Origin: Pelagibacteraceae bacterium | GTDB taxonomy: Bacteria; Pseudomonadota; Alphaproteobacteria; Pelagibacterales; Pelagibacteraceae | NCBI GenBank assembly: GCA_008638015.1 | Contig: VTPD01000003.1 | Location: 1-59,654 of the forward strand | Direction: 5' to 3' | Length of the DNA: 59,654 nt | Shown: piece by piece, positions 1 through 59,654 of the stretch | Layout: each line of letters opens with the position of its first letter | How positions within the stretch are numbered: the stretch's first letter is position 1 | Position numbers and translations under genes: made by a program | The notes under the pieces: generated by a model | The model's database searches: none | What the model was told of the DNA's origin: nothing | The model's input: only the letters and a program-made list of their open reading frames with translations

Positions 1-1
1 A

Positions 2-33
2 AACCCTCAGAAAGAAATTTCTGGGGGTTTTTT
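2..33. terminator. Rho-independent terminator, probably bidirectional
   Basis: Twelve-base-pair stem (2-13 with 18-29, one T-G wobble) closed by a four-base GAAA loop and followed on the plus strand by a T run at 28-33. On the minus strand the hairpin is followed by at least TTT before the window edge. It sits directly after the hisG stop codon, so it most likely ends the minus-strand histidine operon. It could also serve a plus-strand gene left of the window. Confidence 0.8.
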
Positions 34-700
34 ATTTAAAATGTTTAAGAAATTTATTATTTAAAAATTTTTTAGAAACAAATAAACAAGCTGAGCTTTT
101 TAAGATATTTCCATCCGTAATTACTCTCAAGTTGTTTGCTTTCAACGTAGATCCTGTTGATGTAATATCTGTAATGAGTTCTGCTGAACCTGTAAAAGGA
201 TATGATTCCGTAGCACCAAGGCTTGGCATAATTCTAAATTGACTTACTCCTTTCGATAAGAAAAAAGCTTCGGTTAAATTTGGATATTTTGTAGCCACCC
301 TCATTCTTCTTCCATATTTTTCTTTAAATTCAAAACTCACCTCCTCAAGGTCTGCCATATTCTGCACATCTAGCCAGTCCTTCGGTACAGCAACAACCAG
401 ATCTGCAAATCCAAAGTTTAGTTTTTGTAATAATTTAACATTTTGGGAGTAAATCTCTGGAAATTCTTTCAATAAATCTAAACCGGAAATACCCATATCG
501 AGTGTTCCATCATTTATTCTCTCGATAATTTCTTTTGCGTGTAAGTAAATTCCTTCTATTTGATTATTATTTTTTATATTAAAAAAATAATTTCTTTCAC
601 CAAATGCATTAACTACTTTAAGATTTTTCTTTTGAAAAAATTTTAAGGATTCTTCCTTTAATCTACCTTTGCTGGGTAATGCTATTTTAATTTTATTCAT
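32..700 (-). CDS. hisG: ATP phosphoribosyltransferase catalytic subunit, short form
   Basis: Catalyses the first step of histidine synthesis, joining ATP and PRPP to give phosphoribosyl-ATP. At 222 residues it is the short form, which lacks the C-terminal ACT-like regulatory domain and needs HisZ as partner; hisZ lies immediately upstream with one base between them. The N-terminal stretch (KIALPSKGRL), the central DMGISGLDLL and the PRPP-binding region around ITDITSTGSTL match the family. It is the last gene before the terminator at the window's left end. The start is the ATG at 700; no better alternative is seen. Confidence 0.95.
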   Translation of the reverse strand: MNKIKIALPSKGRLKEESLKFFQKKNLKVVNAFGERNYFFNIKNNNQIEGIYLHAKEIIERINDGTLDMGISGLDLLKEFPEIYSQNVKLLQKLNFGFADLVVAVPKDWLDVQNMADLEEVSFEFKEKYGRRMRVATKYPNLTEAFFLSKGVSQFRIMPSLGATESYPFTGSAELITDITSTGSTLKANNLRVITDGNILKSSACLFVSKKFLNNKFLKHFK

Positions 701-701
701 T

Positions 702-1790
702 TTATAAATTAATTAATTGATTCAGATTAATTGCTCCGCCTAAGGATGGAATATTTTTTTTGTAACCTAAAGTTTTAAGTAAATTGTTATATTCACCCCC
801 TCTTGCAAGCTCAATTATTTGATTTTTTTTCTTAATATAAGCCAAAAAAACTAATCCCGTATAATACTCTGTATTTCTTCCAAAATCAGTTTTAAAGGTA
901 ATAGAATATTTTTTTCCAATTTTTTTATTAATAAAAATGATTTTTTTTAAATAATTTTTTATATCCTTTGCTGATAATTTATTTTTGTTGAAAAAATCAA
1001 TAATAACTCTTTCAGTTTTTTGTAATGGAATTTTAATATTTAAAAAATTTTTTATTATTTTAACATTTTTTTTACCTTTGTAATTATCTCTTGGATCTTT
1101 AAGTTTTTTTTTAAATCTTTTAACTATTTCAGCAACAGTTCTACCTGCAATTATTTTATTTTGATCCATTTGTTCTAAATCTTTTAGTCTTTGCGTATCA
1201 ACATCAATAGTTACTTGGTCAAGATCATAATTAGTTTCCAATCTTTTTAATAAATCAGAAAAATACTCTCTTCGAGAAAAATGCCTAATAAGTCTTAACT
1301 TCCATCTTTCAGGTAGATCCAAAGATTCTATTAATATTTTAAATAAGCCGATATCTCCTATATTTATTTGCAGTTTCTTAATTTGTTTAATCGGCTCTAG
1401 AATTGTATCTAGTAAAATTAAACTTGAATTTTTATTTAATGAGTTAATCAACTCACAACCTAATTGATCAAATACTTTTAAATCACCTTTTTTATTTAAC
1501 CTATAAGCTGTTCCATAATAACAAAATCGTTCCTCTTTAGTTTTTTTTTCTTGGATATATTTTAAGGCAGTAGAAACAGTTAGGTCGGGTCTTAAACTAA
1601 CCTCTTTTCCTAATAAATCTCTGTAAGTTAAAGTAGTTTTTTTAAATTGCTCTCCAGATCTTTCTGTTAAAAGACTGGTATCTATTAATAAATCAAGATC
1701 TGTAAAATTAAATTTTCTTTTTTTGAAATAATGTAAAATTTTTTTGGAAAAATCTTCTTTTAATTTTTTTTTCTCAAGCCCTTTTTTCAT
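702..1790 (-). CDS. hisZ: ATP phosphoribosyltransferase regulatory subunit HisZ
   Basis: HisZ is a catalytically inactive paralogue of histidyl-tRNA synthetase that forms a hetero-octamer with short HisG and gives histidine feedback control. The protein (362 residues) keeps the class II synthetase fold signature, including SLRPDLTVSTAL and the C-terminal GRNTEYYTGLVF and GGEYNNLL segments. It is followed by hisG and overlaps the hisS stop codon by one base, so hisS-hisZ-hisG are translated as a coupled unit. It is quite lysine-rich and divergent, as is common in AT-rich genomes, so family assignment rests on these motifs plus context. Confidence 0.9.
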   Translation of the reverse strand: MKKGLEKKKLKEDFSKKILHYFKKRKFNFTDLDLLIDTSLLTERSGEQFKKTTLTYRDLLGKEVSLRPDLTVSTALKYIQEKKTKEERFCYYGTAYRLNKKGDLKVFDQLGCELINSLNKNSSLILLDTILEPIKQIKKLQINIGDIGLFKILIESLDLPERWKLRLIRHFSRREYFSDLLKRLETNYDLDQVTIDVDTQRLKDLEQMDQNKIIAGRTVAEIVKRFKKKLKDPRDNYKGKKNVKIIKNFLNIKIPLQKTERVIIDFFNKNKLSAKDIKNYLKKIIFINKKIGKKYSITFKTDFGRNTEYYTGLVFLAYIKKKNQIIELARGGEYNNLLKTLGYKKNIPSLGGAINLNQLINL

Positions 1791-3226
1791 TATATCAATT
1801 CATTTAACAATTGATCAAAAGGTATGGTTTTTTGAGATTCTTCAGATTGCTTCCATTCACTTCGATCTTTAATATTTTCGGATATTTTTTTTCCCACATT
1901 TAAATTTTTAATAGTTACTAAATTCTTGCTAACTTCATCTTCTCCGCACAAAATGACGTAATCACATCCTCTTTTATCTGCATATTTTAGCTGGGACTTA
2001 ATATTGGATGTTCCTGAATAAATTTCAGAACTAATATTTTTGTCACGAAGCGCTTTTAGTACTTTCATATAAAAAGTCATAAATTTTTCGTCAAAAACAC
2101 ATATTAATATTGGTAGTTTTTTTTGCGTCTTAACTTTGTTTTTTTGAATAATTGCATAAATTAAGCGATCTAAACCAACTGAAATTCCTGTTGATGGACA
2201 TTCTTGATTATTAAATCTTTTAACTAAATCATCATATCTTCCTCCACCACCGATGGATCCAAACTCAATTTCTTCACCTTTTTTATTTTGCACACCGAAT
2301 GTTAAGTTTGCCTCAAAAATAGGTCCTGTATAATACTCAAGTCCTCTAACGATAGTAGGATCAAAGATATAATTTGTAAAATTGAATAATGAAAAATATT
2401 TTTCCATTAATTGCATTTCTGCAATTCCTTCTTGTATTGTTTGATTTCCTTCTGCAATTTTTTTTATATTTTCATAGTTATTTTCTGAAAGATTTTTAAT
2501 ATTTAAAAAACTTATAATTTCTTTTATTTGGTACTCCTCTAGTTCCGCTCCTTTGGTAAAATCACCAGATTTATCTTTTCTTCCTTTTCCCAGAAGATAC
2601 TGCACGCCCTCGGTACCAACTCTATCTAGCTTATCAATTGCACGAAGTGTAATCGATTGCTTTTGTTCATCAACAATATTTAATTTTTCTAAAAGCCCTT
2701 TAGAAAGTTTTCGGTTTGATATCTTAATATTAAATTCATTCTGTTCTAATCCGCAACTTATTAATATTTCTGAAATTAAGATACAAAGTTCCGAGTCTGC
2801 AAATAAATTACTTGTTCCAATATAGTCTGCATCAAATTGTAAAAACTCCCTAAATCTACCTGGTCCAGGTTTTTCATTTCTCCAGACAGTCCCTAATTGA
2901 AATCTTTTGAAGGGTCTTGGTAGACTGTCAAAATTTTTTGCTGCATATCTTGCCAGTGGAGCAGTTAGGTCATATCGTAAAGAGAGCCATTTTTTTTCGT
3001 CTTGAAATGAAAATACTCCTTCAGAAGGTCTGTCTTTATCTGGTAAAAATTTACCAATACTTTCAGTATACTCAAAACTAGGAGTTTCAAGATATTGAAA
3101 TCCATATTTAGACATAATCTTTTTAATATTTGAAATTAAAAGATCTCGAATAAGAAGCTCTTCTTCTGGCCTATCTGTAAAACCTAAAGGTAAATCACTA
3201 CTAGGTTTAAAAGTTTTTTTATTCAT
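1790..3226 (-). CDS. hisS: Histidyl-tRNA synthetase (alphaproteobacterial type)
   Basis: Charges tRNA-His. The class II motifs are visible: SLRYDLTAPLARYAA, the motif 2 loop RNEKPGPGRFREFLQFDAD, the histidine-A signature RGLEYYTGPIFEA and motif 3 GGGGRYDDL/GISVGLDRL, followed by an anticodon-binding domain. The motif 2 loop is the alphaproteobacterial variant rather than the common bacterial one. I start the gene at the ATG at 3226 (478 residues). The open frame continues upstream to 3274, but those codons lie inside the tRNA-His gene and are not coding. The gene overlaps hisZ by one base and sits five bases after tRNA-His, so the synthetase and its substrate tRNA are probably co-transcribed. 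Confidence 0.95.
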   Translation of the reverse strand: MNKKTFKPSSDLPLGFTDRPEEELLIRDLLISNIKKIMSKYGFQYLETPSFEYTESIGKFLPDKDRPSEGVFSFQDEKKWLSLRYDLTAPLARYAAKNFDSLPRPFKRFQLGTVWRNEKPGPGRFREFLQFDADYIGTSNLFADSELCILISEILISCGLEQNEFNIKISNRKLSKGLLEKLNIVDEQKQSITLRAIDKLDRVGTEGVQYLLGKGRKDKSGDFTKGAELEEYQIKEIISFLNIKNLSENNYENIKKIAEGNQTIQEGIAEMQLMEKYFSLFNFTNYIFDPTIVRGLEYYTGPIFEANLTFGVQNKKGEEIEFGSIGGGGRYDDLVKRFNNQECPSTGISVGLDRLIYAIIQKNKVKTQKKLPILICVFDEKFMTFYMKVLKALRDKNISSEIYSGTSNIKSQLKYADKRGCDYVILCGEDEVSKNLVTIKNLNVGKKISENIKDRSEWKQSEESQKTIPFDQLLNELI

Positions 3227-3231
3227 TGTTT

Positions 3232-3308
3232 TGGTACAGCTGGGTGGACTCGAACCACCGACATCTGGTTCCACAAACCAGCGCTCTAACCAACTGAGCT
3301 ACAGCTGC
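3232..3308 (-). tRNA. tRNA-His (anticodon GTG)
   Basis: Full cloverleaf on the minus strand with an encoded CCA end. Acceptor GCAGCTG pairs with CAGCTGT (first pair G-U), D arm GCTC/GAGC, anticodon stem CTGGT/ACCAG around loop TTGTGGA, and T arm GGTGG/CCACC. The discriminator base is A73 and the base before position 1 is T, so the usual G-1 and C73 identity pair of tRNA-His is not encoded. Loss of G-1 is a known property of a group of alphaproteobacteria whose HisRS is of the variant type; the neighbouring hisS fits. Confidence 0.97.
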
Positions 3309-3470
3309 ATAATTTTTGTTTATAATATTTTTTTGTGGTTAAATATATAATTCTATTGGCCAAGCAAATGCTCAGCATGAAAATGGTGTCTGTGAGTAGA
3401 TCTATATATTTTTATCATTGCAATTAGCGGTTGATTATCAATCTAGGAATTAAAATGCAAATAAAAAAAA

Positions 3471-3546
3471 TGGTGGTCTGAGGTGGATTTGAACCACCGA
3501 CACAAGCCTTTTCAGGGCTCTGCTCTACCAACTGAGCTATCAGACC
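3471..3546 (-). tRNA. tRNA-Phe (anticodon GAA)
   Basis: Perfect seven-base acceptor stem GGTCTGA/TCAGACC, discriminator A and encoded CCA. Anticodon stem GAGCC/GGCTT with loop CTGAAAA gives anticodon GAA; T arm is GGTGG/CCACC. It lies between maf and tRNA-His on the same strand. The 162 bases between the two tRNAs (3309-3470) hold no open frame that I can support. Confidence 0.98.
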
Positions 3547-3591
3547 ACGCACAGTCTTTTTCCATAATTTATTTAAATAATCAACGAAAAA

Positions 3592-4170
3592 CTAAACTAA
3601 ATTTGCTGATTTTAACAAATTGAACACCTGATAAAGAGGCAAACCGACGACATTTGAATAAGATCCATTTAAAGTTTTAACAAATCTTTCTGCATAACCC
3701 TGAATTGCGTAAGCCCCCGCTTTATTTCTCCATTCATCTGTTTGAAGATAATCATCAATATCATTTTGATCTAATTTTTTGAACGTTACCTTGGAGCTTA
3801 CTATTTTTAACTTATTAAATTTTTCATTTTTTAGATAAATGGCAGTTACAACAGTGTGTTTTCTACCAGAAAAAAAATTTAAGAATTTTTTTGCCTCTAA
3901 GTGATCTCTTGGTTTACCAAAAATTTTTCTTCCACATATGACAATCGTATCAGCCGATAAAATATTTTTTGTAGGGAATTGATCAAAAACAAAATCACCT
4001 TTTTCTTTTGCTAATCTTTTGCAATAACTGATTGGATTTTCTTTTTTTTTAAAACTTTCATCAATTTCTGAAGCCTGAATAAGTTCAGGGATAATATTTA
4101 TACTTTTTAATAAGTCCAATCTTCTTGGTGAAGCACTTGCTAATACCAGACCACTTATAACTTGGGCCAT
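3592..4170 (-). CDS. maf: Maf family nucleoside-triphosphate pyrophosphatase
   Basis: Maf/YhdE-type enzymes hydrolyse non-canonical or excess nucleoside triphosphates (dTTP, UTP or modified nucleotides) to monophosphates. The protein (192 residues) has the N-terminal ASASPRRLDLL loop, the SADTIVICGRKIFGKP segment with the catalytic Asp, the FSGRKHTVVTA motif and a C-terminal KAGAYAIQG stretch, all in family order. The start codon abuts the infA stop codon, and infA-maf is a common alphaproteobacterial pairing. The exact nucleotide preference cannot be told from sequence alone. Confidence 0.93.
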   Translation of the reverse strand: MAQVISGLVLASASPRRLDLLKSINIIPELIQASEIDESFKKKENPISYCKRLAKEKGDFVFDQFPTKNILSADTIVICGRKIFGKPRDHLEAKKFLNFFSGRKHTVVTAIYLKNEKFNKLKIVSSKVTFKKLDQNDIDDYLQTDEWRNKAGAYAIQGYAERFVKTLNGSYSNVVGLPLYQVFNLLKSANLV

Positions 4171-4389
4171 CTATTTTAATCGGAATGTAATTCGACCTTT
4201 AGTTAAATCATAAGGCGTAACTTCAACTAACACTTTATCTCCTGTCAGAACTCTAATTCTATTTTTTCTTAATTTACCAGAAGTATGCGCTAAAATTTCA
4301 TGATTGTTTTCAAGCTTAACTCTAAACATGGCATTAGGTAACAACTCTGTTACCGTTCCATTAAATTCTAACATTTCTTCTTTTGCCAT
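4171..4389 (-). CDS. infA: Translation initiation factor IF-1
   Basis: IF-1 binds the ribosomal A site during initiation and assists IF-2 and IF-3. The 72-residue single S1-like OB fold matches the normal family length and pattern: [13 protein letters not shown] at the start, [20 protein letters not shown] in the middle, and [19 protein letters not shown] plus KGRITFR at the end. It lies four bases downstream of hisD and abuts maf. Confidence 0.98.
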
Positions 4390-4393
4390 ATAA

Positions 4394-5692
4394 TTAATTA
4401 TTATTATTTAAGCGTGTCTTAATTGAAAGAGCGTGCGCTTGCAACCCTTCATAATTTGCTAAATCTATTGCCGCCTGCCCTATTTTTTGAATACCTAATT
4501 TAGAACACTTTATTAAAGAGGTTTTCTTATAAAAATCTGCAACAGATAAACCGGATGAAAATCTTGCAGTACCAGAAGTTGGCAAAACATGATTTGGCCC
4601 AGCAATATAATCTCCTATGGCTTCGGGACTGTAGTCTCCTAAAAAAATTGACCCTGCATTAATAATTTTTTTTTCAATTTTTTCACAATTTTTAATTTTA
4701 ATTTCTAAATGCTCAGGAGCTATTTTGTTCACTAAATCAATAATTTCATTATCATTTTTACAAATAATAATTGCTCCATAATTTTTTATACTTTTTGCTG
4801 CAATTTCTTTTCGAGGCAATTTTGGTATTATTTTTTTTATTTGTGATAACACGCTCTCCGCAAAAGCTTTATTTTTTGTTAACAATATACATTGTGATAA
4901 CTGATCATGTTCTGCTTGCGATAAAAGATCTATAGCTGTCCAATAAGAATTATTTTCTTTTCCGGCAACTACAGTGATTTCTGAAGGGCCAGCAATCATA
5001 TCAATTCCTACCTGGCCAAAAACTTCCTTTTTTGCCGTTGCTACATAAATATTTCCTGGACCAACTATTTTATCAACTTGATCCACTGTTTCTGTTCCGT
5101 AAGCAAGAGCTGCAATAGCTTGGGCACCACCAATTCTAAATATTTTTTTTACTCCACAAATAGTTGCGGCATATATAACGCCCGCATTAATCTCATTGTT
5201 AGGAGTGGGCACTACCGCAATAATTTTTTTTACACCAGCAACAATTGCTGGAATTGCATTCATTAAAACTGTGCTGGGATAGCTAGCTTTGCCACCTGGA
5301 ATATAAATTCCAACTTTGTTTAAGGGTGTATATTTGTAACCAAGCTGATTATTAAATGCGTCTTTGTATTGAAAAGAATGAACTAATTGTTTTTTGTGAA
5401 AAGAATAAATTCTTTTATAAGCAATTTGTATCGCTCTTTTTACCTTAACATCTAAAGTGCTTATTATTTGTTTAATTTCTTTTTTTGATATTAAAATATT
5501 TTTTTTATTTAATTTAATATTATCAAATTTTTTTGAATACTGAATAACTGCTTTATCTTTATTCTTTTTAACTTGTTGAATTATTTGAAGAACAATATTT
5601 TTATTTATATTAGATTGCTCTCTTTTCGATTCTAAAACTTTAGAAAACTCTTTAGAAAAATTTTTTTGTTTGGTATTTAAAATAAACTTCAT
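4394..5692 (-). CDS. hisD: Histidinol dehydrogenase
   Basis: Zinc enzyme that carries out the last two oxidations of histidine synthesis, from histidinol to histidine, with NAD. At 432 residues it has the usual length. The NAD-binding and catalytic segments are clear: [36 protein letters not shown], the [12 protein letters not shown] loop, [21 protein letters not shown] with zinc ligands Gln and His, and PEHLEI with the catalytic Glu-His pair. It overlaps the DUF2948 stop codon by one base and is followed by infA. It is separated from hisG/Z in the operon but belongs to the same pathway. Confidence 0.97.
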
Positions 5693-6138
5693 TAAATTTT
5701 ATGTTTTGGTTTATATTTTGTTTTCCAACTATTAGAAAAATCTTCAAGAGTTGAATTAATAAATTCTGTTTCAATAGAAATAACCCCGCCACCAGAAAAT
5801 ATCAACTTCAAATTATAGTTTTCATTTTTTAATTTGATTGCCTCTATTGCCAAAAACTCCAATATTGTAGTTTTTTTCTTAGGATTAATATTTTTGTATT
5901 TTGCATTGAGAACTCCATTAAAAACTAATGCAGAACGAACTCTTCTATTATCTCTAAAAACTCCATGCTCGGCATCTTCCCACATAAATCGATTAAAAAT
6001 ACATACAAAGGTTTTATTTTTTATTAAAAACTTTATGTCTTGAGCGACAATTACTGCATCTTGCAAATATGCGGAAAAGATATTTAAATCTTTTTCATCT
6101 TTGGCTAACAGTTTTAAATTACCCTGATTATCAAGCAT
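5692..6138 (-). CDS. DUF2948 family protein
   Basis: A 148-residue protein found between murA and hisD in many alphaproteobacteria; its function is not established. Recognisable family features are the opening LKLLAKDEKDLNIFSAYLQDA, the FNRFMWEDAE segment and the C-terminal GGGVISIETE beta stretch. No signal peptide or membrane segment is seen. It overlaps the end of murA by eight bases and hisD by one, so it is translationally coupled to both. Assignment rests on synteny as much as on these motifs. Confidence 0.82.
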   Translation of the reverse strand: MLDNQGNLKLLAKDEKDLNIFSAYLQDAVIVAQDIKFLIKNKTFVCIFNRFMWEDAEHGVFRDNRRVRSALVFNGVLNAKYKNINPKKKTTILEFLAIEAIKLKNENYNLKLIFSGGGVISIETEFINSTLEDFSNSWKTKYKPKHKI

Positions 6139-7396
6139 TAATTGTAGTTATTTGTGCTCCACATTTTCTCAATTTTTGGACTAAATTTTCATACCCTCTT
6201 TCAAGGTGGTAAATTCTATTAATAACTGTTTTTTCTTTAGTGGATAGCGCTGCTAGAACAAGTGAAACAGATGCTCTTAGGTCTGTTGCCATCACTTCAG
6301 CTCCATGCAAGGACTTCACTCCTTTAATAATTGCTAATTTTGTTTTCAAAGTAATATCCGCTCCCATTCGCTTTAATTCCGAAACATGTAAAAATCTATT
6401 CTCAAATATATCCTCTTGAACATAAGATGTTCCTTTTGTTAAACACATTAAACTCATTATTTGAGCTTGCATATCTGTTGGAAAACCAGGAAATGGTTTG
6501 GTTTTTATTTTGATAGGATGAAGATTTTTTTTTCTATAAATCATAGCTGAATTTGTATTAATAAATTTTATTTGTGCCCCACAACTTTGTAAAATTGTAA
6601 AAATATTACTCATATTTTTTATATCAATTTTGTTTAATGTAATTTTTCCATTGGTAATAAGTGCTGCAACAGCATAGGTTCCAGCTTCTATTCTGTCTGG
6701 TATAACAGCATGTGATAAACCATTTAATTTATTTACGCCCTTAATAATAATTACTCTCTTTGCTTTAAAAGAAATATTAGCTCCGGCTTTCTTTAAGAAT
6801 GATACTAAATCTATAATTTCAGGTTCTATCGCAATATTTTTAATAACAGTTGTGCCTTTACATAAGACAGAAGCCATAATTAAATTCTCTGTCGCTCCAA
6901 CGGATATAGAAGGAAAATTAAGTCTAGTTGAAATTAATTTTTTATCAACTTTTGCTTGAATATATCCTTTTTGTATTTCTATTGAAGCTCCCATTTTTTT
7001 TAGCATTTCAATATGAAGATCTACTGGACGTGTTCCAATAGCACATCCGCCTGGTAATGAAACTTGAGCCTTGCCATATTTTGATAATAAAGGACCTAAG
7101 ACCAACACTCCAGCTCTCATAGTCTTTACAAGATTGTATGGTGCAATAAATTTTTTATTTTTTTTTGGAAATATATGAATTTCATTTTTTTTTGAAAAAT
7201 AAATTATTTTTTTACCAATATTTTCTAATAACTTACACATTGTTACAATATCTCTAACAAAAGGAATGTTTTTTAAAATCACCTTTTCATCAAAAAGCAA
7301 AGTTGCTGCTAATATGGGCAAGGTAGAATTTTTGGATCCTGAAATATCAATGTTTCCAATGAGTTTTTTACCTCCTTGGATCACTAATTTTTTCAT
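6131..7396 (-). CDS. murA: UDP-N-acetylglucosamine 1-carboxyvinyltransferase
   Basis: First committed step of peptidoglycan synthesis: transfers enolpyruvate from PEP to UDP-GlcNAc. The 421-residue protein shows GGKKLIGNIDISGSKNSTLP at the N-terminus with the conserved Lys and Asn, and the active-site loop SLPGGCAIGTRPVDLH, where Cys118 corresponds to the fosfomycin-target cysteine. Further conserved stretches are PDRIEAGTYAVAA, FPTDMQAQ and DLRASVSLVLAAL. It abuts dcd upstream and overlaps DUF2948 downstream. Confidence 0.97.
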   Translation of the reverse strand: MKKLVIQGGKKLIGNIDISGSKNSTLPILAATLLFDEKVILKNIPFVRDIVTMCKLLENIGKKIIYFSKKNEIHIFPKKNKKFIAPYNLVKTMRAGVLVLGPLLSKYGKAQVSLPGGCAIGTRPVDLHIEMLKKMGASIEIQKGYIQAKVDKKLISTRLNFPSISVGATENLIMASVLCKGTTVIKNIAIEPEIIDLVSFLKKAGANISFKAKRVIIIKGVNKLNGLSHAVIPDRIEAGTYAVAALITNGKITLNKIDIKNMSNIFTILQSCGAQIKFINTNSAMIYRKKNLHPIKIKTKPFPGFPTDMQAQIMSLMCLTKGTSYVQEDIFENRFLHVSELKRMGADITLKTKLAIIKGVKSLHGAEVMATDLRASVSLVLAALSTKEKTVINRIYHLERGYENLVQKLRKCGAQITTINA

Positions 7397-7951
7397 TTAA
7401 ACTTTGGGAAGGGTTACACCTTTTTGCTTCATATATTTTCCTTTTCTATCTGCATATGAAACTTCAGGGTCTTGATCTCCTTTTAGAAAAATAAATTGGC
7501 AAGCTCCCTCATTGGCATAAATTTTAGCTGGCAATGGTGTAGTATTTGAAAACTCTAACGTAACATGACCTTCCCACTCTGGTTCTAATGGAGTCACATT
7601 CACAATAATACCACAACGCGCATAAGTACTTTTTCCCAAACAAATAACCAAAACATCTCTTGGTATTTTAAAATATTCAACTGTACTTGCTAAAGCAAAA
7701 GAGTTTGGAGGGATGATACAAACATCTTCTTTCTTAGTTACAAAGCTTTCTTGAGAAAAGTTTTTTGGATCAACTAATGCTGAATGAACATTGGTAAAAA
7801 TTTTAAATTCATTAGATACTCTTGCATCATAACCATAAGATGACAGGCCAAAAGAGATGCTTTCTCCTCTTTGTTGTTCTTCAACAAATGGGGATATCAT
7901 ATTTTTTTCCAAAGACATTTTTTTGATCCACTTATCTGACAGGACGCTCAT
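7397..7951 (-). CDS. dcd: dCTP deaminase
   Basis: Deaminates dCTP to dUTP, the precursor for thymidylate synthesis. The 184-residue trimeric dUTPase-fold protein shows [28 protein letters not shown], and the central [13 protein letters not shown] and [13 protein letters not shown] motifs that hold the catalytic Glu and the nucleotide-binding residues. Its ATG overlaps the stop of a 38-residue reading frame just upstream (ATGA), and its stop abuts murA. Confidence 0.95.
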
Positions 7952-8064
7952 TTATTATTTTTTTCTTTTAGTTTTTTTTGAAATTCTTTTCTTTTTTTAA
8001 TATTTTCTTTTAACGCGTTAGATAATTTTTCCTTTTTATTATCTTTATCAGCATTAAAAACCAT
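7948..8064 (-). CDS. Small lysine-rich protein upstream of dcd (38 aa)
   Basis: Begins at the ATG at 8064, begins [16 protein letters not shown] and continues as a basic helix ([15 protein letters not shown]) to a TGA at 7948 that overlaps the dcd start. The ATGA overlap and position fit a real, translationally coupled gene. Short proteins with an N-[LI]-x-[KR]-R-K helix are common at this kind of alphaproteobacterial locus, but I cannot name the family with certainty. The start lies close behind the stop of the next upstream small gene. Function unknown; a nucleic-acid-binding or scaffolding role is only a guess. Confidence 0.6.
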
Positions 8065-8067
8065 TAA

Positions 8068-8265
8068 CTACTTATTTGGATTTGTTAAATCGTCTAAAGT
8101 AATTGGCTTGCTAATATCGTGCATTTCAGTTGGTTCTTCAACTGATGGTTCTGGATTAGTAGAGGCTCTTTTGGCTCTTTTTAAAGCAAGACGCTCTTTG
8201 CGCTTTGCTTCTTTCAGCATCGCCCTTTCACCACGCTTAGACTTATAATCATAATGAATACCCAT
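8068..8265 (-). CDS. Small conserved-looking basic/acidic protein (65 aa), unknown function
   Basis: The N-terminal half is very basic (MGIHYDYKSKRGERAM followed by KEAKRKERLALKRAKR), while the C-terminal half is acidic and proline-rich (PEPSVEEPTEMHD, ITLDDL). The start has a good ribosome-binding site (AGGAGG-like, 'cctcct' at 8274-8279). There is no signal peptide. It lies between the cold-shock gene and the 38-residue gene on the same strand. I do not recognise a named family. The charge pattern suggests a small RNA- or ribosome-associated protein, which is inference only. Confidence 0.7.
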   Translation of the reverse strand: MGIHYDYKSKRGERAMLKEAKRKERLALKRAKRASTNPEPSVEEPTEMHDISKPITLDDLTNPNK

Positions 8266-8301
8266 GGCCGAGCCTCCTAAAACTAATTTTACTTAAAAAA
8301 A

Positions 8302-8508
8302 TTATTCTTTTTTCAAGTTTACAGCAGATGGACCTTTTTTTCCATCCTCGATATCAAAAGTAAGTACATCTCCCTCGTCAAGATATCCTACTCCGGAATC
8401 TTTTACTGCTGACATGTGAACAAAAACGTCTTTTTCTTTATCATCGCGTTCAATAAACCCATAACCTTTGGATCCATTAAACCATTTTACTTTACCTTTT
8501 ATACTCAT
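8302..8508 (-). CDS. Cold-shock domain protein (CspA family)
   Basis: A 68-residue single cold-shock domain that binds single-stranded nucleic acid and acts as an RNA chaperone. Both RNP motifs are present: KGYGFIERD and DVFVHMSAV, preceded by GKVKWFNGSKG. The leader upstream carries a perfect TTGACA -35 box. It heads the minus-strand series of small genes that leads into dcd. Whether it is cold-induced cannot be told from the sequence. Confidence 0.97.
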   Translation of the reverse strand: MSIKGKVKWFNGSKGYGFIERDDKEKDVFVHMSAVKDSGVGYLDEGDVLTFDIEDGKKGPSAVNLKKE

Positions 8509-8558
8509 TTTTACTCTCTTTTAAGTTGAAGCAATTTTGATATTCAAAAATGCTTTAC

Positions 8559-8589
8559 GCTATAAACAGATATATGACATTTTTGTCAA
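8559..8589 (-). promoter_or_regulatory. Candidate sigma-70 promoter of the cold-shock gene with overlapping inverted repeat
   Basis: On the minus strand, TTGACA (8584-8589) is followed after 17-19 bases by TTTATA/TATAGC (8559-8566). The -35 box forms one arm of a perfect inverted repeat, TGACA-N4-TGTCA (8575-8588), which could be a regulator site or chance in AT-rich DNA. The -10 match is weak, so only the -35 box is convincing. Confidence 0.4.
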
Positions 8590-8625
8590 TAATTCTACTT
8601 TCGATAAAATTACAAAATAAAAAAG

Positions 8626-8841
8626 TTAAATATTTCCCTCAATTTTAGAGCAATTTTCTTTATTTATTTTTTTATCAAAAGCTTGTTCTGTTTCTTTTTT
8701 TACAACCCAAACAAAAGATTTTTCATAGGTATTGTCTTGGGCAACAGTCGTACATCTTTTTCCAAATTTTACAGAGTGAGTAGTGCAACTTGTTAAAGCT
8801 ACTAGAGCAACCATAACAATAATAAGTGATATTTTTTTCAT
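8626..8841 (-). CDS. Small predicted lipoprotein (71 aa)
   Basis: Starts with a typical lipoprotein signal: Lys-Lys, a hydrophobic core (ISLIIVMVALVAL) and the lipobox LTSC with the lipidated Cys at residue 19. The mature part is about 53 residues with two further cysteines and no recognisable domain. It probably sits at the periplasmic face of the inner or outer membrane. It stands alone between the cold-shock gene and tRNA-Thr. Function unknown. Confidence 0.75.
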   Translation of the reverse strand: MKKISLIIVMVALVALTSCTTHSVKFGKRCTTVAQDNTYEKSFVWVVKKETEQAFDKKINKENCSKIEGNI

Positions 8842-8957
8842 AAAAAAAAAATAAATTTAAATAATGATTTTATTTTGCTTCAAAACAGACCTTTTCCAGG
8901 CAAAAAATTATAAAAAAGTTGTAAAAGCCTGATATAAATTTTAAAAGTCACAAATAT

Positions 8958-9033
8958 GCCCACATAGCTCAGAAGGTAGAGCACGTCCATGGTAAGGACG
9001 GGGTCATCAGTTCGATTCTGGTTGTGGGCACCA
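8958..9033 (+). tRNA. tRNA-Thr (anticodon GGT)
   Basis: Perfect acceptor stem GCCCACA/TGTGGGC, discriminator A and encoded CCA. Anticodon stem CGTCC/GGACG with loop ATGGTAA gives anticodon GGT for ACC and ACU codons. T arm is ATCAG/CTGGT. It is on the plus strand and ends three bases before the converging FAH-family gene. Confidence 0.97.
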
Positions 9034-9036
9034 AAA

Positions 9037-9882
9037 TTATTGCTCTGATACTAAATTATGTTTTTGAGCACCTAAAGATTCAATTTCAAGCTCAATAACA
9101 TCACCTGTTTTTAAAAATTGCGGAGGATTCATTCCAGCTCCAACCCCGGGAGGCGTTCCTGTTGTGACGATATCGCCTGGCTGCAAAGACATAAAATTAC
9201 TTAGATAAGATAAAATATAATTCATGGAAAAAATCATTTTATCTGTATTGCCATCCTGTTTTATTTCTCCATTAACTTTAGTAATCATATTTAAATTATT
9301 CACATCTTTAATTTCTTCTTTTGTAACCAAATAAGGACCGATAGGCCCAAATGTATCTCCTGATTTTCCTTTAATAAATTGTCCACTTCTATTTTTTTGC
9401 CAGTCACGTTCGGACACATCATCTACTAAACAATAACCAAAAATATATTCTTCCGCATGTTCTAAAGAAACATATTTAGCCTCCTTTCCAATAACAAAAG
9501 CTATTTCTACTTCCCAGTCTAACTGGGTAGAGTTTCTTGGAATAACAATGTCATCATGAGGACCAATAATACAACTTGTTGCTTTAGAAAATATCATAGG
9601 CTCTTTTGGCAAATTAGATTTAACTTCCTTTGCATGATCAGAAAAATTCAAACCTACGGCTAAAAATTTTCCTGGAGTAGCAATGCAAGATCCAATTCTT
9701 GTAGAAGAGTCAATTATTGGTAAAGAATTTAAATCGATTTTTTTAATTTTTTCTAAGTTAGCAAAGTTAATATTTTTTGAGTCAAAATCATCTATATGAC
9801 CTGATAAATCTCTTATCTTTTTATTTTGATCTAAAATTCCTGGTTTTTCTTTTCCTTTTTCTCCAAATCTGAGTAGCTTCAT
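9037..9882 (-). CDS. Fumarylacetoacetate hydrolase (FAH) family protein
   Basis: Members of this family cleave C-C bonds or hydrate/decarboxylate keto acids using a divalent metal. The 281-residue protein has an N-terminal cap and the C-terminal FAH core: FLAVGLNFSDHAKE, metal ligands Glu124 and Glu126 in DWEVEIAFVIGK, Asp155 in LVDDVSERD, and QFIKGKSGDTFGPIGP. It resembles enzymes annotated as 2-keto-4-pentenoate hydratase, fumarylpyruvate hydrolase or ureidoglycolate lyase, but the substrate cannot be read from sequence. It is the last gene of a three-gene operon with the HIBADH-type enzyme one base upstream. Confidence 0.9.
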   Translation of the reverse strand: MKLLRFGEKGKEKPGILDQNKKIRDLSGHIDDFDSKNINFANLEKIKKIDLNSLPIIDSSTRIGSCIATPGKFLAVGLNFSDHAKEVKSNLPKEPMIFSKATSCIIGPHDDIVIPRNSTQLDWEVEIAFVIGKEAKYVSLEHAEEYIFGYCLVDDVSERDWQKNRSGQFIKGKSGDTFGPIGPYLVTKEEIKDVNNLNMITKVNGEIKQDGNTDKMIFSMNYILSYLSNFMSLQPGDIVTTGTPPGVGAGMNPPQFLKTGDVIELEIESLGAQKHNLVSEQ

Positions 9883-10767
9883 TTAAATACCTCTTTTATT
9901 TAATTTTAAAATTTCTTTATATAAAGAGCTGTGATCATTATCTCCTAATCCTGCATTTACTAAACTTTGATACATTTTTTGAATAAGGTTAGATATTGGA
10001 AGCTCTGTTTGATAATCTTTAGCACACTCAATGATATTATTCATATCTTTAAGATGTGTGTGAGTTTTACCTCTGGGCGCAAAATCTTTTGCGACCATGC
10101 GGTTTCCATGATTTTGTAAAATTTTACTATCTGCAAAACCACCTGCTACTGCTTGAATAAATTTTGTTGGATCCGCACCGGTGGCTTCACATAAAATAAT
10201 TGCTTCTGCTACAGCTCCAATCGTTACTCCAACAATAATTTGGTTACAAAGCTTTGCAACTTGTCCGCTCCCAGATGGACCAACTAAAGTTGGGTTTCCC
10301 ATGGTTTTGAGCACATCGTGACAATCATCAAAATCTAATTGCTCACCACCAGCCATAATTGCTAAAGAAGCGCTCTTTGCACCTTCAGGACCACCTGAAA
10401 CTGGCGCATCCACATATCGTAAATTATTTTGTTTTGTAATGTCATGAATTTTTTTAGCAGTGCTAAATTTAATAGAACTCATATCTATAAAAATAGAATT
10501 TTTTTTGTAATCTAATTTTATGATTTGATTTAATACATCTAAAACAGCCTCGTCATCGGAAAGCATGGTAATTATAATATCAGTTTCAGAAACAGCTTCT
10601 TGCAAAGTATTGCAAGTATTAACTCCGAATTCCTTAAGAGCATTTAATTTTTCTATATTTCTATTAAATGCTTTTACCGCAAATCCTGCTTTTGCAATAT
10701 TGGTACACATGGGTAATCCCATCAAGCCAATTCCTAAAAAGCTGATTGTTAAATTCTTATTAGACAT
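9883..10767 (-). CDS. 3-hydroxyisobutyrate dehydrogenase-family NAD(P)-dependent oxidoreductase
   Basis: Beta-hydroxyacid dehydrogenase of 294 residues. The Rossmann motif GIGLMGLPM (12-20) and the basic residue after AFNR bind the cofactor. The substrate signature DAPVSGGPEGA (120-130), GSGQVAKLCNQ with catalytic Lys172, and a C-terminal KDMNNI segment complete the family pattern. Relatives oxidise 3-hydroxyisobutyrate, tartronate semialdehyde/glycerate or 4-hydroxybutyrate. The adjacent aldehyde dehydrogenase suggests a hydroxy acid-semialdehyde-acid sequence, but the natural substrate is not determined. Confidence 0.92.
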   Translation of the reverse strand: MSNKNLTISFLGIGLMGLPMCTNIAKAGFAVKAFNRNIEKLNALKEFGVNTCNTLQEAVSETDIIITMLSDDEAVLDVLNQIIKLDYKKNSIFIDMSSIKFSTAKKIHDITKQNNLRYVDAPVSGGPEGAKSASLAIMAGGEQLDFDDCHDVLKTMGNPTLVGPSGSGQVAKLCNQIIVGVTIGAVAEAIILCEATGADPTKFIQAVAGGFADSKILQNHGNRMVAKDFAPRGKTHTHLKDMNNIIECAKDYQTELPISNLIQKMYQSLVNAGLGDNDHSSLYKEILKLNKRGI

Positions 10768-10768
10768 T

Positions 10769-12211
10769 TTATCCCGAAAGGCCGAGATGAATATATTTTG
10801 CGTTTAGATAATCTTTGATTGCTTCAGATCCACCTTCTCTTCCATAGCCACTTTGCTTTATTCCGCCAAATGGAGCTTCTGCAATAGCAACGACTGGCGT
10901 ATTTACTGCAACCATCCCCGTTTCTAATGCGTCTGAAGTTTTTTGTGCTTTTTCCATAGAATTAGTTGCTACATAAGCCGCCAAACCAGCATCATGATTA
11001 TTAGCTCTCTCAATTACTTCATCAAAATGTTTAAAAGACAACATTGGAGACAGTGGTCCAAATGGCTCTGCCGTCATAATAGTAAAATCATCTTTTACAT
11101 TATCAAATACCGTTGCTTCATAAAAATAACCTTTGTTGAAACCAGCAGCTCTTTTACCTCCACAAAGAACTGTTGCTCCTTCTTGCTTTGTTTTTTCCAC
11201 TAAATCTTCTATTTCCCCAAGTCTTTTTGCAGTTGTAATTGGTCCCAAATCTGAGTCTTTATTAATCCCAGGCCCCATCTTTAATTGTAAAGTTTTCTCA
11301 ACAAATAATTTTGTAAACTCTTCCTTTTTACTTTCGTGAATGAAAAATCTACTCGGTGAAATGCAAACTTGGCCAGTGTTTCTATATTTTGCCATGATGG
11401 CCATATCGATAGCTTTATGTATGTTTGCATCATCATGAACAATAAATGGTGCATGCCCACTTAATTCCATTGTCACTCTTTGTACTTTGTCAGCAGCTTG
11501 TTTTAAAACTAATTTTCCAACCCTGGTAGATCCAGTAATAGATATTTTTTTTACAATATCAGATGCAATCAATTGAGATGCGATTGACGGTGGATCACCT
11601 GACAGTAAGTTTACTACTCCTGGAGGAATTCCAGCTTGATTACAAATATCAACTAGTTCCATTACCGAACCTGGAGTAACCACATCTGGTTTGCATATTA
11701 CAGAACATCCTGCGGCTAAGGCGGTAGAAATTTTTCTTGCAGCCAAAATGGTAGGAAAATTCCAAGGACTTAATGCAGCAACTACTCCTACCGGTTCATA
11801 TTTGACTGACATTCTTGTCGTTTCAAATCTGCTTTCAATGATTTGACCATAAATTCTTTTTGTCTCTTCAGCATTCCATTCGAATATATCTGCAGATCCA
11901 ACAGCTTCTACTTGTGCTTGGGTAAATGGTTTTCCATTTTCTAATGAAATCCATTTTGCAATAACATCTTTTCTTTCTCTAATTAAATCAGCAATCTTTC
12001 GAATTTTATTTGCTCTATCCCATGGATTTATTTTTCTCCAAACTGCTAAACCACGCTTTGCAGATTGTAGGGCTTTTTCCACATCCTCAGATGTAGCTTT
12101 AGAGGCATGACCTAATATTTCTTCATTAGATGGATTAATTACCTCGTATGTGCCTCCATCAGAGGATGGGGACCATTTTCCATCAATAAATTGACCAAAT
12201 TTTTCGTACAT
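10769..12211 (-). CDS. NAD(P)-dependent aldehyde dehydrogenase, succinate-semialdehyde dehydrogenase-like
   Basis: A 480-residue aldehyde dehydrogenase of the GabD/AldA kind. Oxyanion Asn151 lies in SPWNFP, Lys174 in CKPDVVTP, the general base Glu249 in VTMELSGHAPF, and the nucleophile Cys283 in NTGQVCISPSR. The C-terminus has the PFGGIKQSGYGREGG signature. It leads a three-gene operon with a HIBADH-type dehydrogenase and an FAH-family enzyme, which fits oxidation of a small semialdehyde. ALDH subclass and substrate are inferred loosely from similarity to GabD. It is divergently oriented from the pyruvate dehydrogenase genes. Confidence 0.93.
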   Translation of the reverse strand: MYEKFGQFIDGKWSPSSDGGTYEVINPSNEEILGHASKATSEDVEKALQSAKRGLAVWRKINPWDRANKIRKIADLIRERKDVIAKWISLENGKPFTQAQVEAVGSADIFEWNAEETKRIYGQIIESRFETTRMSVKYEPVGVVAALSPWNFPTILAARKISTALAAGCSVICKPDVVTPGSVMELVDICNQAGIPPGVVNLLSGDPPSIASQLIASDIVKKISITGSTRVGKLVLKQAADKVQRVTMELSGHAPFIVHDDANIHKAIDMAIMAKYRNTGQVCISPSRFFIHESKKEEFTKLFVEKTLQLKMGPGINKDSDLGPITTAKRLGEIEDLVEKTKQEGATVLCGGKRAAGFNKGYFYEATVFDNVKDDFTIMTAEPFGPLSPMLSFKHFDEVIERANNHDAGLAAYVATNSMEKAQKTSDALETGMVAVNTPVVAIAEAPFGGIKQSGYGREGGSEAIKDYLNAKYIHLGLSG

Positions 12212-12293
12212 ATCTTTTATTAATGATGTTGTTGTAATTTAATTAATATTCAAAGGGAAGGATATTTGTTAAATTAATTTAGTAATTTACTTA

Positions 12294-12320
12294 TTTACAG
12301 GGGCCAGACAAATTTATAAA
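12294..12320 (+). promoter_or_regulatory. Weak candidate promoter of the pyruvate dehydrogenase operon
   Basis: TTTACA (12294-12299) and TATAAA (12315-12320) are 15 bases apart, and the ATG of the E1 gene follows 15 bases later. There is no obvious Shine-Dalgarno sequence before that ATG, so a very short or leaderless transcript is possible. Spacing is short and the region is AT-rich, so confidence is low. Confidence 0.25.
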
Positions 12321-12334
12321 TAACAACCAAATTT

Positions 12335-15300
12335 ATGAGCACTGAAATCAAAGTTCCAGATATTGGCGATTTTAAAAACGTCGAAATTATTGAAATTTTA
12401 ATCAAAGAAGGTGATGAAGTTAATAAAAATGATCCAATTATCACAATCGAAAGTGACAAATCTAGTGTTGAAATACCAAGTCCTTTCTCAGGCAAAATAT
12501 CAGAGTTAAAAGTTAAAGTTGGAGATAAAGTATCCGAAGGAAGTTTAATTGGATTTATCGATACTAATGAACAAGCTCCCAGCGAAACCATTAAAGAAGA
12601 AAAAATATTTCCAGAAACCGAAAAAATTATTAAGGATGCAGAAGAGACATTGCAAAATAACTCGGGCAATCAGTCTTCAACCATAGATATTGAAATTCCA
12701 GATATTGGGGACTTTAAGAATGTTGAAATTATAGAAATTTTAGTAAAAGAAGGAGATCAAATAAATAAAAATGATCCTATTCTTAGTCTTGAAAGTGATA
12801 AATCAAGCATGGAAGTGCCGTCGCCTGTTTCAGGAATAATAAAGCAACTAAAAGTAAGTGTTGGAGATAAGGTATCTATGGGGAGTGTTATTGCTGCTGT
12901 AGAAAGTAAAGATACTGCAAAACAATCCTCATCACAAAAAAAACCAGATCCAATTGTAACTGAAAATAAATCTGTTGTTCCAAATACTCCTGCAACAAGT
13001 AGACCAGAGCCAAGAATTGAAATTAAAAACAATCAACTTTATAGCAGTGTACCAAATATCAACGATATAGATCCAACTGAAACAAATGAATGGATTGAAT
13101 CTTTAAGTGCAGTTGTAAAAAGAGATGGTGCTGAAAGAGCACATTACCTATTAAGTCAATTAATAGATCAGGCATATATTGCAGGTTCAAATTTACCTTA
13201 TACTCAAAACACTCCTTACATAAATACTATACCACCTGAATTAGAAGCAAAATCTCCCGGCGATCAAGAGATAGAAAGAAAAATTCGATCACTTATCAGA
13301 TGGAATGCAGCTGCTATGGTAGTACGAGCAAATAAAATTTCTCCTGAACTTGGTGGGCATATTGCAACATTTGCTTCTGCTGCAACTTTGTACGATGTAG
13401 GCTGTAATCATTTTTGGAGAGCAAAGTCTGAAGATTTTTTAGGTGATATGGTTTTTTACCAAGGTCATGCAGCGCCAGGCATGTATGCAAGATCTTATCT
13501 AGAAGGTCGAATTAATGAAGAACAATTAATTAATTTTAGACAAGAAGCAAAAGGTAATGGACTTTCATCTTATCCGCATCCATGGCTAATGCCAAATTAT
13601 TGGCAGTTTCCAACAGTTTCAATGGGTCTTGGTCCAATCATGTCAATCTATCAAGCAAGATTTATGAAATATCTTCAAAACAGAGGATTAATTCCTGATC
13701 AAAATAGAAAAGTTTGGACTTTTATTGGTGATGGAGAAACAGATGAACCTGAAACATTGGGTGCTATTGGTTTAGCCTCCAGAGAAAAATTAGATAATTT
13801 AATATTTGTCGTAAATTGTAATCTACAAAGATTAGATGGACCTGTCCGTGGAAATGGAAAAATTATTCAAGAGCTTGAAGGTACGTTTAGAGGAGCAGGT
13901 TGGAATGTCATTAAAGTAATTTGGGGATCTTATTGGGATCCTTTATTGCGAGCAGACAAAACAGGTCTTCTAATGAAGCGAATGAATGAATGTGTAGATG
14001 GCGAATATCAAGCTATGAAAGCAAAAGGTGGTTCTTATGTTAGAGAAAAATTTTTTGGAAAATATCCTGAACTATCAAAATTAGTTTCAAACATGTCTGA
14101 TGCTGACATTTGGAGGCTTAATAGAGGGGGCCATGATCCAAATAAAGTATATGCTGCATACGATGCTGCCACAAAACATAAAGGTCAACCAACTGTAATC
14201 TTAACTAAAAGTATTAAAGGTTATGGAATGGGAAAATCTGGAGAAAGTATTAATACAACTCATTCACAAAAAAAATTAGATGTCGATGATATGTTTTATT
14301 TTAGAGACAGATTTGAAATTCCTTTGACAGATAAACAAGTAGAAAATTTAGAATTTTATAGGCCAGATGAAAACTCTGAAGAAATTCAATACTTAAGAGA
14401 AAGACGAGCAAAACTTGGTGGACCAATTCCTTCAAGATCTTCAAAAGCAACACCAGTTAAAATCGAAAGCGCTCCATTCGAGTCTTCTTACAAGTCATCA
14501 GGAGAAAGACAAATTTCAACCACGATGGCGTTAGTTACGATTTTAACAAAAATATTAAGAGATAAAACTACTGCAGCAAGACTTGTTCCTATTATTCCAG
14601 ACGAGGCAAGAACTTTTGGTATGGAGGGCTTTTTCCAAAAGATAGGGATTTATGCTCATGAGGGACAAAAATACGAACCTGTAGATTCTGAACAAATTAG
14701 TTCGTATCGAGAAGATAAAAAGGGCCAAGTGCTAGAAGAAGGAATAACAGAGGCTGGAGCAATGTCATCTTTTGTTGCTGCGGGTACTGCATATGCAAAC
14801 CACGATATTGAAATGTTACCAATTTATATTTTTTACTCCATGTTTGGTTTTCAGCGAGTTATGGATTTAATTTGGGCTGCAGGTGACTCTCAAGCAAGAG
14901 GATTTTTAATTGGTGCAACAGCTGGAAGAACTACTTTGGCAGGAGAAGGTCTCCAGCACCAAGATGGACACAGCTTAATTATGGCTTCTATGATACCAAA
15001 TTGTATTTCTTATGACCCTACATACGCTTACGAATTAGCTATTATTTTTGAAGATGGATTAAGAAGAATGCACGAAAAACAAGAAAATGTTTTTTATTAT
15101 GTGACTACAATGAATGAAAACTATGTGCATCCCGAACTTCCAAAGCATGTAAAAAAAGAAGATATTCTTAAAGGAATGTATCTACTTAAGGAATTTGAAA
15201 ATAAAGGAAAATCTAAAGTTCAATTACTTGGATCTGGAACTATATTAAATGAAGTATTAAAAGCTGCTGAAATTTTAAGTGAAGAATATGGTATCGATTC

Positions 15301-15706
15301 TGATGTTTGGAGCGTTACTAGTTTTAATGAAATTAAAAAAAATGGGATGGAAGTTGAGCGAAAAAATCTCCTTAATCCAAATGAAGAAAGAGAAAAATCT
15401 CACGTAGAATTATGCCTGTCTGGTAGAGCTGGACCAGTGATTGCTGCAACAGACTATATGAGAATTCACGCAGACCAAATTAGACCGTATGTAAAAGAAT
15501 CTTTTTATGCTTTTGGTACTGATGGTTATGGCCGAAGTGATACAAGAAAAAATTTAAGAGAATTTTTTGAAGTAAACAAAGAATATATTGTTGCAAATAC
15601 TTTGAGTATTTTGGCACAAGAACAAAAGATAGCCTCAAGCGTAGCGCAACAGGCATTTGAAAAATACAATATCGATCAAAAAAAACCTATTCCGACTAAA
15701 TTATAA
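12335..15706 (+). CDS. aceE: Pyruvate dehydrogenase E1 (homodimeric type) with two N-terminal lipoyl domains
   Basis: ThDP-dependent E1 that decarboxylates pyruvate and reductively acetylates lipoyl groups. The 1123-residue protein is about 235 longer than E. coli AceE (887). Residues 3-76 and 117-191 are two lipoyl domains, each with the lipoylation motif ESDKSS (Lys42 and Lys156), joined by Ser/Pro/Thr/Gln-rich linkers. E1 starts near residue 243. It has the AceE signatures GGHIATFASAATLYDVG and YQGHAAPGMYARSYLEG with the two conserved His, and the ThDP motif GDGETDEPE (465-473). The AceE type differs from the alpha2-beta2 PdhAB type usual in alphaproteobacteria, where it is PdhB that often carries a lipoyl domain. 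The lipoyl modules closely resemble that of the next gene. The stop overlaps the E2 start by one base (TAATG). Confidence 0.95.
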   Translation: MSTEIKVPDIGDFKNVEIIEILIKEGDEVNKNDPIITIESDKSSVEIPSPFSGKISELKVKVGDKVSEGSLIGFIDTNEQAPSETIKEEKIFPETEKIIKDAEETLQNNSGNQSSTIDIEIPDIGDFKNVEIIEILVKEGDQINKNDPILSLESDKSSMEVPSPVSGIIKQLKVSVGDKVSMGSVIAAVESKDTAKQSSSQKKPDPIVTENKSVVPNTPATSRPEPRIEIKNNQLYSSVPNINDIDPTETNEWIESLSAVVKRDGAERAHYLLSQLIDQAYIAGSNLPYTQNTPYINTIPPELEAKSPGDQEIERKIRSLIRWNAAAMVVRANKISPELGGHIATFASAATLYDVGCNHFWRAKSEDFLGDMVFYQGHAAPGMYARSYLEGRINEEQLINFRQEAKGNGLSSYPHPWLMPNYWQFPTVSMGLGPIMSIYQARFMKYLQNRGLIPDQNRKVWTFIGDGETDEPETLGAIGLASREKLDNLIFVVNCNLQRLDGPVRGNGKIIQELEGTFRGAGWNVIKVIWGSYWDPLLRADKTGLLMKRMNECVDGEYQAMKAKGGSYVREKFFGKYPELSKLVSNMSDADIWRLNRGGHDPNKVYAAYDAATKHKGQPTVILTKSIKGYGMGKSGESINTTHSQKKLDVDDMFYFRDRFEIPLTDKQVENLEFYRPDENSEEIQYLRERRAKLGGPIPSRSSKATPVKIESAPFESSYKSSGERQISTTMALVTILTKILRDKTTAARLVPIIPDEARTFGMEGFFQKIGIYAHEGQKYEPVDSEQISSYREDKKGQVLEEGITEAGAMSSFVAAGTAYANHDIEMLPIYIFYSMFGFQRVMDLIWAAGDSQARGFLIGATAGRTTLAGEGLQHQDGHSLIMASMIPNCISYDPTYAYELAIIFEDGLRRMHEKQENVFYYVTTMNENYVHPELPKHVKKEDILKGMYLLKEFENKGKSKVQLLGSGTILNEVLKAAEILSEEYGIDSDVWSVTSFNEIKKNGMEVERKNLLNPNEEREKSHVELCLSGRAGPVIAATDYMRIHADQIRPYVKESFYAFGTDGYGRSDTRKNLREFFEVNKEYIVANTLSILAQEQKIASSVAQQAFEKYNIDQKKPIPTKL
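12341..12907 (+). repeat. Tandem lipoyl-domain modules in E1, third copy in E2
   Basis: Two in-frame modules (about 12341-12562 and 12683-12907) encode near-identical lipoyl domains starting IPDIGDFKNVEIIEIL or VPDIGDFKNVEIIEIL. A third copy is at about 15715-15933 in the E2 gene, starting VPNIGDFKDVEIIEIL. Protein similarity among the three is far higher than to the fourth, degenerate domain at about 16006-16239. This points to recent duplication or gene conversion within the locus. Confidence 0.85.
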
Positions 15707-17250
15707 TGGCCCAAGATATTTTAGTTCCAAATATTGGTGACTTTAAAGATGTTGAGATAATTGAAATTCTTGTAAAGGAAGGAGATACAGTTTCAAAAGG
15801 TGATCCGATGATCACAATCGAAAGTGATAAATCAAGTGTAGAAGTTCCCTCTAGTCATTCAGGTACTATCGAAAAACTTCATATTAAAATTGGAGATAAA
15901 GTTTCAGAAGGAAGTCTGATAGCTTCATTGAGTGGTTCGGGTGAAAAACAAATTGAAAAAATTGAAGAAACTAAAACAATAGAAAAAGAAGTTTTTAATT
16001 CTGAAGAAGTAAAAATACTAACAGTACCTCAAGTAAATATTGTTGGAAATTTATTTGTAGCTAAAATTCATTTATCTATAAATTCAAAAGTTTTAAAAGA
16101 TCAGACTATTCTTACAATTGAAGATGATGAATCAAGCATTGATATACCCTCTCCTCTTGACGGAACAATAAGTGAAATTCTAGTTAACAAAAATGATAGT
16201 GTAACTCCTGGTCAGGAAATTTGTAAAATTATTATCACTTCAACGAAACAAAGTTTAATTAAAAAAACCATTCCACCAGTTGCAACACCAAAAGTTGTAG
16301 AAATTCATAATAATACCGAGGCAAAACCAACTCAACAAATTCCCAGTGCTAGCCCTAAAATAATGAAATTTGCTCGTGAACTTGGTGTTAATATTCATGA
16401 TGTACAAGGTAGTGGTCGATTAGGTAGAATTTTAGAAGAAGATATAAAATCACATATTAGAATTAATATTAATAAACCAGCTCCATCAGCTGAGGTTTCA
16501 AAAGAAACAAAGCCAAAAAGTCAGGAAACACTACCTTTTGAACACTCTGAATTTGGAGAAGTGGATGAACAAAGTATTCCAAGAATCAAAAGGCTGTCTG
16601 GTCCACATCTAGTTAAGGCTTGGAACGAAATACCTCATGTAACACAACATGATGAAATTGATGTGACTGAAATGGAAAGTTTTAGAAAAAATTTAGTTGA
16701 TTTAAATACTAGAGAAAAAATATCCATCACTCCTTTAGCTTTTATGATGAAAGCTTTAGTTAACGCGATGAAAAAATATCCAAACTTTAATTCATCACTT
16801 AATGGTGAAAAAGTAATTTATAAAAAATATTTTCACATAGGAATTGCTGTAGATACGCCCAATGGTTTAATGGTTCCAAAAATAAGAGATGTTAATACAA
16901 AAACACTATCTAACCTAAGCAATGAGGTAAGAAAAGTAAGTAAGCTTTGCAAGGAACTAAAAATAGATAAAAAAGAATTTTTTGGAGGATCTATGACAAT
17001 TTCAAGTCTTGGTGGTATAGGGGGTAGTTTTTTTACTCCAATTATTAATGCTCCTGAAGTTGCAATTATTGGAATTGGCAGATCAGAAATGAAGCAAATT
17101 TATATTGATGGAGAGTTTAAACCAAGAATGATGATGCCTATTTCTCTATCTTATGATCACAGAATAATTGATGGTGCAGAAGCTGCTAAATTTTGCCAAG
17201 ATTTAAAAATTAGTCTTGGAAGAAACTTTGCACTTGAATTAGCAATCTAA
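15706..17250 (+). CDS. aceF: Dihydrolipoamide acetyltransferase (pyruvate dehydrogenase E2)
   Basis: E2 core that moves the acetyl group to CoA. The protein has 514 residues: lipoyl domain 4-76 with Lys42 in ESDKSS; a second lipoyl-like domain about 101-178; a peripheral subunit-binding domain about 214-250 (SPKIMKFARELGVNIHDV, GSGRLGRILEEDI); and the acetyltransferase core from about 290, with the catalytic motif SYDHRIIDGAEAA near the C-terminus. In the second domain the lipoylation site reads EDDESSID, with Glu142 where Lys is needed, so it cannot be lipoylated. The start overlaps the E1 stop by one base. No E3 (lipoamide dehydrogenase) gene follows; it must be elsewhere. Confidence 0.95.
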   Translation: MAQDILVPNIGDFKDVEIIEILVKEGDTVSKGDPMITIESDKSSVEVPSSHSGTIEKLHIKIGDKVSEGSLIASLSGSGEKQIEKIEETKTIEKEVFNSEEVKILTVPQVNIVGNLFVAKIHLSINSKVLKDQTILTIEDDESSIDIPSPLDGTISEILVNKNDSVTPGQEICKIIITSTKQSLIKKTIPPVATPKVVEIHNNTEAKPTQQIPSASPKIMKFARELGVNIHDVQGSGRLGRILEEDIKSHIRININKPAPSAEVSKETKPKSQETLPFEHSEFGEVDEQSIPRIKRLSGPHLVKAWNEIPHVTQHDEIDVTEMESFRKNLVDLNTREKISITPLAFMMKALVNAMKKYPNFNSSLNGEKVIYKKYFHIGIAVDTPNGLMVPKIRDVNTKTLSNLSNEVRKVSKLCKELKIDKKEFFGGSMTISSLGGIGGSFFTPIINAPEVAIIGIGRSEMKQIYIDGEFKPRMMMPISLSYDHRIIDGAEAAKFCQDLKISLGRNFALELAI

Positions 17251-18357
17251 ATGCAGGTTCAGGGAACTTGCGAAGAAAAATTTTTATCAATAAAAAATAT
17301 ATTTCAACAAAGCTTTGATAACAAAGAAGAGCATGGTGCTGGTTTTTCTGTCATTCAAAATGGTAATGTATTAATCAATTTATTTGGTGGAACAAGGGAT
17401 GGTAAAGAAACATGGAAAGAAAATACTATTGTTAATACTTTTTCTTTAAGCAAGGGTATTTATGCTGCTTGCATTTCAAAGCTGATTGCAGAAAATTTAT
17501 TAGATATAGAAAAACCTATTTCTTACTATTGGCAGTCATTTAACAAAAAAAATATTCTTGTAAGACATTTACTTTCTCATCAATCTGGAATGTATAGATT
17601 TAAGACAAAATTAAATAATAAAGATTTATTAGATTGGGAAAAAATTAAAACAATTTTAGAAAATCAAGAACCTGATCATAAGCCTGGTGAATTTACGTAT
17701 TATCATGCAAAAACTCATGGATATTTAGTTGGTAACTTAATTAATATTATCACTGGAATGACAGTTGGAGAGTATCTAAAAAAAAATATTTCAAATAAAT
17801 ATAAAGTAAATTTTTATTTTGGTTTAGATGACTTACAGTTAAATAATGTAGCAGATCTAGAGGAGGATCTGTCCGAAAGTAACGGGGGGGGAAATAATGA
17901 AGATTTAAATGCTTTTAATAATCCGGTTCATGATTTAAATTTTTACAACAGTCAAGAATGGAGAAAATCTGAAGTTCCCTCGATGGGAGGTCATGGAAAT
18001 GCAATGTCCATAGCTTTTATTTATGACTGTCTTGCTAATGATATTAAACAAAACAAAAATCTTATTTCTAATCAAGCTACACTGAAAAATGGACTTGTAG
18101 AAACCGGATCTAAAATCGATTTGAGTTTAAATTTACCTATTCGATGGACTAATCTTGGATTTATTTTACGAGGTGGATGGATGTTTGGAAAAAATAAAGA
18201 AGCTTTTGGTCATAATGGCTGGGGTGGGTCTCTTGGATTTGCCGATCCTATCATTGGATTGGGTATTGCATACGTAACAAAAAAAATTAATCCAACCATG
18301 GGATTGGATAAAAGAGCAGTTAATTTAATTAAAAAATTTTACGAAATAATAAATTAA
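17251..18357 (+). CDS. Serine hydrolase, beta-lactamase/esterase family VIII-like
   Basis: A 368-residue protein of the class C beta-lactamase superfamily, most like EstB-type esterases. The SxxK nucleophile motif is SLSK at 65-68. The Tyr motif lies in FTYYHAKTHGYLVG, and the third motif is the HxG form, GHNGWGGSLGFADP. No signal peptide is seen, so it is probably cytoplasmic and not an antibiotic-resistance enzyme. Its ATG follows the E2 stop with no gap, so it is likely translated by coupling. A role in pyruvate metabolism is not implied; the substrate is unknown. Confidence 0.88.
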   Translation: MQVQGTCEEKFLSIKNIFQQSFDNKEEHGAGFSVIQNGNVLINLFGGTRDGKETWKENTIVNTFSLSKGIYAACISKLIAENLLDIEKPISYYWQSFNKKNILVRHLLSHQSGMYRFKTKLNNKDLLDWEKIKTILENQEPDHKPGEFTYYHAKTHGYLVGNLINIITGMTVGEYLKKNISNKYKVNFYFGLDDLQLNNVADLEEDLSESNGGGNNEDLNAFNNPVHDLNFYNSQEWRKSEVPSMGGHGNAMSIAFIYDCLANDIKQNKNLISNQATLKNGLVETGSKIDLSLNLPIRWTNLGFILRGGWMFGKNKEAFGHNGWGGSLGFADPIIGLGIAYVTKKINPTMGLDKRAVNLIKKFYEIIN

Positions 18358-18359
18358 TT

Positions 18360-18449
18360 TGGCGGAGAGAGAGGGATTCGAACCCTCGGTACCTTTGACA
18401 GTACACACACTTTCCAAGCGTGCTGATTAAACCGCTCTCACATCTCTCC
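18360..18449 (-). tRNA. tRNA-Ser (anticodon GGA)
   Basis: Class II tRNA of 90 bases with a long variable arm. Acceptor GGAGAGA/TCTCTCC, discriminator G73, encoded CCA. Anticodon stem CACGC/GTGTG with loop TTGGAAA gives GGA for UCC and UCU codons; T arm GAGGG/CCCTC. It lies tail-to-tail with the serine hydrolase gene, two bases from its stop, and eight bases after the lepA stop, so it may be processed from the lepA operon transcript. Confidence 0.97.
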
Positions 18450-18457
18450 AAAAAATA

Positions 18458-20266
18458 TTAAGCATCTTTATTTATTTTTAAAACTCCAATAAATGCTTCT
18501 TGAGGTATCTCCACACTTCCAAATTGCTTCATTCTCGATTTTCCTCTTTTTTGCTTATCAAGCAATTTTCTTTTTCTATCTCTTGCTCCTCCACCATGAA
18601 TTTTCGTTAATACATCTTTTTTAAAACCTTGAATTGTTTCTCTGGCAATAATTTTTCCCCCTATTGCAGCTTGAATTGGAATTTGAAATTGATGTCTTGG
18701 TATAAGTTCTTTTAATTTTTCGCAGATTAATCTTCCTTGCCTTGGTGCAAATTCACGATGAATAATCATTGAAAGAGCATCTACTGGCTCTGCATTTACT
18801 AATAAAGATAATTTTATTAAATCACCTTCTTTATATTCACTTATTTCATAATCAAAACTAGCATAACCACTTGAAATAGATTTTAACCTATCGTAAAAAT
18901 CAAAGACCACTTCATTCAATGGTAATTCATATTTTAATACAGCTCTATTTCCTGAGTAGGAAAGATTTTTTTGCATACCTCTTTTGTCTTCACAAAGTTT
19001 AATGATGGATCCTAAATACTCATCTGGTGTAATCAATGTTGCATTGATCCATGGCTCTTTAATTGATTTAATATAATTTGGTTCTGGCATATTTGTTGGA
19101 TTCTGAAGATCAATTAAAGTTCCATCTGTTTTTTCAAGTTTATAAACAACGCCAGGAGTAGTAGTTATTAAGTTTAAATCATATTCACGATCTAATCGCT
19201 GCACAGCAATTTCCAGATGTAGCAATCCTAAAAATCCACATCTAAAACCTAATCCAAGTGCAGAAGAAGACTCTGGTTCATATAATAAACTAGAGTCATT
19301 TAATGCAAGTTTGCCTAAACTATCTCTAAGCAAACCATAGTCCGAACTATCAACTGGAAAAAGTCCACAAAAAACAACGGGCTTACTTGGCTTAAATCCA
19401 GGAAGTGCTTTTGCTACAGGATTTTTACTTAAAGTGATTGTGTCACCAACTTTTGTCTCGGATACACTTTTTATACCAGTTACAATAAAACCCATCTCAC
19501 CTGGTCCTAAAAATTCTTTATCAATAGGTTTTGGAGTAAAGACACCAACTTTATCAATTTTATATTTAGCACTATTAGACATCATCATAATTTCATCATC
19601 TCTTTTAATAAATCCATCAATAATTCTTACAAGAATTACAACTCCAAGATAACTATCATACCAACTATCTACTAATAATGCTTTCAACTGATCATTAGTT
19701 TCACTTTTAGGTGCTGGTAATTTTTCAACAATAGCTGTTAAAATTTCGTCTATTCCAATTCCAGATTTTCCTGATGCTAAAATTGCATTGGAAGTATCTA
19801 AACCAATAACATCCTCGATTTCTTGCTTAACTTTTTCAGGTTCGGAAGCTGGAAGATCTACTTTATTTAAAACAATAACAAGCTCATGATTATTATCCAT
19901 GGCTTGATACACATTTGCCAAGGTCTGAGCCTCAACACCTTGTGTACTATCAACAACTAACAAAGATCCCTCGCAAGCTGCTAAAGAACGACTAACTTCA
20001 TAACTGAAATCAACGTGACCAGGGGTGTCCATAATATTTAAAATATAATTTTTGCCATCCTTATGTTTATAATTAAGCCTTACAGTTTGAGCTTTAATAG
20101 TAATTCCACGCTCTCTTTCTATATCCATAGAATCAAGTACTTGTTCTTTCATTTCTCGGTCTTGTAATCCGCCACAAGTTTGAATTAGCCGATCTGCTAA
20201 AGTAGATTTACCATGATCGATATGAGCGACTATTGAAAAATTTCTTATAAGTTCTGTTGAACTCAT
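18458..20266 (-). CDS. lepA: Elongation factor 4 (LepA), back-translocating GTPase
   Basis: Ribosome-associated GTPase that improves translation under stress. At 602 residues it has the typical length. The G motifs are [13 protein letters not shown] (G1), [11 protein letters not shown] (G2), [12 protein letters not shown] (G3) and NKVDLP (G4). The EF-G-like domains follow, with [14 protein letters not shown] and the LepA-specific C-terminus including [19 protein letters not shown]. Its start overlaps the pheT stop by one base. Confidence 0.98.
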
Positions 20267-22650
20267 TAACTTCTTAAAGTGCCACCTGTTTTAGCTTGAA
20301 CAGACAAAATGATTTGTTGACTAATTGCTTCAATTGTTTTTTCATCTAACGTTTTATCCATGGATTGAAGCTTAACACTTAGTGCGATTGATTTTTTATT
20401 TTTTTCTATATTATCACCCTCATAAACATCAAAAATATCAATACTTTGAATTAATATAGGTTCGCAATTTTTAATTATAGAAATAATTTCACTAGCTTTT
20501 ATATTTTTATCTACCACAAATGCAAAATCCCTCTCAACTGACTGATATTTGGAAACTACAAAAACATTTTTATCTTTTTGTTTTTTCTTTGGTTCTTTAA
20601 AACCTTCTAAATAAATTTCAAAACCACAAGGTGAAAGCTTTTCAAATTCAAGTTGATTTGTAATTATTGGATTAATTTCTCCAAAAGTAGCAAGCAACGG
20701 ACCTTTATTTGAACCAAGATATATAGAGCCTGATCTTCCTGGATGAAAAAGTAAATTACTTTTATTTTCAATGACTAGCTTATCTTTTTCTATTCCTAAA
20801 TCTAATAAAACAGAAATCGCGTCTGATTTAACATCGTAAACATTTGATAAAGCATTTTTTTCTATCCAACTTTTTTCTATTTTATGTCCAAGTCTTAAAG
20901 CGCCAGCAACAACAGACTGGTCTCCTGGATTAATACCATTAAATACTGGACCAACTTCAAATAACATTAAATTTTTATAGCCTCTGTCGATATTATTTTT
21001 ACAATGAGTTAAAATATTCGAAAATATAGATGTTCTTAATGTATCAAGATCTGAAGAAATTGGATTAGTTAATCTTAACTTTTTATCAGTTAACAAATCA
21101 TTAATTTTTGAACTAGCAAAAGACCAGGTAACCGTTTCTAAATAACCAAGCGATGCGATAGATCTTTGGATATAGTGAAAAAGTTTTTGTTCATAATTTA
21201 AAGCAGGCTTGAAAGCTATACGATTAGGCTCAGCTAAAGGAATATTATTATAACCTTTAATTCTTATTAATTCCTCAATGATATCTACTTCCTGATTAAT
21301 GTCAGGTCTAAAACTTGGTACAATAAGATCCAAATAAGTTTTCTTATTTTTAACTATAAAGCCTAATTTTTCTAAAATTTTAATTGCTTCAATATTAGAA
21401 ATGCTAAATCCAATTAGTTTTTTAAAGTTAGAAACAATAAATTTAATTTTTTTTTCTTTATAGTTAGATTTTCCGATAATATTTATTTTACTTATTTTGC
21501 CTCCACAAATTTCTTGAATTAATTTAGAGGCTTTTATTAAGCCTTCTTCAATTGAATTGGGATCAACACCTCTCTCAAATCGGTATTTTGCATCAGTAAT
21601 GATACCAAGTTCTTTTGACGATTTAGCTATGGAAATAGGATCAAAGCTCGCAGCTTCTAAAAAGATATTAGTAGTATCAAGCTCAATACCTGTTGTTTCT
21701 CCTCCAATAATTCCTCCGAGACCGAGCACCTTCTCTTTATCAGAAATAACACAATGATCAGCACTTAGCTGATAATTCTTATTATCGAGTGCTTTAAAAC
21801 TCTCACCTTTTTTTGATCTACGAACAATAATTTTTTCTTTTATTTTATCTGCATCATAGGCATGAAGAGGTCTATTAATATCCAGCATTACATAATTAGT
21901 AATATCTACAATTGCTGATATTGGTTTTTGACCAACAGACTCTAAATGTTTTTTTAACCATACTGGGCTTTCTTTATTTTGCACTCCTTCTATGTAGCAT
22001 CCACCAAATTGGGAGCATCCTGATTCTCTTGCTATTTCTACTTTGATATTTTTTTTAGAAGTAACTTTTATTTTTTCTATTTTTTGTTGGATAAAGCTAC
22101 CTTCTCCACAAGCAGCTAGATCTCTAGCAATTCCTCTTACACCCAAACAATCGGATCGATTTGGTGTAATAGATATATCAATCATTGGATCTAAATTTTC
22201 TGTAAAAAAATTATCACCAATCTTTAATTTATTTTTTAATTCAATAATTCCTTCACTTTCTTCGGAAAGATTTAGTTCTGACTCAGAACAAAGCATTCCA
22301 AAAGATTCTACCCCTCTAATTTTTGCCACCGAAAGCTTCATGCCATTTTTTGGTATGACAGTTCCAGGTGAGGCATAAACAGTAATTAAACCGTCTCTAG
22401 CATTTGATGCTCCACAAACTACTTTTGTTATTTTTCCATCTCCAATATCCACATCACAAACTTTTAGTTTATCTGCATCAGGATGCTTAATGGCTTTGAG
22501 AACTTTGCAAACTTTAAAATTAGATAAATTACTTGATGCAGAAGTTATGCTTTCAACCTCAAGGCCAATTGAGGTTAGTTTTTCAGCAATTGCATTTGTA
22601 TTTGAAGAAGTTTTTAAATGTTTTTTTAACCAATTAAGAGTTATGTTCAT
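20266..22650 (-). CDS. pheT: Phenylalanyl-tRNA synthetase beta subunit
   Basis: Beta chain of the (alpha-beta)2 PheRS. The 794-residue protein has an N-terminal tRNA-binding (EMAP-like) domain with [21 protein letters not shown], the B3/B4 editing domain in the middle, B5 domain, a catalytic-like core and a C-terminal ferredoxin-fold anticodon-binding domain ([25 protein letters not shown]). Its start overlaps the pheS stop by four bases (ATGA) and its stop overlaps the lepA start. Confidence 0.98.
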
Positions 22651-23714
22651 CTGGACAACCCTCTATAATTTGATGGAACATCATTTGCATTAAAGCCAAA
22701 ATGCTCTAACCATCTAACATCACTTTCAAAAAAAGATCGTAAATCATTAATGCCATACTTAAGCATTGCTAAACGATCGATCCCTACCCCAAAAGCATAT
22801 CCTTGGTATTTTGATGGGTCTACTTTTGCATTTTTTAAAACATTTGGATGAACCATTCCACATCCTAAAATTTCTAACCATTTGTCACCTTGGCCTATGG
22901 TTATTTTACCATTCTTAAGTTCGTAACCAATATCTACCTCTGCTGAAGGCTCGGTAAAAGGAAAGTGGCTAGGCCTAAATCTCATTTTTATTTCATCCAC
23001 TTCAAAAAATTTTTTTAAAAAATAATCAAGACAACCTCGTAGATCAGCCATTGTTACATTTTGATCTACATATAAGCCCTCTAATTGGTGAAACATTGGA
23101 GTATGTGTTTGATCACTATCACATCGATATGTTCTTCCGGGTGCTATAATTTTAAAAGGAGGTTTGCCATTCAACATAGTGCGTATTTGAACTGGAGATG
23201 TATGAGTTCTCAGTAAAAGATTTTTACTTTCATCTAGATAGAAAGTGTCATGCATATCTCTGGCTGGATGATTTGGTGGAGTATTGAGCGCTGTGAAATT
23301 ATTATACTCGTTTTCTACATCTGGACCCTCCGCTACCGAAAAACCTAATTCAGCAAATATCGAAGTAAGTTCATCGATCACCTGCGATACTGGATGAACT
23401 TTTCCTTGTGGTCTGTTAGTTCCTGGTAAGGTTACATCAACTGTTTGATCTTGTAATTTTTTTTCTAATTCTTCTTGATCAAATTGATTAGTTAAATTTT
23501 GAAATTTATCTAAAACCTTACTTTTTAAAATATTTATTTCTGATGCAAATTCTTTTTTTTTATCTTTTTCAATTGTTGCAAGGTCTTGAAAAAGTTTTGA
23601 TAATTTCCCTTTTTTTCCTAAAATTTCTATTTTAAAATTTTCTAATTCAGTTTTGCTTTTAATATTAGCAAAACCACTAAATATTTCTTGTTCTAATGTA
23701 GATAAGTCGGTCAT
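22647..23714 (-). CDS. pheS: Phenylalanyl-tRNA synthetase alpha subunit
   Basis: Catalytic alpha chain of PheRS, 355 residues. An N-terminal coiled coil binds tRNA. The class II core shows [32 protein letters not shown], the motif 2 region [30 protein letters not shown] and motif 3 GFGVGIDRL-like ([16 protein letters not shown]). It belongs to the thrS-infC-rpmI-rplT-pheS-pheT cluster, and is four-base coupled to pheT. Confidence 0.98.
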
Positions 23715-23735
23715 CTAAAAAATTAAAATTTAAAT

Positions 23736-24092
23736 TTAATTTAGATGTAGTTGTACCTTTTTTACGATGGATTTAAAAGCTTCAGGATTATGGTAAGCAA
23801 TATCAGCTAAAACTTTTCTATCAATTTTAATTTTTGACTTCACAAGACCATTAATAAATTTAGAATAAGTTAGTCCTTCAGCTCGTACACCTGCATTAAT
23901 TCTTTGAATCCATAAAGATCTGAAAATTCTTTTGTTTCTTCTTCTGTCACGATACGCATATTGTAAAGATTTTTCTACTGCTTGCTTAGCAACTCGAATT
24001 GTATTTTTTCGTCTTCCTCTAAAACCTTTAGCTTGCTTATAAACTTTTTTATGTTTCTGGTGACTTGCCTGACCTCTTTTAACTCTTGCCAT
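23736..24092 (-). CDS. rplT: 50S ribosomal protein L20
   Basis: Early assembly protein of the large subunit; in many bacteria it also represses its own operon. The 118 residues match the family throughout: [61 protein letters not shown]. It follows rpmI by three bases. Confidence 0.99.
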
Positions 24093-24095
24093 AAT

Positions 24096-24302
24096 TTATC
24101 CTCTTACACTGTAAGGCATGTAAGACTTAATTATTTTTGAGTCTTGTTTGGAAAGAACTGTTGTGCCTCTAAGTTTTCTAATTTGTGCGTTTGTTCTTTT
24201 AATCATGCCATGTCTTTTTCCAGCTTGAGGAGCTTTTACTTTTCCTTTAGCTGTAAATTTAAATCTTTTCTTTGCTGAACTTTTAGTTTTAAGTTTTCCC
24301 AT
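24096..24302 (-). CDS. rpmI: 50S ribosomal protein L35
   Basis: A 68-residue basic ribosomal protein with the usual [20 protein letters not shown] opening and the [18 protein letters not shown] region. It lies between infC and rplT in the standard order. The 57-base gap before it (24303-24359) is where L20-responsive regulatory structures occur in other bacteria; I see only a weak AT-rich hairpin there. Confidence 0.98.
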
Positions 24303-24359
24303 AAAAATGTAGCAGGGTTATACAAACATTGTGTTTTGAAAACAATAAAAATGTGGGAC

Positions 24360-24899
24360 TTATAAAGCTTGTATTATTAAGGTCATTTGTCGACCTTCCA
24401 TTTTGGCATGCTGCTCTACCTTACCTACTTCTTTTGTGTCTTCTGTAATTCTTCTAACTAAGTCATAAGCAGCCTTCAAATACTCCATTTCACGTCCTTT
24501 AAATTTAATTGTGAATTTAACCTTGTCGCCAGCTGTCAAAAATTTCTGTGCATTTTTAATTTTAAAATCATAATCATGCTTGTCAGTTACTGGACGTAAT
24601 TTAATTTCTTTTAAGTTTATAACTTTTTGTTTTTTTTTCGCTTGATTAGCTTTTTTTTGCAATTCATATTTATATTTTCCACTATCCATAATTTTACATA
24701 CGGGTGGTTTAGTATTGGGAGCAATTTCAATTAAATCCAATCCGACTTCCTGAGCTCTATTAATTGCTTCGCCGACTGGAACAATACCTATGTTCTCTCC
24801 TTCATGACCAATAAGCTGGACTTCCGTCGCTCTAATATTTTCATTAGTGCGAGGACCTCTATCTCTTGGTTTTCGATTGTATTGAAAATTCTTATTAAT
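24360..24899 (-). CDS. infC: Translation initiation factor IF-3 (ATT start codon)
   Basis: IF-3 prevents premature subunit joining and proofreads initiation. The first ATG in frame is at 24740, but the conserved N-terminal domain continues upstream without a stop (NKNFQYNRKPRDRGPRTNE, then IRATEVQLIGHEGENIGIV). The best start is an ATT at 24899, seven bases after an AGAGG ribosome-binding site (24907-24911) that overlaps the thrS stop. This gives 179 residues, the normal IF-3 length. AUU is the classical infC start codon used for autoregulation, because IF-3 discriminates against non-standard starts. The C-terminal domain has IKLRPVTDKHDYDFKIK-like and MEYLKAAYDL segments. Confidence 0.93.
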   Translation of the reverse strand: MNKNFQYNRKPRDRGPRTNENIRATEVQLIGHEGENIGIVPVGEAINRAQEVGLDLIEIAPNTKPPVCKIMDSGKYKYELQKKANQAKKKQKVINLKEIKLRPVTDKHDYDFKIKNAQKFLTAGDKVKFTIKFKGREMEYLKAAYDLVRRITEDTKEVGKVEQHAKMEGRQMTLIIQAL

Positions 24900-24910
24900 A
24901 AAAATACCTC

Positions 24911-26827
24911 TTAAAATTTTGGAGCTTGAGACTCTTGAGATAAGCTTGATAAAATTTCACTAAACTTAGCAGTTTGTTGATCTTCTTTTCCTAATCTTCT
25001 CAATGTAATAGTTTTGTCTTGAACTTCTTTTGAACCGCAAATCATTAAGACGGGAACTTTGGCCAAAGAGTGTTCTCTAATTTTGTAATTAATTTTTTCA
25101 TTTCTTAAATCGATAATAGGTCTTATTGAATTTTTTTCAAGCTGATTTAACATTTCTTTTGCATATTCGTGATGCTCTTCATTGATTGGAAGTATAGCAA
25201 CTTGAACTGGGGACAACCAAAATGGTAGCTTACCAGCATAGTGTTCAATTAAAATTCCTGTAAATCTTTCTAAAGAACCAAATAATGCTCGGTGCAACAT
25301 CACTGGAGTTTTTTTCTTACCTTCTTTATCTATATACGTTGAGCCTAATCTTCCTGGTAAGTTTAAATCTACCTGTAAAGTTCCACATTGCCAGTCTCTA
25401 CCGATAGCATCCCTTAAAACAAATTCAATTTTAGGACCATAAAAAGCTCCCTCTCCTTTATTGAGCGTATAGTCAACATTCGATGCTTTTATTGCTTCTA
25501 ATAAAGCCTTTTCGGCCTGATCCCACACAGCATCATCGCCTACTCTTTTTTCTGGTCGATCTGCATATTTTAGAGAAACATTTTCAAATCCAAATGATTT
25601 ATAAATATCTAAAATTAGCTTTGTAACTTTGACGGACTCTTCTGTTATTTGTTCTTCTGTACAAAAAATATGTGCATCATCCTGGGTAAAAGATCTTACA
25701 CGCATCAAACCATGTAATGCTCCCGAAGGCTCATATCTATGAACTTTTCCAAATTCAGATAACTTTAGCGGTAAATCTTTATAACTTTTTAGTCCCTGAT
25801 TATAAACTTGGCAATGCCCAGGACAGTTCATTGGCTTAATTGCAAATGTTCTCTCATCCGGAGTAACCGTAGTGTACATATATTCTTGAAACTTTTCCCA
25901 ATGACCTGATTTTTCCCATAAGCCTCTATCAATAATTTCTGGGGTATTCACCTCCATATATCCTGCTTCCAGTTGTTTCTTTCTCATAAAATCAACTAAA
26001 GTTTGAAATAGTGTCCAACCTTTTTGATGCCAAAATACAGCACCAGGACTTTCTTCTTGAAAATGAAACAAGTCCATAGTCTTACCTAATTTTCTATGAT
26101 CTCGCTTCTCAGCTTCCTCCAAATTATGCAAATATAGATCCAAATCTTTTTTTGACTTCCAGCAAGTTCCATAAATTCTTTGTAGCATTACATTGTTAGA
26201 GTCTCCTCTCCAGTACGCGCCAGCTACTTTCATTAATTTAAATGCCTTACCAATTCTACCAATGCTTGGTAAATGAGGTCCTCTACATAAATCATGCCAA
26301 TCTCCATGGAAATAAATTGATATTTCCTCATTGCCAGGAATTGCATCTATCAGCTCAGCTTTGTAACTCTCTCCAATACTTTTAAAATGATCTATTGCTT
26401 TTTTTCTTTCCCAAACTTCTCTTCTTGTTTGTGGATCTTGATCAATTATTTCCATCATTTTTTTTTCAATTTTTGATAGGTCTTCGTCTGTAAAAGGTTC
26501 CTCTCGAGCAAAATCGTAATAAAAACCATTCTCAATGACAGGACCGATCGTAACTTGAGTACCTGGATATAATTGCTGAACTGCCATGGCCATCACATGA
26601 GCTGAATCGTGTCTCAATAATTCTAATGCATAATCATCATCTAGAGTAATAATTTTAACCTTGGAATCCTTGCTAATTTCTACAGATAAGTCTTTGTATT
26701 CATCATTTACTTGAATGGCTAAAGCCTTTTTGGCTAGTGAGATACTTATGTCTTTTGCAATATCATAACCAGTTACCGTCTTACTGTAGGAAATTTTTTT
26801 TCCATCCGGTAGCTGAACTATTGGCAT
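24911..26827 (-). CDS. thrS: Threonyl-tRNA synthetase
   Basis: The 638-residue enzyme has an N-terminal TGS domain (1-60), the editing domain with HDSAHVMAMAVQQLYP near residue 74 (HxxxH), and the class II core with the zinc ligand Cys in AIKPMNCPGHCQVYN near residue 333. Motif 2 is RVRSFTQDDAHIFC and motif 3 is MLHRALFGSLERF, followed by an anticodon-binding domain. It heads the thrS-infC-rpmI-rplT-pheST-lepA cluster; the infC ribosome-binding site overlaps its stop codon. A 28-base gap separates it from the glycosyltransferase stop upstream. Confidence 0.98.
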   Translation of the reverse strand: MPIVQLPDGKKISYSKTVTGYDIAKDISISLAKKALAIQVNDEYKDLSVEISKDSKVKIITLDDDYALELLRHDSAHVMAMAVQQLYPGTQVTIGPVIENGFYYDFAREEPFTDEDLSKIEKKMMEIIDQDPQTRREVWERKKAIDHFKSIGESYKAELIDAIPGNEEISIYFHGDWHDLCRGPHLPSIGRIGKAFKLMKVAGAYWRGDSNNVMLQRIYGTCWKSKKDLDLYLHNLEEAEKRDHRKLGKTMDLFHFQEESPGAVFWHQKGWTLFQTLVDFMRKKQLEAGYMEVNTPEIIDRGLWEKSGHWEKFQEYMYTTVTPDERTFAIKPMNCPGHCQVYNQGLKSYKDLPLKLSEFGKVHRYEPSGALHGLMRVRSFTQDDAHIFCTEEQITEESVKVTKLILDIYKSFGFENVSLKYADRPEKRVGDDAVWDQAEKALLEAIKASNVDYTLNKGEGAFYGPKIEFVLRDAIGRDWQCGTLQVDLNLPGRLGSTYIDKEGKKKTPVMLHRALFGSLERFTGILIEHYAGKLPFWLSPVQVAILPINEEHHEYAKEMLNQLEKNSIRPIIDLRNEKINYKIREHSLAKVPVLMICGSKEVQDKTITLRRLGKEDQQTAKFSEILSSLSQESQAPKF

Positions 26828-26855
26828 AAATTTTGAGCTTTGATCATTGCAGATT

Positions 26856-27992
26856 TTAATAAACTAATGATTGATAAATTTCTAGTGTTTTTACACACAT
26901 CTGATCCTGAGTATAATTTTGTAAAACATTTTTTCTTCCTAGCTTACCCATTGCCGAAAGTTTTTCAAAATCCATCTTTGATATATCAAAAATTTTATTT
27001 GCAAGCGCGTGAATATTGTTTGGTTCTATAATCCAGCCTGTTTCTTGATCTGCAATTGTTTCCTTTGAGCCTCCAATTGCACTAGCTAAAATAGGCTTTT
27101 CCATCGCTTGAGCTTCTACACTTACCCTTCCGAAAGCCTCCGGTTCAATGGATGCTGACACTACCAAGTTACAAAAAGAATAAGCGAGTGGCATATCACT
27201 CATTGCCTCCATTATTCTTACTTTATCCACTAGTTTGTATGTATAAATTAAATCTATTAGTTCCTGCTTATAGTTTATTTTTGTATCTGCTCCTCCCAGA
27301 ATGATAAAAAAAATATTTGATAACTTATTTTCTTTTTTTAAATAGTTCGCAGCTTCAATAAATAATGTTTGCCCTTTCCAGCTGGTTAATCTTCCTGGTA
27401 GCAACACTAAAAAATTTTGGTTAGAAAATCCAATTTGTTTTCTTAAATTTTCTTTTTGACTATCATTAACATTGCTAGGGTTAAAATAATTTATATCAAT
27501 GCCCCGCTTGACTAGCTCAATATTTTTATCTTTATTATAATTAGTTTGTATATGGTTTTTAATAAAGTTAGATCCAGCTATCACAATATCTGATTTTATC
27601 ATGATAGAATTATAATATTTTTTTATACTTGATGAAAAATTATACGTTCCATGAAAGGTTGTTACAAACTTTGTATTAGTTAATTTGCATGCAAAATAAC
27701 ATGACCAAGCTGGTCCACGACTACGAGCGTGAACAATATTAATTTTATATTTCTTGATAAGATAAAAAATATAAAAAATATTTAATAGTATAAAAAAAAT
27801 ATTTTTGGATGTGGGCCATTTAAAAACCTTTATACTTTTGCTCAAAAGCTCTAATTGTTTGCCGCCTGTAGTCATTATCGCAGAAAATTCACCATGGCTC
27901 GATACATGTTCTGCAATGTGCCTACAGCCTGTTTCTGCTCCACCTATTCCCATGTTGGGAATGACTTGTAATAATCTTATTTTTTTAATCAT
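26856..27992 (-). CDS. Glycosyltransferase family 4 protein
   Basis: GT-B fold glycosyltransferase of the WaaG/WbaZ kind that uses a nucleotide-sugar donor. Visible features are the N-terminal LLQVIPNMGIGGAETGCRHIAEH, the LLPGRLTSWKGQ segment opening the C-terminal donor-binding domain, and the EPEAFGRVSVEAQAMEKP retaining-GT motif (E-x7-E). I use the ATG at 27992 (378 residues); an ATG at 28016 would add eight atypical residues and leave only five bases to the divergent gene. Likely role is LPS or other surface-glycan assembly, inferred from family only. Confidence 0.9.
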   Translation of the reverse strand: MIKKIRLLQVIPNMGIGGAETGCRHIAEHVSSHGEFSAIMTTGGKQLELLSKSIKVFKWPTSKNIFFILLNIFYIFYLIKKYKINIVHARSRGPAWSCYFACKLTNTKFVTTFHGTYNFSSSIKKYYNSIMIKSDIVIAGSNFIKNHIQTNYNKDKNIELVKRGIDINYFNPSNVNDSQKENLRKQIGFSNQNFLVLLPGRLTSWKGQTLFIEAANYLKKENKLSNIFFIILGGADTKINYKQELIDLIYTYKLVDKVRIMEAMSDMPLAYSFCNLVVSASIEPEAFGRVSVEAQAMEKPILASAIGGSKETIADQETGWIIEPNNIHALANKIFDISKMDFEKLSAMGKLGRKNVLQNYTQDQMCVKTLEIYQSLVY

Positions 27993-28021
27993 TGAGTTTG
28001 TGATAAAAAATTGCACATCTT

Positions 28022-28786
28022 ATGAATAAATTACAAACTAAATTTTTTCTCACCAAAAAAAAGGAAAAAATTAGATATCAATTTAATAAAGGAAAAAACC
28101 CATTAGCCGTTGTTTTTTTACATGGTTTAATGTCTGACTTAACGGGTGCCAAGGTAAAAAAAATAAGACAAATATGCAAACAGTCCAATATCTCATTTCT
28201 TGCATTCGAATATACTGGGCACGGCAAGTCTAGTGGTACATTTACTGACTTTGGAATTACTGATTGGATAATTCAATCTAAAGAAATTATTGAAACGATT
28301 ATTAAAACTAAAAAAATTATTATCATTGGATCTTCGATGGGATCTTGGATTGGTTCTTATTTAATAAAAAAGGTGAAAAAAAAAATTGTCGGTTTTATTG
28401 GAATTGCCTCCGCTCCTGACTTTACCAAAGAAATAATGTGGAAAAATTTTAGCAGAAAAGTAAAGAAACTAATCCGTGCTGGACAAATTTATAAAATGCC
28501 AAGTAGCTATAATAATTTTTACCCCATTACATTAAAGTTAATTGAAAGTGGCAATCAATCATTAATCTTAAATAAAAAAATACAATGTAACTTTCCTATT
28601 CGGTTATTTCATGGACTTAAAGATAAAACGGTAAATGAAAAATTTTCTATTAAACTAGCAAAAGTACTAATATCCAAAGATACTCAAATTTTTTTTCAAA
28701 ATAATGGAGACCATAGTTTGTCCACAAAACAAGATTTAAGTTTAATCGCAACTCAATTACTTAGATTGTTCAAAAATGCTTTGTAA
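28022..28786 (+). CDS. Alpha/beta hydrolase
   Basis: A 254-residue single-domain alpha/beta hydrolase. The oxyanion motif is FLHGLMSD, the nucleophile elbow GSSMG carries Ser105, and the acid/base residues are in HGLKDKTV and NNGDHSLS. The pattern resembles ABHD10/FrsA-like thioesterases and esterases; substrate unknown. It starts 29 bases from the divergent glycosyltransferase, and its last 30 bases overlap the converging SDR gene. Confidence 0.88.
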   Translation: MNKLQTKFFLTKKKEKIRYQFNKGKNPLAVVFLHGLMSDLTGAKVKKIRQICKQSNISFLAFEYTGHGKSSGTFTDFGITDWIIQSKEIIETIIKTKKIIIIGSSMGSWIGSYLIKKVKKKIVGFIGIASAPDFTKEIMWKNFSRKVKKLIRAGQIYKMPSSYNNFYPITLKLIESGNQSLILNKKIQCNFPIRLFHGLKDKTVNEKFSIKLAKVLISKDTQIFFQNNGDHSLSTKQDLSLIATQLLRLFKNAL

Positions 28787-29623
28787 GCCTTCCTTGTAAT
28801 TTGGATACTTTAATACAAGTCCAATTTTTTTAATTTTATCATTACTTACTTTTTTACTATCCTGAAAAAATTCTCTGCCAGGTCCATTTTGCATTTCATC
28901 TATAGAAATTTCTTCTAACTGAGTTATTTTTAAAAGATGTGCTGCATACTCGATTACTTCCTTGTAAGCACACGGGTGATCATCACTAATATTGTATATT
29001 TCGTTTTTTTTAGAATTTGTAAAAGATAAAAAAAGAGCTTCGGCTATATCCTCTACATGGATTCTTGAAAATAGCTGATTATTACTTTTGGGTATTTTTA
29101 CCTGATTTAATTGCAACCTTTGTAAAACATTTCTTTCTTTGGAATAAATTCCAGAAAGTCTAAATATGCGAACAGGTAAATTTGTTTCTAATAATAATTT
29201 TTCTGCCTCCAGTCTTTTGATTCCCATAGCAGAAGTTGGATTAGTATTTGAATTTTCATTAACCCATTCTCCTTGATGATTTCCATAAACACTTGTGGAA
29301 GATAAATATCCCAACCATTGTAAATTTTTGTTGTTTTTCAAAGTATCAAAAAAATAATGAATAATTTTTTTTTCTAATTGGGGAGGAGTAGAAATTAATA
29401 CATGTGTGGCATTTTGAAGGACTGAAAAGATATTTTTATCAAAGTGATCATCCTCAAAATAAAACTGATGAATAAATTTATCTTTAAAATTAATTTTTGA
29501 TCTTGAAGTTCCAGATAGTTCAAATTCAATATTTTTTTTATTTAATAGGCGAGCTAAATACTGCGCCGATAAGCCAAATCCAAAGCAAAATAATTTAATC
29601 GAATTAGACAGCTTTTTTTTCAA
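28757..29623 (-). CDS. NAD-dependent epimerase/dehydratase-like (SDR) protein, YeeZ-like
   Basis: A 288-residue atypical SDR. The N-terminus reads KLFCFGFGLSAQYLARLL, a Rossmann GxGxxA-type loop in modified form, followed by LISTPP, LSSTSVYGNHQGEWVNE with the Tyr-containing site, and RIFRLSGIYSKERNVL. This architecture matches YeeZ/NAD(P)-binding proteins of unclear substrate. It overlaps the end of gltB by 20 bases, suggesting co-transcription with gltBD, and overlaps the alpha/beta hydrolase gene tail-to-tail by 30 bases. Confidence 0.85.
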   Translation of the reverse strand: MKKKLSNSIKLFCFGFGLSAQYLARLLNKKNIEFELSGTSRSKINFKDKFIHQFYFEDDHFDKNIFSVLQNATHVLISTPPQLEKKIIHYFFDTLKNNKNLQWLGYLSSTSVYGNHQGEWVNENSNTNPTSAMGIKRLEAEKLLLETNLPVRIFRLSGIYSKERNVLQRLQLNQVKIPKSNNQLFSRIHVEDIAEALFLSFTNSKKNEIYNISDDHPCAYKEVIEYAAHLLKITQLEEISIDEMQNGPGREFFQDSKKVSNDKIKKIGLVLKYPNYKEGLQSIFEQSK

Positions 29624-32600
29624 GCTCCTTAAAAGTGATTGGATTTTCTAATTTATCTAGCATTTCTTTTGGACATATTTGATAAAAATCTTTTTTATTT
29701 TCTGACCAATTATAGATAATTTTTTTGGCATAATCTGAGCTAGTCATTTCTACATGTTTTTCAATTAATTCTTTTAATGTATTTTCCCAATATTCAGTTT
29801 CTACCCTTTGCCAAACCACAGAATTAGGATTAATTACATTGCTCAAATTGTTACTAGGATCATAAACAAAAGCCATGCCTCCAGTCATGCCTGCAGCAAA
29901 ATTATCTCCCACTTCACCTAAAATTACTGAGCAGCCTCCAGTCATATATTCACAGGCATTAGTACCGACACCTTCTACTACGGCTGTTGCTCCAGAGTTT
30001 CTAACGGAAAATCTTTCACCCGCTTGTCCTGCAGCAAACAAATAACCAGATGTTGCTCCATATAAAACAGTGTTGCCAATAATAGTATTTTTTTCTGTTT
30101 CCAACTCACTAACTCTTGGAGGTCGAACGACAATTGTTGCTCCCGACAATCCTTTTCCAACATAATCATTACAATCACCAATAACTTCAAATTGTAAACC
30201 AATAACACCAAAAGCTCCTAGAGATTGTCCTGCAGATCCTCTTAATTTTATTTTAATTTGATTTTCTGAAAAAACTTTATCTTTAAAATTTGTAACTAAG
30301 TGAGATGAAAGTCTTGCACCTACAGTTCGATCCGTATTTCTTATTGTATAACTTAATTCAGTTTTTTGACCGCTTTGAATAATTGGCAATGCGTCTATGA
30401 GTATCTGTTTATCTAAAGTGTCAGGTACTTCATTTCGAATTTTATCTTTACAAAATCTTGGATTGTCACCTGGATCCGCTTGAACTAACAATGGATTAAA
30501 ATCTAAATCATCTAAGTTAGATGCTCCTCTGGAAACTTGTCTTAATAAATCGGTTCTGCCAATAACTTCATCTAACGTTTTAAATCCTAGTTCAGCTAAA
30601 ATTTCTCTTACCTCTTCAGCAATAAAAGTAAAAAGATTTACAACTTTTTCTGGAGTTCCAGTAAATTTTTTTCTCAACTCTTCATTCTGTGTACATATTC
30701 CAACTGGACAAGTATCAGAGTGACATTGTCTAACCATGATACAGCCCATTGCAACTAAGCTAGTAGTAGCAATACCAAATTCATCTGCTCCCATCATGGC
30801 AGCCATAACAACATCTCTTCCTGTTTTAATTCCACCATCTGTTCTCAACACAACTTTGTGTCGTAAATTATTTAAAGTTAAAATTTGATTAGTTTCAGTT
30901 AAACCCATTTCCCATGGTAGACCAACGTATTTAACACTTGTTTGTGGTGTCGCTCCAGTTCCTCCATTGTGACCAGAAATTAAAATAATATCGGCTTTTG
31001 CTTTAGCTACACCAGCCGCAATGGTTCCGATCCCGGCAGAAGCAACTAACTTAACGCCAACTCTTGCCGTAGGGTTGATTTGTTTCAAATCATAAATAAG
31101 CTGAGCAAGATCTTCTATCGAATAAATATCATGATGCGGTGGAGGAGAAACCAATGTAACTCCTGGAGTAGAATGTCTAAGTTTTGCAATATCTTTTGTT
31201 ACCTTAAAACCTGGTAATTGTCCTCCCTCCCCAGGTTTTGCCCCTTGAGCCATTTTAATTTCTATCTCATTACAATGATTTAAATATTTAGCTGTTACCC
31301 CAAACCTTGCTGAAGCAATTTGTTTTACTCTTGAGTTGGCGTTATCTCCATTTTCTCGTGGTACAAATCTGCTTTCATCCTCACCACCTTCACCGCTACA
31401 TGAAGCGCCACCAATTCGATTCATTGCAATCGCTAAAGTTTCGTGGGCTTCTTTTGAAAGCGCTCCCATTGACATACTTCCAGAACCAAATCTTTTTCGA
31501 ATATGAGTTACCGATTCAACTTGATCTAAAGGGATAGATTCTTTTTTTGATCTAAAATCTAATAAATCTCTTAAATGAATTGGAGGCATATCTTTCATTA
31601 AGGCAGAATATTTTTTAAACATATCATAAGAATCATTTCCTACTGCTGACTGCAAAAGATGAATGGTCTTGGCTTGATAAGCGTGCGTTTCACCACCGTG
31701 ACGATATTTATAAATACCACCTATTGGTAAAGTAATTATATTTTCAGCAAAAGTACTTTCATGCTGCTTTCTAATCATGTCTTCTATTCCAGATAATCCG
31801 ATCCCAGAAATTTTAGACTCTAAACCTGGAAAATAATCAGCAACCAAACCTCTACTCAATCCTAACGACTGAAAATTCAATCCTCCTCGATAAGAACTAA
31901 TAACTGATATACCCATTTTAGACATTATTTTTAATAAACCATCATTAATAGATTTAATGTAACGACTTACACATTCGTCAAACGATAACTTTCCAAATAG
32001 TCCTTTTTCAAATCTTTGAAAAATTGAATCTACGGCTAAATATGGATTAACAGTAGTTGCCCCGGCTCCTATTAAAACTGCATGATAATGTGTATCTAAA
32101 CATTCAGATGATCTAACATTAAGAGAAATAAATTTTCTCAAACCTTTTTTAACCAGGTACGATTGTAAAGCACCAACAGCTAAAATGATTGGAATACTTA
32201 ATCTATCTTTTGAAATATTTTCATCAGTGACAACAAGGTGTTTTTTGCCAGATCGAATAGCAAATTCAGCATCCTGTCTAATTTTATCAATTTCTGTTTT
32301 TAAATTTTTACTCGGATCATTTTTATCAAAGGTAATATCAATTTGTTCGACATCATTTTTGTCAAAAATATCAAATAGTTTTTTAAACTGTGAATTAGAT
32401 AACACAGGGGACTCCAAAACATAACTTTTTTGCTCTGTTAGTCTGTCATCTAAAATATTTTCTAAATTCCCAAACCTTGTGTTTAAAGACATGACCCTAT
32501 TCTCACGTAATGAATCTATTGGTGGATTAGTAACTTGACTAAAATTTTGTCTGAAAAAATTTGAAAGAGGCCTGAATTTACTTGATAATACAGCTATTGG

Positions 32601-34115
32601 AGTATCATCACCCATCGAACCAACGGCTTCTTTTCCATCCTCAACCATTGGATGCAAAATACTTTCTAAATCTTCAATGGTAAAACCAGCTAAAAATTGT
32701 CTTTGTCTTAATTCATATCCTCCATAAATATTTTTTTCCTTCAATTCATTTAAAGATTTACTTAACTCAATGTGATTAGAGGCAAATTTTTTATATATTG
32801 GATTAGATGATAAATAATCTTTTGTTTTTTTATCATTATAATATTTACCTTTATCCAAATCTAAAGAAATCATTTGTCCTGGACCAACTCTGCCCTTAAA
32901 AGAAATATTATTTTCTTCTACAGGGATCATGCCTGTCTCAGATCCGGCAAAAAAGAGTTTGTCTTTAGTAATGGTAAAGCGTAATGGACGTAATCCATTT
33001 CGATCAGAAGCTGCAACAACCCACTTTCCATCACAAGCAGCAATCGCAGCAGGTCCATCCCACGGTTCAATAACAGAATTAAGATAATTATACATATCTC
33101 GATGAGCCTTAGGTATAATTTTATTTTTTTTAGACCACGCTTCTGGAATTAACATCATTTTAGCTACCGGTAATGTTCTTCCTGTGCGAACTAATAATTC
33201 AAAGGCAGCATCTAATGATGCGGTATCAGAATTTCCAGATTTAATAATTGGTTTCAAATCATCAATATTTTTTATAAAAGAACTTTCCATCCCAGCTTCA
33301 TGAGTCTTCATCCAATTCACATTCCCTTTGAGAGTATTTATTTCTCCGTTATGAGCTATGATCCTAAATGGTTGTGCTAGCTCCCAAGAAGGAAAGGTAT
33401 TAGTAGAAAATCTTTGATGAAAAATAGCAAATCTTGATATAAATCGTTCGTCGCTAAAATCAGGATAAAAATCAGATATATTTTGAGCTAAAAACATTCC
33501 TTTATAAATAATTGTTTTAGAACTCAAAGAGCAAATGTAAAATTCTCGTAACTGATCTTCTGTTGCTCTCTTCTCAATTTTTTTTCGAACCGTGTATAAA
33601 ACCGTTTCTAATTCTTGATCTGAATAATTTTTATTTGTGGCAAACAATAGCTGCTCTATTTCGGGTCTTGTATCGTTTGCTTTTTGTCCTAATACTTTTG
33701 CATTAACAGGTACTTGTCTCCAACCAAATATATAAAAATCATTTTTTAATAATTCTTGTTCTACTAAAGTACGACAACGCTCTTGTTCTGTATAATTATT
33801 CCTTGGTAAAAAAATCATACCAACGCAAAGTGTTTGGTCTTCTTTTAATTCATGACCAGTTGATTCAATTTTATCTTTGAAAAATTCTTTACTAAACTCA
33901 AAATGCAAACCTGCTCCATCTCCTGTTTTGCCATCTGCATCGACAGCTCCTCTGTGCCAAACTGCCTTTAAAGCGTTGATTCCATTAAGAATTACCTCTC
34001 TTTTTGGCTTTCCATTCATAGAAACGACAAAACCAACTCCACAAGCGTCATGCTCATCTACGTTTACGTGATTTTTTTTTAATAAATCTAAATTTTGTAA
34101 AAATCTTTCTTTCAT
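29604..34115 (-). CDS. gltB: Glutamate synthase (NADPH) large subunit
   Basis: Makes two glutamates from glutamine and 2-oxoglutarate; the main outlet of ammonium assimilation. The 1503-residue protein has a short propeptide ending before Cys25 (DEHDACGVGFV), the N-terminal nucleophile of the class II amidotransferase domain. The central domain, the FMN-binding synthase domain (GEGGEDESRF, PGEGGQLPG, SGHNGGTGATPQTS) and the [3Fe-4S] cysteines in CHSDTCPVGICTQ follow, then the C-terminal GXGXG-type beta-helix. It overlaps gltD by one base. Confidence 0.98.
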   Translation of the reverse strand: MKERFLQNLDLLKKNHVNVDEHDACGVGFVVSMNGKPKREVILNGINALKAVWHRGAVDADGKTGDGAGLHFEFSKEFFKDKIESTGHELKEDQTLCVGMIFLPRNNYTEQERCRTLVEQELLKNDFYIFGWRQVPVNAKVLGQKANDTRPEIEQLLFATNKNYSDQELETVLYTVRKKIEKRATEDQLREFYICSLSSKTIIYKGMFLAQNISDFYPDFSDERFISRFAIFHQRFSTNTFPSWELAQPFRIIAHNGEINTLKGNVNWMKTHEAGMESSFIKNIDDLKPIIKSGNSDTASLDAAFELLVRTGRTLPVAKMMLIPEAWSKKNKIIPKAHRDMYNYLNSVIEPWDGPAAIAACDGKWVVAASDRNGLRPLRFTITKDKLFFAGSETGMIPVEENNISFKGRVGPGQMISLDLDKGKYYNDKKTKDYLSSNPIYKKFASNHIELSKSLNELKEKNIYGGYELRQRQFLAGFTIEDLESILHPMVEDGKEAVGSMGDDTPIAVLSSKFRPLSNFFRQNFSQVTNPPIDSLRENRVMSLNTRFGNLENILDDRLTEQKSYVLESPVLSNSQFKKLFDIFDKNDVEQIDITFDKNDPSKNLKTEIDKIRQDAEFAIRSGKKHLVVTDENISKDRLSIPIILAVGALQSYLVKKGLRKFISLNVRSSECLDTHYHAVLIGAGATTVNPYLAVDSIFQRFEKGLFGKLSFDECVSRYIKSINDGLLKIMSKMGISVISSYRGGLNFQSLGLSRGLVADYFPGLESKISGIGLSGIEDMIRKQHESTFAENIITLPIGGIYKYRHGGETHAYQAKTIHLLQSAVGNDSYDMFKKYSALMKDMPPIHLRDLLDFRSKKESIPLDQVESVTHIRKRFGSGSMSMGALSKEAHETLAIAMNRIGGASCSGEGGEDESRFVPRENGDNANSRVKQIASARFGVTAKYLNHCNEIEIKMAQGAKPGEGGQLPGFKVTKDIAKLRHSTPGVTLVSPPPHHDIYSIEDLAQLIYDLKQINPTARVGVKLVASAGIGTIAAGVAKAKADIILISGHNGGTGATPQTSVKYVGLPWEMGLTETNQILTLNNLRHKVVLRTDGGIKTGRDVVMAAMMGADEFGIATTSLVAMGCIMVRQCHSDTCPVGICTQNEELRKKFTGTPEKVVNLFTFIAEEVREILAELGFKTLDEVIGRTDLLRQVSRGASNLDDLDFNPLLVQADPGDNPRFCKDKIRNEVPDTLDKQILIDALPIIQSGQKTELSYTIRNTDRTVGARLSSHLVTNFKDKVFSENQIKIKLRGSAGQSLGAFGVIGLQFEVIGDCNDYVGKGLSGATIVVRPPRVSELETEKNTIIGNTVLYGATSGYLFAAGQAGERFSVRNSGATAVVEGVGTNACEYMTGGCSVILGEVGDNFAAGMTGGMAFVYDPSNNLSNVINPNSVVWQRVETEYWENTLKELIEKHVEMTSSDYAKKIIYNWSENKKDFYQICPKEMLDKLENPITFKELEKKAV

Positions 34116-35557
34116 TATGCTGCTTCAGTTTCAGTTTGTTGTCTTTTAACTTTTAGATAATGATCAATTTCTTTTGCAACATCTCTGCCATCTCTTATAG
34201 CCCAAACCACTAGTGACGCCCCTCTCACAATATCACCAGCTGCAAATACTCCTCTGATATTTGTTCTCATGGTTTTTAAATCGATTTTAATCGTTCCCCA
34301 TTTTGAAACTTCTAATTTAGGCTCTGAAAACAAAGTGGGTATCTCTTCAGGATCAAATCCAAGAGATTTAATTACTAGATCAGCAGGTAATTCTTCTGTT
34401 GCACCCTCAATAATCTTTGGAGATTGTCTACCAGAGGAGTCTGGCTCACCTAGTCTCATTTTATCGTAAATAACTTTTTCCACTTTATCTTTTCCAATAA
34501 ATTCTTTGGGACTTGATAGCCAAATAAATTTTACTCCTTCTTCTTCTGCATTCAGAACTTCTCTTGCAGACCCTGGCATATTTTTTTTATCTCTTCGATA
34601 TAGACAAGAAACAGATTTAGCTTTTTGCCTTATCGCAGTTCTAACACAATCCATTGCTGTATCTCCTCCGCCTATAACGATAACATTTTTTCCTTCAGCA
34701 TTTAAAGTACCATCATCAAACTCTGGCACTTTGTCACCTAGTCCTTTTTTGTTAGAAGCAGTTAAAAATTTCATTGCAGGAAAAACATTTTTTAAATGTT
34801 GTCCAGGTACATCAATTTCTCTTGCCTTATAAACTCCTGTTGCAATTAAAATTGCATCATGCTTTTCTTTCAATTCTTCTAAAGTAGAATGTGTGCCTAC
34901 TTCAAAATTTTGAACAAACTTAATTCCACTGTCTTGGTAAAGTTTTGATCTTCTTTCAACGATAGATTTTTCTAATTTAAAATTAGGAATTCCATAAATT
35001 AAAAGACCACCCGCCCTATCATATCGATCATAAATAGTGACTTGATATCCTTTTTGTCTAAGTTGCTCAGCTGCAGCTAATCCAGCTGGTCCAGCTCCTA
35101 TAATACCAACTGTTTCTGATAATTCTTTTTTTGGATTAATTGTTTCTACCCATCCATGTTCCCAGGCAGTGTTTGTAATGTACTTCTCAATCGCACCTAT
35201 AGTAACTGTTCCATGGCCAGATTGTTCGATAACACAGTTTCCTTCACATAATCTATCCTGCGGACATATAGATCCACAAACTTCTGGCATGGAATTTGTT
35301 GACGATGACAGCCGGTATGCTTCTTCTAATCTTCCTTCTGCTGTCAGTTTTAACCAGTCTGGAATATTGTTATGTAATGGACAATGAACCTGACAAAATG
35401 GTGTTCCACATTGGCTACACCTACTAGCTTGTTCCGATGCTTTATTTTCAATGAATTCTTTATAAATCTCGTGAAAATTTGATACTCTTTCTTTCGCATC
35501 AATTTTGCTTGGTGTTTCTTTTTTTATACCTACAAATTTGAGCATTTTTTCTGACAT
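34115..35557 (-). CDS. gltD: Glutamate synthase small subunit
   Basis: FAD/NADPH-binding beta subunit that feeds electrons to GltB. The 480-residue protein has two N-terminal cysteine clusters for [4Fe-4S] centres (Cys47, 50, 55, 59 and 94, 98, 104, 108), the FAD motif GAGPAGLAAAEQL at 154 onward, and the NADPH motif GGGDTAMDCVRTA. The end has FAAGDIVRGASLVVWAI. It is the first gene of gltD-gltB-SDR; a 219-base divergent intergenic region lies upstream. Confidence 0.98.
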   Translation of the reverse strand: MSEKMLKFVGIKKETPSKIDAKERVSNFHEIYKEFIENKASEQASRCSQCGTPFCQVHCPLHNNIPDWLKLTAEGRLEEAYRLSSSTNSMPEVCGSICPQDRLCEGNCVIEQSGHGTVTIGAIEKYITNTAWEHGWVETINPKKELSETVGIIGAGPAGLAAAEQLRQKGYQVTIYDRYDRAGGLLIYGIPNFKLEKSIVERRSKLYQDSGIKFVQNFEVGTHSTLEELKEKHDAILIATGVYKAREIDVPGQHLKNVFPAMKFLTASNKKGLGDKVPEFDDGTLNAEGKNVIVIGGGDTAMDCVRTAIRQKAKSVSCLYRRDKKNMPGSAREVLNAEEEGVKFIWLSSPKEFIGKDKVEKVIYDKMRLGEPDSSGRQSPKIIEGATEELPADLVIKSLGFDPEEIPTLFSEPKLEVSKWGTIKIDLKTMRTNIRGVFAAGDIVRGASLVVWAIRDGRDVAKEIDHYLKVKRQQTETEAA

Positions 35558-35586
35558 AATATTATTCTAATATTTTTGATAATTTT

Positions 35587-35600
35587 CCCTATAATTAGGG
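35587..35600. promoter_or_regulatory. Inverted repeat upstream of gltD, possible operator
   Basis: CCCTA-TAAT-TAGGG, five-base arms about 30 bases before the gltD ATG. On the minus strand it lies between a TTGTCC and a TATCAA that are 17 bases apart and could be -35 and -10 boxes. GC-rich arms stand out in this AT-rich spacer. Regulatory use is inference. Confidence 0.3.
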
Positions 35601-35721
35601 ACAAGTATTAAAAATAGCAATTAAAAAAGGATATTATTAGTTATCAAGTTATTACCTATTTTAAAAAATATCCCAAAAAATTACAAATTTAATAAATAAA
35701 ACCAAAAGAAAGTATAAAAAA

Positions 35722-35748
35722 TTGACCAAACTTTGGGAAGTTTAAAAT
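35722..35748 (+). promoter_or_regulatory. uppP: Candidate promoter of uppP with spacer inverted repeat
   Basis: TTGACC (35722-35727) and TAAAAT (35743-35748) are 15 bases apart; a 17-base spacing to AAATAA is also possible. The spacer holds the perfect inverted repeat AAACTT-TGGG-AAGTTT (35728-35743), placed where a repressor would block polymerase. The uppP ATG is at 35777. Confidence 0.35.
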
Positions 35749-35776
35749 AAATTTAATTAATATAAAGACTAACTTT

Positions 35777-36556
35777 ATGACCGAAATATATTTTCTAAAA
35801 ATACTAATTCTTTCTGTGGCTCAAGGTATTTTTGAGTTTATACCGGTATCAAGCTCTGGTCTTTTAGTGGTTCTTGAGGAAGTTTTAAAAGTTGAAAGCA
35901 ATAATTTACTCCTAAATGTAACTATGCACGGTGGTAGTTTGGCAGCAGTTGTAGCTTTTTTCTTTAAAGATTTAATATCTTTATGGAAAAATCAAAAACT
36001 ACTTATTAATCTTATCATTGCTACAATACCAGTTGTTATCACAGGAGGAGTGTTAAGTTATTTTGGATGGATAAATAACATTATGAACCTGGCAGTCGTA
36101 GGATATTCAACAATATTTTTTGGTTTACTCCTTTTTATTAGTGACAAAAAAAAAGAAATACAAAGTTTTACCAACTCTATTTCTAATAAAGATGCAATGA
36201 TAATTGGATTATATCAAATACTAGCATTAATTCCTGGAACCTCACGAAGTGGAATTACAATAACCGCAGCTCGTTTTTTAAATTTTAATAGAGTGGATGC
36301 AGCTAAATTTTCTTTTTTACTATCTGTACCAACTTTATCAGCAGCCTTTATTTTGGGTAGCTATGAAATCATAAAGCTAGATCAAACTAATTTTACTATA
36401 TTATCTTTTTTTGCTTTTATATTTAGTTTTATATTTTCTTTGCTCACAATAAAATATTTTTTAATTTTTTTAAAAAAATTTAGTCTTAATTTATTTGTGA
36501 TATTTAGAATTATTTTGGGTAGTGTACTTTTAATTAATTATTATTTTAATCAGTAA
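35777..36556 (+). CDS. uppP: Undecaprenyl-diphosphatase (BacA/UppP) with altered active site
   Basis: Multi-pass inner-membrane enzyme that recycles the undecaprenyl carrier for cell-wall and LPS synthesis. The 259-residue protein keeps the first motif's QGIFEF (Gln16, Glu20) followed by PVSSSG, and the second motif PGTSRSGITITAARF with Ser and Arg. The His that normally follows SS[ST]G (His30 in E. coli) is replaced by Leu29. A His does occur in the TMHGGSLAAVV segment, as in many family members. Several long hydrophobic helices are evident. The 3' end overlaps the converging NDUFA9-like gene by 11 bases. Confidence 0.9.
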   Translation: MTEIYFLKILILSVAQGIFEFIPVSSSGLLVVLEEVLKVESNNLLLNVTMHGGSLAAVVAFFFKDLISLWKNQKLLINLIIATIPVVITGGVLSYFGWINNIMNLAVVGYSTIFFGLLLFISDKKKEIQSFTNSISNKDAMIIGLYQILALIPGTSRSGITITAARFLNFNRVDAAKFSFLLSVPTLSAAFILGSYEIIKLDQTNFTILSFFAFIFSFIFSLLTIKYFLIFLKKFSLNLFVIFRIILGSVLLINYYFNQ

Positions 36557-37496
36557 ATTGACCTGTGGGTCTATACACCTTCAAGTAACCTGAAATTATA
36601 TTTTCAATATTTTTAGGTTTAATTTCAAGATCTTCAAATGTTTTATTTTGATCTGAAACAATATTGTCTCCTTCTTGTAAAATCTGAACCTGATCTAATG
36701 TTAAAAGTGGCTTGGGAAACATTTGTAAAAAAAATGCCTGAATTTTTCCCATTGAAAATGGAATAGGAATAATAATTCTTTTCTTTCTAATTTCTGTCAA
36801 TAGCATTTTTATAAGCTCTAGAAATGAAAATATCTTTGGTCCGCCAAGTTCAAATATTTGTTTTGATAAATTATTTTCAATAATTACATTAACTGCCTCA
36901 GCAATATCATTGACATAAACAGGTTGAAATTTAGTTTCAGCCCCAACCAATGGAATGACTGGAAAAATATTTACTAATTTTGCAAACATATTAAAAAAAT
37001 TGTCTTTAGGTCCAATGACTATGCTTGGTCTAATAATTGCATAGTTTGAAAAATTTTTTTTTATTGCTTCCTCTCCAGCATATTTACTTGAAATATATTT
37101 TGAATTGGAATTGGCTTTTGCACCAAGTGCTGAAAAATGGATCAAAAGCTTGGAATGCTTAGAGCTGGAAAAAATTTTAGATAAAGTATTAGGAAACTTG
37201 CAATGAATATCTTCAAACTTTTGAGAGCTTTTTTCATACAATATTCCAATTAAATTAATACAAACGTCACAATCATCTAAGAAGTTCTGAATTGATTTAT
37301 CAGAATGAATATTAATTTTTGTTAATTCAATTTGAGCTGTATCTCCCGAAACTCTTAAATTCTGTGATAAATATGGATTTCTTGAAGCTACTTTTATTTT
37401 ATAGTTATTTCTTGCAAGTCTTTGAATTATGGACTCGCCTATAAAACCTGAGGCCCCAAAAATACCTATTGTTCTACTATAATTTTTGCTACTCAT
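36546..37496 (-). CDS. NDUFA9-like NAD(P)-binding protein (complex I-associated SDR family)
   Basis: A 316-residue atypical SDR related to mitochondrial NDUFA9/39 kDa complex I subunit and widespread in alphaproteobacteria. The Rossmann loop is IFGASGFIGESIIQRL, followed by CINLIGILYE, HFSALGAKANS and KYAGEEAIKK, then RPSIVIGPKDNFFNMFA and PVYVNDIAEAV. In bacteria its function is not firmly established; a membrane-associated NADPH-binding role is assumed. It is divergent from rnd, with 45 bases between the starts. Confidence 0.88.
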   Translation of the reverse strand: MSSKNYSRTIGIFGASGFIGESIIQRLARNNYKIKVASRNPYLSQNLRVSGDTAQIELTKINIHSDKSIQNFLDDCDVCINLIGILYEKSSQKFEDIHCKFPNTLSKIFSSSKHSKLLIHFSALGAKANSNSKYISSKYAGEEAIKKNFSNYAIIRPSIVIGPKDNFFNMFAKLVNIFPVIPLVGAETKFQPVYVNDIAEAVNVIIENNLSKQIFELGGPKIFSFLELIKMLLTEIRKKRIIIPIPFSMGKIQAFFLQMFPKPLLTLDQVQILQEGDNIVSDQNKTFEDLEIKPKNIENIISGYLKVYRPTGQFTD

Positions 37497-37541
37497 ACTA
37501 TATACAATCTACAATTGAACAATAAAGTTTCATACTGAATA

Positions 37542-38159
37542 ATGAAAATAACACTATACCAAAACGATTTACCAAATAACCATAAATTAGAAAGTGCTAA
37601 AAGTGTAGCTATTGATGCGGAGTCTTTGGGGTTAAATTATAAGGGAAGAGATAAACTTTGTTTGTTACAAATTTGTAGTGGTGATGACGAAGTATATATC
37701 ATTCAATTTGATAGAGATAAGTACCATGCTCCTAACCTTGTAAAGCTCCTAAGTAACAAAAATACTCTTAAAATAGCCCACTATGCAAGATTCGAGATAG
37801 GAATAGTCAAGCACTACTTAAAAATTGATTTACAAAATATTTATTGCACTAAAATTGCCTCAAAGTTGTGCAGAACTTACACGGATAAACATGGATTATA
37901 CGATATTACTAAAGAACTATTGGGAATTACTCTTAACAAAGCCCAACAATCATCTGATTGGGGTTTGCAAAAATTGAGTGAAGAACAAAAACAATATGCT
38001 GCATCCGATGTTATTCATCTACATCAAATCAAAGAAAAATTAGATCAGATGTTAGTTCGAGAAGGTAGGCTTGAAATGGCAAAAAAATGTTTTGCATTTT
38101 TAGAAACTAGAGTTGAATTGGATCTTGGTGGTTGGGAAGAAGATATATTTAGTCACTAA
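37542..38159 (+). CDS. rnd: Ribonuclease D (short alphaproteobacterial form)
   Basis: A 3'-5' exoribonuclease of the DEDDy family for tRNA maturation and RNA turnover. At 205 residues it is only the exonuclease domain, without the HRDC domains of E. coli RNase D, as is usual in alphaproteobacteria. Motif ExoI reads VAIDAESLGL with Asp and Glu. ExoII reads HYARFEIGIV, with Glu where Asp is normal. ExoIII has the Tyr-x3-Asp in YAASDVIHL. It heads rnd-kdsD-lptC-lptB, all with tiny gaps or overlaps. Confidence 0.92.
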   Translation: MKITLYQNDLPNNHKLESAKSVAIDAESLGLNYKGRDKLCLLQICSGDDEVYIIQFDRDKYHAPNLVKLLSNKNTLKIAHYARFEIGIVKHYLKIDLQNIYCTKIASKLCRTYTDKHGLYDITKELLGITLNKAQQSSDWGLQKLSEEQKQYAASDVIHLHQIKEKLDQMLVREGRLEMAKKCFAFLETRVELDLGGWEEDIFSH

Positions 38160-38162
38160 TTT

Positions 38163-39131
38163 ATGAAAAAAAATAAATTAATCACCTCAGCGAGAAAAGT
38201 TATATCTGCTGAAATTGTAGCTTTAAAAAAACTATCTCAATCTATTGATGCATCATTCATAAAAACTATAGATCTACTCCATAAAGTTAAGGGAAGAGTT
38301 ATTTGTTGTGGTGTCGGCAAATCAGCAAAAATATTAGAAAAAATATCAAGCACTCTATCATCTATTGGAATTTCAAGTTTTACTTTAGATCCAACAGATG
38401 CAGGGCATGGATCTTTGGGTGCAATTAAAAAAAATGATATTTTAATGATCGCTTCTTTTAGTGGCAACAGTTCAGAATTGGGGAATATCATCAAATACGC
38501 AAAAAAACTTTCTGTTAAAATTATTGGTATTAGCTCTAATCAACAATCAAACCTTATTCAGTCCAGTAACATCAAAATTATCATGCCCAAAGTTAAGGAG
38601 GCGGGCAATCAAGAGCTAGACATGATTCCAACCAGTAGCTCTATTAATTTATTATCGCTTGGTGACTGCATTGCAATATGCCTTGCGGAAAGAAAAAAAT
38701 TTAACAAAAGAAATTTTGGAGCATTCCATCCAAGTGGCAGTCTCGGTAAAAACTTGTCTACAGTTGAAGAAATTATGATTACTGGAAAAAACCTACCTAT
38801 TGTCGAAGAAACAACACCAATTAAAAATACTGTTTTAACTATTTCAACTAAAAGACTTGGATGTGCAATTGTTGTAAAAAATAAAAAAGTCACTGGATTT
38901 GTTTCTGATGGAGATATGAGCAGAGGAATTAAAAAATTCTCAAATATTTTTCAGAAGACGACAAAAGATATTATGTCCAAAAAACCACTATCTATATCTA
39001 AAGATTGTCTCATTATAGATGCGCTACGATTAATGAATGAAAGAAAAATTACTGCATTAATAATTGTTGAGAAAAAAAAATTAAAAGGAGTTATTCATAT
39101 GCATAATATTTTATCTTTTATGAATTCATGA
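38163..39131 (+). CDS. kdsD: Arabinose-5-phosphate isomerase (KdsD/KpsF/GutQ)
   Basis: Converts ribulose 5-phosphate to arabinose 5-phosphate for KDO synthesis. The 322-residue protein has an SIS sugar-isomerase domain (VICCGVGKSAKILEKISSTL, DAGHGSLGAI, IASFSGNSSEL) and two C-terminal CBS domains, including ITALIIVEKKKLKGVIHMHN. The site-specific FHPSGSLGK motif is present. Context with LPS-transport genes supports the KDO role. It overlaps lptC by four bases (ATGA). Confidence 0.95.
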   Translation: MKKNKLITSARKVISAEIVALKKLSQSIDASFIKTIDLLHKVKGRVICCGVGKSAKILEKISSTLSSIGISSFTLDPTDAGHGSLGAIKKNDILMIASFSGNSSELGNIIKYAKKLSVKIIGISSNQQSNLIQSSNIKIIMPKVKEAGNQELDMIPTSSSINLLSLGDCIAICLAERKKFNKRNFGAFHPSGSLGKNLSTVEEIMITGKNLPIVEETTPIKNTVLTISTKRLGCAIVVKNKKVTGFVSDGDMSRGIKKFSNIFQKTTKDIMSKKPLSISKDCLIIDALRLMNERKITALIIVEKKKLKGVIHMHNILSFMNS

Positions 39132-39733
39132 ATATTAATTTAGGAAAAATTACACAAATAACGTTAATACTATTAAGTTTTATTTTATTATTTTATACCT
39201 ACTATTACCTACCCAAACAGAACAAGGGATCAATCAAAGTAGAAACAAAAGAGGAAATTAAAACAGTTGAAGAAATAAAATCAAAAAATACATTCAAAAA
39301 TACTGAGTATATCAATACGGATAAGGAAGGGAAAAAATACACAACCCAAGCGAAAGAATCTTATATATTGCAAAACGAGCCAGACTTAATTTATTTAAAT
39401 GGTGTCTACTCTTTTACTACGCTTAAAAAAGATAATACGCTCATCGAAATTCGTTCTAAAAAAGCATTGGTTAATAAAAAAACTAACGAAACAACCTATG
39501 AAAATCAGGTAGTTATTACTAATAAAAGCTACAAAATTACCTCTAACATTGCAAAGCACTTATCTCAAAAAAATTTAATTGTCATAGATGGCAATGTTGT
39601 AATGAAAGATTTAACAGATGGATTGTCTCATATTGTTTATTGCGATACGGTAGAAATAGATACAACGACTAATAATGCTGTAGCCTTTATGAAAGACAAA
39701 AATAAAAAAGTTTTGGCAGAAAAATACAAATGA
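39128..39733 (+). CDS. lptC: LPS export protein LptC
   Basis: Bitopic inner-membrane protein that passes LPS from LptBFG to the periplasmic bridge. The 201-residue protein has one N-terminal transmembrane helix (about 10-28, ITLILLSFILLFYTYYYL) and a periplasmic OstA/LptC-like beta-jellyroll (NTEYINTDKEGKKYTTQA, ENQVVITNKSYKITSNIA). Identity rests on position after kdsD and this topology; sequence conservation is low, as normal for the family. It overlaps lptB by four bases. The lptA gene usually found between lptC and lptB is absent here. Confidence 0.8.
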   Translation: MNINLGKITQITLILLSFILLFYTYYYLPKQNKGSIKVETKEEIKTVEEIKSKNTFKNTEYINTDKEGKKYTTQAKESYILQNEPDLIYLNGVYSFTTLKKDNTLIEIRSKKALVNKKTNETTYENQVVITNKSYKITSNIAKHLSQKNLIVIDGNVVMKDLTDGLSHIVYCDTVEIDTTTNNAVAFMKDKNKKVLAEKYK

Positions 39734-40740
39734 AGAAAAAGAAAATTATCCAAGCCAGCATAATTCAGGAAAATATTAATGATGAAAATAAAATTACTAA
39801 TTTTACTGATAGGCAAGATTTATTAAAAAAAAATCAAGAAACAACAATAAATCCTGATATATTTTTTCTAGATACAAAATTTGCTATTCAGGAAAAAACA
39901 AAAGAAGAGAATAAGGAAATATTTGTTTTAAAGCCAGAATTCCAAGTCATTGAAAATCCGATTGAAATCAAAGAAGTAAAAAAAGAAAATATTTTTGATA
40001 TTAAATCAAAAAAGAACCAATCTCTTCAAATAAAAAAAATTTCAAAATCTTTAGGTGGCAGACCAATATTAAAAAATATTTCGTTAACACTTGAGCCAGG
40101 AAAAATTGTTGGACTGCTAGGACCTAATGGTTCAGGAAAAACAACGCTTTTTAACCTAATCATTGGAAAAATATTTCCTGATCAAGGAGAAATTATTTTT
40201 AATGATGAAGTTATTCATGATCTACAAATTCATACCAGAAGTTTAAAAGGTCTAAGCTTACTAGAGCAGCATAAGGGTTTGTTTGGCAACATGACAGCTG
40301 AAGAAAATTTATATGCTATTCTTGAACTACACATTAAAGATAAAGAAGAAATTAATGATAGGATTGATGCGCTACTTGGTTATTTTGAATTAGGCTACCT
40401 AAAAAAAAGCAAAGCAAACTCATTATCAGGTGGGGAGTATAAAAAAGTTTCTATTCTTCAAAGAATTTGCAATCCAACTATCTCCACACTTTTACTAGAT
40501 GAACCATGTGCTGCTTTAGATCCCTTATCGATTAGTTCTCTAAAAAAATTTATTGTTGAATTAAGAAATATTGGTTTATCTATTCTCATTACAGACCATA
40601 ATTACTGGGCAATTGAAAATATTTTGGATAAGGCCTATCTAATTAAGGACGGTCAAATATTAGTTGAAGGAACTCCAGAAAAAATTTCTAACGACGAAAA
40701 TGCTATAAAATATTATTTGGGTGGAAATTTTAGAATTTAA
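39730..40740 (+). CDS. lptB: LPS export ABC transporter ATPase LptB with long N-terminal extension
   Basis: ATPase driving LPS extraction from the inner membrane. The ABC domain starts near residue 99 and is complete: Walker A GPNGSGKT (131-138), signature LSGGEYKKVSI, Walker B TLLLDEPCAALDP and the switch His in ITDHNYWAI. Typical LptB is about 240 residues, while this one is 336. The first ~98 residues are rich in Lys, Glu, Asn and Ile and look mostly unstructured; they do not resemble LptA. Overlaps lptC by four bases, so this start is favoured by coupling. Ends four bases into the converging FYDLN gene. Confidence 0.92.
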   Translation: MKKKKIIQASIIQENINDENKITNFTDRQDLLKKNQETTINPDIFFLDTKFAIQEKTKEENKEIFVLKPEFQVIENPIEIKEVKKENIFDIKSKKNQSLQIKKISKSLGGRPILKNISLTLEPGKIVGLLGPNGSGKTTLFNLIIGKIFPDQGEIIFNDEVIHDLQIHTRSLKGLSLLEQHKGLFGNMTAEENLYAILELHIKDKEEINDRIDALLGYFELGYLKKSKANSLSGGEYKKVSILQRICNPTISTLLLDEPCAALDPLSISSLKKFIVELRNIGLSILITDHNYWAIENILDKAYLIKDGQILVEGTPEKISNDENAIKYYLGGNFRI

Positions 40741-41030
40741 TCTGGTTTAAATTCTTCGTTTGAATCTTCTATTTCTTTTTGATCATCTAGAGAGATAATA
40801 TCATCTTCAACACCATCGCTAGCAACATCATCAATATTATCTAAATCATCAACTTTCTTTTCTTTTACCTCGGGCTTTGCTACCGGAGCATACGTTTGTT
40901 TTAAATTCATTTCTTCAGGTATGTATTCTGCACTACAAATCGGACAAGTGATTTTATCTTTTTTGTTCATCGTGTAGTATTTTGCACCACACTCACAAAA
41001 AATTTTATTTCCCCAACTTTGATCAGCCAT
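40737..41030 (-). CDS. FYDLN-acid (TIGR02300) family zinc-ribbon protein
   Basis: A 97-residue alphaproteobacterial protein with an N-terminal zinc ribbon (CECGAKYYTMNKKDKITCP, with CxC and CPIC) and a long acidic tail rich in Asp and Glu. The family name comes from the FYDLN motif, here YYTMN. Its position divergent to aroA, 54 bases away, is conserved in alphaproteobacteria. Function unknown; a nucleic-acid or metal-related regulatory role is plausible but unproven. Confidence 0.85.
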   Translation of the reverse strand: MADQSWGNKIFCECGAKYYTMNKKDKITCPICSAEYIPEEMNLKQTYAPVAKPEVKEKKVDDLDNIDDVASDGVEDDIISLDDQKEIEDSNEEFKPD

Positions 41031-41084
41031 AAGTGTATTATTCGTTTGTAATGTTTAAAGTGCGTTTATATAATTCGTACTCAA

Positions 41085-43052
41085 ATGGCAATTAAAAAAT
41101 TATTTAAAGCACCTAATAATATATCTCTGAAAGGATCGCTGCATTTACCTGGTGACAAATCTATTGGAATTCGTTCTTTAATTATACTTTCTCAAAGCTA
41201 TGGCATCTCAAACGTAAGTAATATTTCTGATGGTGAAGATGTGCAGACTGCTTTGGCTAATATTAAAAAATTAAAAATAACTGTTCAAAAAACAGGACCA
41301 TCTGATTACAAAATTTTCGGTTTAGGAATTGGTTTTAAGCCATTTAAAGGAACTTTAAATTTTAATAATAGCGGAACAACCTTAAGACTTTTAACTGGAT
41401 TGCTTTCCACCTCTCCAGTTGAAGCAAAACTCATTGGTGATGCTTCTTTATCAAAAAGACCAATAAGAATAATTTCTCTCATGGAAAAATTTTTTGCATC
41501 TTTTTCTCCTAAAAATAAAGATTATCTGCCAATCAAACTAATTGGATATGGAGACGCAGTTCAAAATGATATTTCGATCACTAAACCATCAGCGCAAATA
41601 ATCAGTGCTTGTATCTTAGCTGGTATGAACGCACATGGCTTAACATCGATCACTGCACCTAATACTGCAAGAGATCATACGGAAAGAATGTTGAAATATT
41701 TAAAATACCCTATTCAAATAAAAAATCATGGAAAGATGAAGACAATTAAAATTATGGGTAAACAATTTTTATCTGCAGAAAAAAATTATATTGTACCAGG
41801 TGACCCATCTTCAGCTGCATTTATAATTGTTTTGGGTGCGCTAACTAAAAATAGTAGCGTCACACTTCATAATATTCTGCTCAATGAAAAAAGAATTGGT
41901 TTTTTAAAAGTATTAAAAAAAATGGGTGCTAATATTCAAATTAAAAATAAAAAAATAAAATTTGGCGAAAGTGTTGGAGATATAGAAGTTAAATCTTCTA
42001 TGTTACGTGGAGTATCATTATCAGCTGAGATCATTCCAAGTATTATTGACGAGATTCCAATATTAATGGTTGCAGCAGCTTTTGCTGATGGAAAAAGTTA
42101 TTTTCCAAACTTAGATGAATTAAAAATAAAAGAGTCTGACCGTTTAGCTGCAATGGAAATCAATTTAAAAAAAGTTGGAGTTTCTCTTACAAGAACTAGT
42201 AATAGCTTAACCATTCTTGGTTTAGATGAAGATTTTTACTCTAACAAAGTTGCAATAGTAGATAGTTTTAAAGACCATAGAATAGCTATGAGCTTTGCGG
42301 TAATGGCAATGGCTTCTAAAAAGAAAATTCATATAAAAGATTTTGATTGCGCAAGAGTTAGCTATCCAAACTTTTTATCTGATATTGAAAAAATTAGAAA
42401 TAAAAGCTTTAAGCAAATTATTGTTGGATTGGATGGACCAGTATCTAGTGGTAAAACTTCCGTTGCAAAATATGCAGCAAATAAATTACAAAACAGTTTG
42501 TTTTTAGACTCTGGATTGCTCTATCGATTTCTTGCAAAAAAGCAGTTGCAACAGAAGCAAAAAAAAATAAACGTCAGCAAATTAATTACTATTGCAAAAA
42601 AAATATCCTTAAATGATTTAAAATCTTCAGGGCTACATAAGCAAAATATTAATCTACTGGTTTCTAAAATTGCGAAAATTCCTCAAATAAGAAAAGCCCT
42701 ACTTCCAGTGCAAAGAAAAATTATCTTTAACACTTCTTTTCAAAATGTATTTGTCTGCGGAAGAGATATTAATTCTAAAGTTGCTCAAAATGCAGATCTA
42801 AAAATATACATTGATGCCCCATTAAAAATGAGAGCAACAAGAAGATATCTAGAACTAAAAAAAATTAATCCAGCTATTACCTTCGAAGAAGTGCTAAAAA
42901 CCGTTAAAATGAGAGATTTTAACGATAAATCTAGATCGCATTCTCCCCTAATTAAAACCAAAGACTCTATCTTGATTAATAATACAGGAAGCAATATAAG
43001 AACCACCTTTGTAAAATTACAAAGATTAATTAGAAAGGTTCAGAGTAACTAA
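41085..43052 (+). CDS. aroA-cmk: Fused 3-phosphoshikimate 1-carboxyvinyltransferase (AroA) and cytidylate kinase (Cmk)
   Basis: One 655-residue frame holds two enzymes normally encoded by neighbouring genes. Residues 1 to about 437 are EPSP synthase (shikimate pathway), with LPGDKSIGIRSL, NNSGTTLRLLTG, ARDHTERML, LKIKESDRLAAM and KDHRIAMSFAVMA. Residues from about 443 are CMP kinase, with P-loop GPVSSGKTS (451-459), LDSGLLYRFLA, CGRDINSKV and MRDFNDKSR-like segments. No stop, start or ribosome-binding site separates them. The order aroA-cmk-rpsA is standard in proteobacteria, so the fusion is a local deletion of the junction. The kinase half is somewhat divergent (DSGLLYR for the usual DTGAMYR). 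Confidence 0.95.
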   Translation: MAIKKLFKAPNNISLKGSLHLPGDKSIGIRSLIILSQSYGISNVSNISDGEDVQTALANIKKLKITVQKTGPSDYKIFGLGIGFKPFKGTLNFNNSGTTLRLLTGLLSTSPVEAKLIGDASLSKRPIRIISLMEKFFASFSPKNKDYLPIKLIGYGDAVQNDISITKPSAQIISACILAGMNAHGLTSITAPNTARDHTERMLKYLKYPIQIKNHGKMKTIKIMGKQFLSAEKNYIVPGDPSSAAFIIVLGALTKNSSVTLHNILLNEKRIGFLKVLKKMGANIQIKNKKIKFGESVGDIEVKSSMLRGVSLSAEIIPSIIDEIPILMVAAAFADGKSYFPNLDELKIKESDRLAAMEINLKKVGVSLTRTSNSLTILGLDEDFYSNKVAIVDSFKDHRIAMSFAVMAMASKKKIHIKDFDCARVSYPNFLSDIEKIRNKSFKQIIVGLDGPVSSGKTSVAKYAANKLQNSLFLDSGLLYRFLAKKQLQQKQKKINVSKLITIAKKISLNDLKSSGLHKQNINLLVSKIAKIPQIRKALLPVQRKIIFNTSFQNVFVCGRDINSKVAQNADLKIYIDAPLKMRATRRYLELKKINPAITFEEVLKTVKMRDFNDKSRSHSPLIKTKDSILINNTGSNIRTTFVKLQRLIRKVQSN

Positions 43053-43054
43053 TA

Positions 43055-44752
43055 TTGATAGAACAAACGTTAAAAGTTTATAATAATGGTAATGCAGAGT
43101 TTGAAGCATTACTAAATGAAGACCTATCCCAAAGATCTGTTAAAGAAAACTCTATCGTAAAAGGCAAAATAGAAAAGATAGAAGAAAAATTTATTACCAT
43201 TGACGTTAAAGGTAAGTCATCGGGAATGATAGATAAGACAGAATTATCTAGAGAAGAATTGGACAATTTAAAAGTCGGTGGAGAATTAGAAGTTTATATT
43301 GAAAGAGTAGAAAATAAAGTTGGAGATATAGTTTTAAGTGTTGAAAAAGCGAGAAGAGCTAAATCATGGAAAAAAATTGAAGATGCCTTTGCTAAAAAAG
43401 AAAAAGTTTCAGGCGTAGTAAAAAATTCAGTTAAAGGTGGTTTTATTGTAGAAATTTTTGGTATTTTTACTTTTTGCCCCTCTTCACAATTAAGTGATCG
43501 TCCTATCAAAAACACTTCAGAGTTTTTTAATAAACCTTTAGAGTTTTATATTATTAAAATTGACAATGTTCGAATGAACGTCATCAGTTCTAGAAGAGCA
43601 ATTTTAGAAGAAGTTAAAAATCAAAATAAAGATGAAGTAATCTCAAAATTCAAAGTAAATGATATTGTTGAAGGAAAAGTAAAAGCCATCACAAGCTATG
43701 GTTTGTTTGTAAGTATTGAAAACTTAGATTGCCTACTCCACTCAAGTGAAGTGAGTTATTTAAAAATTTCAAATCTTAACGATATGTTCTCCGTAGGAGA
43801 TAGCGTGAAAGTTCAAATTTTAGAAATCGATCAAGAAGCTAAAAGAATTAGCCTTTCTATTAAATCAATGTTGCCAGACCCATTTGTTACCATCCAAGAA
43901 AAATATACTGTTGGATCAGATTACGATGTAAAAATTACAAAACTTTCTGACTTTGGTGCATTTGCAGAATTAGACGAAGGAATTGTTGGATTAATTCACT
44001 CTAGTGAAATTAAGCACATGCAAAAAAATGTAAATCCAAAATCCGTATTTAAAATTGGAGAAGTAATTAAAGTAAGACTAAAAGAAGTTGATACAGAGAA
44101 AAGAAAAATAAGTTTTAGTTATAAAGATACACAACCAAATCCAATGAATGATTTCTTGGAAAAATATCCTGTTGGATCTATCGTGGATGCAAAAGTTGTT
44201 AATAAAAAAGATTTTGGATTGTTTTTAAATACTGGGGATAGTGAAATCGATATTTTTGTGCATTACAAACAAATATCATTTAATGAGACATCAAAAGATT
44301 TAGATGATTACACTAAAGGTCAATCCGTTCAGTTAAAAATTATTGATATTAAAGACGAAAAAGTAAACGGATCCATCAGAGCATTGAAAAAAGATCCATT
44401 TAATTTCTTTGATGACAAAAAAGTAAAAGACATCATTTCCATTCGTGTTGCAGAAGTATTAGATAATGCAATCAAAGTGAATGTGGGTGAAGACAGATAT
44501 TCTACAACTATCAAAAAGGGCGATATAGCCTTAGAAAAAGCTGATCAAAGGCCTAATAGATTTGCACCAGGTGACACTCTGGATGCTATGATTTCTGAAT
44601 TAGATTTAACTGCTAGAAAAGTAAAACTATCTATTAAAGATTTAGAGAAACATCAGCAAGCTGAAGCGGTTGAGAAATATGGATCTACTGCATCAGGAAG
44701 TTCACTTGCAGATATTTTAGGAACAGCGCTTAAGAAAAAAGACCAAGAATAA
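43055..44752 (+). CDS. rpsA: 30S ribosomal protein S1 (TTG start)
   Basis: Six-domain S1 protein that helps the ribosome bind mRNA. The 565 residues hold repeated S1/OB motifs, for example VEGKVKAITSYGLFVSIE, DFGAFAELDEGIVGLIHSSE and the KRISLSIK ends. The start is TTG at 43055, two bases after the aroA-cmk stop; the next in-frame ATG is about 65 residues further, inside domain 1, so the TTG is required to keep the whole first domain. No strong Shine-Dalgarno is visible, fitting S1 mRNAs, which are often recognised unusually. Confidence 0.95.
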   Translation: MIEQTLKVYNNGNAEFEALLNEDLSQRSVKENSIVKGKIEKIEEKFITIDVKGKSSGMIDKTELSREELDNLKVGGELEVYIERVENKVGDIVLSVEKARRAKSWKKIEDAFAKKEKVSGVVKNSVKGGFIVEIFGIFTFCPSSQLSDRPIKNTSEFFNKPLEFYIIKIDNVRMNVISSRRAILEEVKNQNKDEVISKFKVNDIVEGKVKAITSYGLFVSIENLDCLLHSSEVSYLKISNLNDMFSVGDSVKVQILEIDQEAKRISLSIKSMLPDPFVTIQEKYTVGSDYDVKITKLSDFGAFAELDEGIVGLIHSSEIKHMQKNVNPKSVFKIGEVIKVRLKEVDTEKRKISFSYKDTQPNPMNDFLEKYPVGSIVDAKVVNKKDFGLFLNTGDSEIDIFVHYKQISFNETSKDLDDYTKGQSVQLKIIDIKDEKVNGSIRALKKDPFNFFDDKKVKDIISIRVAEVLDNAIKVNVGEDRYSTTIKKGDIALEKADQRPNRFAPGDTLDAMISELDLTARKVKLSIKDLEKHQQAEAVEKYGSTASGSSLADILGTALKKKDQE

Positions 44753-44811
44753 TCTTTTCTAATTCATTTTTATTATTTATTCTTTAAATTCAATAGTCTA
44801 TTCTATGATCT

Positions 44812-45126
44812 ATGGAAAAGAAAACTTTTGTCAAAAAAGAATTAGTTGAAGCATTACAAAAAAAATACCCTAAAGTTTTAAGTTCCAATATTGAAAAAAT
44901 GACCGATTCTATTTTTCGATTTTTATCAAATAAACTTGCTGCTGGACATAACGTAGAAATAAGAGGCTTTGGCATGATGAAAGTAAAAACAACAAGCCCT
45001 CGTAAAGCTCGAAATCCTCGAACTGGGCAAACAGTCGAAGTTGGAATTAAAAGAAAAATTAGCTGGAAGAGCTCTAAGCTACTTAATAATGAAATTAATT
45101 ACGATATAGAAAAAGACACAGAGTGA
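44812..45126 (+). CDS. ihfB: Integration host factor beta subunit
   Basis: DNA-bending nucleoid protein of the HU/IHF family, 104 residues. The dimer core and the beta-arm are clear: VEIRGFGMMKVKTTSPRKARNP, RTGQTVEV. It follows rpsA as in most proteobacteria, which supports IhfB rather than HU. Its stop overlaps the pyrF start (GTGA). The C-terminus is a little longer and more acidic than usual. Confidence 0.92.
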   Translation: MEKKTFVKKELVEALQKKYPKVLSSNIEKMTDSIFRFLSNKLAAGHNVEIRGFGMMKVKTTSPRKARNPRTGQTVEVGIKRKISWKSSKLLNNEINYDIEKDTE

Positions 45127-45812
45127 AAAAAAAAATATTTATTGCTTGTGATACCACGAATATTGCAACCATTAAAAAAATTATCTCTCATAGCAAAACC
45201 ACAAAATTAATTATTGGCTACAAATTTGGATTAGAATTTTTTTATTCAAAACTTGGCAGATCTTTTCTTGGACAACTTAAAAATAAAATAGTTTGGCTTG
45301 ATCTAAAATTAAAAGATATACCAAATACAGTCTCTTCTTCTATTCATGCATTAAAAGATTTACAGCATGCTAGATATTTAACTATTCATGCCTCTGGTGG
45401 ACTGGAAATGATGAAGGCAGCAAAGCAAGCAGCTAATAAAACAAATAAAAAACTTAAAATTTTAGGTGTTACAGTACTAACCTCTTTTTCAGAATCAGCT
45501 ATTAAACAAACAGGACATACAAAAAAAATTAATAACATTGTTATCCAGCAAGCTAAACTTGCAAAACAAGCTGGACTAGATGGTATTATTTGCTCAGGTC
45601 ATGAGGCTCGATTAATTAAAAAAATTTGCAAAGGTATGGAAATTATTACTCCAGGTATAAGACTACCAGGAGATACTAAACAAGATCAAAAAAGAGTAAT
45701 GACCCCTCAAGATGCATTTAATAATGGAGCAACAGGTATCGTCATTGGAAGAAGTATTACCAGTGGTAATATTAAAAATAACATACAAAAATTAATTGCT
45801 TCTCTCAATTAA
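45123..45812 (+). CDS. pyrF: Orotidine 5'-phosphate decarboxylase (GTG start)
   Basis: Last step of UMP synthesis. The 229-residue TIM barrel has the catalytic D-x-K-x-x-D array at Asp60, Lys62 and Asp65 (WLDLKLKDIPNTV), the loop TPGIRLPGD and the phosphate-binding IVIGRSIT. The GTG start overlaps the ihfB stop. The region after LDLK normally reads FHD and is LKD here; otherwise the site is intact. It is followed directly by trpF. Confidence 0.93.
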   Translation: MKKKIFIACDTTNIATIKKIISHSKTTKLIIGYKFGLEFFYSKLGRSFLGQLKNKIVWLDLKLKDIPNTVSSSIHALKDLQHARYLTIHASGGLEMMKAAKQAANKTNKKLKILGVTVLTSFSESAIKQTGHTKKINNIVIQQAKLAKQAGLDGIICSGHEARLIKKICKGMEIITPGIRLPGDTKQDQKRVMTPQDAFNNGATGIVIGRSITSGNIKNNIQKLIASLN

Positions 45813-46424
45813 ATGAATGCCACTATAAAAATCTGTGGCTTGAAAGATCTAAGAGCTATCGATGCAGCAATATCTAATGGAGCGCAGTATTTAGGTTTTG
45901 TTTGTGACTATCCTAAAAGCCCAAGAAGTTGCAGTGCTTTAGAATTAATTGCAATTACAAATAAAATTCATACAAAAGATATTTTTAAAGTTGCAGTTAT
46001 GGTTGATCCAAATGATAGAATTATAGAACAAATTCACCATCATATTGATTTTATTCAGCTACACGGCTCAGAGACGAATGAAAGAATTATAGATATAAAA
46101 TCTAGATTTAATCTTCGCATTATTAAAGCTATAAAAATAAAAGAAGAGGAAGATTTGCAACAAATAGATTTATATCCTGCAGCAGATGATTTACTATTAG
46201 ATACTCCCGCTATGGAAAAATCAGAACTTTTTAATTTTAATTTGTTAGATAATCTAAATATCAGCTCTTATTTTTTAGCAGGTGGAATTAATATTACTAA
46301 TATTCATCAAGCTCTACACTTTACCTCTAAGATTGATATCTCTAGCGGTGTGGAGTCAGAGCCAGGGGTAAAAGATATTAATAAAATTAAAGATTTTATG
46401 GATGAAGTGAAAAGACATGCTTAA
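45813..46424 (+). CDS. trpF: Phosphoribosylanthranilate isomerase, divergent
   Basis: Third step from anthranilate in tryptophan synthesis (Amadori rearrangement of PRA). The 203-residue TIM barrel keeps the catalytic Cys8 (KICGL) and Asp130 (LLLDTPA), IQLHGSE and the phosphate-binding end LAGGIN and SSGVESEPGVKD. The usual GGxGxxFDW loop after the catalytic Asp is gone: the sequence runs DTPAMEKSELFNFNLL. It abuts pyrF and overlaps trpB by eight bases. By position it is the trpF orthologue; whether it is still fully active on PRA is open. Confidence 0.88.
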   Translation: MNATIKICGLKDLRAIDAAISNGAQYLGFVCDYPKSPRSCSALELIAITNKIHTKDIFKVAVMVDPNDRIIEQIHHHIDFIQLHGSETNERIIDIKSRFNLRIIKAIKIKEEEDLQQIDLYPAADDLLLDTPAMEKSELFNFNLLDNLNISSYFLAGGINITNIHQALHFTSKIDISSGVESEPGVKDINKIKDFMDEVKRHA

Positions 46425-47652
46425 GTTAAAAAAGAAAATTCAGTTAATTGACCAGCACGATAAAAATTATTTATACGGAGGAAAATTTGGCGGAAACTTT
46501 ATTCCTGAAACATTAAAAAAACCGGTTGAAGATTTAACTATTCTTTTTGAAAAACTAAGACATGATAAAAAATTTCTTCAACAAAGAGATTATTATTTTA
46601 AACATTATGTGGGAGCCCCCACTCCATTTATTCCTCTTCATAACTTAACAAAGCATTTAGGTGGTGCACAAATTTGGGCAAAAGTTGTTTCGGAAGCAAA
46701 TGGCGGTGCGCATAAAATTTACAATGCAACTGTTCATGCATTAATTTGTAAGCGAGCTGGAAAAAAATACATTATTGGAGATACGGGCGCTGGCTATGCT
46801 GGAAAAATGCTTAGTATGGCTGCTAAAAAATTTGGTCTTAAATGTAAAATTTTTATGGGTGCCAAAGATATTAAAAGACAAAAACCAAACTGTGATGCCA
46901 TGAGAAAAAATGGTGCTGAAATAGTGCCGGTATATTCAGGTAGTCAGACTTTGGTTGATGCTGTGAGTGAATGTATGCGTTATTGGGTTTCTAACTGCGA
47001 TACTACTCATATGTGCGTTGGCTCAACTGTTGGGCCAAATATATTTATTAAAATTTGCGCATGGAGCACAGCTCAAATTTCTCGAGAACTCATTGTTCAA
47101 ATGAAACAAACATTTGGAAACGTTCCAAAAAAACTAAAGCTCATTAATTGCGTTGGTGGAGGATCTAGCGCAATGGGTTTTTGGAATGAATTTATGGACT
47201 ATGACAAAAAACAAGTTGAATTTATTGGTGTTGAAGCTGGAGGACCAACAAAAAGTAAATTACACGCTGCACCTTTAACCAATGGTTCTAAAATTGGAAT
47301 TTTACATGGAGCAGCACAATATGTAATTCAAGACAAGGATGGGCAAATTGGTGAGACAGCTTCTATTAGTGCTGGACTTGATTATCCTGGTATTTCCCCT
47401 CTTCATTGTTTCTTAAAAGATACAAAAAGAGCGAGATATACTTCGGCAACTGATGAAGAGGCGCTAAACGCTTACAAGCTTGTATCAAAATTAGAAAAAC
47501 TCTCTCCATCATTAGAACCATCCCATGCATTTGCTGAAGCTATTAAATTAGCACCTAAGCTTAGCAAAGAAACTATCATTGTGGTGAATAGTTGCGGTGA
47601 TGCAAAAAAAGATAGGGATATTATTAAAAAAAGGCTGGGTTACTTTAAATGA
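46417..47652 (+). CDS. trpB: Tryptophan synthase beta chain, divergent active site
   Basis: PLP enzyme that joins indole and serine. The 411-residue protein keeps the fold II layout and the PLP lysine (Lys100 in GGAHKIYN), SGSQTL, GQIGETASISAGLDYPG and LEPSHAFAEA. Several otherwise near-invariant motifs differ. The catalytic Glu of ETGAGQHG (Glu109 of Salmonella) is Asp122 in GDTGAGYAG. The phosphate loop GGGSNA is GGGSSA. The C-terminal SGRGDKD is SCGDAKKD. The segment before the lysine lacks the usual REDLNHTG. Gene order (trpF-trpB-trpA, eight- and four-base overlaps) supports identity as trpB. Confidence 0.88.
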   Translation: MLKLKKKIQLIDQHDKNYLYGGKFGGNFIPETLKKPVEDLTILFEKLRHDKKFLQQRDYYFKHYVGAPTPFIPLHNLTKHLGGAQIWAKVVSEANGGAHKIYNATVHALICKRAGKKYIIGDTGAGYAGKMLSMAAKKFGLKCKIFMGAKDIKRQKPNCDAMRKNGAEIVPVYSGSQTLVDAVSECMRYWVSNCDTTHMCVGSTVGPNIFIKICAWSTAQISRELIVQMKQTFGNVPKKLKLINCVGGGSSAMGFWNEFMDYDKKQVEFIGVEAGGPTKSKLHAAPLTNGSKIGILHGAAQYVIQDKDGQIGETASISAGLDYPGISPLHCFLKDTKRARYTSATDEEALNAYKLVSKLEKLSPSLEPSHAFAEAIKLAPKLSKETIIVVNSCGDAKKDRDIIKKRLGYFK

Positions 47653-48446
47653 TTTCCACTATTCAAAAAGCATTCAGCAGTTGTAAAAAAGAAAAGCGTC
47701 CAGCTTTACTAACTTATACAGTCGCGGGTGATCCTAATATTAAAACATCTTTACAAATTTTAAATAACATCTCTAAGCATGCAGATATTTGTGAAGTAGG
47801 ACTTCCGCACAATACGCCGGTAGCAGACGGTGGGCAAATTCAAAATAGCTCTTACCGAGCTATTCAACGAGGCATAACAACAAAGCAGGTATTTCAATTA
47901 ATCAAACAATTTAAAAAAAATAATACTACACCTATTATTCTGATGGGGTATTTTAATACTGTTTTTCAATATGGAGAAAATAATTTCCTAAAGGACTGCA
48001 AAGCTTCAGGAGTGGATGGAATTATTATTGTAGATTTGCCTTGGCCAGAAAATAAAAAATTTTCTTTAATGTGCAAAAAAAATTCTATTAATTTTATTCA
48101 ACTAATATCACCAACCACATCAGATAAAAGAATGAAACAGATTATAAAAGATTCCCATGATATGCTTTATTATATCAGTATGCTTTCTACGACTGGAGGA
48201 AAATTAAAAGTATCACCCAAACAAATTTTACAAAATTACTCTAAGATAAAAAAAATCAATCCTGCGAAAAATGTTGTAATTGGTTTTGGTATTACTGAAA
48301 AAACTATCAGCTCACTAAAAAAAGCAGACGGATTAGTGGTAGGCAGTGCATTATGCAAAGCTATTACTATGTCTTTGCTTAAGAAGACAAACCCTGTTCT
48401 TCAGTTAAATAAAATGGTAAAAGCATTAAAGGCAAAAATTATATGA
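47649..48446 (+). CDS. trpA: Tryptophan synthase alpha chain, divergent
   Basis: Cleaves indole-3-glycerol phosphate and channels indole to TrpB. The 265-residue TIM barrel keeps the catalytic pair at the same numbers as in E. coli, Glu49 (CEVGLP) and Asp60 (VADGG), as well as MGYFNTV, VDLPWPE, IGFGI and the phosphate-binding VVGSAL. The usual PFSDP is PHNTP, and the loop normally reading S-x-x-G-V-T-G is MLSTTGG. Overlaps trpB by four bases and accD by four. Confidence 0.9.
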   Translation: MISTIQKAFSSCKKEKRPALLTYTVAGDPNIKTSLQILNNISKHADICEVGLPHNTPVADGGQIQNSSYRAIQRGITTKQVFQLIKQFKKNNTTPIILMGYFNTVFQYGENNFLKDCKASGVDGIIIVDLPWPENKKFSLMCKKNSINFIQLISPTTSDKRMKQIIKDSHDMLYYISMLSTTGGKLKVSPKQILQNYSKIKKINPAKNVVIGFGITEKTISSLKKADGLVVGSALCKAITMSLLKKTNPVLQLNKMVKALKAKII

Positions 48447-49396
48447 ATTGGATTACAAATATTACCAAAAAATTAAAGCCAAAATTAAGTAATTTATTTA
48501 ATAAAAAAACTTCAACTCCAAGTGACCTTTGGACAAATTGTGCATCCTGTTCTGAAATTATTTATAAAGAAAATATAGAAAAAAATTTATATTGTTGCAC
48601 TAAGTGTGACGAGCCTCAGCAAATCCTACCAAGACAAAGATTTCAGATTTTATTTGATGATGGAATATATACAGAATTAGACACTCCCAAACTAAATTCA
48701 GATCCATTACGATGGAAAGACATAACTAGCTTTAAGGATAAGGTAGAGGCTGCGAGGAAAAAATTTAATCAACGCCATGCAGCAATAGTTGCTACTGGAA
48801 ATATTAATAGCGTTCCAGTTGTAGCATATTGTATGAACCAAAAATTTTTAGGTGGATCTGTTGGAGTGGAAGAAGGCGAGGCATTTGTTTTTGCTTGCAA
48901 ATATGCAGCAGAACATAATCTTCCTTTTTTAGCTTTTCCTCAAACAGGTGGACAACGAATGCAACATTCAGCATTTGCATTAATGCAAATGCCAAAATCT
49001 ATTATTGGCCTGCAAATGTTAGAAGAAAAAGGTTTGCCAGCGATTATTATGGCAACCAGTCCTGTGGCTGGTGGAGTGACAGCTAGTTGGTTTTATGGAC
49101 CATCTGTTTTTGTATTTGCAGAATCTGAACAAACAAAAATTATGTTCGCTGGACCTGGCGTTATTAAAAGAACGATAGGTGAAGATTTGCCAGAAGGTTT
49201 TCAAACAGCAAACTATTTATTAAAAAAAGGTTTTGTAGATAGAATTATTCATAGAAAACATCATCGAGAAGAGCTGAGCAGTTTACTTTCTATTTTGTTA
49301 AAACTTGATAAACCTTCTCAAGAAATAAAAGATGAATCAACCCTCGAAACTACAATGGATACTGAACGATCTTTACAGACGAAGATCTCCGGATAA
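48443..49396 (+). CDS. accD: Acetyl-CoA carboxylase carboxyltransferase beta subunit, divergent
   Basis: Transfers carboxyl groups to acetyl-CoA as half of the carboxyltransferase. The 317-residue protein has the N-terminal zinc ribbon (Cys33, Cys36, Cys52, Cys55) and the crotonase-like core. Known motifs are altered: GGARMQE is GGQRMQH, GGSMG(S/A)VVGE is GGSVGVEEGE, and GGVSASFA is GGVTASWF. FAGPxVI and LPEGFQ are kept. Position between trpA and folC is the standard alphaproteobacterial one. The last 65 bases overlap folC. Confidence 0.9.
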   Translation: MNWITNITKKLKPKLSNLFNKKTSTPSDLWTNCASCSEIIYKENIEKNLYCCTKCDEPQQILPRQRFQILFDDGIYTELDTPKLNSDPLRWKDITSFKDKVEAARKKFNQRHAAIVATGNINSVPVVAYCMNQKFLGGSVGVEEGEAFVFACKYAAEHNLPFLAFPQTGGQRMQHSAFALMQMPKSIIGLQMLEEKGLPAIIMATSPVAGGVTASWFYGPSVFVFAESEQTKIMFAGPGVIKRTIGEDLPEGFQTANYLLKKGFVDRIIHRKHHREELSSLLSILLKLDKPSQEIKDESTLETTMDTERSLQTKISG

Positions 49397-50633
49397 TATT
49401 AAGCTTACTCTTGATCGAGTTAAACAATTACTACTCAAATTAGGTTCCCCTGAAAAAAATTTAGAAAATAATTCTGTTATATTTTTAGGTAGCAATGCAA
49501 AATACTCTACGCTGAAATGGACGCAGGCCATTTTAGAAGGACAAGGCCTGACTACAAATGCTTTTATCAGTCCGCATGTAAGCCATGTGACAGAACGAAT
49601 TGAATTTCAAGGCAAACCAATAACTGAAGATGAATTTATTCATTATCTCACCATCGTTGAAAAGCATGCCGATGAAGACGTTACTTTTTTTGAAATACTT
49701 TGTGCTATGGCTTTTTTAGGTTTTAATGAAAAGAAAGCAGATATTAATTTAATCGAAGTTGGTCTTGGCTATATTTTTGATGCAACAAGAACAATTGAAA
49801 ACCCCCTAATTACAGTAATATGCCCTATTTCATTAGAGCATAGAAACTTTCTTGGACCAGAACTCAAAGATGTAGTTCGAAATAAAGTATCTGATATTAG
49901 TAAAAAAACAAATATCATTATATCAAAACAAGATCCTACAACTCTAAAATACATAGATGAATACCTATCTAAAAATCCATCCAAAAAATTTTATTTAAGC
50001 GAAGAATTTAATATTCATATTGAAGATAATAAAATTATTTATCAAGATAATGATTGCTTGTTAGATATAGATCAACCAAAGCATTTTCCAAAGTTTCAAT
50101 TATCTAATCTAGCTTGTGCTATTCAAGCTGCTAAATTAATTTCTAACACTCCGCTTGATGCAACAAAGATATCTTCATCTATTTTTGCTGTTGAAATGCC
50201 AGCTAGATTTCAAAAAATAAATGATCCAAAATTATTAGAATATGTAAACGTAGAAACTACTTTATATGTTTGTGGTAGTCACAACCCACAAAGCGCCAAA
50301 GCCACAAGAGAAGCTCTCGAAGATTTAAATACAAAAAAACCAGTTTTTATGGTTTTTGCCATGAACAAAAGTAAAGATTTAAAAGAATACTTAAAACAAT
50401 TCTCCTCGATCACAACGGAGCTTTTAGCAGTTCAGTTAAGAGATGGCTTTTACAGTACGGATGAAATTATCCAAACTTGTGATGAACTTGGAATGAAAGC
50501 TAGACCTGCAGCAAAAAACAACGCAATCTCGCCTATTATGCAAATTAGTATAGCTTGTCCTGACTCTTTAATTTTAGTTTGTGGCTCTTTCGAACTTTGT
50601 GGAAGTTTGCTACAATTAAGTTCTAAGCAATGA
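49332..50633 (+). CDS. folC: Folylpolyglutamate/dihydrofolate synthase-like protein with degenerate P-loop
   Basis: Mur-ligase-family enzyme that adds glutamate to folates (and to dihydropteroate). The 433-residue protein aligns in layout with FolC: KLTLDRVKQLLLKLGSPEKN, the ATP loop at 53-60, FISPHVSHVTERIEFQG, TFFEILCAMAFLGF, EVGLG, the LEHRNFLGP and NKVSDI segments and GSHNPQSA. The ATP loop GTNGKGST is GSNAKYST here, with two glycines lost; EVGLGGRLDATN is EVGLGYIFDATR, and DGAHNP is CGSHNP. Starting at the first ATG gives a family-normal N-terminus, so the 65-base overlap with accD is real. Confidence 0.85.
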   Translation: MNQPSKLQWILNDLYRRRSPDNIKLTLDRVKQLLLKLGSPEKNLENNSVIFLGSNAKYSTLKWTQAILEGQGLTTNAFISPHVSHVTERIEFQGKPITEDEFIHYLTIVEKHADEDVTFFEILCAMAFLGFNEKKADINLIEVGLGYIFDATRTIENPLITVICPISLEHRNFLGPELKDVVRNKVSDISKKTNIIISKQDPTTLKYIDEYLSKNPSKKFYLSEEFNIHIEDNKIIYQDNDCLLDIDQPKHFPKFQLSNLACAIQAAKLISNTPLDATKISSSIFAVEMPARFQKINDPKLLEYVNVETTLYVCGSHNPQSAKATREALEDLNTKKPVFMVFAMNKSKDLKEYLKQFSSITTELLAVQLRDGFYSTDEIIQTCDELGMKARPAAKNNAISPIMQISIACPDSLILVCGSFELCGSLLQLSSKQ

Positions 50634-51181
50634 AAAAATTATTAATCTTACTTTTATTCTTTATCACTCCTTTTAATCTTTCAGCTAATGAAAAAGGTTG
50701 GAACTTATTACAAGAAGGTGGAAAGATAGTTTGGATTCGACATAGTATTACCAGTCCTTCTTGTTGTGGAGATCCTGATAATTTAAAAATTAATGACCGA
50801 TCCACACAAAGAAATTTAGGTAAAGAAGGTATCGAACAAAGTAAAAGAATTGGTCAGCTCTTTAAAAAAAATAATATTCAAATTGACCAAGTTCTAACTA
50901 GTCAATTCGAAAGATGTAGAGATACGGCTAAATATGCCTTTGGTGACTACAAAGATTTTCCACCACTCAATTCTTTTTTTAGACAAGGCATTGGTGCTGA
51001 TGCAACTAGGCAATTAAAAGACATTAAGTCTTTCATCAAAGATTGGAAAAGTACAAAGAATTTAATTCTAGTGACCCACCAAGTAGTTATTTCGGGATCA
51101 GTGAATGAAACTGTCTCTTCCGGCGAAATGGTGATTACAGATAAAAATTTAAAAGTGTTAGCTAGAATACCTACTTTGTAA
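50630..51181 (+). CDS. Secreted histidine phosphatase family protein
   Basis: The 183-residue protein has a signal peptide (MKKLLILLLFFITPFNLSA, cleavage near residue 19) and the histidine phosphatase fold. Arg37-His38 form the catalytic RH motif, here RHS rather than RHG, in VWIRHSITS; the second His is in LVTHQVV, and Arg residues occur in STQRNL and FERCRDTA. The DPDNLKINDRSTQRNL stretch is typical of a periplasmic subgroup with unknown substrate. It overlaps folC by four bases and meets trxA tail-to-tail with no spacer. Confidence 0.88.
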   Translation: MKKLLILLLFFITPFNLSANEKGWNLLQEGGKIVWIRHSITSPSCCGDPDNLKINDRSTQRNLGKEGIEQSKRIGQLFKKNNIQIDQVLTSQFERCRDTAKYAFGDYKDFPPLNSFFRQGIGADATRQLKDIKSFIKDWKSTKNLILVTHQVVISGSVNETVSSGEMVITDKNLKVLARIPTL

Positions 51182-51505
51182 TTATCTAACTTTACTATCC
51201 AGCCACTCTTTAATGTTCGATTTATTAGCTGCACCTACTTTGGTGTCTAATAGCTGACCGTTTTTAAAAAGTAACATGGTAGGAATACCTCTCACTCCAT
51301 ACTTGGTTGGAGTATTTGGCGCATCGTCAATATTATGTTTGGCAATAACCAGTTTGTCCGACATTTCATCAGATAGCTCTTCTAGAACGGGTCCCACCAT
51401 TTTACATGGTCCGCACCATTCAGCCCAAAAATCAACTAATACAGGCTTATCAGATTGTAATACTTCTGTTTCAAAATTATCGTCATTTACTTGCTTGGTT
51501 GCCAT
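51182..51505 (-). CDS. trxA: Thioredoxin
   Basis: General disulfide reductant, 107 residues, with the canonical WCGPCK active site in FWAEWCGPCKMVGPVLEEL and the cis-Pro loop GIPTMLLFKNG. It stands alone on the minus strand between folC/histidine phosphatase and sbcB. A trxA gene near folC is common in alphaproteobacteria. Confidence 0.98.
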   Translation of the reverse strand: MATKQVNDDNFETEVLQSDKPVLVDFWAEWCGPCKMVGPVLEELSDEMSDKLVIAKHNIDDAPNTPTKYGVRGIPTMLLFKNGQLLDTKVGAANKSNIKEWLDSKVR

Positions 51506-51560
51506 AAAAGAATCTCCTAAAGTTAAAAGAGTAAGTTAAGCATCTACTATAAATTGTCAA

Positions 51561-52982
51561 CTAGGCGTCTTGATATTTTTTTTCAATCTCTTCTAGAAAA
51601 AGATTCAGGTCATTCATCATTGCAAGTCTTTCTTGGTCATTTTCTTCTTCATATTTCACTCGTAAAGTATCAAGCTCAGAATAAGCTTTTGGTATAGTGT
51701 TCCATTTTTCTTGGTTTGTACTTAATATTTGCTTTGCAATAGCGCGGTGAATTTCATTGTACATATCCTTTGGTAAAATGGATGGATTTTCCTCATAAAT
51801 TAATCGTTTAGCAAAATAATTAAACCGAGAGTCCTTAAATTTGTCAGCAACAAGTAATCGGTCTTTCCAATCTGCTTTATGGAATTCTTGCATGGTATTT
51901 CTATCTCCATCACTGGCAAAGCCACCTGAATAAATGGATTCTTCTGCTTGCACATCAAGCTGCGAATCTAAATCTTCTTTTTCTTGCGCTTCATCTTCTA
52001 AAATTCTAGAAACTTTCTTTTTAAATTCTTCATTACTTCGTAAAGATTCAGCTCGCTCCATTAATTTTTTCATACCAAGTTGCTTATAACCATCAAAATT
52101 TTCTCCAAATTTTGGATTCATAATAACAGGATGTTTATTATTTTTTACTGATCTAATAATTTTTGGACTTTTTTTCATGGCGGCTTTCAAATCCTCCATG
52201 CTCATTTCGAAATAAGTTTGTGGATCTTCTTTTAAATCAAAACACTGAGGCCAGTTATATTTTGGGTGAAAACATAAAAAAGTAACGACATAGGGTCTGG
52301 CTTTTCCGTAAAAATATTCATTAAAACAAAATAGTTTTTCATTTTCTACAATTGTATTGACCTCTGCCTTACTTGTAGTCATTAAGCTTGCTTTCCAAAC
52401 AGCCGGAGCCTTATCTGCTATAATTTTTGCAATTCCAATAGTTGCTAATACATCACCGATTGCGTCATGAGCATTACCATGCTCAATCCCATTCATAGGT
52501 GCAAGCTCGTCTAATTTAAAAACAGCATTTCCTTTGTCCGATGTAGGAGTTTTAATACACTCAGGATAATATAGATGTGCGGTTCTAATTAATCCCAAAA
52601 TATCTCCACGCTTATTTCCATTAAACTGAGTCAGATAAGGATCGTTTAAGGTTTTAAACAAAGTTTTTCGCAAAAATTCTTCATCAAAACCAATAGAATT
52701 ATATCCAATAAAAATAGCTGGCGTCCATTTTTTAAAAACTTGTAGCATTTGATCAACCAAACCGTAATGAGAAAGATTAGTTTTTCTGAGCATGTCTGGT
52801 GTAGTTTTGTTCACTAATAATGCTCCTGGTTCAGGTACTAAACCAGGTTTTAAACCACACTTGGCTTCAAATCTGTCTAGTTCTTGAAAATTATCGTTAA
52901 CTAAAACAGCCCCTACCTGAATAATTTGATCCCAAGTTCCAGATCTACCAGTCGTCTCAAAATCATAAAATGCGTAATTCAT
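51561..52982 (-). CDS. sbcB: Exodeoxyribonuclease I
   Basis: Single-strand-specific 3'-5' DNA exonuclease of the DEDDh family for recombination and mismatch repair. The 473 residues match E. coli SbcB length. The catalytic motifs are visible: YDFETTGRSGTWDQIIQ (DxE), FIGYNSIGFDEEFLR, and HGNAHDAIGDVLAT with His-x4-Asp. C-terminal SH3-like and helical domains follow. Its start overlaps the rmuC stop by one base. Confidence 0.94.
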   Translation of the reverse strand: MNYAFYDFETTGRSGTWDQIIQVGAVLVNDNFQELDRFEAKCGLKPGLVPEPGALLVNKTTPDMLRKTNLSHYGLVDQMLQVFKKWTPAIFIGYNSIGFDEEFLRKTLFKTLNDPYLTQFNGNKRGDILGLIRTAHLYYPECIKTPTSDKGNAVFKLDELAPMNGIEHGNAHDAIGDVLATIGIAKIIADKAPAVWKASLMTTSKAEVNTIVENEKLFCFNEYFYGKARPYVVTFLCFHPKYNWPQCFDLKEDPQTYFEMSMEDLKAAMKKSPKIIRSVKNNKHPVIMNPKFGENFDGYKQLGMKKLMERAESLRSNEEFKKKVSRILEDEAQEKEDLDSQLDVQAEESIYSGGFASDGDRNTMQEFHKADWKDRLLVADKFKDSRFNYFAKRLIYEENPSILPKDMYNEIHRAIAKQILSTNQEKWNTIPKAYSELDTLRVKYEEENDQERLAMMNDLNLFLEEIEKKYQDA

Positions 52983-53902
52983 TATTTATCTTCCTTTTCT
53001 ATTGAGGGAATATTAGTTCCTTCTATTTCTACTATTTTTTCTGATCTTCTTTGAATTTTTTCTGCAGAAACTTTAATATTTCTAAATTGATCTGCCACTA
53101 AATTAAATTTTTTTTCAACATCTTCAGTCCTTTCCACTAACCGACCGATATCTTTTCCGATCATTCCAATTTCCTTAATGATCATTTGAGCTTTTTTATT
53201 CATCTCAGAATCTTTTAAAAATACGCGAAGAGTATTTAATAGACCCCACAAATAAGATGGGGATACAATTAATACATTTTTCTCTCTAGCTTTACCCATC
53301 AAATCAACATCGCTATCCTGAATAGATCGATATACACTTTCTGATCTAACAAACATAATTGCATGTGGTGCGGTTTCACCAGGAATAATATAATCACTTG
53401 ATATTTTTTTTACATTTTTCATTACATCTTCTTCAAAAAGTTTTTTATATTTTTTAATCTCTTCCTCGGATTCTGAGGATTTAAAAACTTTGAAGTTATC
53501 AAGAACAAATTTACTATCGATTCCTAATCTTGAGTTAGCATCACCAAAGTCAATTAAACAATCAACTCGCTTACCATTGCTTAAGGTTTCTTGAAACTTT
53601 AAATAATTAGAAGGTAATCGATCACGCAATAATTTTTCTAACTCTACTTCCGAAAAAGCACCTCGTTCTTGCTTGTCATCAAGCATATTCTGAAAATTTT
53701 TAAAGGTAGTATCAATTGAAGTTTGCATCGATCCCATTTGTTTCGCTGCTTCTTCTAAAACGGTAAATCGACGTGACAGCTCACTTAATTGTGTACTTAA
53801 AACAGAAGCGTCATCTTCCTTATCTTTTTTTTTATTCAAGAAAGAATAAAGAATAAAAGCAAGAATAGCTCCACAAGTAATATAAATAATTATTTCCATC
53901 AT
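52982..53902 (-). CDS. rmuC: DNA recombination protein RmuC
   Basis: Membrane-anchored PD-(D/E)XK-like nuclease family protein that limits DNA inversions. The 306-residue protein is shorter than E. coli RmuC (475). A transmembrane helix (residues 3-20) is followed by a coiled-coil segment (LSTQLSELSRRFTVLEEAAK) and the core with RVDCLIDFGDANSRLGIDSK, FVRSESVYRSI and SPSYLWGLLNTLR. Paired with sbcB by a one-base overlap. The 178 bases upstream (53903-54080) hold no supportable feature. Confidence 0.93.
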   Translation of the reverse strand: MMEIIIYITCGAILAFILYSFLNKKKDKEDDASVLSTQLSELSRRFTVLEEAAKQMGSMQTSIDTTFKNFQNMLDDKQERGAFSEVELEKLLRDRLPSNYLKFQETLSNGKRVDCLIDFGDANSRLGIDSKFVLDNFKVFKSSESEEEIKKYKKLFEEDVMKNVKKISSDYIIPGETAPHAIMFVRSESVYRSIQDSDVDLMGKAREKNVLIVSPSYLWGLLNTLRVFLKDSEMNKKAQMIIKEIGMIGKDIGRLVERTEDVEKKFNLVADQFRNIKVSAEKIQRRSEKIVEIEGTNIPSIEKEDK

Positions 53903-54080
53903 TTTAAACGCAATACATGTAAGGAAAAATAATACAGAACTTTAATTATTAGCTTCCCAATACAATGTTTGCTAATTTTAATTTAAATATTTTATTATGA
54001 TTCTAGTGACAAAATTCAATAATTCGTAATAATAAAGGTTATAAATCAAGGGTTATTTGGCTTCGTTTGTCCACAAGGGT

Positions 54081-54716
54081 CTAGAGTGACTGAATTAACT
54101 CTGGCGTATTATTGGCAGGATTATTCACTTCCCTACTTACTTCATTAAAGGTTAAAGGCACGCCAGGATAAACGTTTAATAAAGTTAGAGCATCCGTTTT
54201 AAGATCTAAATACCTACCAATATCTTGTTCTTGTAAAATAACAGGCATGCGGTGGTGAATTTCTGTCACGTCGCCTTTGGCTTCTGTGGTGATGATCGAA
54301 AATTCTGTATTAGTATTTTTTTGATACAAACCTGCAAAGTATAAAGTTTGTAAATCTGTTCCCGTAAAATAATAAGGAACTTTTCTATCGTTTTCATCTT
54401 TTCTCCATTCATAATAACCATCAGCTGGAACCACGCATCTTCGAGCAGCTATCAAACCTTTAAAAGTTACTTTTTCATGTATCGTTTCTAATCTTGCATT
54501 ATTGAGTGGTTTAAAATCTTTCATTTTTTCAGACCACTTGGGAACCAGTCCCCAATGAAATTTATGTAAAGCCAATTGATCTTCTTCCTTCGTGATGACG
54601 GGAAGCACACTACCTGGGAATGCATTATAATTAATTTCATCTACTACTCCATTATTTTTTTGGATAATGTTTTTTGTTTTACTTGCTGCTTTTGTAATTA
54701 CGTATCTACCGCACAT
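54081..54716 (-). CDS. SOS response-associated peptidase (SRAP/YedK/HMCES)
   Basis: Forms a covalent thiazolidine link with abasic sites in single-stranded DNA and so shields them. The 211-residue protein has the required Met-Cys start (MCGRYVIT, Cys2 nucleophile), NARLETIHEK, RRCVVPADGYYEWRK with the catalytic Glu, and EIHHRMPVIL with the His. It is the last gene of the set selO-MOSC-GGCT-SRAP and overlaps the upstream gene by one base. Confidence 0.95.
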   Translation of the reverse strand: MCGRYVITKAASKTKNIIQKNNGVVDEINYNAFPGSVLPVITKEEDQLALHKFHWGLVPKWSEKMKDFKPLNNARLETIHEKVTFKGLIAARRCVVPADGYYEWRKDENDRKVPYYFTGTDLQTLYFAGLYQKNTNTEFSIITTEAKGDVTEIHHRMPVILQEQDIGRYLDLKTDALTLLNVYPGVPLTFNEVSREVNNPANNTPELIQSL

Positions 54717-55411
54717 TAGTTAAACTTATGATTATAATAATGGTTAAAATATTTTCCTAATAACTGATCAATCTTATAAGCATTAGGAAGCTGAAAGGGT
54801 CTTCTTGCATGCACCCTGTCATTCACCCAATGTTCTGACCAACCCGATGTTGTTTCTACACAATCTTTTGCAAAGGTTTCAATTTTATATTCCTCTTGTA
54901 TTTGCATGCAGCCATTTAAAAAAATATCGACATAGGATTGAGCAATAGGATGGCTTTCGCTTGGTTCTTGTAATCTTGCAGGATTAGCAGCATAGACCCA
55001 AAAATTAGCATTATGTGCTTTTACATTCCTTCCATAAAAATTTAAATTATTTGTATCTACTTTTACTCTGCAATAACTTTTTTCTCTTTCATCTAGTTTT
55101 TGTAACCCTTGAATAGAAAGAGGATAAAAAATTGCATTCACTTGTGAATCTTGTTTTTCAATAATAGTTAAAAAAGTTGTTTTATAATTTTTTCCATTGT
55201 GTCCCCATATTCGTTGAAAACCCTTAATCATCACTGGTTCAACACGGTACGCTGCAGGATTCGTGCTAATTCTAGAATCTCTTTCCATCAAAGAACCATA
55301 GCCAATAATGAAGTTTTTAGAGCCTAATTTAGGCTTGATATTACAGTCTTTTGCGACTGATGCGCTAGCAAACCCTATTAAGAAAATGAAAAACAAAAAT
55401 TGTTTCATCAT
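54716..55411 (-). CDS. Gamma-glutamylcyclotransferase-like protein with signal peptide
   Basis: The 231-residue protein begins with a cleavable signal sequence (MMKQFLFFIFLIGFASASVA) and then has the GGCT fold: GYGSLM at 37-42 as the substrate loop and a Glu in KLDEREKSYCR as likely catalytic acid/base. The C-terminal part adds a Cys-containing extension. Most bacterial GGCT-like proteins are cytoplasmic, so export would mean it works on extracytoplasmic gamma-glutamyl compounds; this is inference. One base separates it from the MOSC gene. Confidence 0.82.
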   Translation of the reverse strand: MMKQFLFFIFLIGFASASVAKDCNIKPKLGSKNFIIGYGSLMERDSRISTNPAAYRVEPVMIKGFQRIWGHNGKNYKTTFLTIIEKQDSQVNAIFYPLSIQGLQKLDEREKSYCRVKVDTNNLNFYGRNVKAHNANFWVYAANPARLQEPSESHPIAQSYVDIFLNGCMQIQEEYKIETFAKDCVETTSGWSEHWVNDRVHARRPFQLPNAYKIDQLLGKYFNHYYNHKFN

Positions 55412-55412
55412 A

Positions 55413-56174
55413 CTAATTAAATTGGATTGAAGAGTTTAAGTCAACAATAGTTGAAGCGGTTGGTCTTAGATAAATCCCCATATCTACATGATTATAAGTT
55501 TGTTGTAGAAGCTGCGGAACATTACAATCTGCTTGGATCGATTTATAAGGATAGTGAGTAGATTTACATCTAGGAATAGCTGACAACACCTCAAATTCTT
55601 TTTGATTAATAGTGATAGTTTTACCAATCCATTTAAATTCTTCAAATGGCGCTAAGCCTTCTATATAAATATTACCTCTAAATCTTTCTAAATCAATTTG
55701 TAAATTATTTTTATGATTAAAATCTTTTAAACTCTCTACATTAATCAAAGAAATAACAGGCTCACGAATATAATCAAAAAAAGGTTGCTTCGGATTATAA
55801 AGTAAAAAAATCTTACTCTCTTCTAACTTCTCTTCTTGTTTAAATACATCAACGATAGTTTGCAATGTAGAAAAGTTTTTATCTTGTACAGAAATTAATT
55901 TGTTATGTAATTTAAACAATGAAATTTGATTATCTTCAAAAGAAAAATGATAGTGATTTAAAATAGGAGAATGTTTCATGGATAAAAAATTAATAATGTT
56001 TCTTGCTTTTCTATCTTCTTGAAAACGTAAAGCATCTTGTTCATCTAAAAATCTGGTAAAACAAAATACACGGTCTCCTTCAATACCAATATTAGGAATA
56101 AGATTAAAACTACTTGTTTCTGTCATGTGCATTGATTTAAAGGGAGAAAAAAAAAGTTTAGTGATCTTGATCAT
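55413..56174 (-). CDS. MOSC domain-containing protein
   Basis: MOSC proteins bind molybdenum cofactor or transfer sulfur, as in mARC/YcbX. The protein has an N-terminal MOSC beta-barrel (LFFSPFKSMHMTET, PNIGIEGDRVFCFT) and the C-terminal MOSC domain, with the conserved Cys in AIPRCKSTHYP. NVPQLLQQTYNHVDMGIYLRP matches the family end. I start at the ATG at 56174 (253 residues), which overlaps the selO stop as TAATG; an ATG four codons upstream is also open. A partner molybdoenzyme is not in the window. Confidence 0.85.
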   Translation of the reverse strand: MIKITKLFFSPFKSMHMTETSSFNLIPNIGIEGDRVFCFTRFLDEQDALRFQEDRKARNIINFLSMKHSPILNHYHFSFEDNQISLFKLHNKLISVQDKNFSTLQTIVDVFKQEEKLEESKIFLLYNPKQPFFDYIREPVISLINVESLKDFNHKNNLQIDLERFRGNIYIEGLAPFEEFKWIGKTITINQKEFEVLSAIPRCKSTHYPYKSIQADCNVPQLLQQTYNHVDMGIYLRPTASTIVDLNSSIQFN

Positions 56175-57607
56175 TACGTTCCACAAAAAGTTTGATATGG
56201 CTCATTACTAGCTGGAGCTGGATCCTGATAATTTTTCATCTCATGAGTTTCTTGATAAGGTTTCTCTAAAGCTTTTAGTAATGAATGTAAGGGTTGTAAG
56301 TCATGATTAGTAGCCGCTAGCAAAGCTTCTTCCACTTTATGATTTCTTGGAATAACTTGGGGGTTATGTTGTTTCATAATTTCTCTATTTGGTTTTCTCT
56401 TTTGATAAAGATCATTCCAATTCTGAAAATCTAAATCTTGATACATCGAATGAGACAAAGTTCCATTGGTTAAGTCTTTAAAAGTATTAGTGTAATCTGC
56501 TTGGCTTTTATTCATCCATTGCAATAATTTGGTAATTAAAGAATTATCTTCTTCAATAGTCCCCTCCATTCCTAGCTTTTTTCGCATCATTTCTAGGCTT
56601 TTTTTCTTATATATTTCGCTGCATTGATTAACTTCGGCTTCCAAAATCTCAACTGCTTTGTTGAGATCAATATCCACTAAAGGAATAAGTGTTTCAGCAA
56701 ATCTTGCCAGATTCCATTTTGCTATTAATGGCTGGTTCCCATAAGCATAGCGACCTGCATGATCGATCGAACTAAATTTTGTTTTAGGATCATAATGATC
56801 CATGAATGCACAAGGTCCATAATCAATACTTTCTCCAGAGATTGCTACATTGTCTGTGTTTAGCACTCCGTGAATGAAACCAACTCGCATATAATGTACA
56901 ATTAAATCTAGCTGTCTGTTTCTAACTGCTCTAAATAAAGTTAAAGCAGGGTTAGTAGCCTCTGCTAATTCTGGATAATGCCTTCTAATCGAATACTTAA
57001 TTAAAGCTTGCAGCGCATTGATATCTTTTTGTGCAGCTACAAATTCAAAGGTTCCAACTCTAATATGACTTGCAGCAACTCTAGTTAAAATAGCTCCTGG
57101 CAAAGACGTTTCTCGTATTACATCTTCTCCTGTAGCAACTACGGCAAGACTTCTCGTGGTAGGAATTCCCAAATGATGCATGGCTTCACTTATAATATAC
57201 TCTCGTAACATCGGTCCTAATGCTGCTCTACCATCACCACTTCGTGAAAAAGGTGTTCTACCTGATCCTTTAAACTGAATATCAAATCTTTTTTGTTCTG
57301 GTGAAATATGTTCTCCCAGCACAATGGCTCTACCGTCACCTAACATTGTAAAATGACCAAACTGATGACCTGCATAACTTTGAGCAAAAGTTTGGGTATT
57401 GTCAGGGATGGAATTGCCAGAGAATAATTTTGCTTTTTCTTCTTCGGTTAAGGAGGAAAAATCTAACCCTAATGTTTTTGCTAAAGTATGGTTAAAGATA
57501 ATTACTTTTGGTTCTTTTACTGGAACAGGTGAGTATTTCGTTGCCATGATTTCTGGTAACTGCAAATAGCTATTATCAAAATTCCAACCAATATTTTTTG
57601 TACTCAT
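56174..57607 (-). CDS. selO: Protein adenylyltransferase SelO (YdiU family)
   Basis: Pseudokinase-fold enzyme that AMPylates Ser, Thr or Tyr residues of redox proteins. The 477-residue protein shows SYAGHQFGHFTMLGDGRA, LQFKGSGRTPFSRSGDGR-like (FKGSGRTPFSRSGDGRAA), LREYIISEAMHHLGIPTTRS, GFIHGVLNTDNVAISGESID with the metal-binding Asn and Asp, and ANWNLARFAETL-like (KWNLARFAETL). The C-terminus ends in FCGT, with the conserved Cys that is Sec in some eukaryotes; no selenocysteine is needed. An AGGA ribosome-binding site lies before the ATG. It follows two tiny membrane genes. Confidence 0.95.
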   Translation of the reverse strand: MSTKNIGWNFDNSYLQLPEIMATKYSPVPVKEPKVIIFNHTLAKTLGLDFSSLTEEEKAKLFSGNSIPDNTQTFAQSYAGHQFGHFTMLGDGRAIVLGEHISPEQKRFDIQFKGSGRTPFSRSGDGRAALGPMLREYIISEAMHHLGIPTTRSLAVVATGEDVIRETSLPGAILTRVAASHIRVGTFEFVAAQKDINALQALIKYSIRRHYPELAEATNPALTLFRAVRNRQLDLIVHYMRVGFIHGVLNTDNVAISGESIDYGPCAFMDHYDPKTKFSSIDHAGRYAYGNQPLIAKWNLARFAETLIPLVDIDLNKAVEILEAEVNQCSEIYKKKSLEMMRKKLGMEGTIEEDNSLITKLLQWMNKSQADYTNTFKDLTNGTLSHSMYQDLDFQNWNDLYQKRKPNREIMKQHNPQVIPRNHKVEEALLAATNHDLQPLHSLLKALEKPYQETHEMKNYQDPAPASNEPYQTFCGT

Positions 57608-57614
57608 TATTTTC

Positions 57615-57704
57615 CTAAATCATAAATTGTCCAAGGTATTTGGCAAAAACAAATACGATACACAAAATAATTATAATAAAAAAAGTTTTCATAAACTTTT
57701 TCAT
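57615..57704 (-). CDS. Tiny predicted membrane protein (29 aa) upstream of selO
   Basis: ATG at 57704, stop TAG at 57615. After MKKFMKT comes a fully hydrophobic helix (FFIIIILCIVFVFAKYLG) long enough to cross the membrane. Its ATG overlaps the stop of the next upstream tiny gene (ATGA), and it ends just before the selO ribosome-binding site. The frame is short, but position, coupling and composition favour a real gene. Function unknown. Confidence 0.5.
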   Translation of the reverse strand: MKKFMKTFFIIIILCIVFVFAKYLGQFMI

Positions 57705-57793
57705 AACAGGTTTAAACCAAGCAAATGATAAGCACACCAAAGCATCAAAACCACAAAAAAAGCCCATGTTAAGCCATCTTTAAATTTTTTCAT
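57701..57793 (-). CDS. Tiny predicted membrane protein (30 aa) downstream of the renalase-like gene
   Basis: ATG at 57793, stop TGA at 57701. MKKFKDG is followed by a hydrophobic, Trp-containing helix (LTWAFFVVLMLWCAYHLLGL). The start overlaps the stop of the FAD oxidoreductase gene (ATGA) and the stop overlaps the start of the second tiny gene. Two consecutive four-base overlaps, each giving a KKF-type basic start and one membrane helix, are unlikely by chance. Family not recognised. Confidence 0.55.
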   Translation of the reverse strand: MKKFKDGLTWAFFVVLMLWCAYHLLGLNLL

Positions 57794-58761
57794 GTAACAT
57801 CTTTCATTATTGCTTTGGCTAATAAACTTGCACTTTGCCAAGAGTTTTCAGCTTTTGGCCCAGCCATCCAATCTCCACAAATACCAAGGCCAATTTCTGG
57901 TAACCAAATATATTTTTCTGTTTTCGGTTGTTCATTATAAGCATAAAGCCAACCATGTATATTCTGATAATGAACATCTAATTGTTCTAACTGAAAATGA
58001 TCAGTAAAAGCTTTTATCATTTCTTGTAACATTGCTTCTTTTTTTTCTCGGTAATGTTTGTAATTATTTTTTGCATATTCAATTGTACTTTGAATACTCC
58101 ATAATTCTAAATTGCTATTATTATTTTCTCTCCTCTTGGAACTTTCGTTGGCGCACCAACCAATAATTGAATTGTTATGAATGATATGACCTGATCCTTT
58201 TATCCCAGATGATGTATTCAGCGCTAACATCACACTAAAGATAGGTTGCATCCCTCCTTCTAACTGAATTGCTAATTTAAGTGGCTCGAGTAACACACGG
58301 CACTGTTCTAAAGGAATGGTTAAAATTACATTGTGCGCAGATGTTTCTGAACCATCTTTAAATGACAAATCCCAACCAGAGCTATTCTGTTTTAGGGAAG
58401 CTAATTCTTTTTGGTAACTTGTGTTCTTTGCTAGCAAATGTTTTACAAAATCATTGTTTCCAGTATTTCCAACATATCTAATTTTATCTTCTTCTATTTG
58501 TTTGCCATCTTCATAGAAGTAGCCTTGCCAGTTATGAATATGACTAGACAAATGCTCATCTAGAAATAATTGAAACTCATTATGTTTAGGATGAACATAC
58601 TGTAACCCATGATCAAAAACTCCTACCCCATCCACTCTTCGTGCAGAAGATCTACCACCAGGTCCTCTTCCCTTATCTACGATAGTAAGATCGTGCTGAT
58701 TAAGTAAAGCAGATAACACAGCAGCAGAAAAACCAGCTCCAACGATAGTAATTTTTTTCAT
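57790..58761 (-). CDS. Renalase-like FAD/NAD(P)-dependent oxidoreductase
   Basis: A 323-residue flavoprotein of the amine-oxidase/renalase type. The FAD motif ITIVGAGFSAAVLSALL is followed by the family hallmark DKGRGPGGRSSARR and FDHGLQYVHP. The C-terminal GICGDWMAGPKAENSWQSA closes the FAD site. Bacterial renalase-like enzymes oxidise isomeric dihydronicotinamides, but this is not certain for this subgroup. It leads the chain oxidoreductase-two tiny membrane genes-selO-MOSC-GGCT-SRAP. Confidence 0.9.
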   Translation of the reverse strand: MKKITIVGAGFSAAVLSALLNQHDLTIVDKGRGPGGRSSARRVDGVGVFDHGLQYVHPKHNEFQLFLDEHLSSHIHNWQGYFYEDGKQIEEDKIRYVGNTGNNDFVKHLLAKNTSYQKELASLKQNSSGWDLSFKDGSETSAHNVILTIPLEQCRVLLEPLKLAIQLEGGMQPIFSVMLALNTSSGIKGSGHIIHNNSIIGWCANESSKRRENNNSNLELWSIQSTIEYAKNNYKHYREKKEAMLQEMIKAFTDHFQLEQLDVHYQNIHGWLYAYNEQPKTEKYIWLPEIGLGICGDWMAGPKAENSWQSASLLAKAIMKDVT

Positions 58762-58855
58762 AAAAAAAATAATACCATTAAGATGAGCAAAAGTAGAAAT
58801 GATTGATGAAAGTATCTCTGTTTAGACTGAAAAATAGCGACACTTTGGGTTGTTT

Positions 58856-58876
58856 GATATGTCAAATAAACATATC
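58856..58876. promoter_or_regulatory. Perfect 7-bp inverted repeat, possible operator
   Basis: GATATGT-N7-ACATATC. On the minus strand it contains TTGACA, a possible -35 box for the renalase-like operon about 95 bases from the ATG. A dimeric regulator could bind here. This reading is inference. Confidence 0.35.
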
Positions 58877-58929
58877 TAATGCCCAGTAATAGGACTATGA
58901 GGTGGCTAATTTAAAAGTATAAACAATTA

Positions 58930-59000
58930 TTCTTTTGGATTTGCCAATTTAAAATTATTTTCTCCCCCGAAAGTTTGTTGAGTTGGCAATTCCAAAAGAA
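58930..59000. repeat. Long imperfect inverted repeat (18-bp arms, 35-base loop)
   Basis: Left arm 58930-58947 pairs with right arm 58983-59000 with one mismatch. The loop (58948-58982) holds a C-run (CTCCCCC). There is no T run directly after either arm, so it is not a standard terminator. It could be a structured small RNA, a transcription end that needs no T run, or a miniature element. Confidence 0.7.
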
Positions 59001-59064
59001 CAAGAAAACCCTGAATGATCCCCTATACAGACGAAGAACTAGAATTTCTAAATAAATAAAGTAA

Positions 59065-59256
59065 TTAAACCGAACAAGTCATATCCTGGCCACAACACAT
59101 AGGAGATTTAATTTTCCCTTGGCATTTTGGACATTTAGATATTTGTACTTGTGTTCCATTCACATCTAATGTGTCATTGACTAATGGTTCATTACAATTA
59201 GCGCAGCTAGCATTAACAGCCATGTTGCATTTTGGACATTTGTAAGTTGCTGTCAT
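59065..59256 (-). CDS. Small zinc-ribbon protein (63 aa)
   Basis: Begins at the ATG at 59256, preceded by a strong GGAG ribosome-binding site; the open frame further upstream to 59307 lacks such a site. The protein has nine cysteines in ribbon-like pairs: CPKC (7/10), CANC (18/21), CPKC (42/45) and MCCGQDMTC (54/55/61). Likely two zinc-binding knuckles. Function unknown. Confidence 0.75.
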   Translation of the reverse strand: MTATYKCPKCNMAVNASCANCNEPLVNDTLDVNGTQVQISKCPKCQGKIKSPMCCGQDMTCSV

Positions 59257-59352
59257 TGTTTCTCCTTTAATTTCCATAAGCATAGCACGATTAAAACGAA
59301 GTGGCAAAATTTGTTTCTAATTTATTCAAATCAAGATAAGTTAAAAAAATAA

Positions 59353-59654
59353 ATGAAGAAAAAAGAAGAAAATAAAACCTGTCCGTGGTCTAGCAACTGT
59401 CCGCAAATCTTGAAATGTGCTGGATATTTTATGAAGGCATATGCAGGGGTAGGAATTTGTCTTGGAATTTTTTTACTAGTTGGCTTACAAATTGAACAAC
59501 AGTATCGAAGCTTTCGCTATATGGGAAATTGCTTAGAGCATTTAAATAATAAAGATATTAAATTAACAGAAGAACAAAGAAATTTTGCTTGTGGTAATAT
59601 CTACCGAGAAAGCCCAGCACTATTTGAATACTACCGAGGCAATGTAATACAATT
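59353..59654 (+). CDS. Membrane protein, 3' end outside the window
   Basis: An open frame starting at the ATG at 59353 runs to the window edge without a stop (100 complete codons). The N-terminus has a Cys pair (TCPWSSNCPQ, plus KCAGYF), then a hydrophobic helix (about 30-46, GVGICLGIFLLVGLQI). A likely extracytoplasmic part with cysteines (MGNCLEH, NFACGNIY) follows. No named family recognised. Confidence 0.65.
   Translation, partial: MKKKEENKTCPWSSNCPQILKCAGYFMKAYAGVGICLGIFLLVGLQIEQQYRSFRYMGNCLEHLNNKDIKLTEEQRNFACGNIYRESPALFEYYRGNVIQ

Follow-up and report, generated by a model that had tools for sequence, protein, structure and literature searches.

A putative LptA-less lipopolysaccharide bridge in the SAR11 family, with an LptC-like protein that ends like LptA

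Introduction

In E. coli, seven Lpt proteins are essential, LptA among them (PMC9972910), and the C-terminal region of LptA binds the N-terminal domain of LptD (PMC3944529). Suppressor mutations in lptF allow E. coli to tolerate the loss of LptC, while deletions of lptA were not obtained through that selection (PMC4986956). The suppressor strains thus described have a six-protein bridge without LptC (PMC9972910, PMC4986956).

The seven-protein bridge of E. coli (LptB2FGC-LptA-LptDE) and the system described in this study share LptB, LptF, LptG, an LptC-like protein, and LptD, all found within the genus of the genome analyzed here, and a jellyroll bridge is expected in both. The present system belongs to the SAR11 family, whose cells rank among the ocean's most abundant. 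It differs from that of E. coli in that no separate LptA was found, the tail of LptC is LptA-like, and the N-terminal domain of LptD is larger than that of the sister family. The lptF suppressor strains resemble SAR11 in having one jellyroll module fewer, with a single protein that would join LptF to LptD; however, they drop LptC and keep LptA, whereas in SAR11 it is lptA that is missing, naturally and across the family. The neighborhood of lptC and lptB is common to SAR11 and the alphaproteobacterial lptC-lptA-lptB operon, including that of a sister family within the Pelagibacterales, but the operon has a separate lptA between the two genes, which SAR11 lacks; the sister-family version encodes about 149 aa. 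Among the matches listed in our literature search, which covered the open PMC library, there was no description of an LptA-less SAR11 bridge or an LptC/LptA hybrid.

The kdsD-lptC-lptB locus

The window, i.e., the whole stretch of DNA analyzed (59,654 nucleotides), is from a SAR11 (Pelagibacteraceae) genome, and the features of the locus are listed in Table 1. The initial annotation stated that kdsD, lptC, and lptB overlap by four bases each and leave no room for lptA. The open reading frames and family models agree with this, since a 4-base overlap is present at both the kdsD/lptC and lptC/lptB junctions. The kdsD product has SIS and CBS domains and a KpsF match in Pfam and NCBIfam. The LptC-like protein scored 29.5 bits with PF06835 (cut-off 21) and 37.4 bits with TIGR04409, slightly below the cut-off of 38; PF06835 matched 31 of the 32 LptC-like proteins of the family at E ≤ 0.1. 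LptB was identified from its ABC ATPase motifs, its best match to LptB models, and its position next to lptC.

Table 1 Coordinates of the features of the kdsD-lptC-lptB locus in the window.
Feature	Position	Strand	Remarks
kdsD	38163..39131	+	Opens the cluster; arabinose-5-phosphate isomerase of the KpsF/GutQ family; TIGR00393 223.3 bits (cut-off 203.7)
lptC-like gene	39128..39733	+	201 aa; read as LptC/LptA hybrid
Transmembrane helix of the hybrid	39140..39208	+	Residues 5-27 in the predicted model
LptC-like part of the hybrid	39128..39499	+	Residues 1-124; profile comparison
LptA-like part of the hybrid	39500..39730	+	Residues 125-201; proposed LptD-docking end; switch point only roughly placed
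lptB	39730..40740	+	ABC_tran; best NCBIfam match is LptB TIGR04406, 229.7 bits (below the 240 cut-off)
N-terminal extension of LptB	39730..40017	+	About 96 residues, rich in K/E/N/D; probably disordered
ABC ATPase core of LptB and stop codon	40018..40740	+	Walker A, LSGGE signature, DEP, and H-loop by eye

Gene order in the family and its relatives

In 33 of the 37 Pelagibacteraceae genomes (genera g1-g14), including that of the window, the LptC-like frame runs up to lptB with nothing between them and ends at positions ranging from 23 bases inside the lptB start to 3 bases before it. This count combines 30 of 34 loci from a systematic pass with three loci (G014, G020, and G026) that were read individually; the outlier, G005, has a broken lptB frame. 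In the remaining four genomes, LptB matches were absent (G011, G034, and G036) or weak (G007, about 32% identity), and the latter were taken for other ABC ATPases.

Of the 24 genomes from the sister family, which belongs to the same order, 23 have an LptA match immediately upstream of lptB. The matching frame has 147-177 aa, mostly about 150 and typically about 149, and G056 gave a match to neither LptA nor LptB. A frame of 164-189 aa precedes LptA in the 18 loci examined, and 37 of 39 control frames upstream of lptA in the sister family and the outgroup match LptC. Across the class, a match to the LptA model was present in 171 of 186 good genomes and exceeded the cut-off in 35 of 192; this model also matches LptD-sized frames and two SAR11 genomes.

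Two-part homology of the LptC-like protein

The hybrid set consisted of 32 rows from 31 genomes, with G015 entered twice and without G016 (cut at the contig start) and G033; 21 of the 32 were used for the profile-profile comparisons and for the test of how far matches reach along LptA. Nine of 30 outgroup loci, whose upstream frame was not cleanly LptC, and five of 23 sister-family LptA loci were left out. In the profile comparisons, residues 1-124 matched alphaproteobacterial LptC with an E-value of 3e-14 and LptA with 0.084, and the corresponding values for the sister family were 3.7e-8 and 0.0027. For residues 125-201 the preference was reversed: the outgroup profiles gave 1e-8 with LptA and 3.4e-4 with LptC, and the sister-family profiles gave 9.6e-13 and 3.6e-6. 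Ordinary LptC proteins, cut in four ways from two alignments, preferred LptC throughout without a switch; the two sister-family slicings have identical C-terminal columns, and the four slicings thus represent three independent C-ends. The hybrid appears homologous to LptA in its C-terminal half but not in its N-terminal half, where it matches LptC.

The same division was seen in individual sequences. The last 77 residues scored higher with LptA than with LptC in 27-31 of the 32 hybrids; for ordinary LptCs, the counts were 2 of 18 and 4 of 21. Of the three model pairs, two gave an LptC preference for the first 120 residues in all 32 hybrids, and the third did so in 28. An LptC-type C-terminal end was thus not found with the 77-residue tail. 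The distinction blurs when the tail is cut to 45 or 60 residues, lengths at which the LptCs of the sister family also lean to LptA (12 of 18 and 10 of 18, respectively). The LptA profile meets the LptC-like frames of the family mainly through its C-terminal half.

The predicted structure of the hybrid has a helix at residues 5-27 followed by nine strands, forming one anchored jellyroll (pLDDT 73.9). An N-terminal helix and a single jellyroll are also features of LptC, and the best Foldseek matches were LptC chains. The model hardly distinguishes LptC (Z 14.5) from LptA (Z 14.1), and its last 12 residues are of low confidence; the predicted structure was therefore not taken as proof of a hybrid. 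The profile of the C-terminal half retrieved LptA chains (2r19, best E-value 1.6e-6) and no LptC from the PDB. The tail is not alone in this, as the whole-hybrid profile likewise found LptA and no LptC, while the N-terminal half found neither convincingly.

LptA, LptC, and the N-terminal domain of LptD share one repeating fold, and cross-matches among them are expected for this reason. An unlikely but serious rival to gene fusion is that lptA was lost without any fusion and that a true LptC tail drifted or converged on an LptA-like sequence and docks on LptD, giving the same LptA-less working machine through a different history. It is serious because the likeness of LptC to LptA is general and the PDB, family-model, and fold tests discriminate poorly. 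The profiles of ordinary LptC and LptA align with each other end to end (E-value 2.2e-10), and the match between the hybrid and LptA is comparable (8.3e-11). The whole-hybrid profile aligns with LptC over nearly its full length (6.8e-20), and among the matches listed, the LptC-model matches of single hybrids extend to residues 156-189, near the end of the protein in at least several genera. When a combined LptA profile was used, the match of a single control LptC (L062) extended to position 159 of 164. In whole-protein scans, 21 of the 32 hybrids and 18 of 39 ordinary LptCs matched the LptA/LptD_N Pfam model, and 24 of 32 and 13 of 39, respectively, matched TIGR03002; such counts separate the two groups poorly and were rejected as proof of a hybrid. 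The LptA margin of the hybrid tail is also modest, with means of 5-10 bits at 77 residues, far under the 22-34 bits of true LptA.

Two results argue against convergence. The sister-family LptA profile was matched to at least position 141 of 149 in 18 of 21 hybrids, whereas none of the 18 sister-family LptCs went beyond position 131. In a tree of C-ends (110 rows), the 32 hybrids grouped with 39 LptA sequences (71 in total) and split from 39 LptC sequences at 100/98, although this tree is built on few columns, has a long branch, and contains outgroup rows cut at lengths unlike the rest.

The periplasmic arm of LptD

The LptD arm was defined as the segment from the end of the signal segment, estimated by hydrophobicity, to the barrel-start motif. 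It has 160-190 residues in eight outgroup alphaproteobacteria and 164-166 in three sister-family genomes, while in SAR11 it has 193-206 residues in five genomes (genera g1, g6, and g10) and 226-292 in 11 others. The periplasmic domain of SAR11 LptD is thus about 30-125 residues longer than that of the sister family, but in g1, g6, and g10 the arm starts from 193 residues, only just above the outgroup maximum of 190. Sixteen of 19 SAR11 LptDs entered the comparison, and the barrel-start motif was lacking in two of six sister-family loci and four of 12 outgroup loci. The summed bridge length is 436-457 residues in the relatives with LptA, and 363-383 (g1, g6, and g10) or 396-457 (other genera) in SAR11.

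The SAR11 and sister-family LptD domains align end to end, and the extra length is then internal. The first 138 columns of the SAR11 domain match LptA with an E-value of 4e-12, and outgroup LptD does so at 7.7e-13; a move of a whole LptA domain into the N-terminus of LptD is not supported by these alignments. In one locus of genus g8 (L075 of G025), the lptD region appears as two frames (201 and 444 aa) and may be split or hold an error.

Search for a stand-alone LptA and the rest of the Lpt system

In the 37 genomes of the family, searches with PF03968 and an 18-row profile of sister-family LptA gave matches positioned in the hybrid or the LptD N-terminus, together with weak strays. A 32-row profile of the hybrid itself was applied to 18 genomes (≥90% complete, six genera, seven of them single-contig); it found exactly one hybrid in each and no convincing further jellyroll frame. 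Four stray frames were opened and rejected as LptA, since by eye they are heparinase-like, RidA-like, and, in two cases, MetG-like. The other weak strays of the hybrid profile have E-values of 0.03 to 7.4 and lie mostly on the transmembrane segment; the inspection by eye covers the four frames opened. A separate soluble periplasmic LptA with its own gene was thus not found in profile searches of the family. The initial annotation had offered two options, a relocated lptA or a bridge of different construction in this lineage. No ordinary or relocated lptA turned up elsewhere in these searches, and the second option is supported by the LptA-like tail, the longer LptD, and the failure of the profiles to find a stand-alone LptA.

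The searches may nevertheless have missed an LptA that is otherwise ordinary but has diverged strongly or been relocated, and that serves in the usual seven-protein bridge; we consider this improbable. The LptA profile gave no LptD match in some LptD-bearing genomes (e.g., G008, G021, and G029), and the weak strays of the hybrid profile would leave room for such a protein. However, none of three profiles, one of them built from the lineage's own hybrid, revealed it, the strays that were opened resemble other proteins, and the longer LptD arm would lack an explanation.

LPS is expected in the family because LpxC is present: it was found in 19 of the 23 genomes searched, including that of the window, and in all 13 searched genomes that are ≥90% complete and ≤5% contaminated. 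LptF, LptG, and LptD were identified within the genus from congeners. PF03739 (LptF/G) has matches in all five congeners, and in G005 and G002 two LptF/G frames and an LptD frame are adjacent; LptD was named from its position and barrel-start motif, and in G005 also from a weak PF03968 match. In the window's own genome, PF03739 gave no match, and the region falls in an assembly gap. In G005, pepA-like and pdxA-like genes flank lptF-lptG-lptD-surA (pepA, pdxA, and surA were named by eye). In the window's genome, no more than ~460 bases separate the pepA-like match from where contig C47 ends, and the match to pdxA begins at base 168 of C51. The apparent absence of LptF, LptG, and LptD is attributed to this placement of the flanking genes at contig ends, and a true absence was rejected, as a single gap of about 5 kb would accommodate surA, lptD, lptG, and lptF in the gene order of G005. 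Contig C67 was also rejected as a source of LptD; its PF03968 match has an E-value of 0.19 only, and its 759-aa frame starts like malic enzyme by eye.

Proposed Lpt bridge of SAR11

The gene order, the lack of a detectable stand-alone LptA, the two-part homology of "LptC", and the longer LptD domain are direct observations, and they point to what is likely a new variant of the Lpt bridge common to the SAR11 family. From sequence comparison, it seems reasonably probable that the family has a two-module LPS bridge composed of an LptC that ends like LptA and an enlarged LptD arm. The more specific reading, a natural LptA-less bridge in which the front of lptC was fused to the back of lptA and complemented by a longer LptD arm, is the one we favor on balance.

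A deletion probably merged the 5' part of lptC with the 3' part of lptA, creating one inner-membrane-anchored beta-jellyroll protein. This protein would dock on LptF at one end and, through direct contact, on LptD at the other, with LPS presumably flowing through the hybrid into LptD. Combining an LptC front with an LptA back would keep both outer contacts and drop the contact between LptC and LptA. With the longer LptD domain, the length of jellyroll between the membranes remains near that of LptA-bearing relatives in most genera measured.

If this proposal is correct, SAR11 possesses a natural LptA-free Lpt machine of a kind that the published E. coli selection did not yield. The loss of one module would have been offset by the growth of another, and the LPS bridge would be modular enough to lose a subunit when both docking ends are kept. 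For structural studies such a bridge would be a simpler object, and it would pose the question of how its length is matched to the periplasm. The "lptC" annotations in SAR11 genomes may hide a merged gene.

The N-terminal extension of LptB

A Lys/Glu/Asn-rich N-terminal region of about 98 residues had been noted in LptB. It was recovered at nearly this length, as the model match of the window's LptB starts at residue 99, and K, E, N, and D make up 48% of the extension. Extensions of 59-137 residues occur in 13 sequences from four of the 14 genera of the family (g1, g6, g8, and g10), a set that leaves out the interrupted congener G005; seven other LptBs of the family that were aligned have just 12-17 residues ahead of the core. 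Absence or a frame-shift in close relatives had also been considered. The extension is present in all five congeners and, like the lptC-lptB junction that recurs across the family, is no chance feature. A frame-shift was seen in one congener: in the complete genome of G005 (L138, G005:C1:525000-527500), the lptB frame breaks within the extension, at an A-run, which may represent a sequencing error, phase variation, or re-initiation.

A short basic start is kept among the extensions, and some contain a loosely repeated IL.KKEF.V element. Internal repeats clearly beat shuffles (3 or fewer of 300) in five of the 13 extensions, but not clearly in the window's own (18 of 300); a conserved repeat motif is therefore only partly supported and was not adopted. 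No convincing second copy of the extension was found elsewhere in the window's genome (best other match, E-value 0.15), and the predicted LptB structure (mean pLDDT 42.6) was too poor for use.

The initial annotation had implied a link between this extension and the missing lptA, which did not hold up. That the extension compensates for LptA is highly improbable: both features meet in the window's genome, but LptB is a cytoplasmic ATPase, the extension is limited to four of 14 genera that all lack lptA, its length varies widely, and it is interrupted in G005. Because of this limited distribution, we regard the extension as separate from the loss of lptA; our best guess is a clade-limited flexible tether or docking tail.

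Neighboring genes

A small FYDLN_acid protein (PF09538) is encoded on the - strand at 40737-41030, convergent to lptB and overlapping its end by four bases; small frames that look alike by eye are also found next to lptB in L005, L007, L008, and L030. At 41085-43052, AroA (EPSP synthase, residues 14-432) and cytidylate kinase (residues 448-639) form a single frame of 655 aa, whereas the aroA frame has 441-452 aa in five loci from other SAR11 genera. The pyruvate dehydrogenase E1 frame at 12335-15706 (1123 aa) has two lipoyl-domain stretches, one of which spans residues 4-73. Such stretches are unusual on pyruvate dehydrogenase E1.
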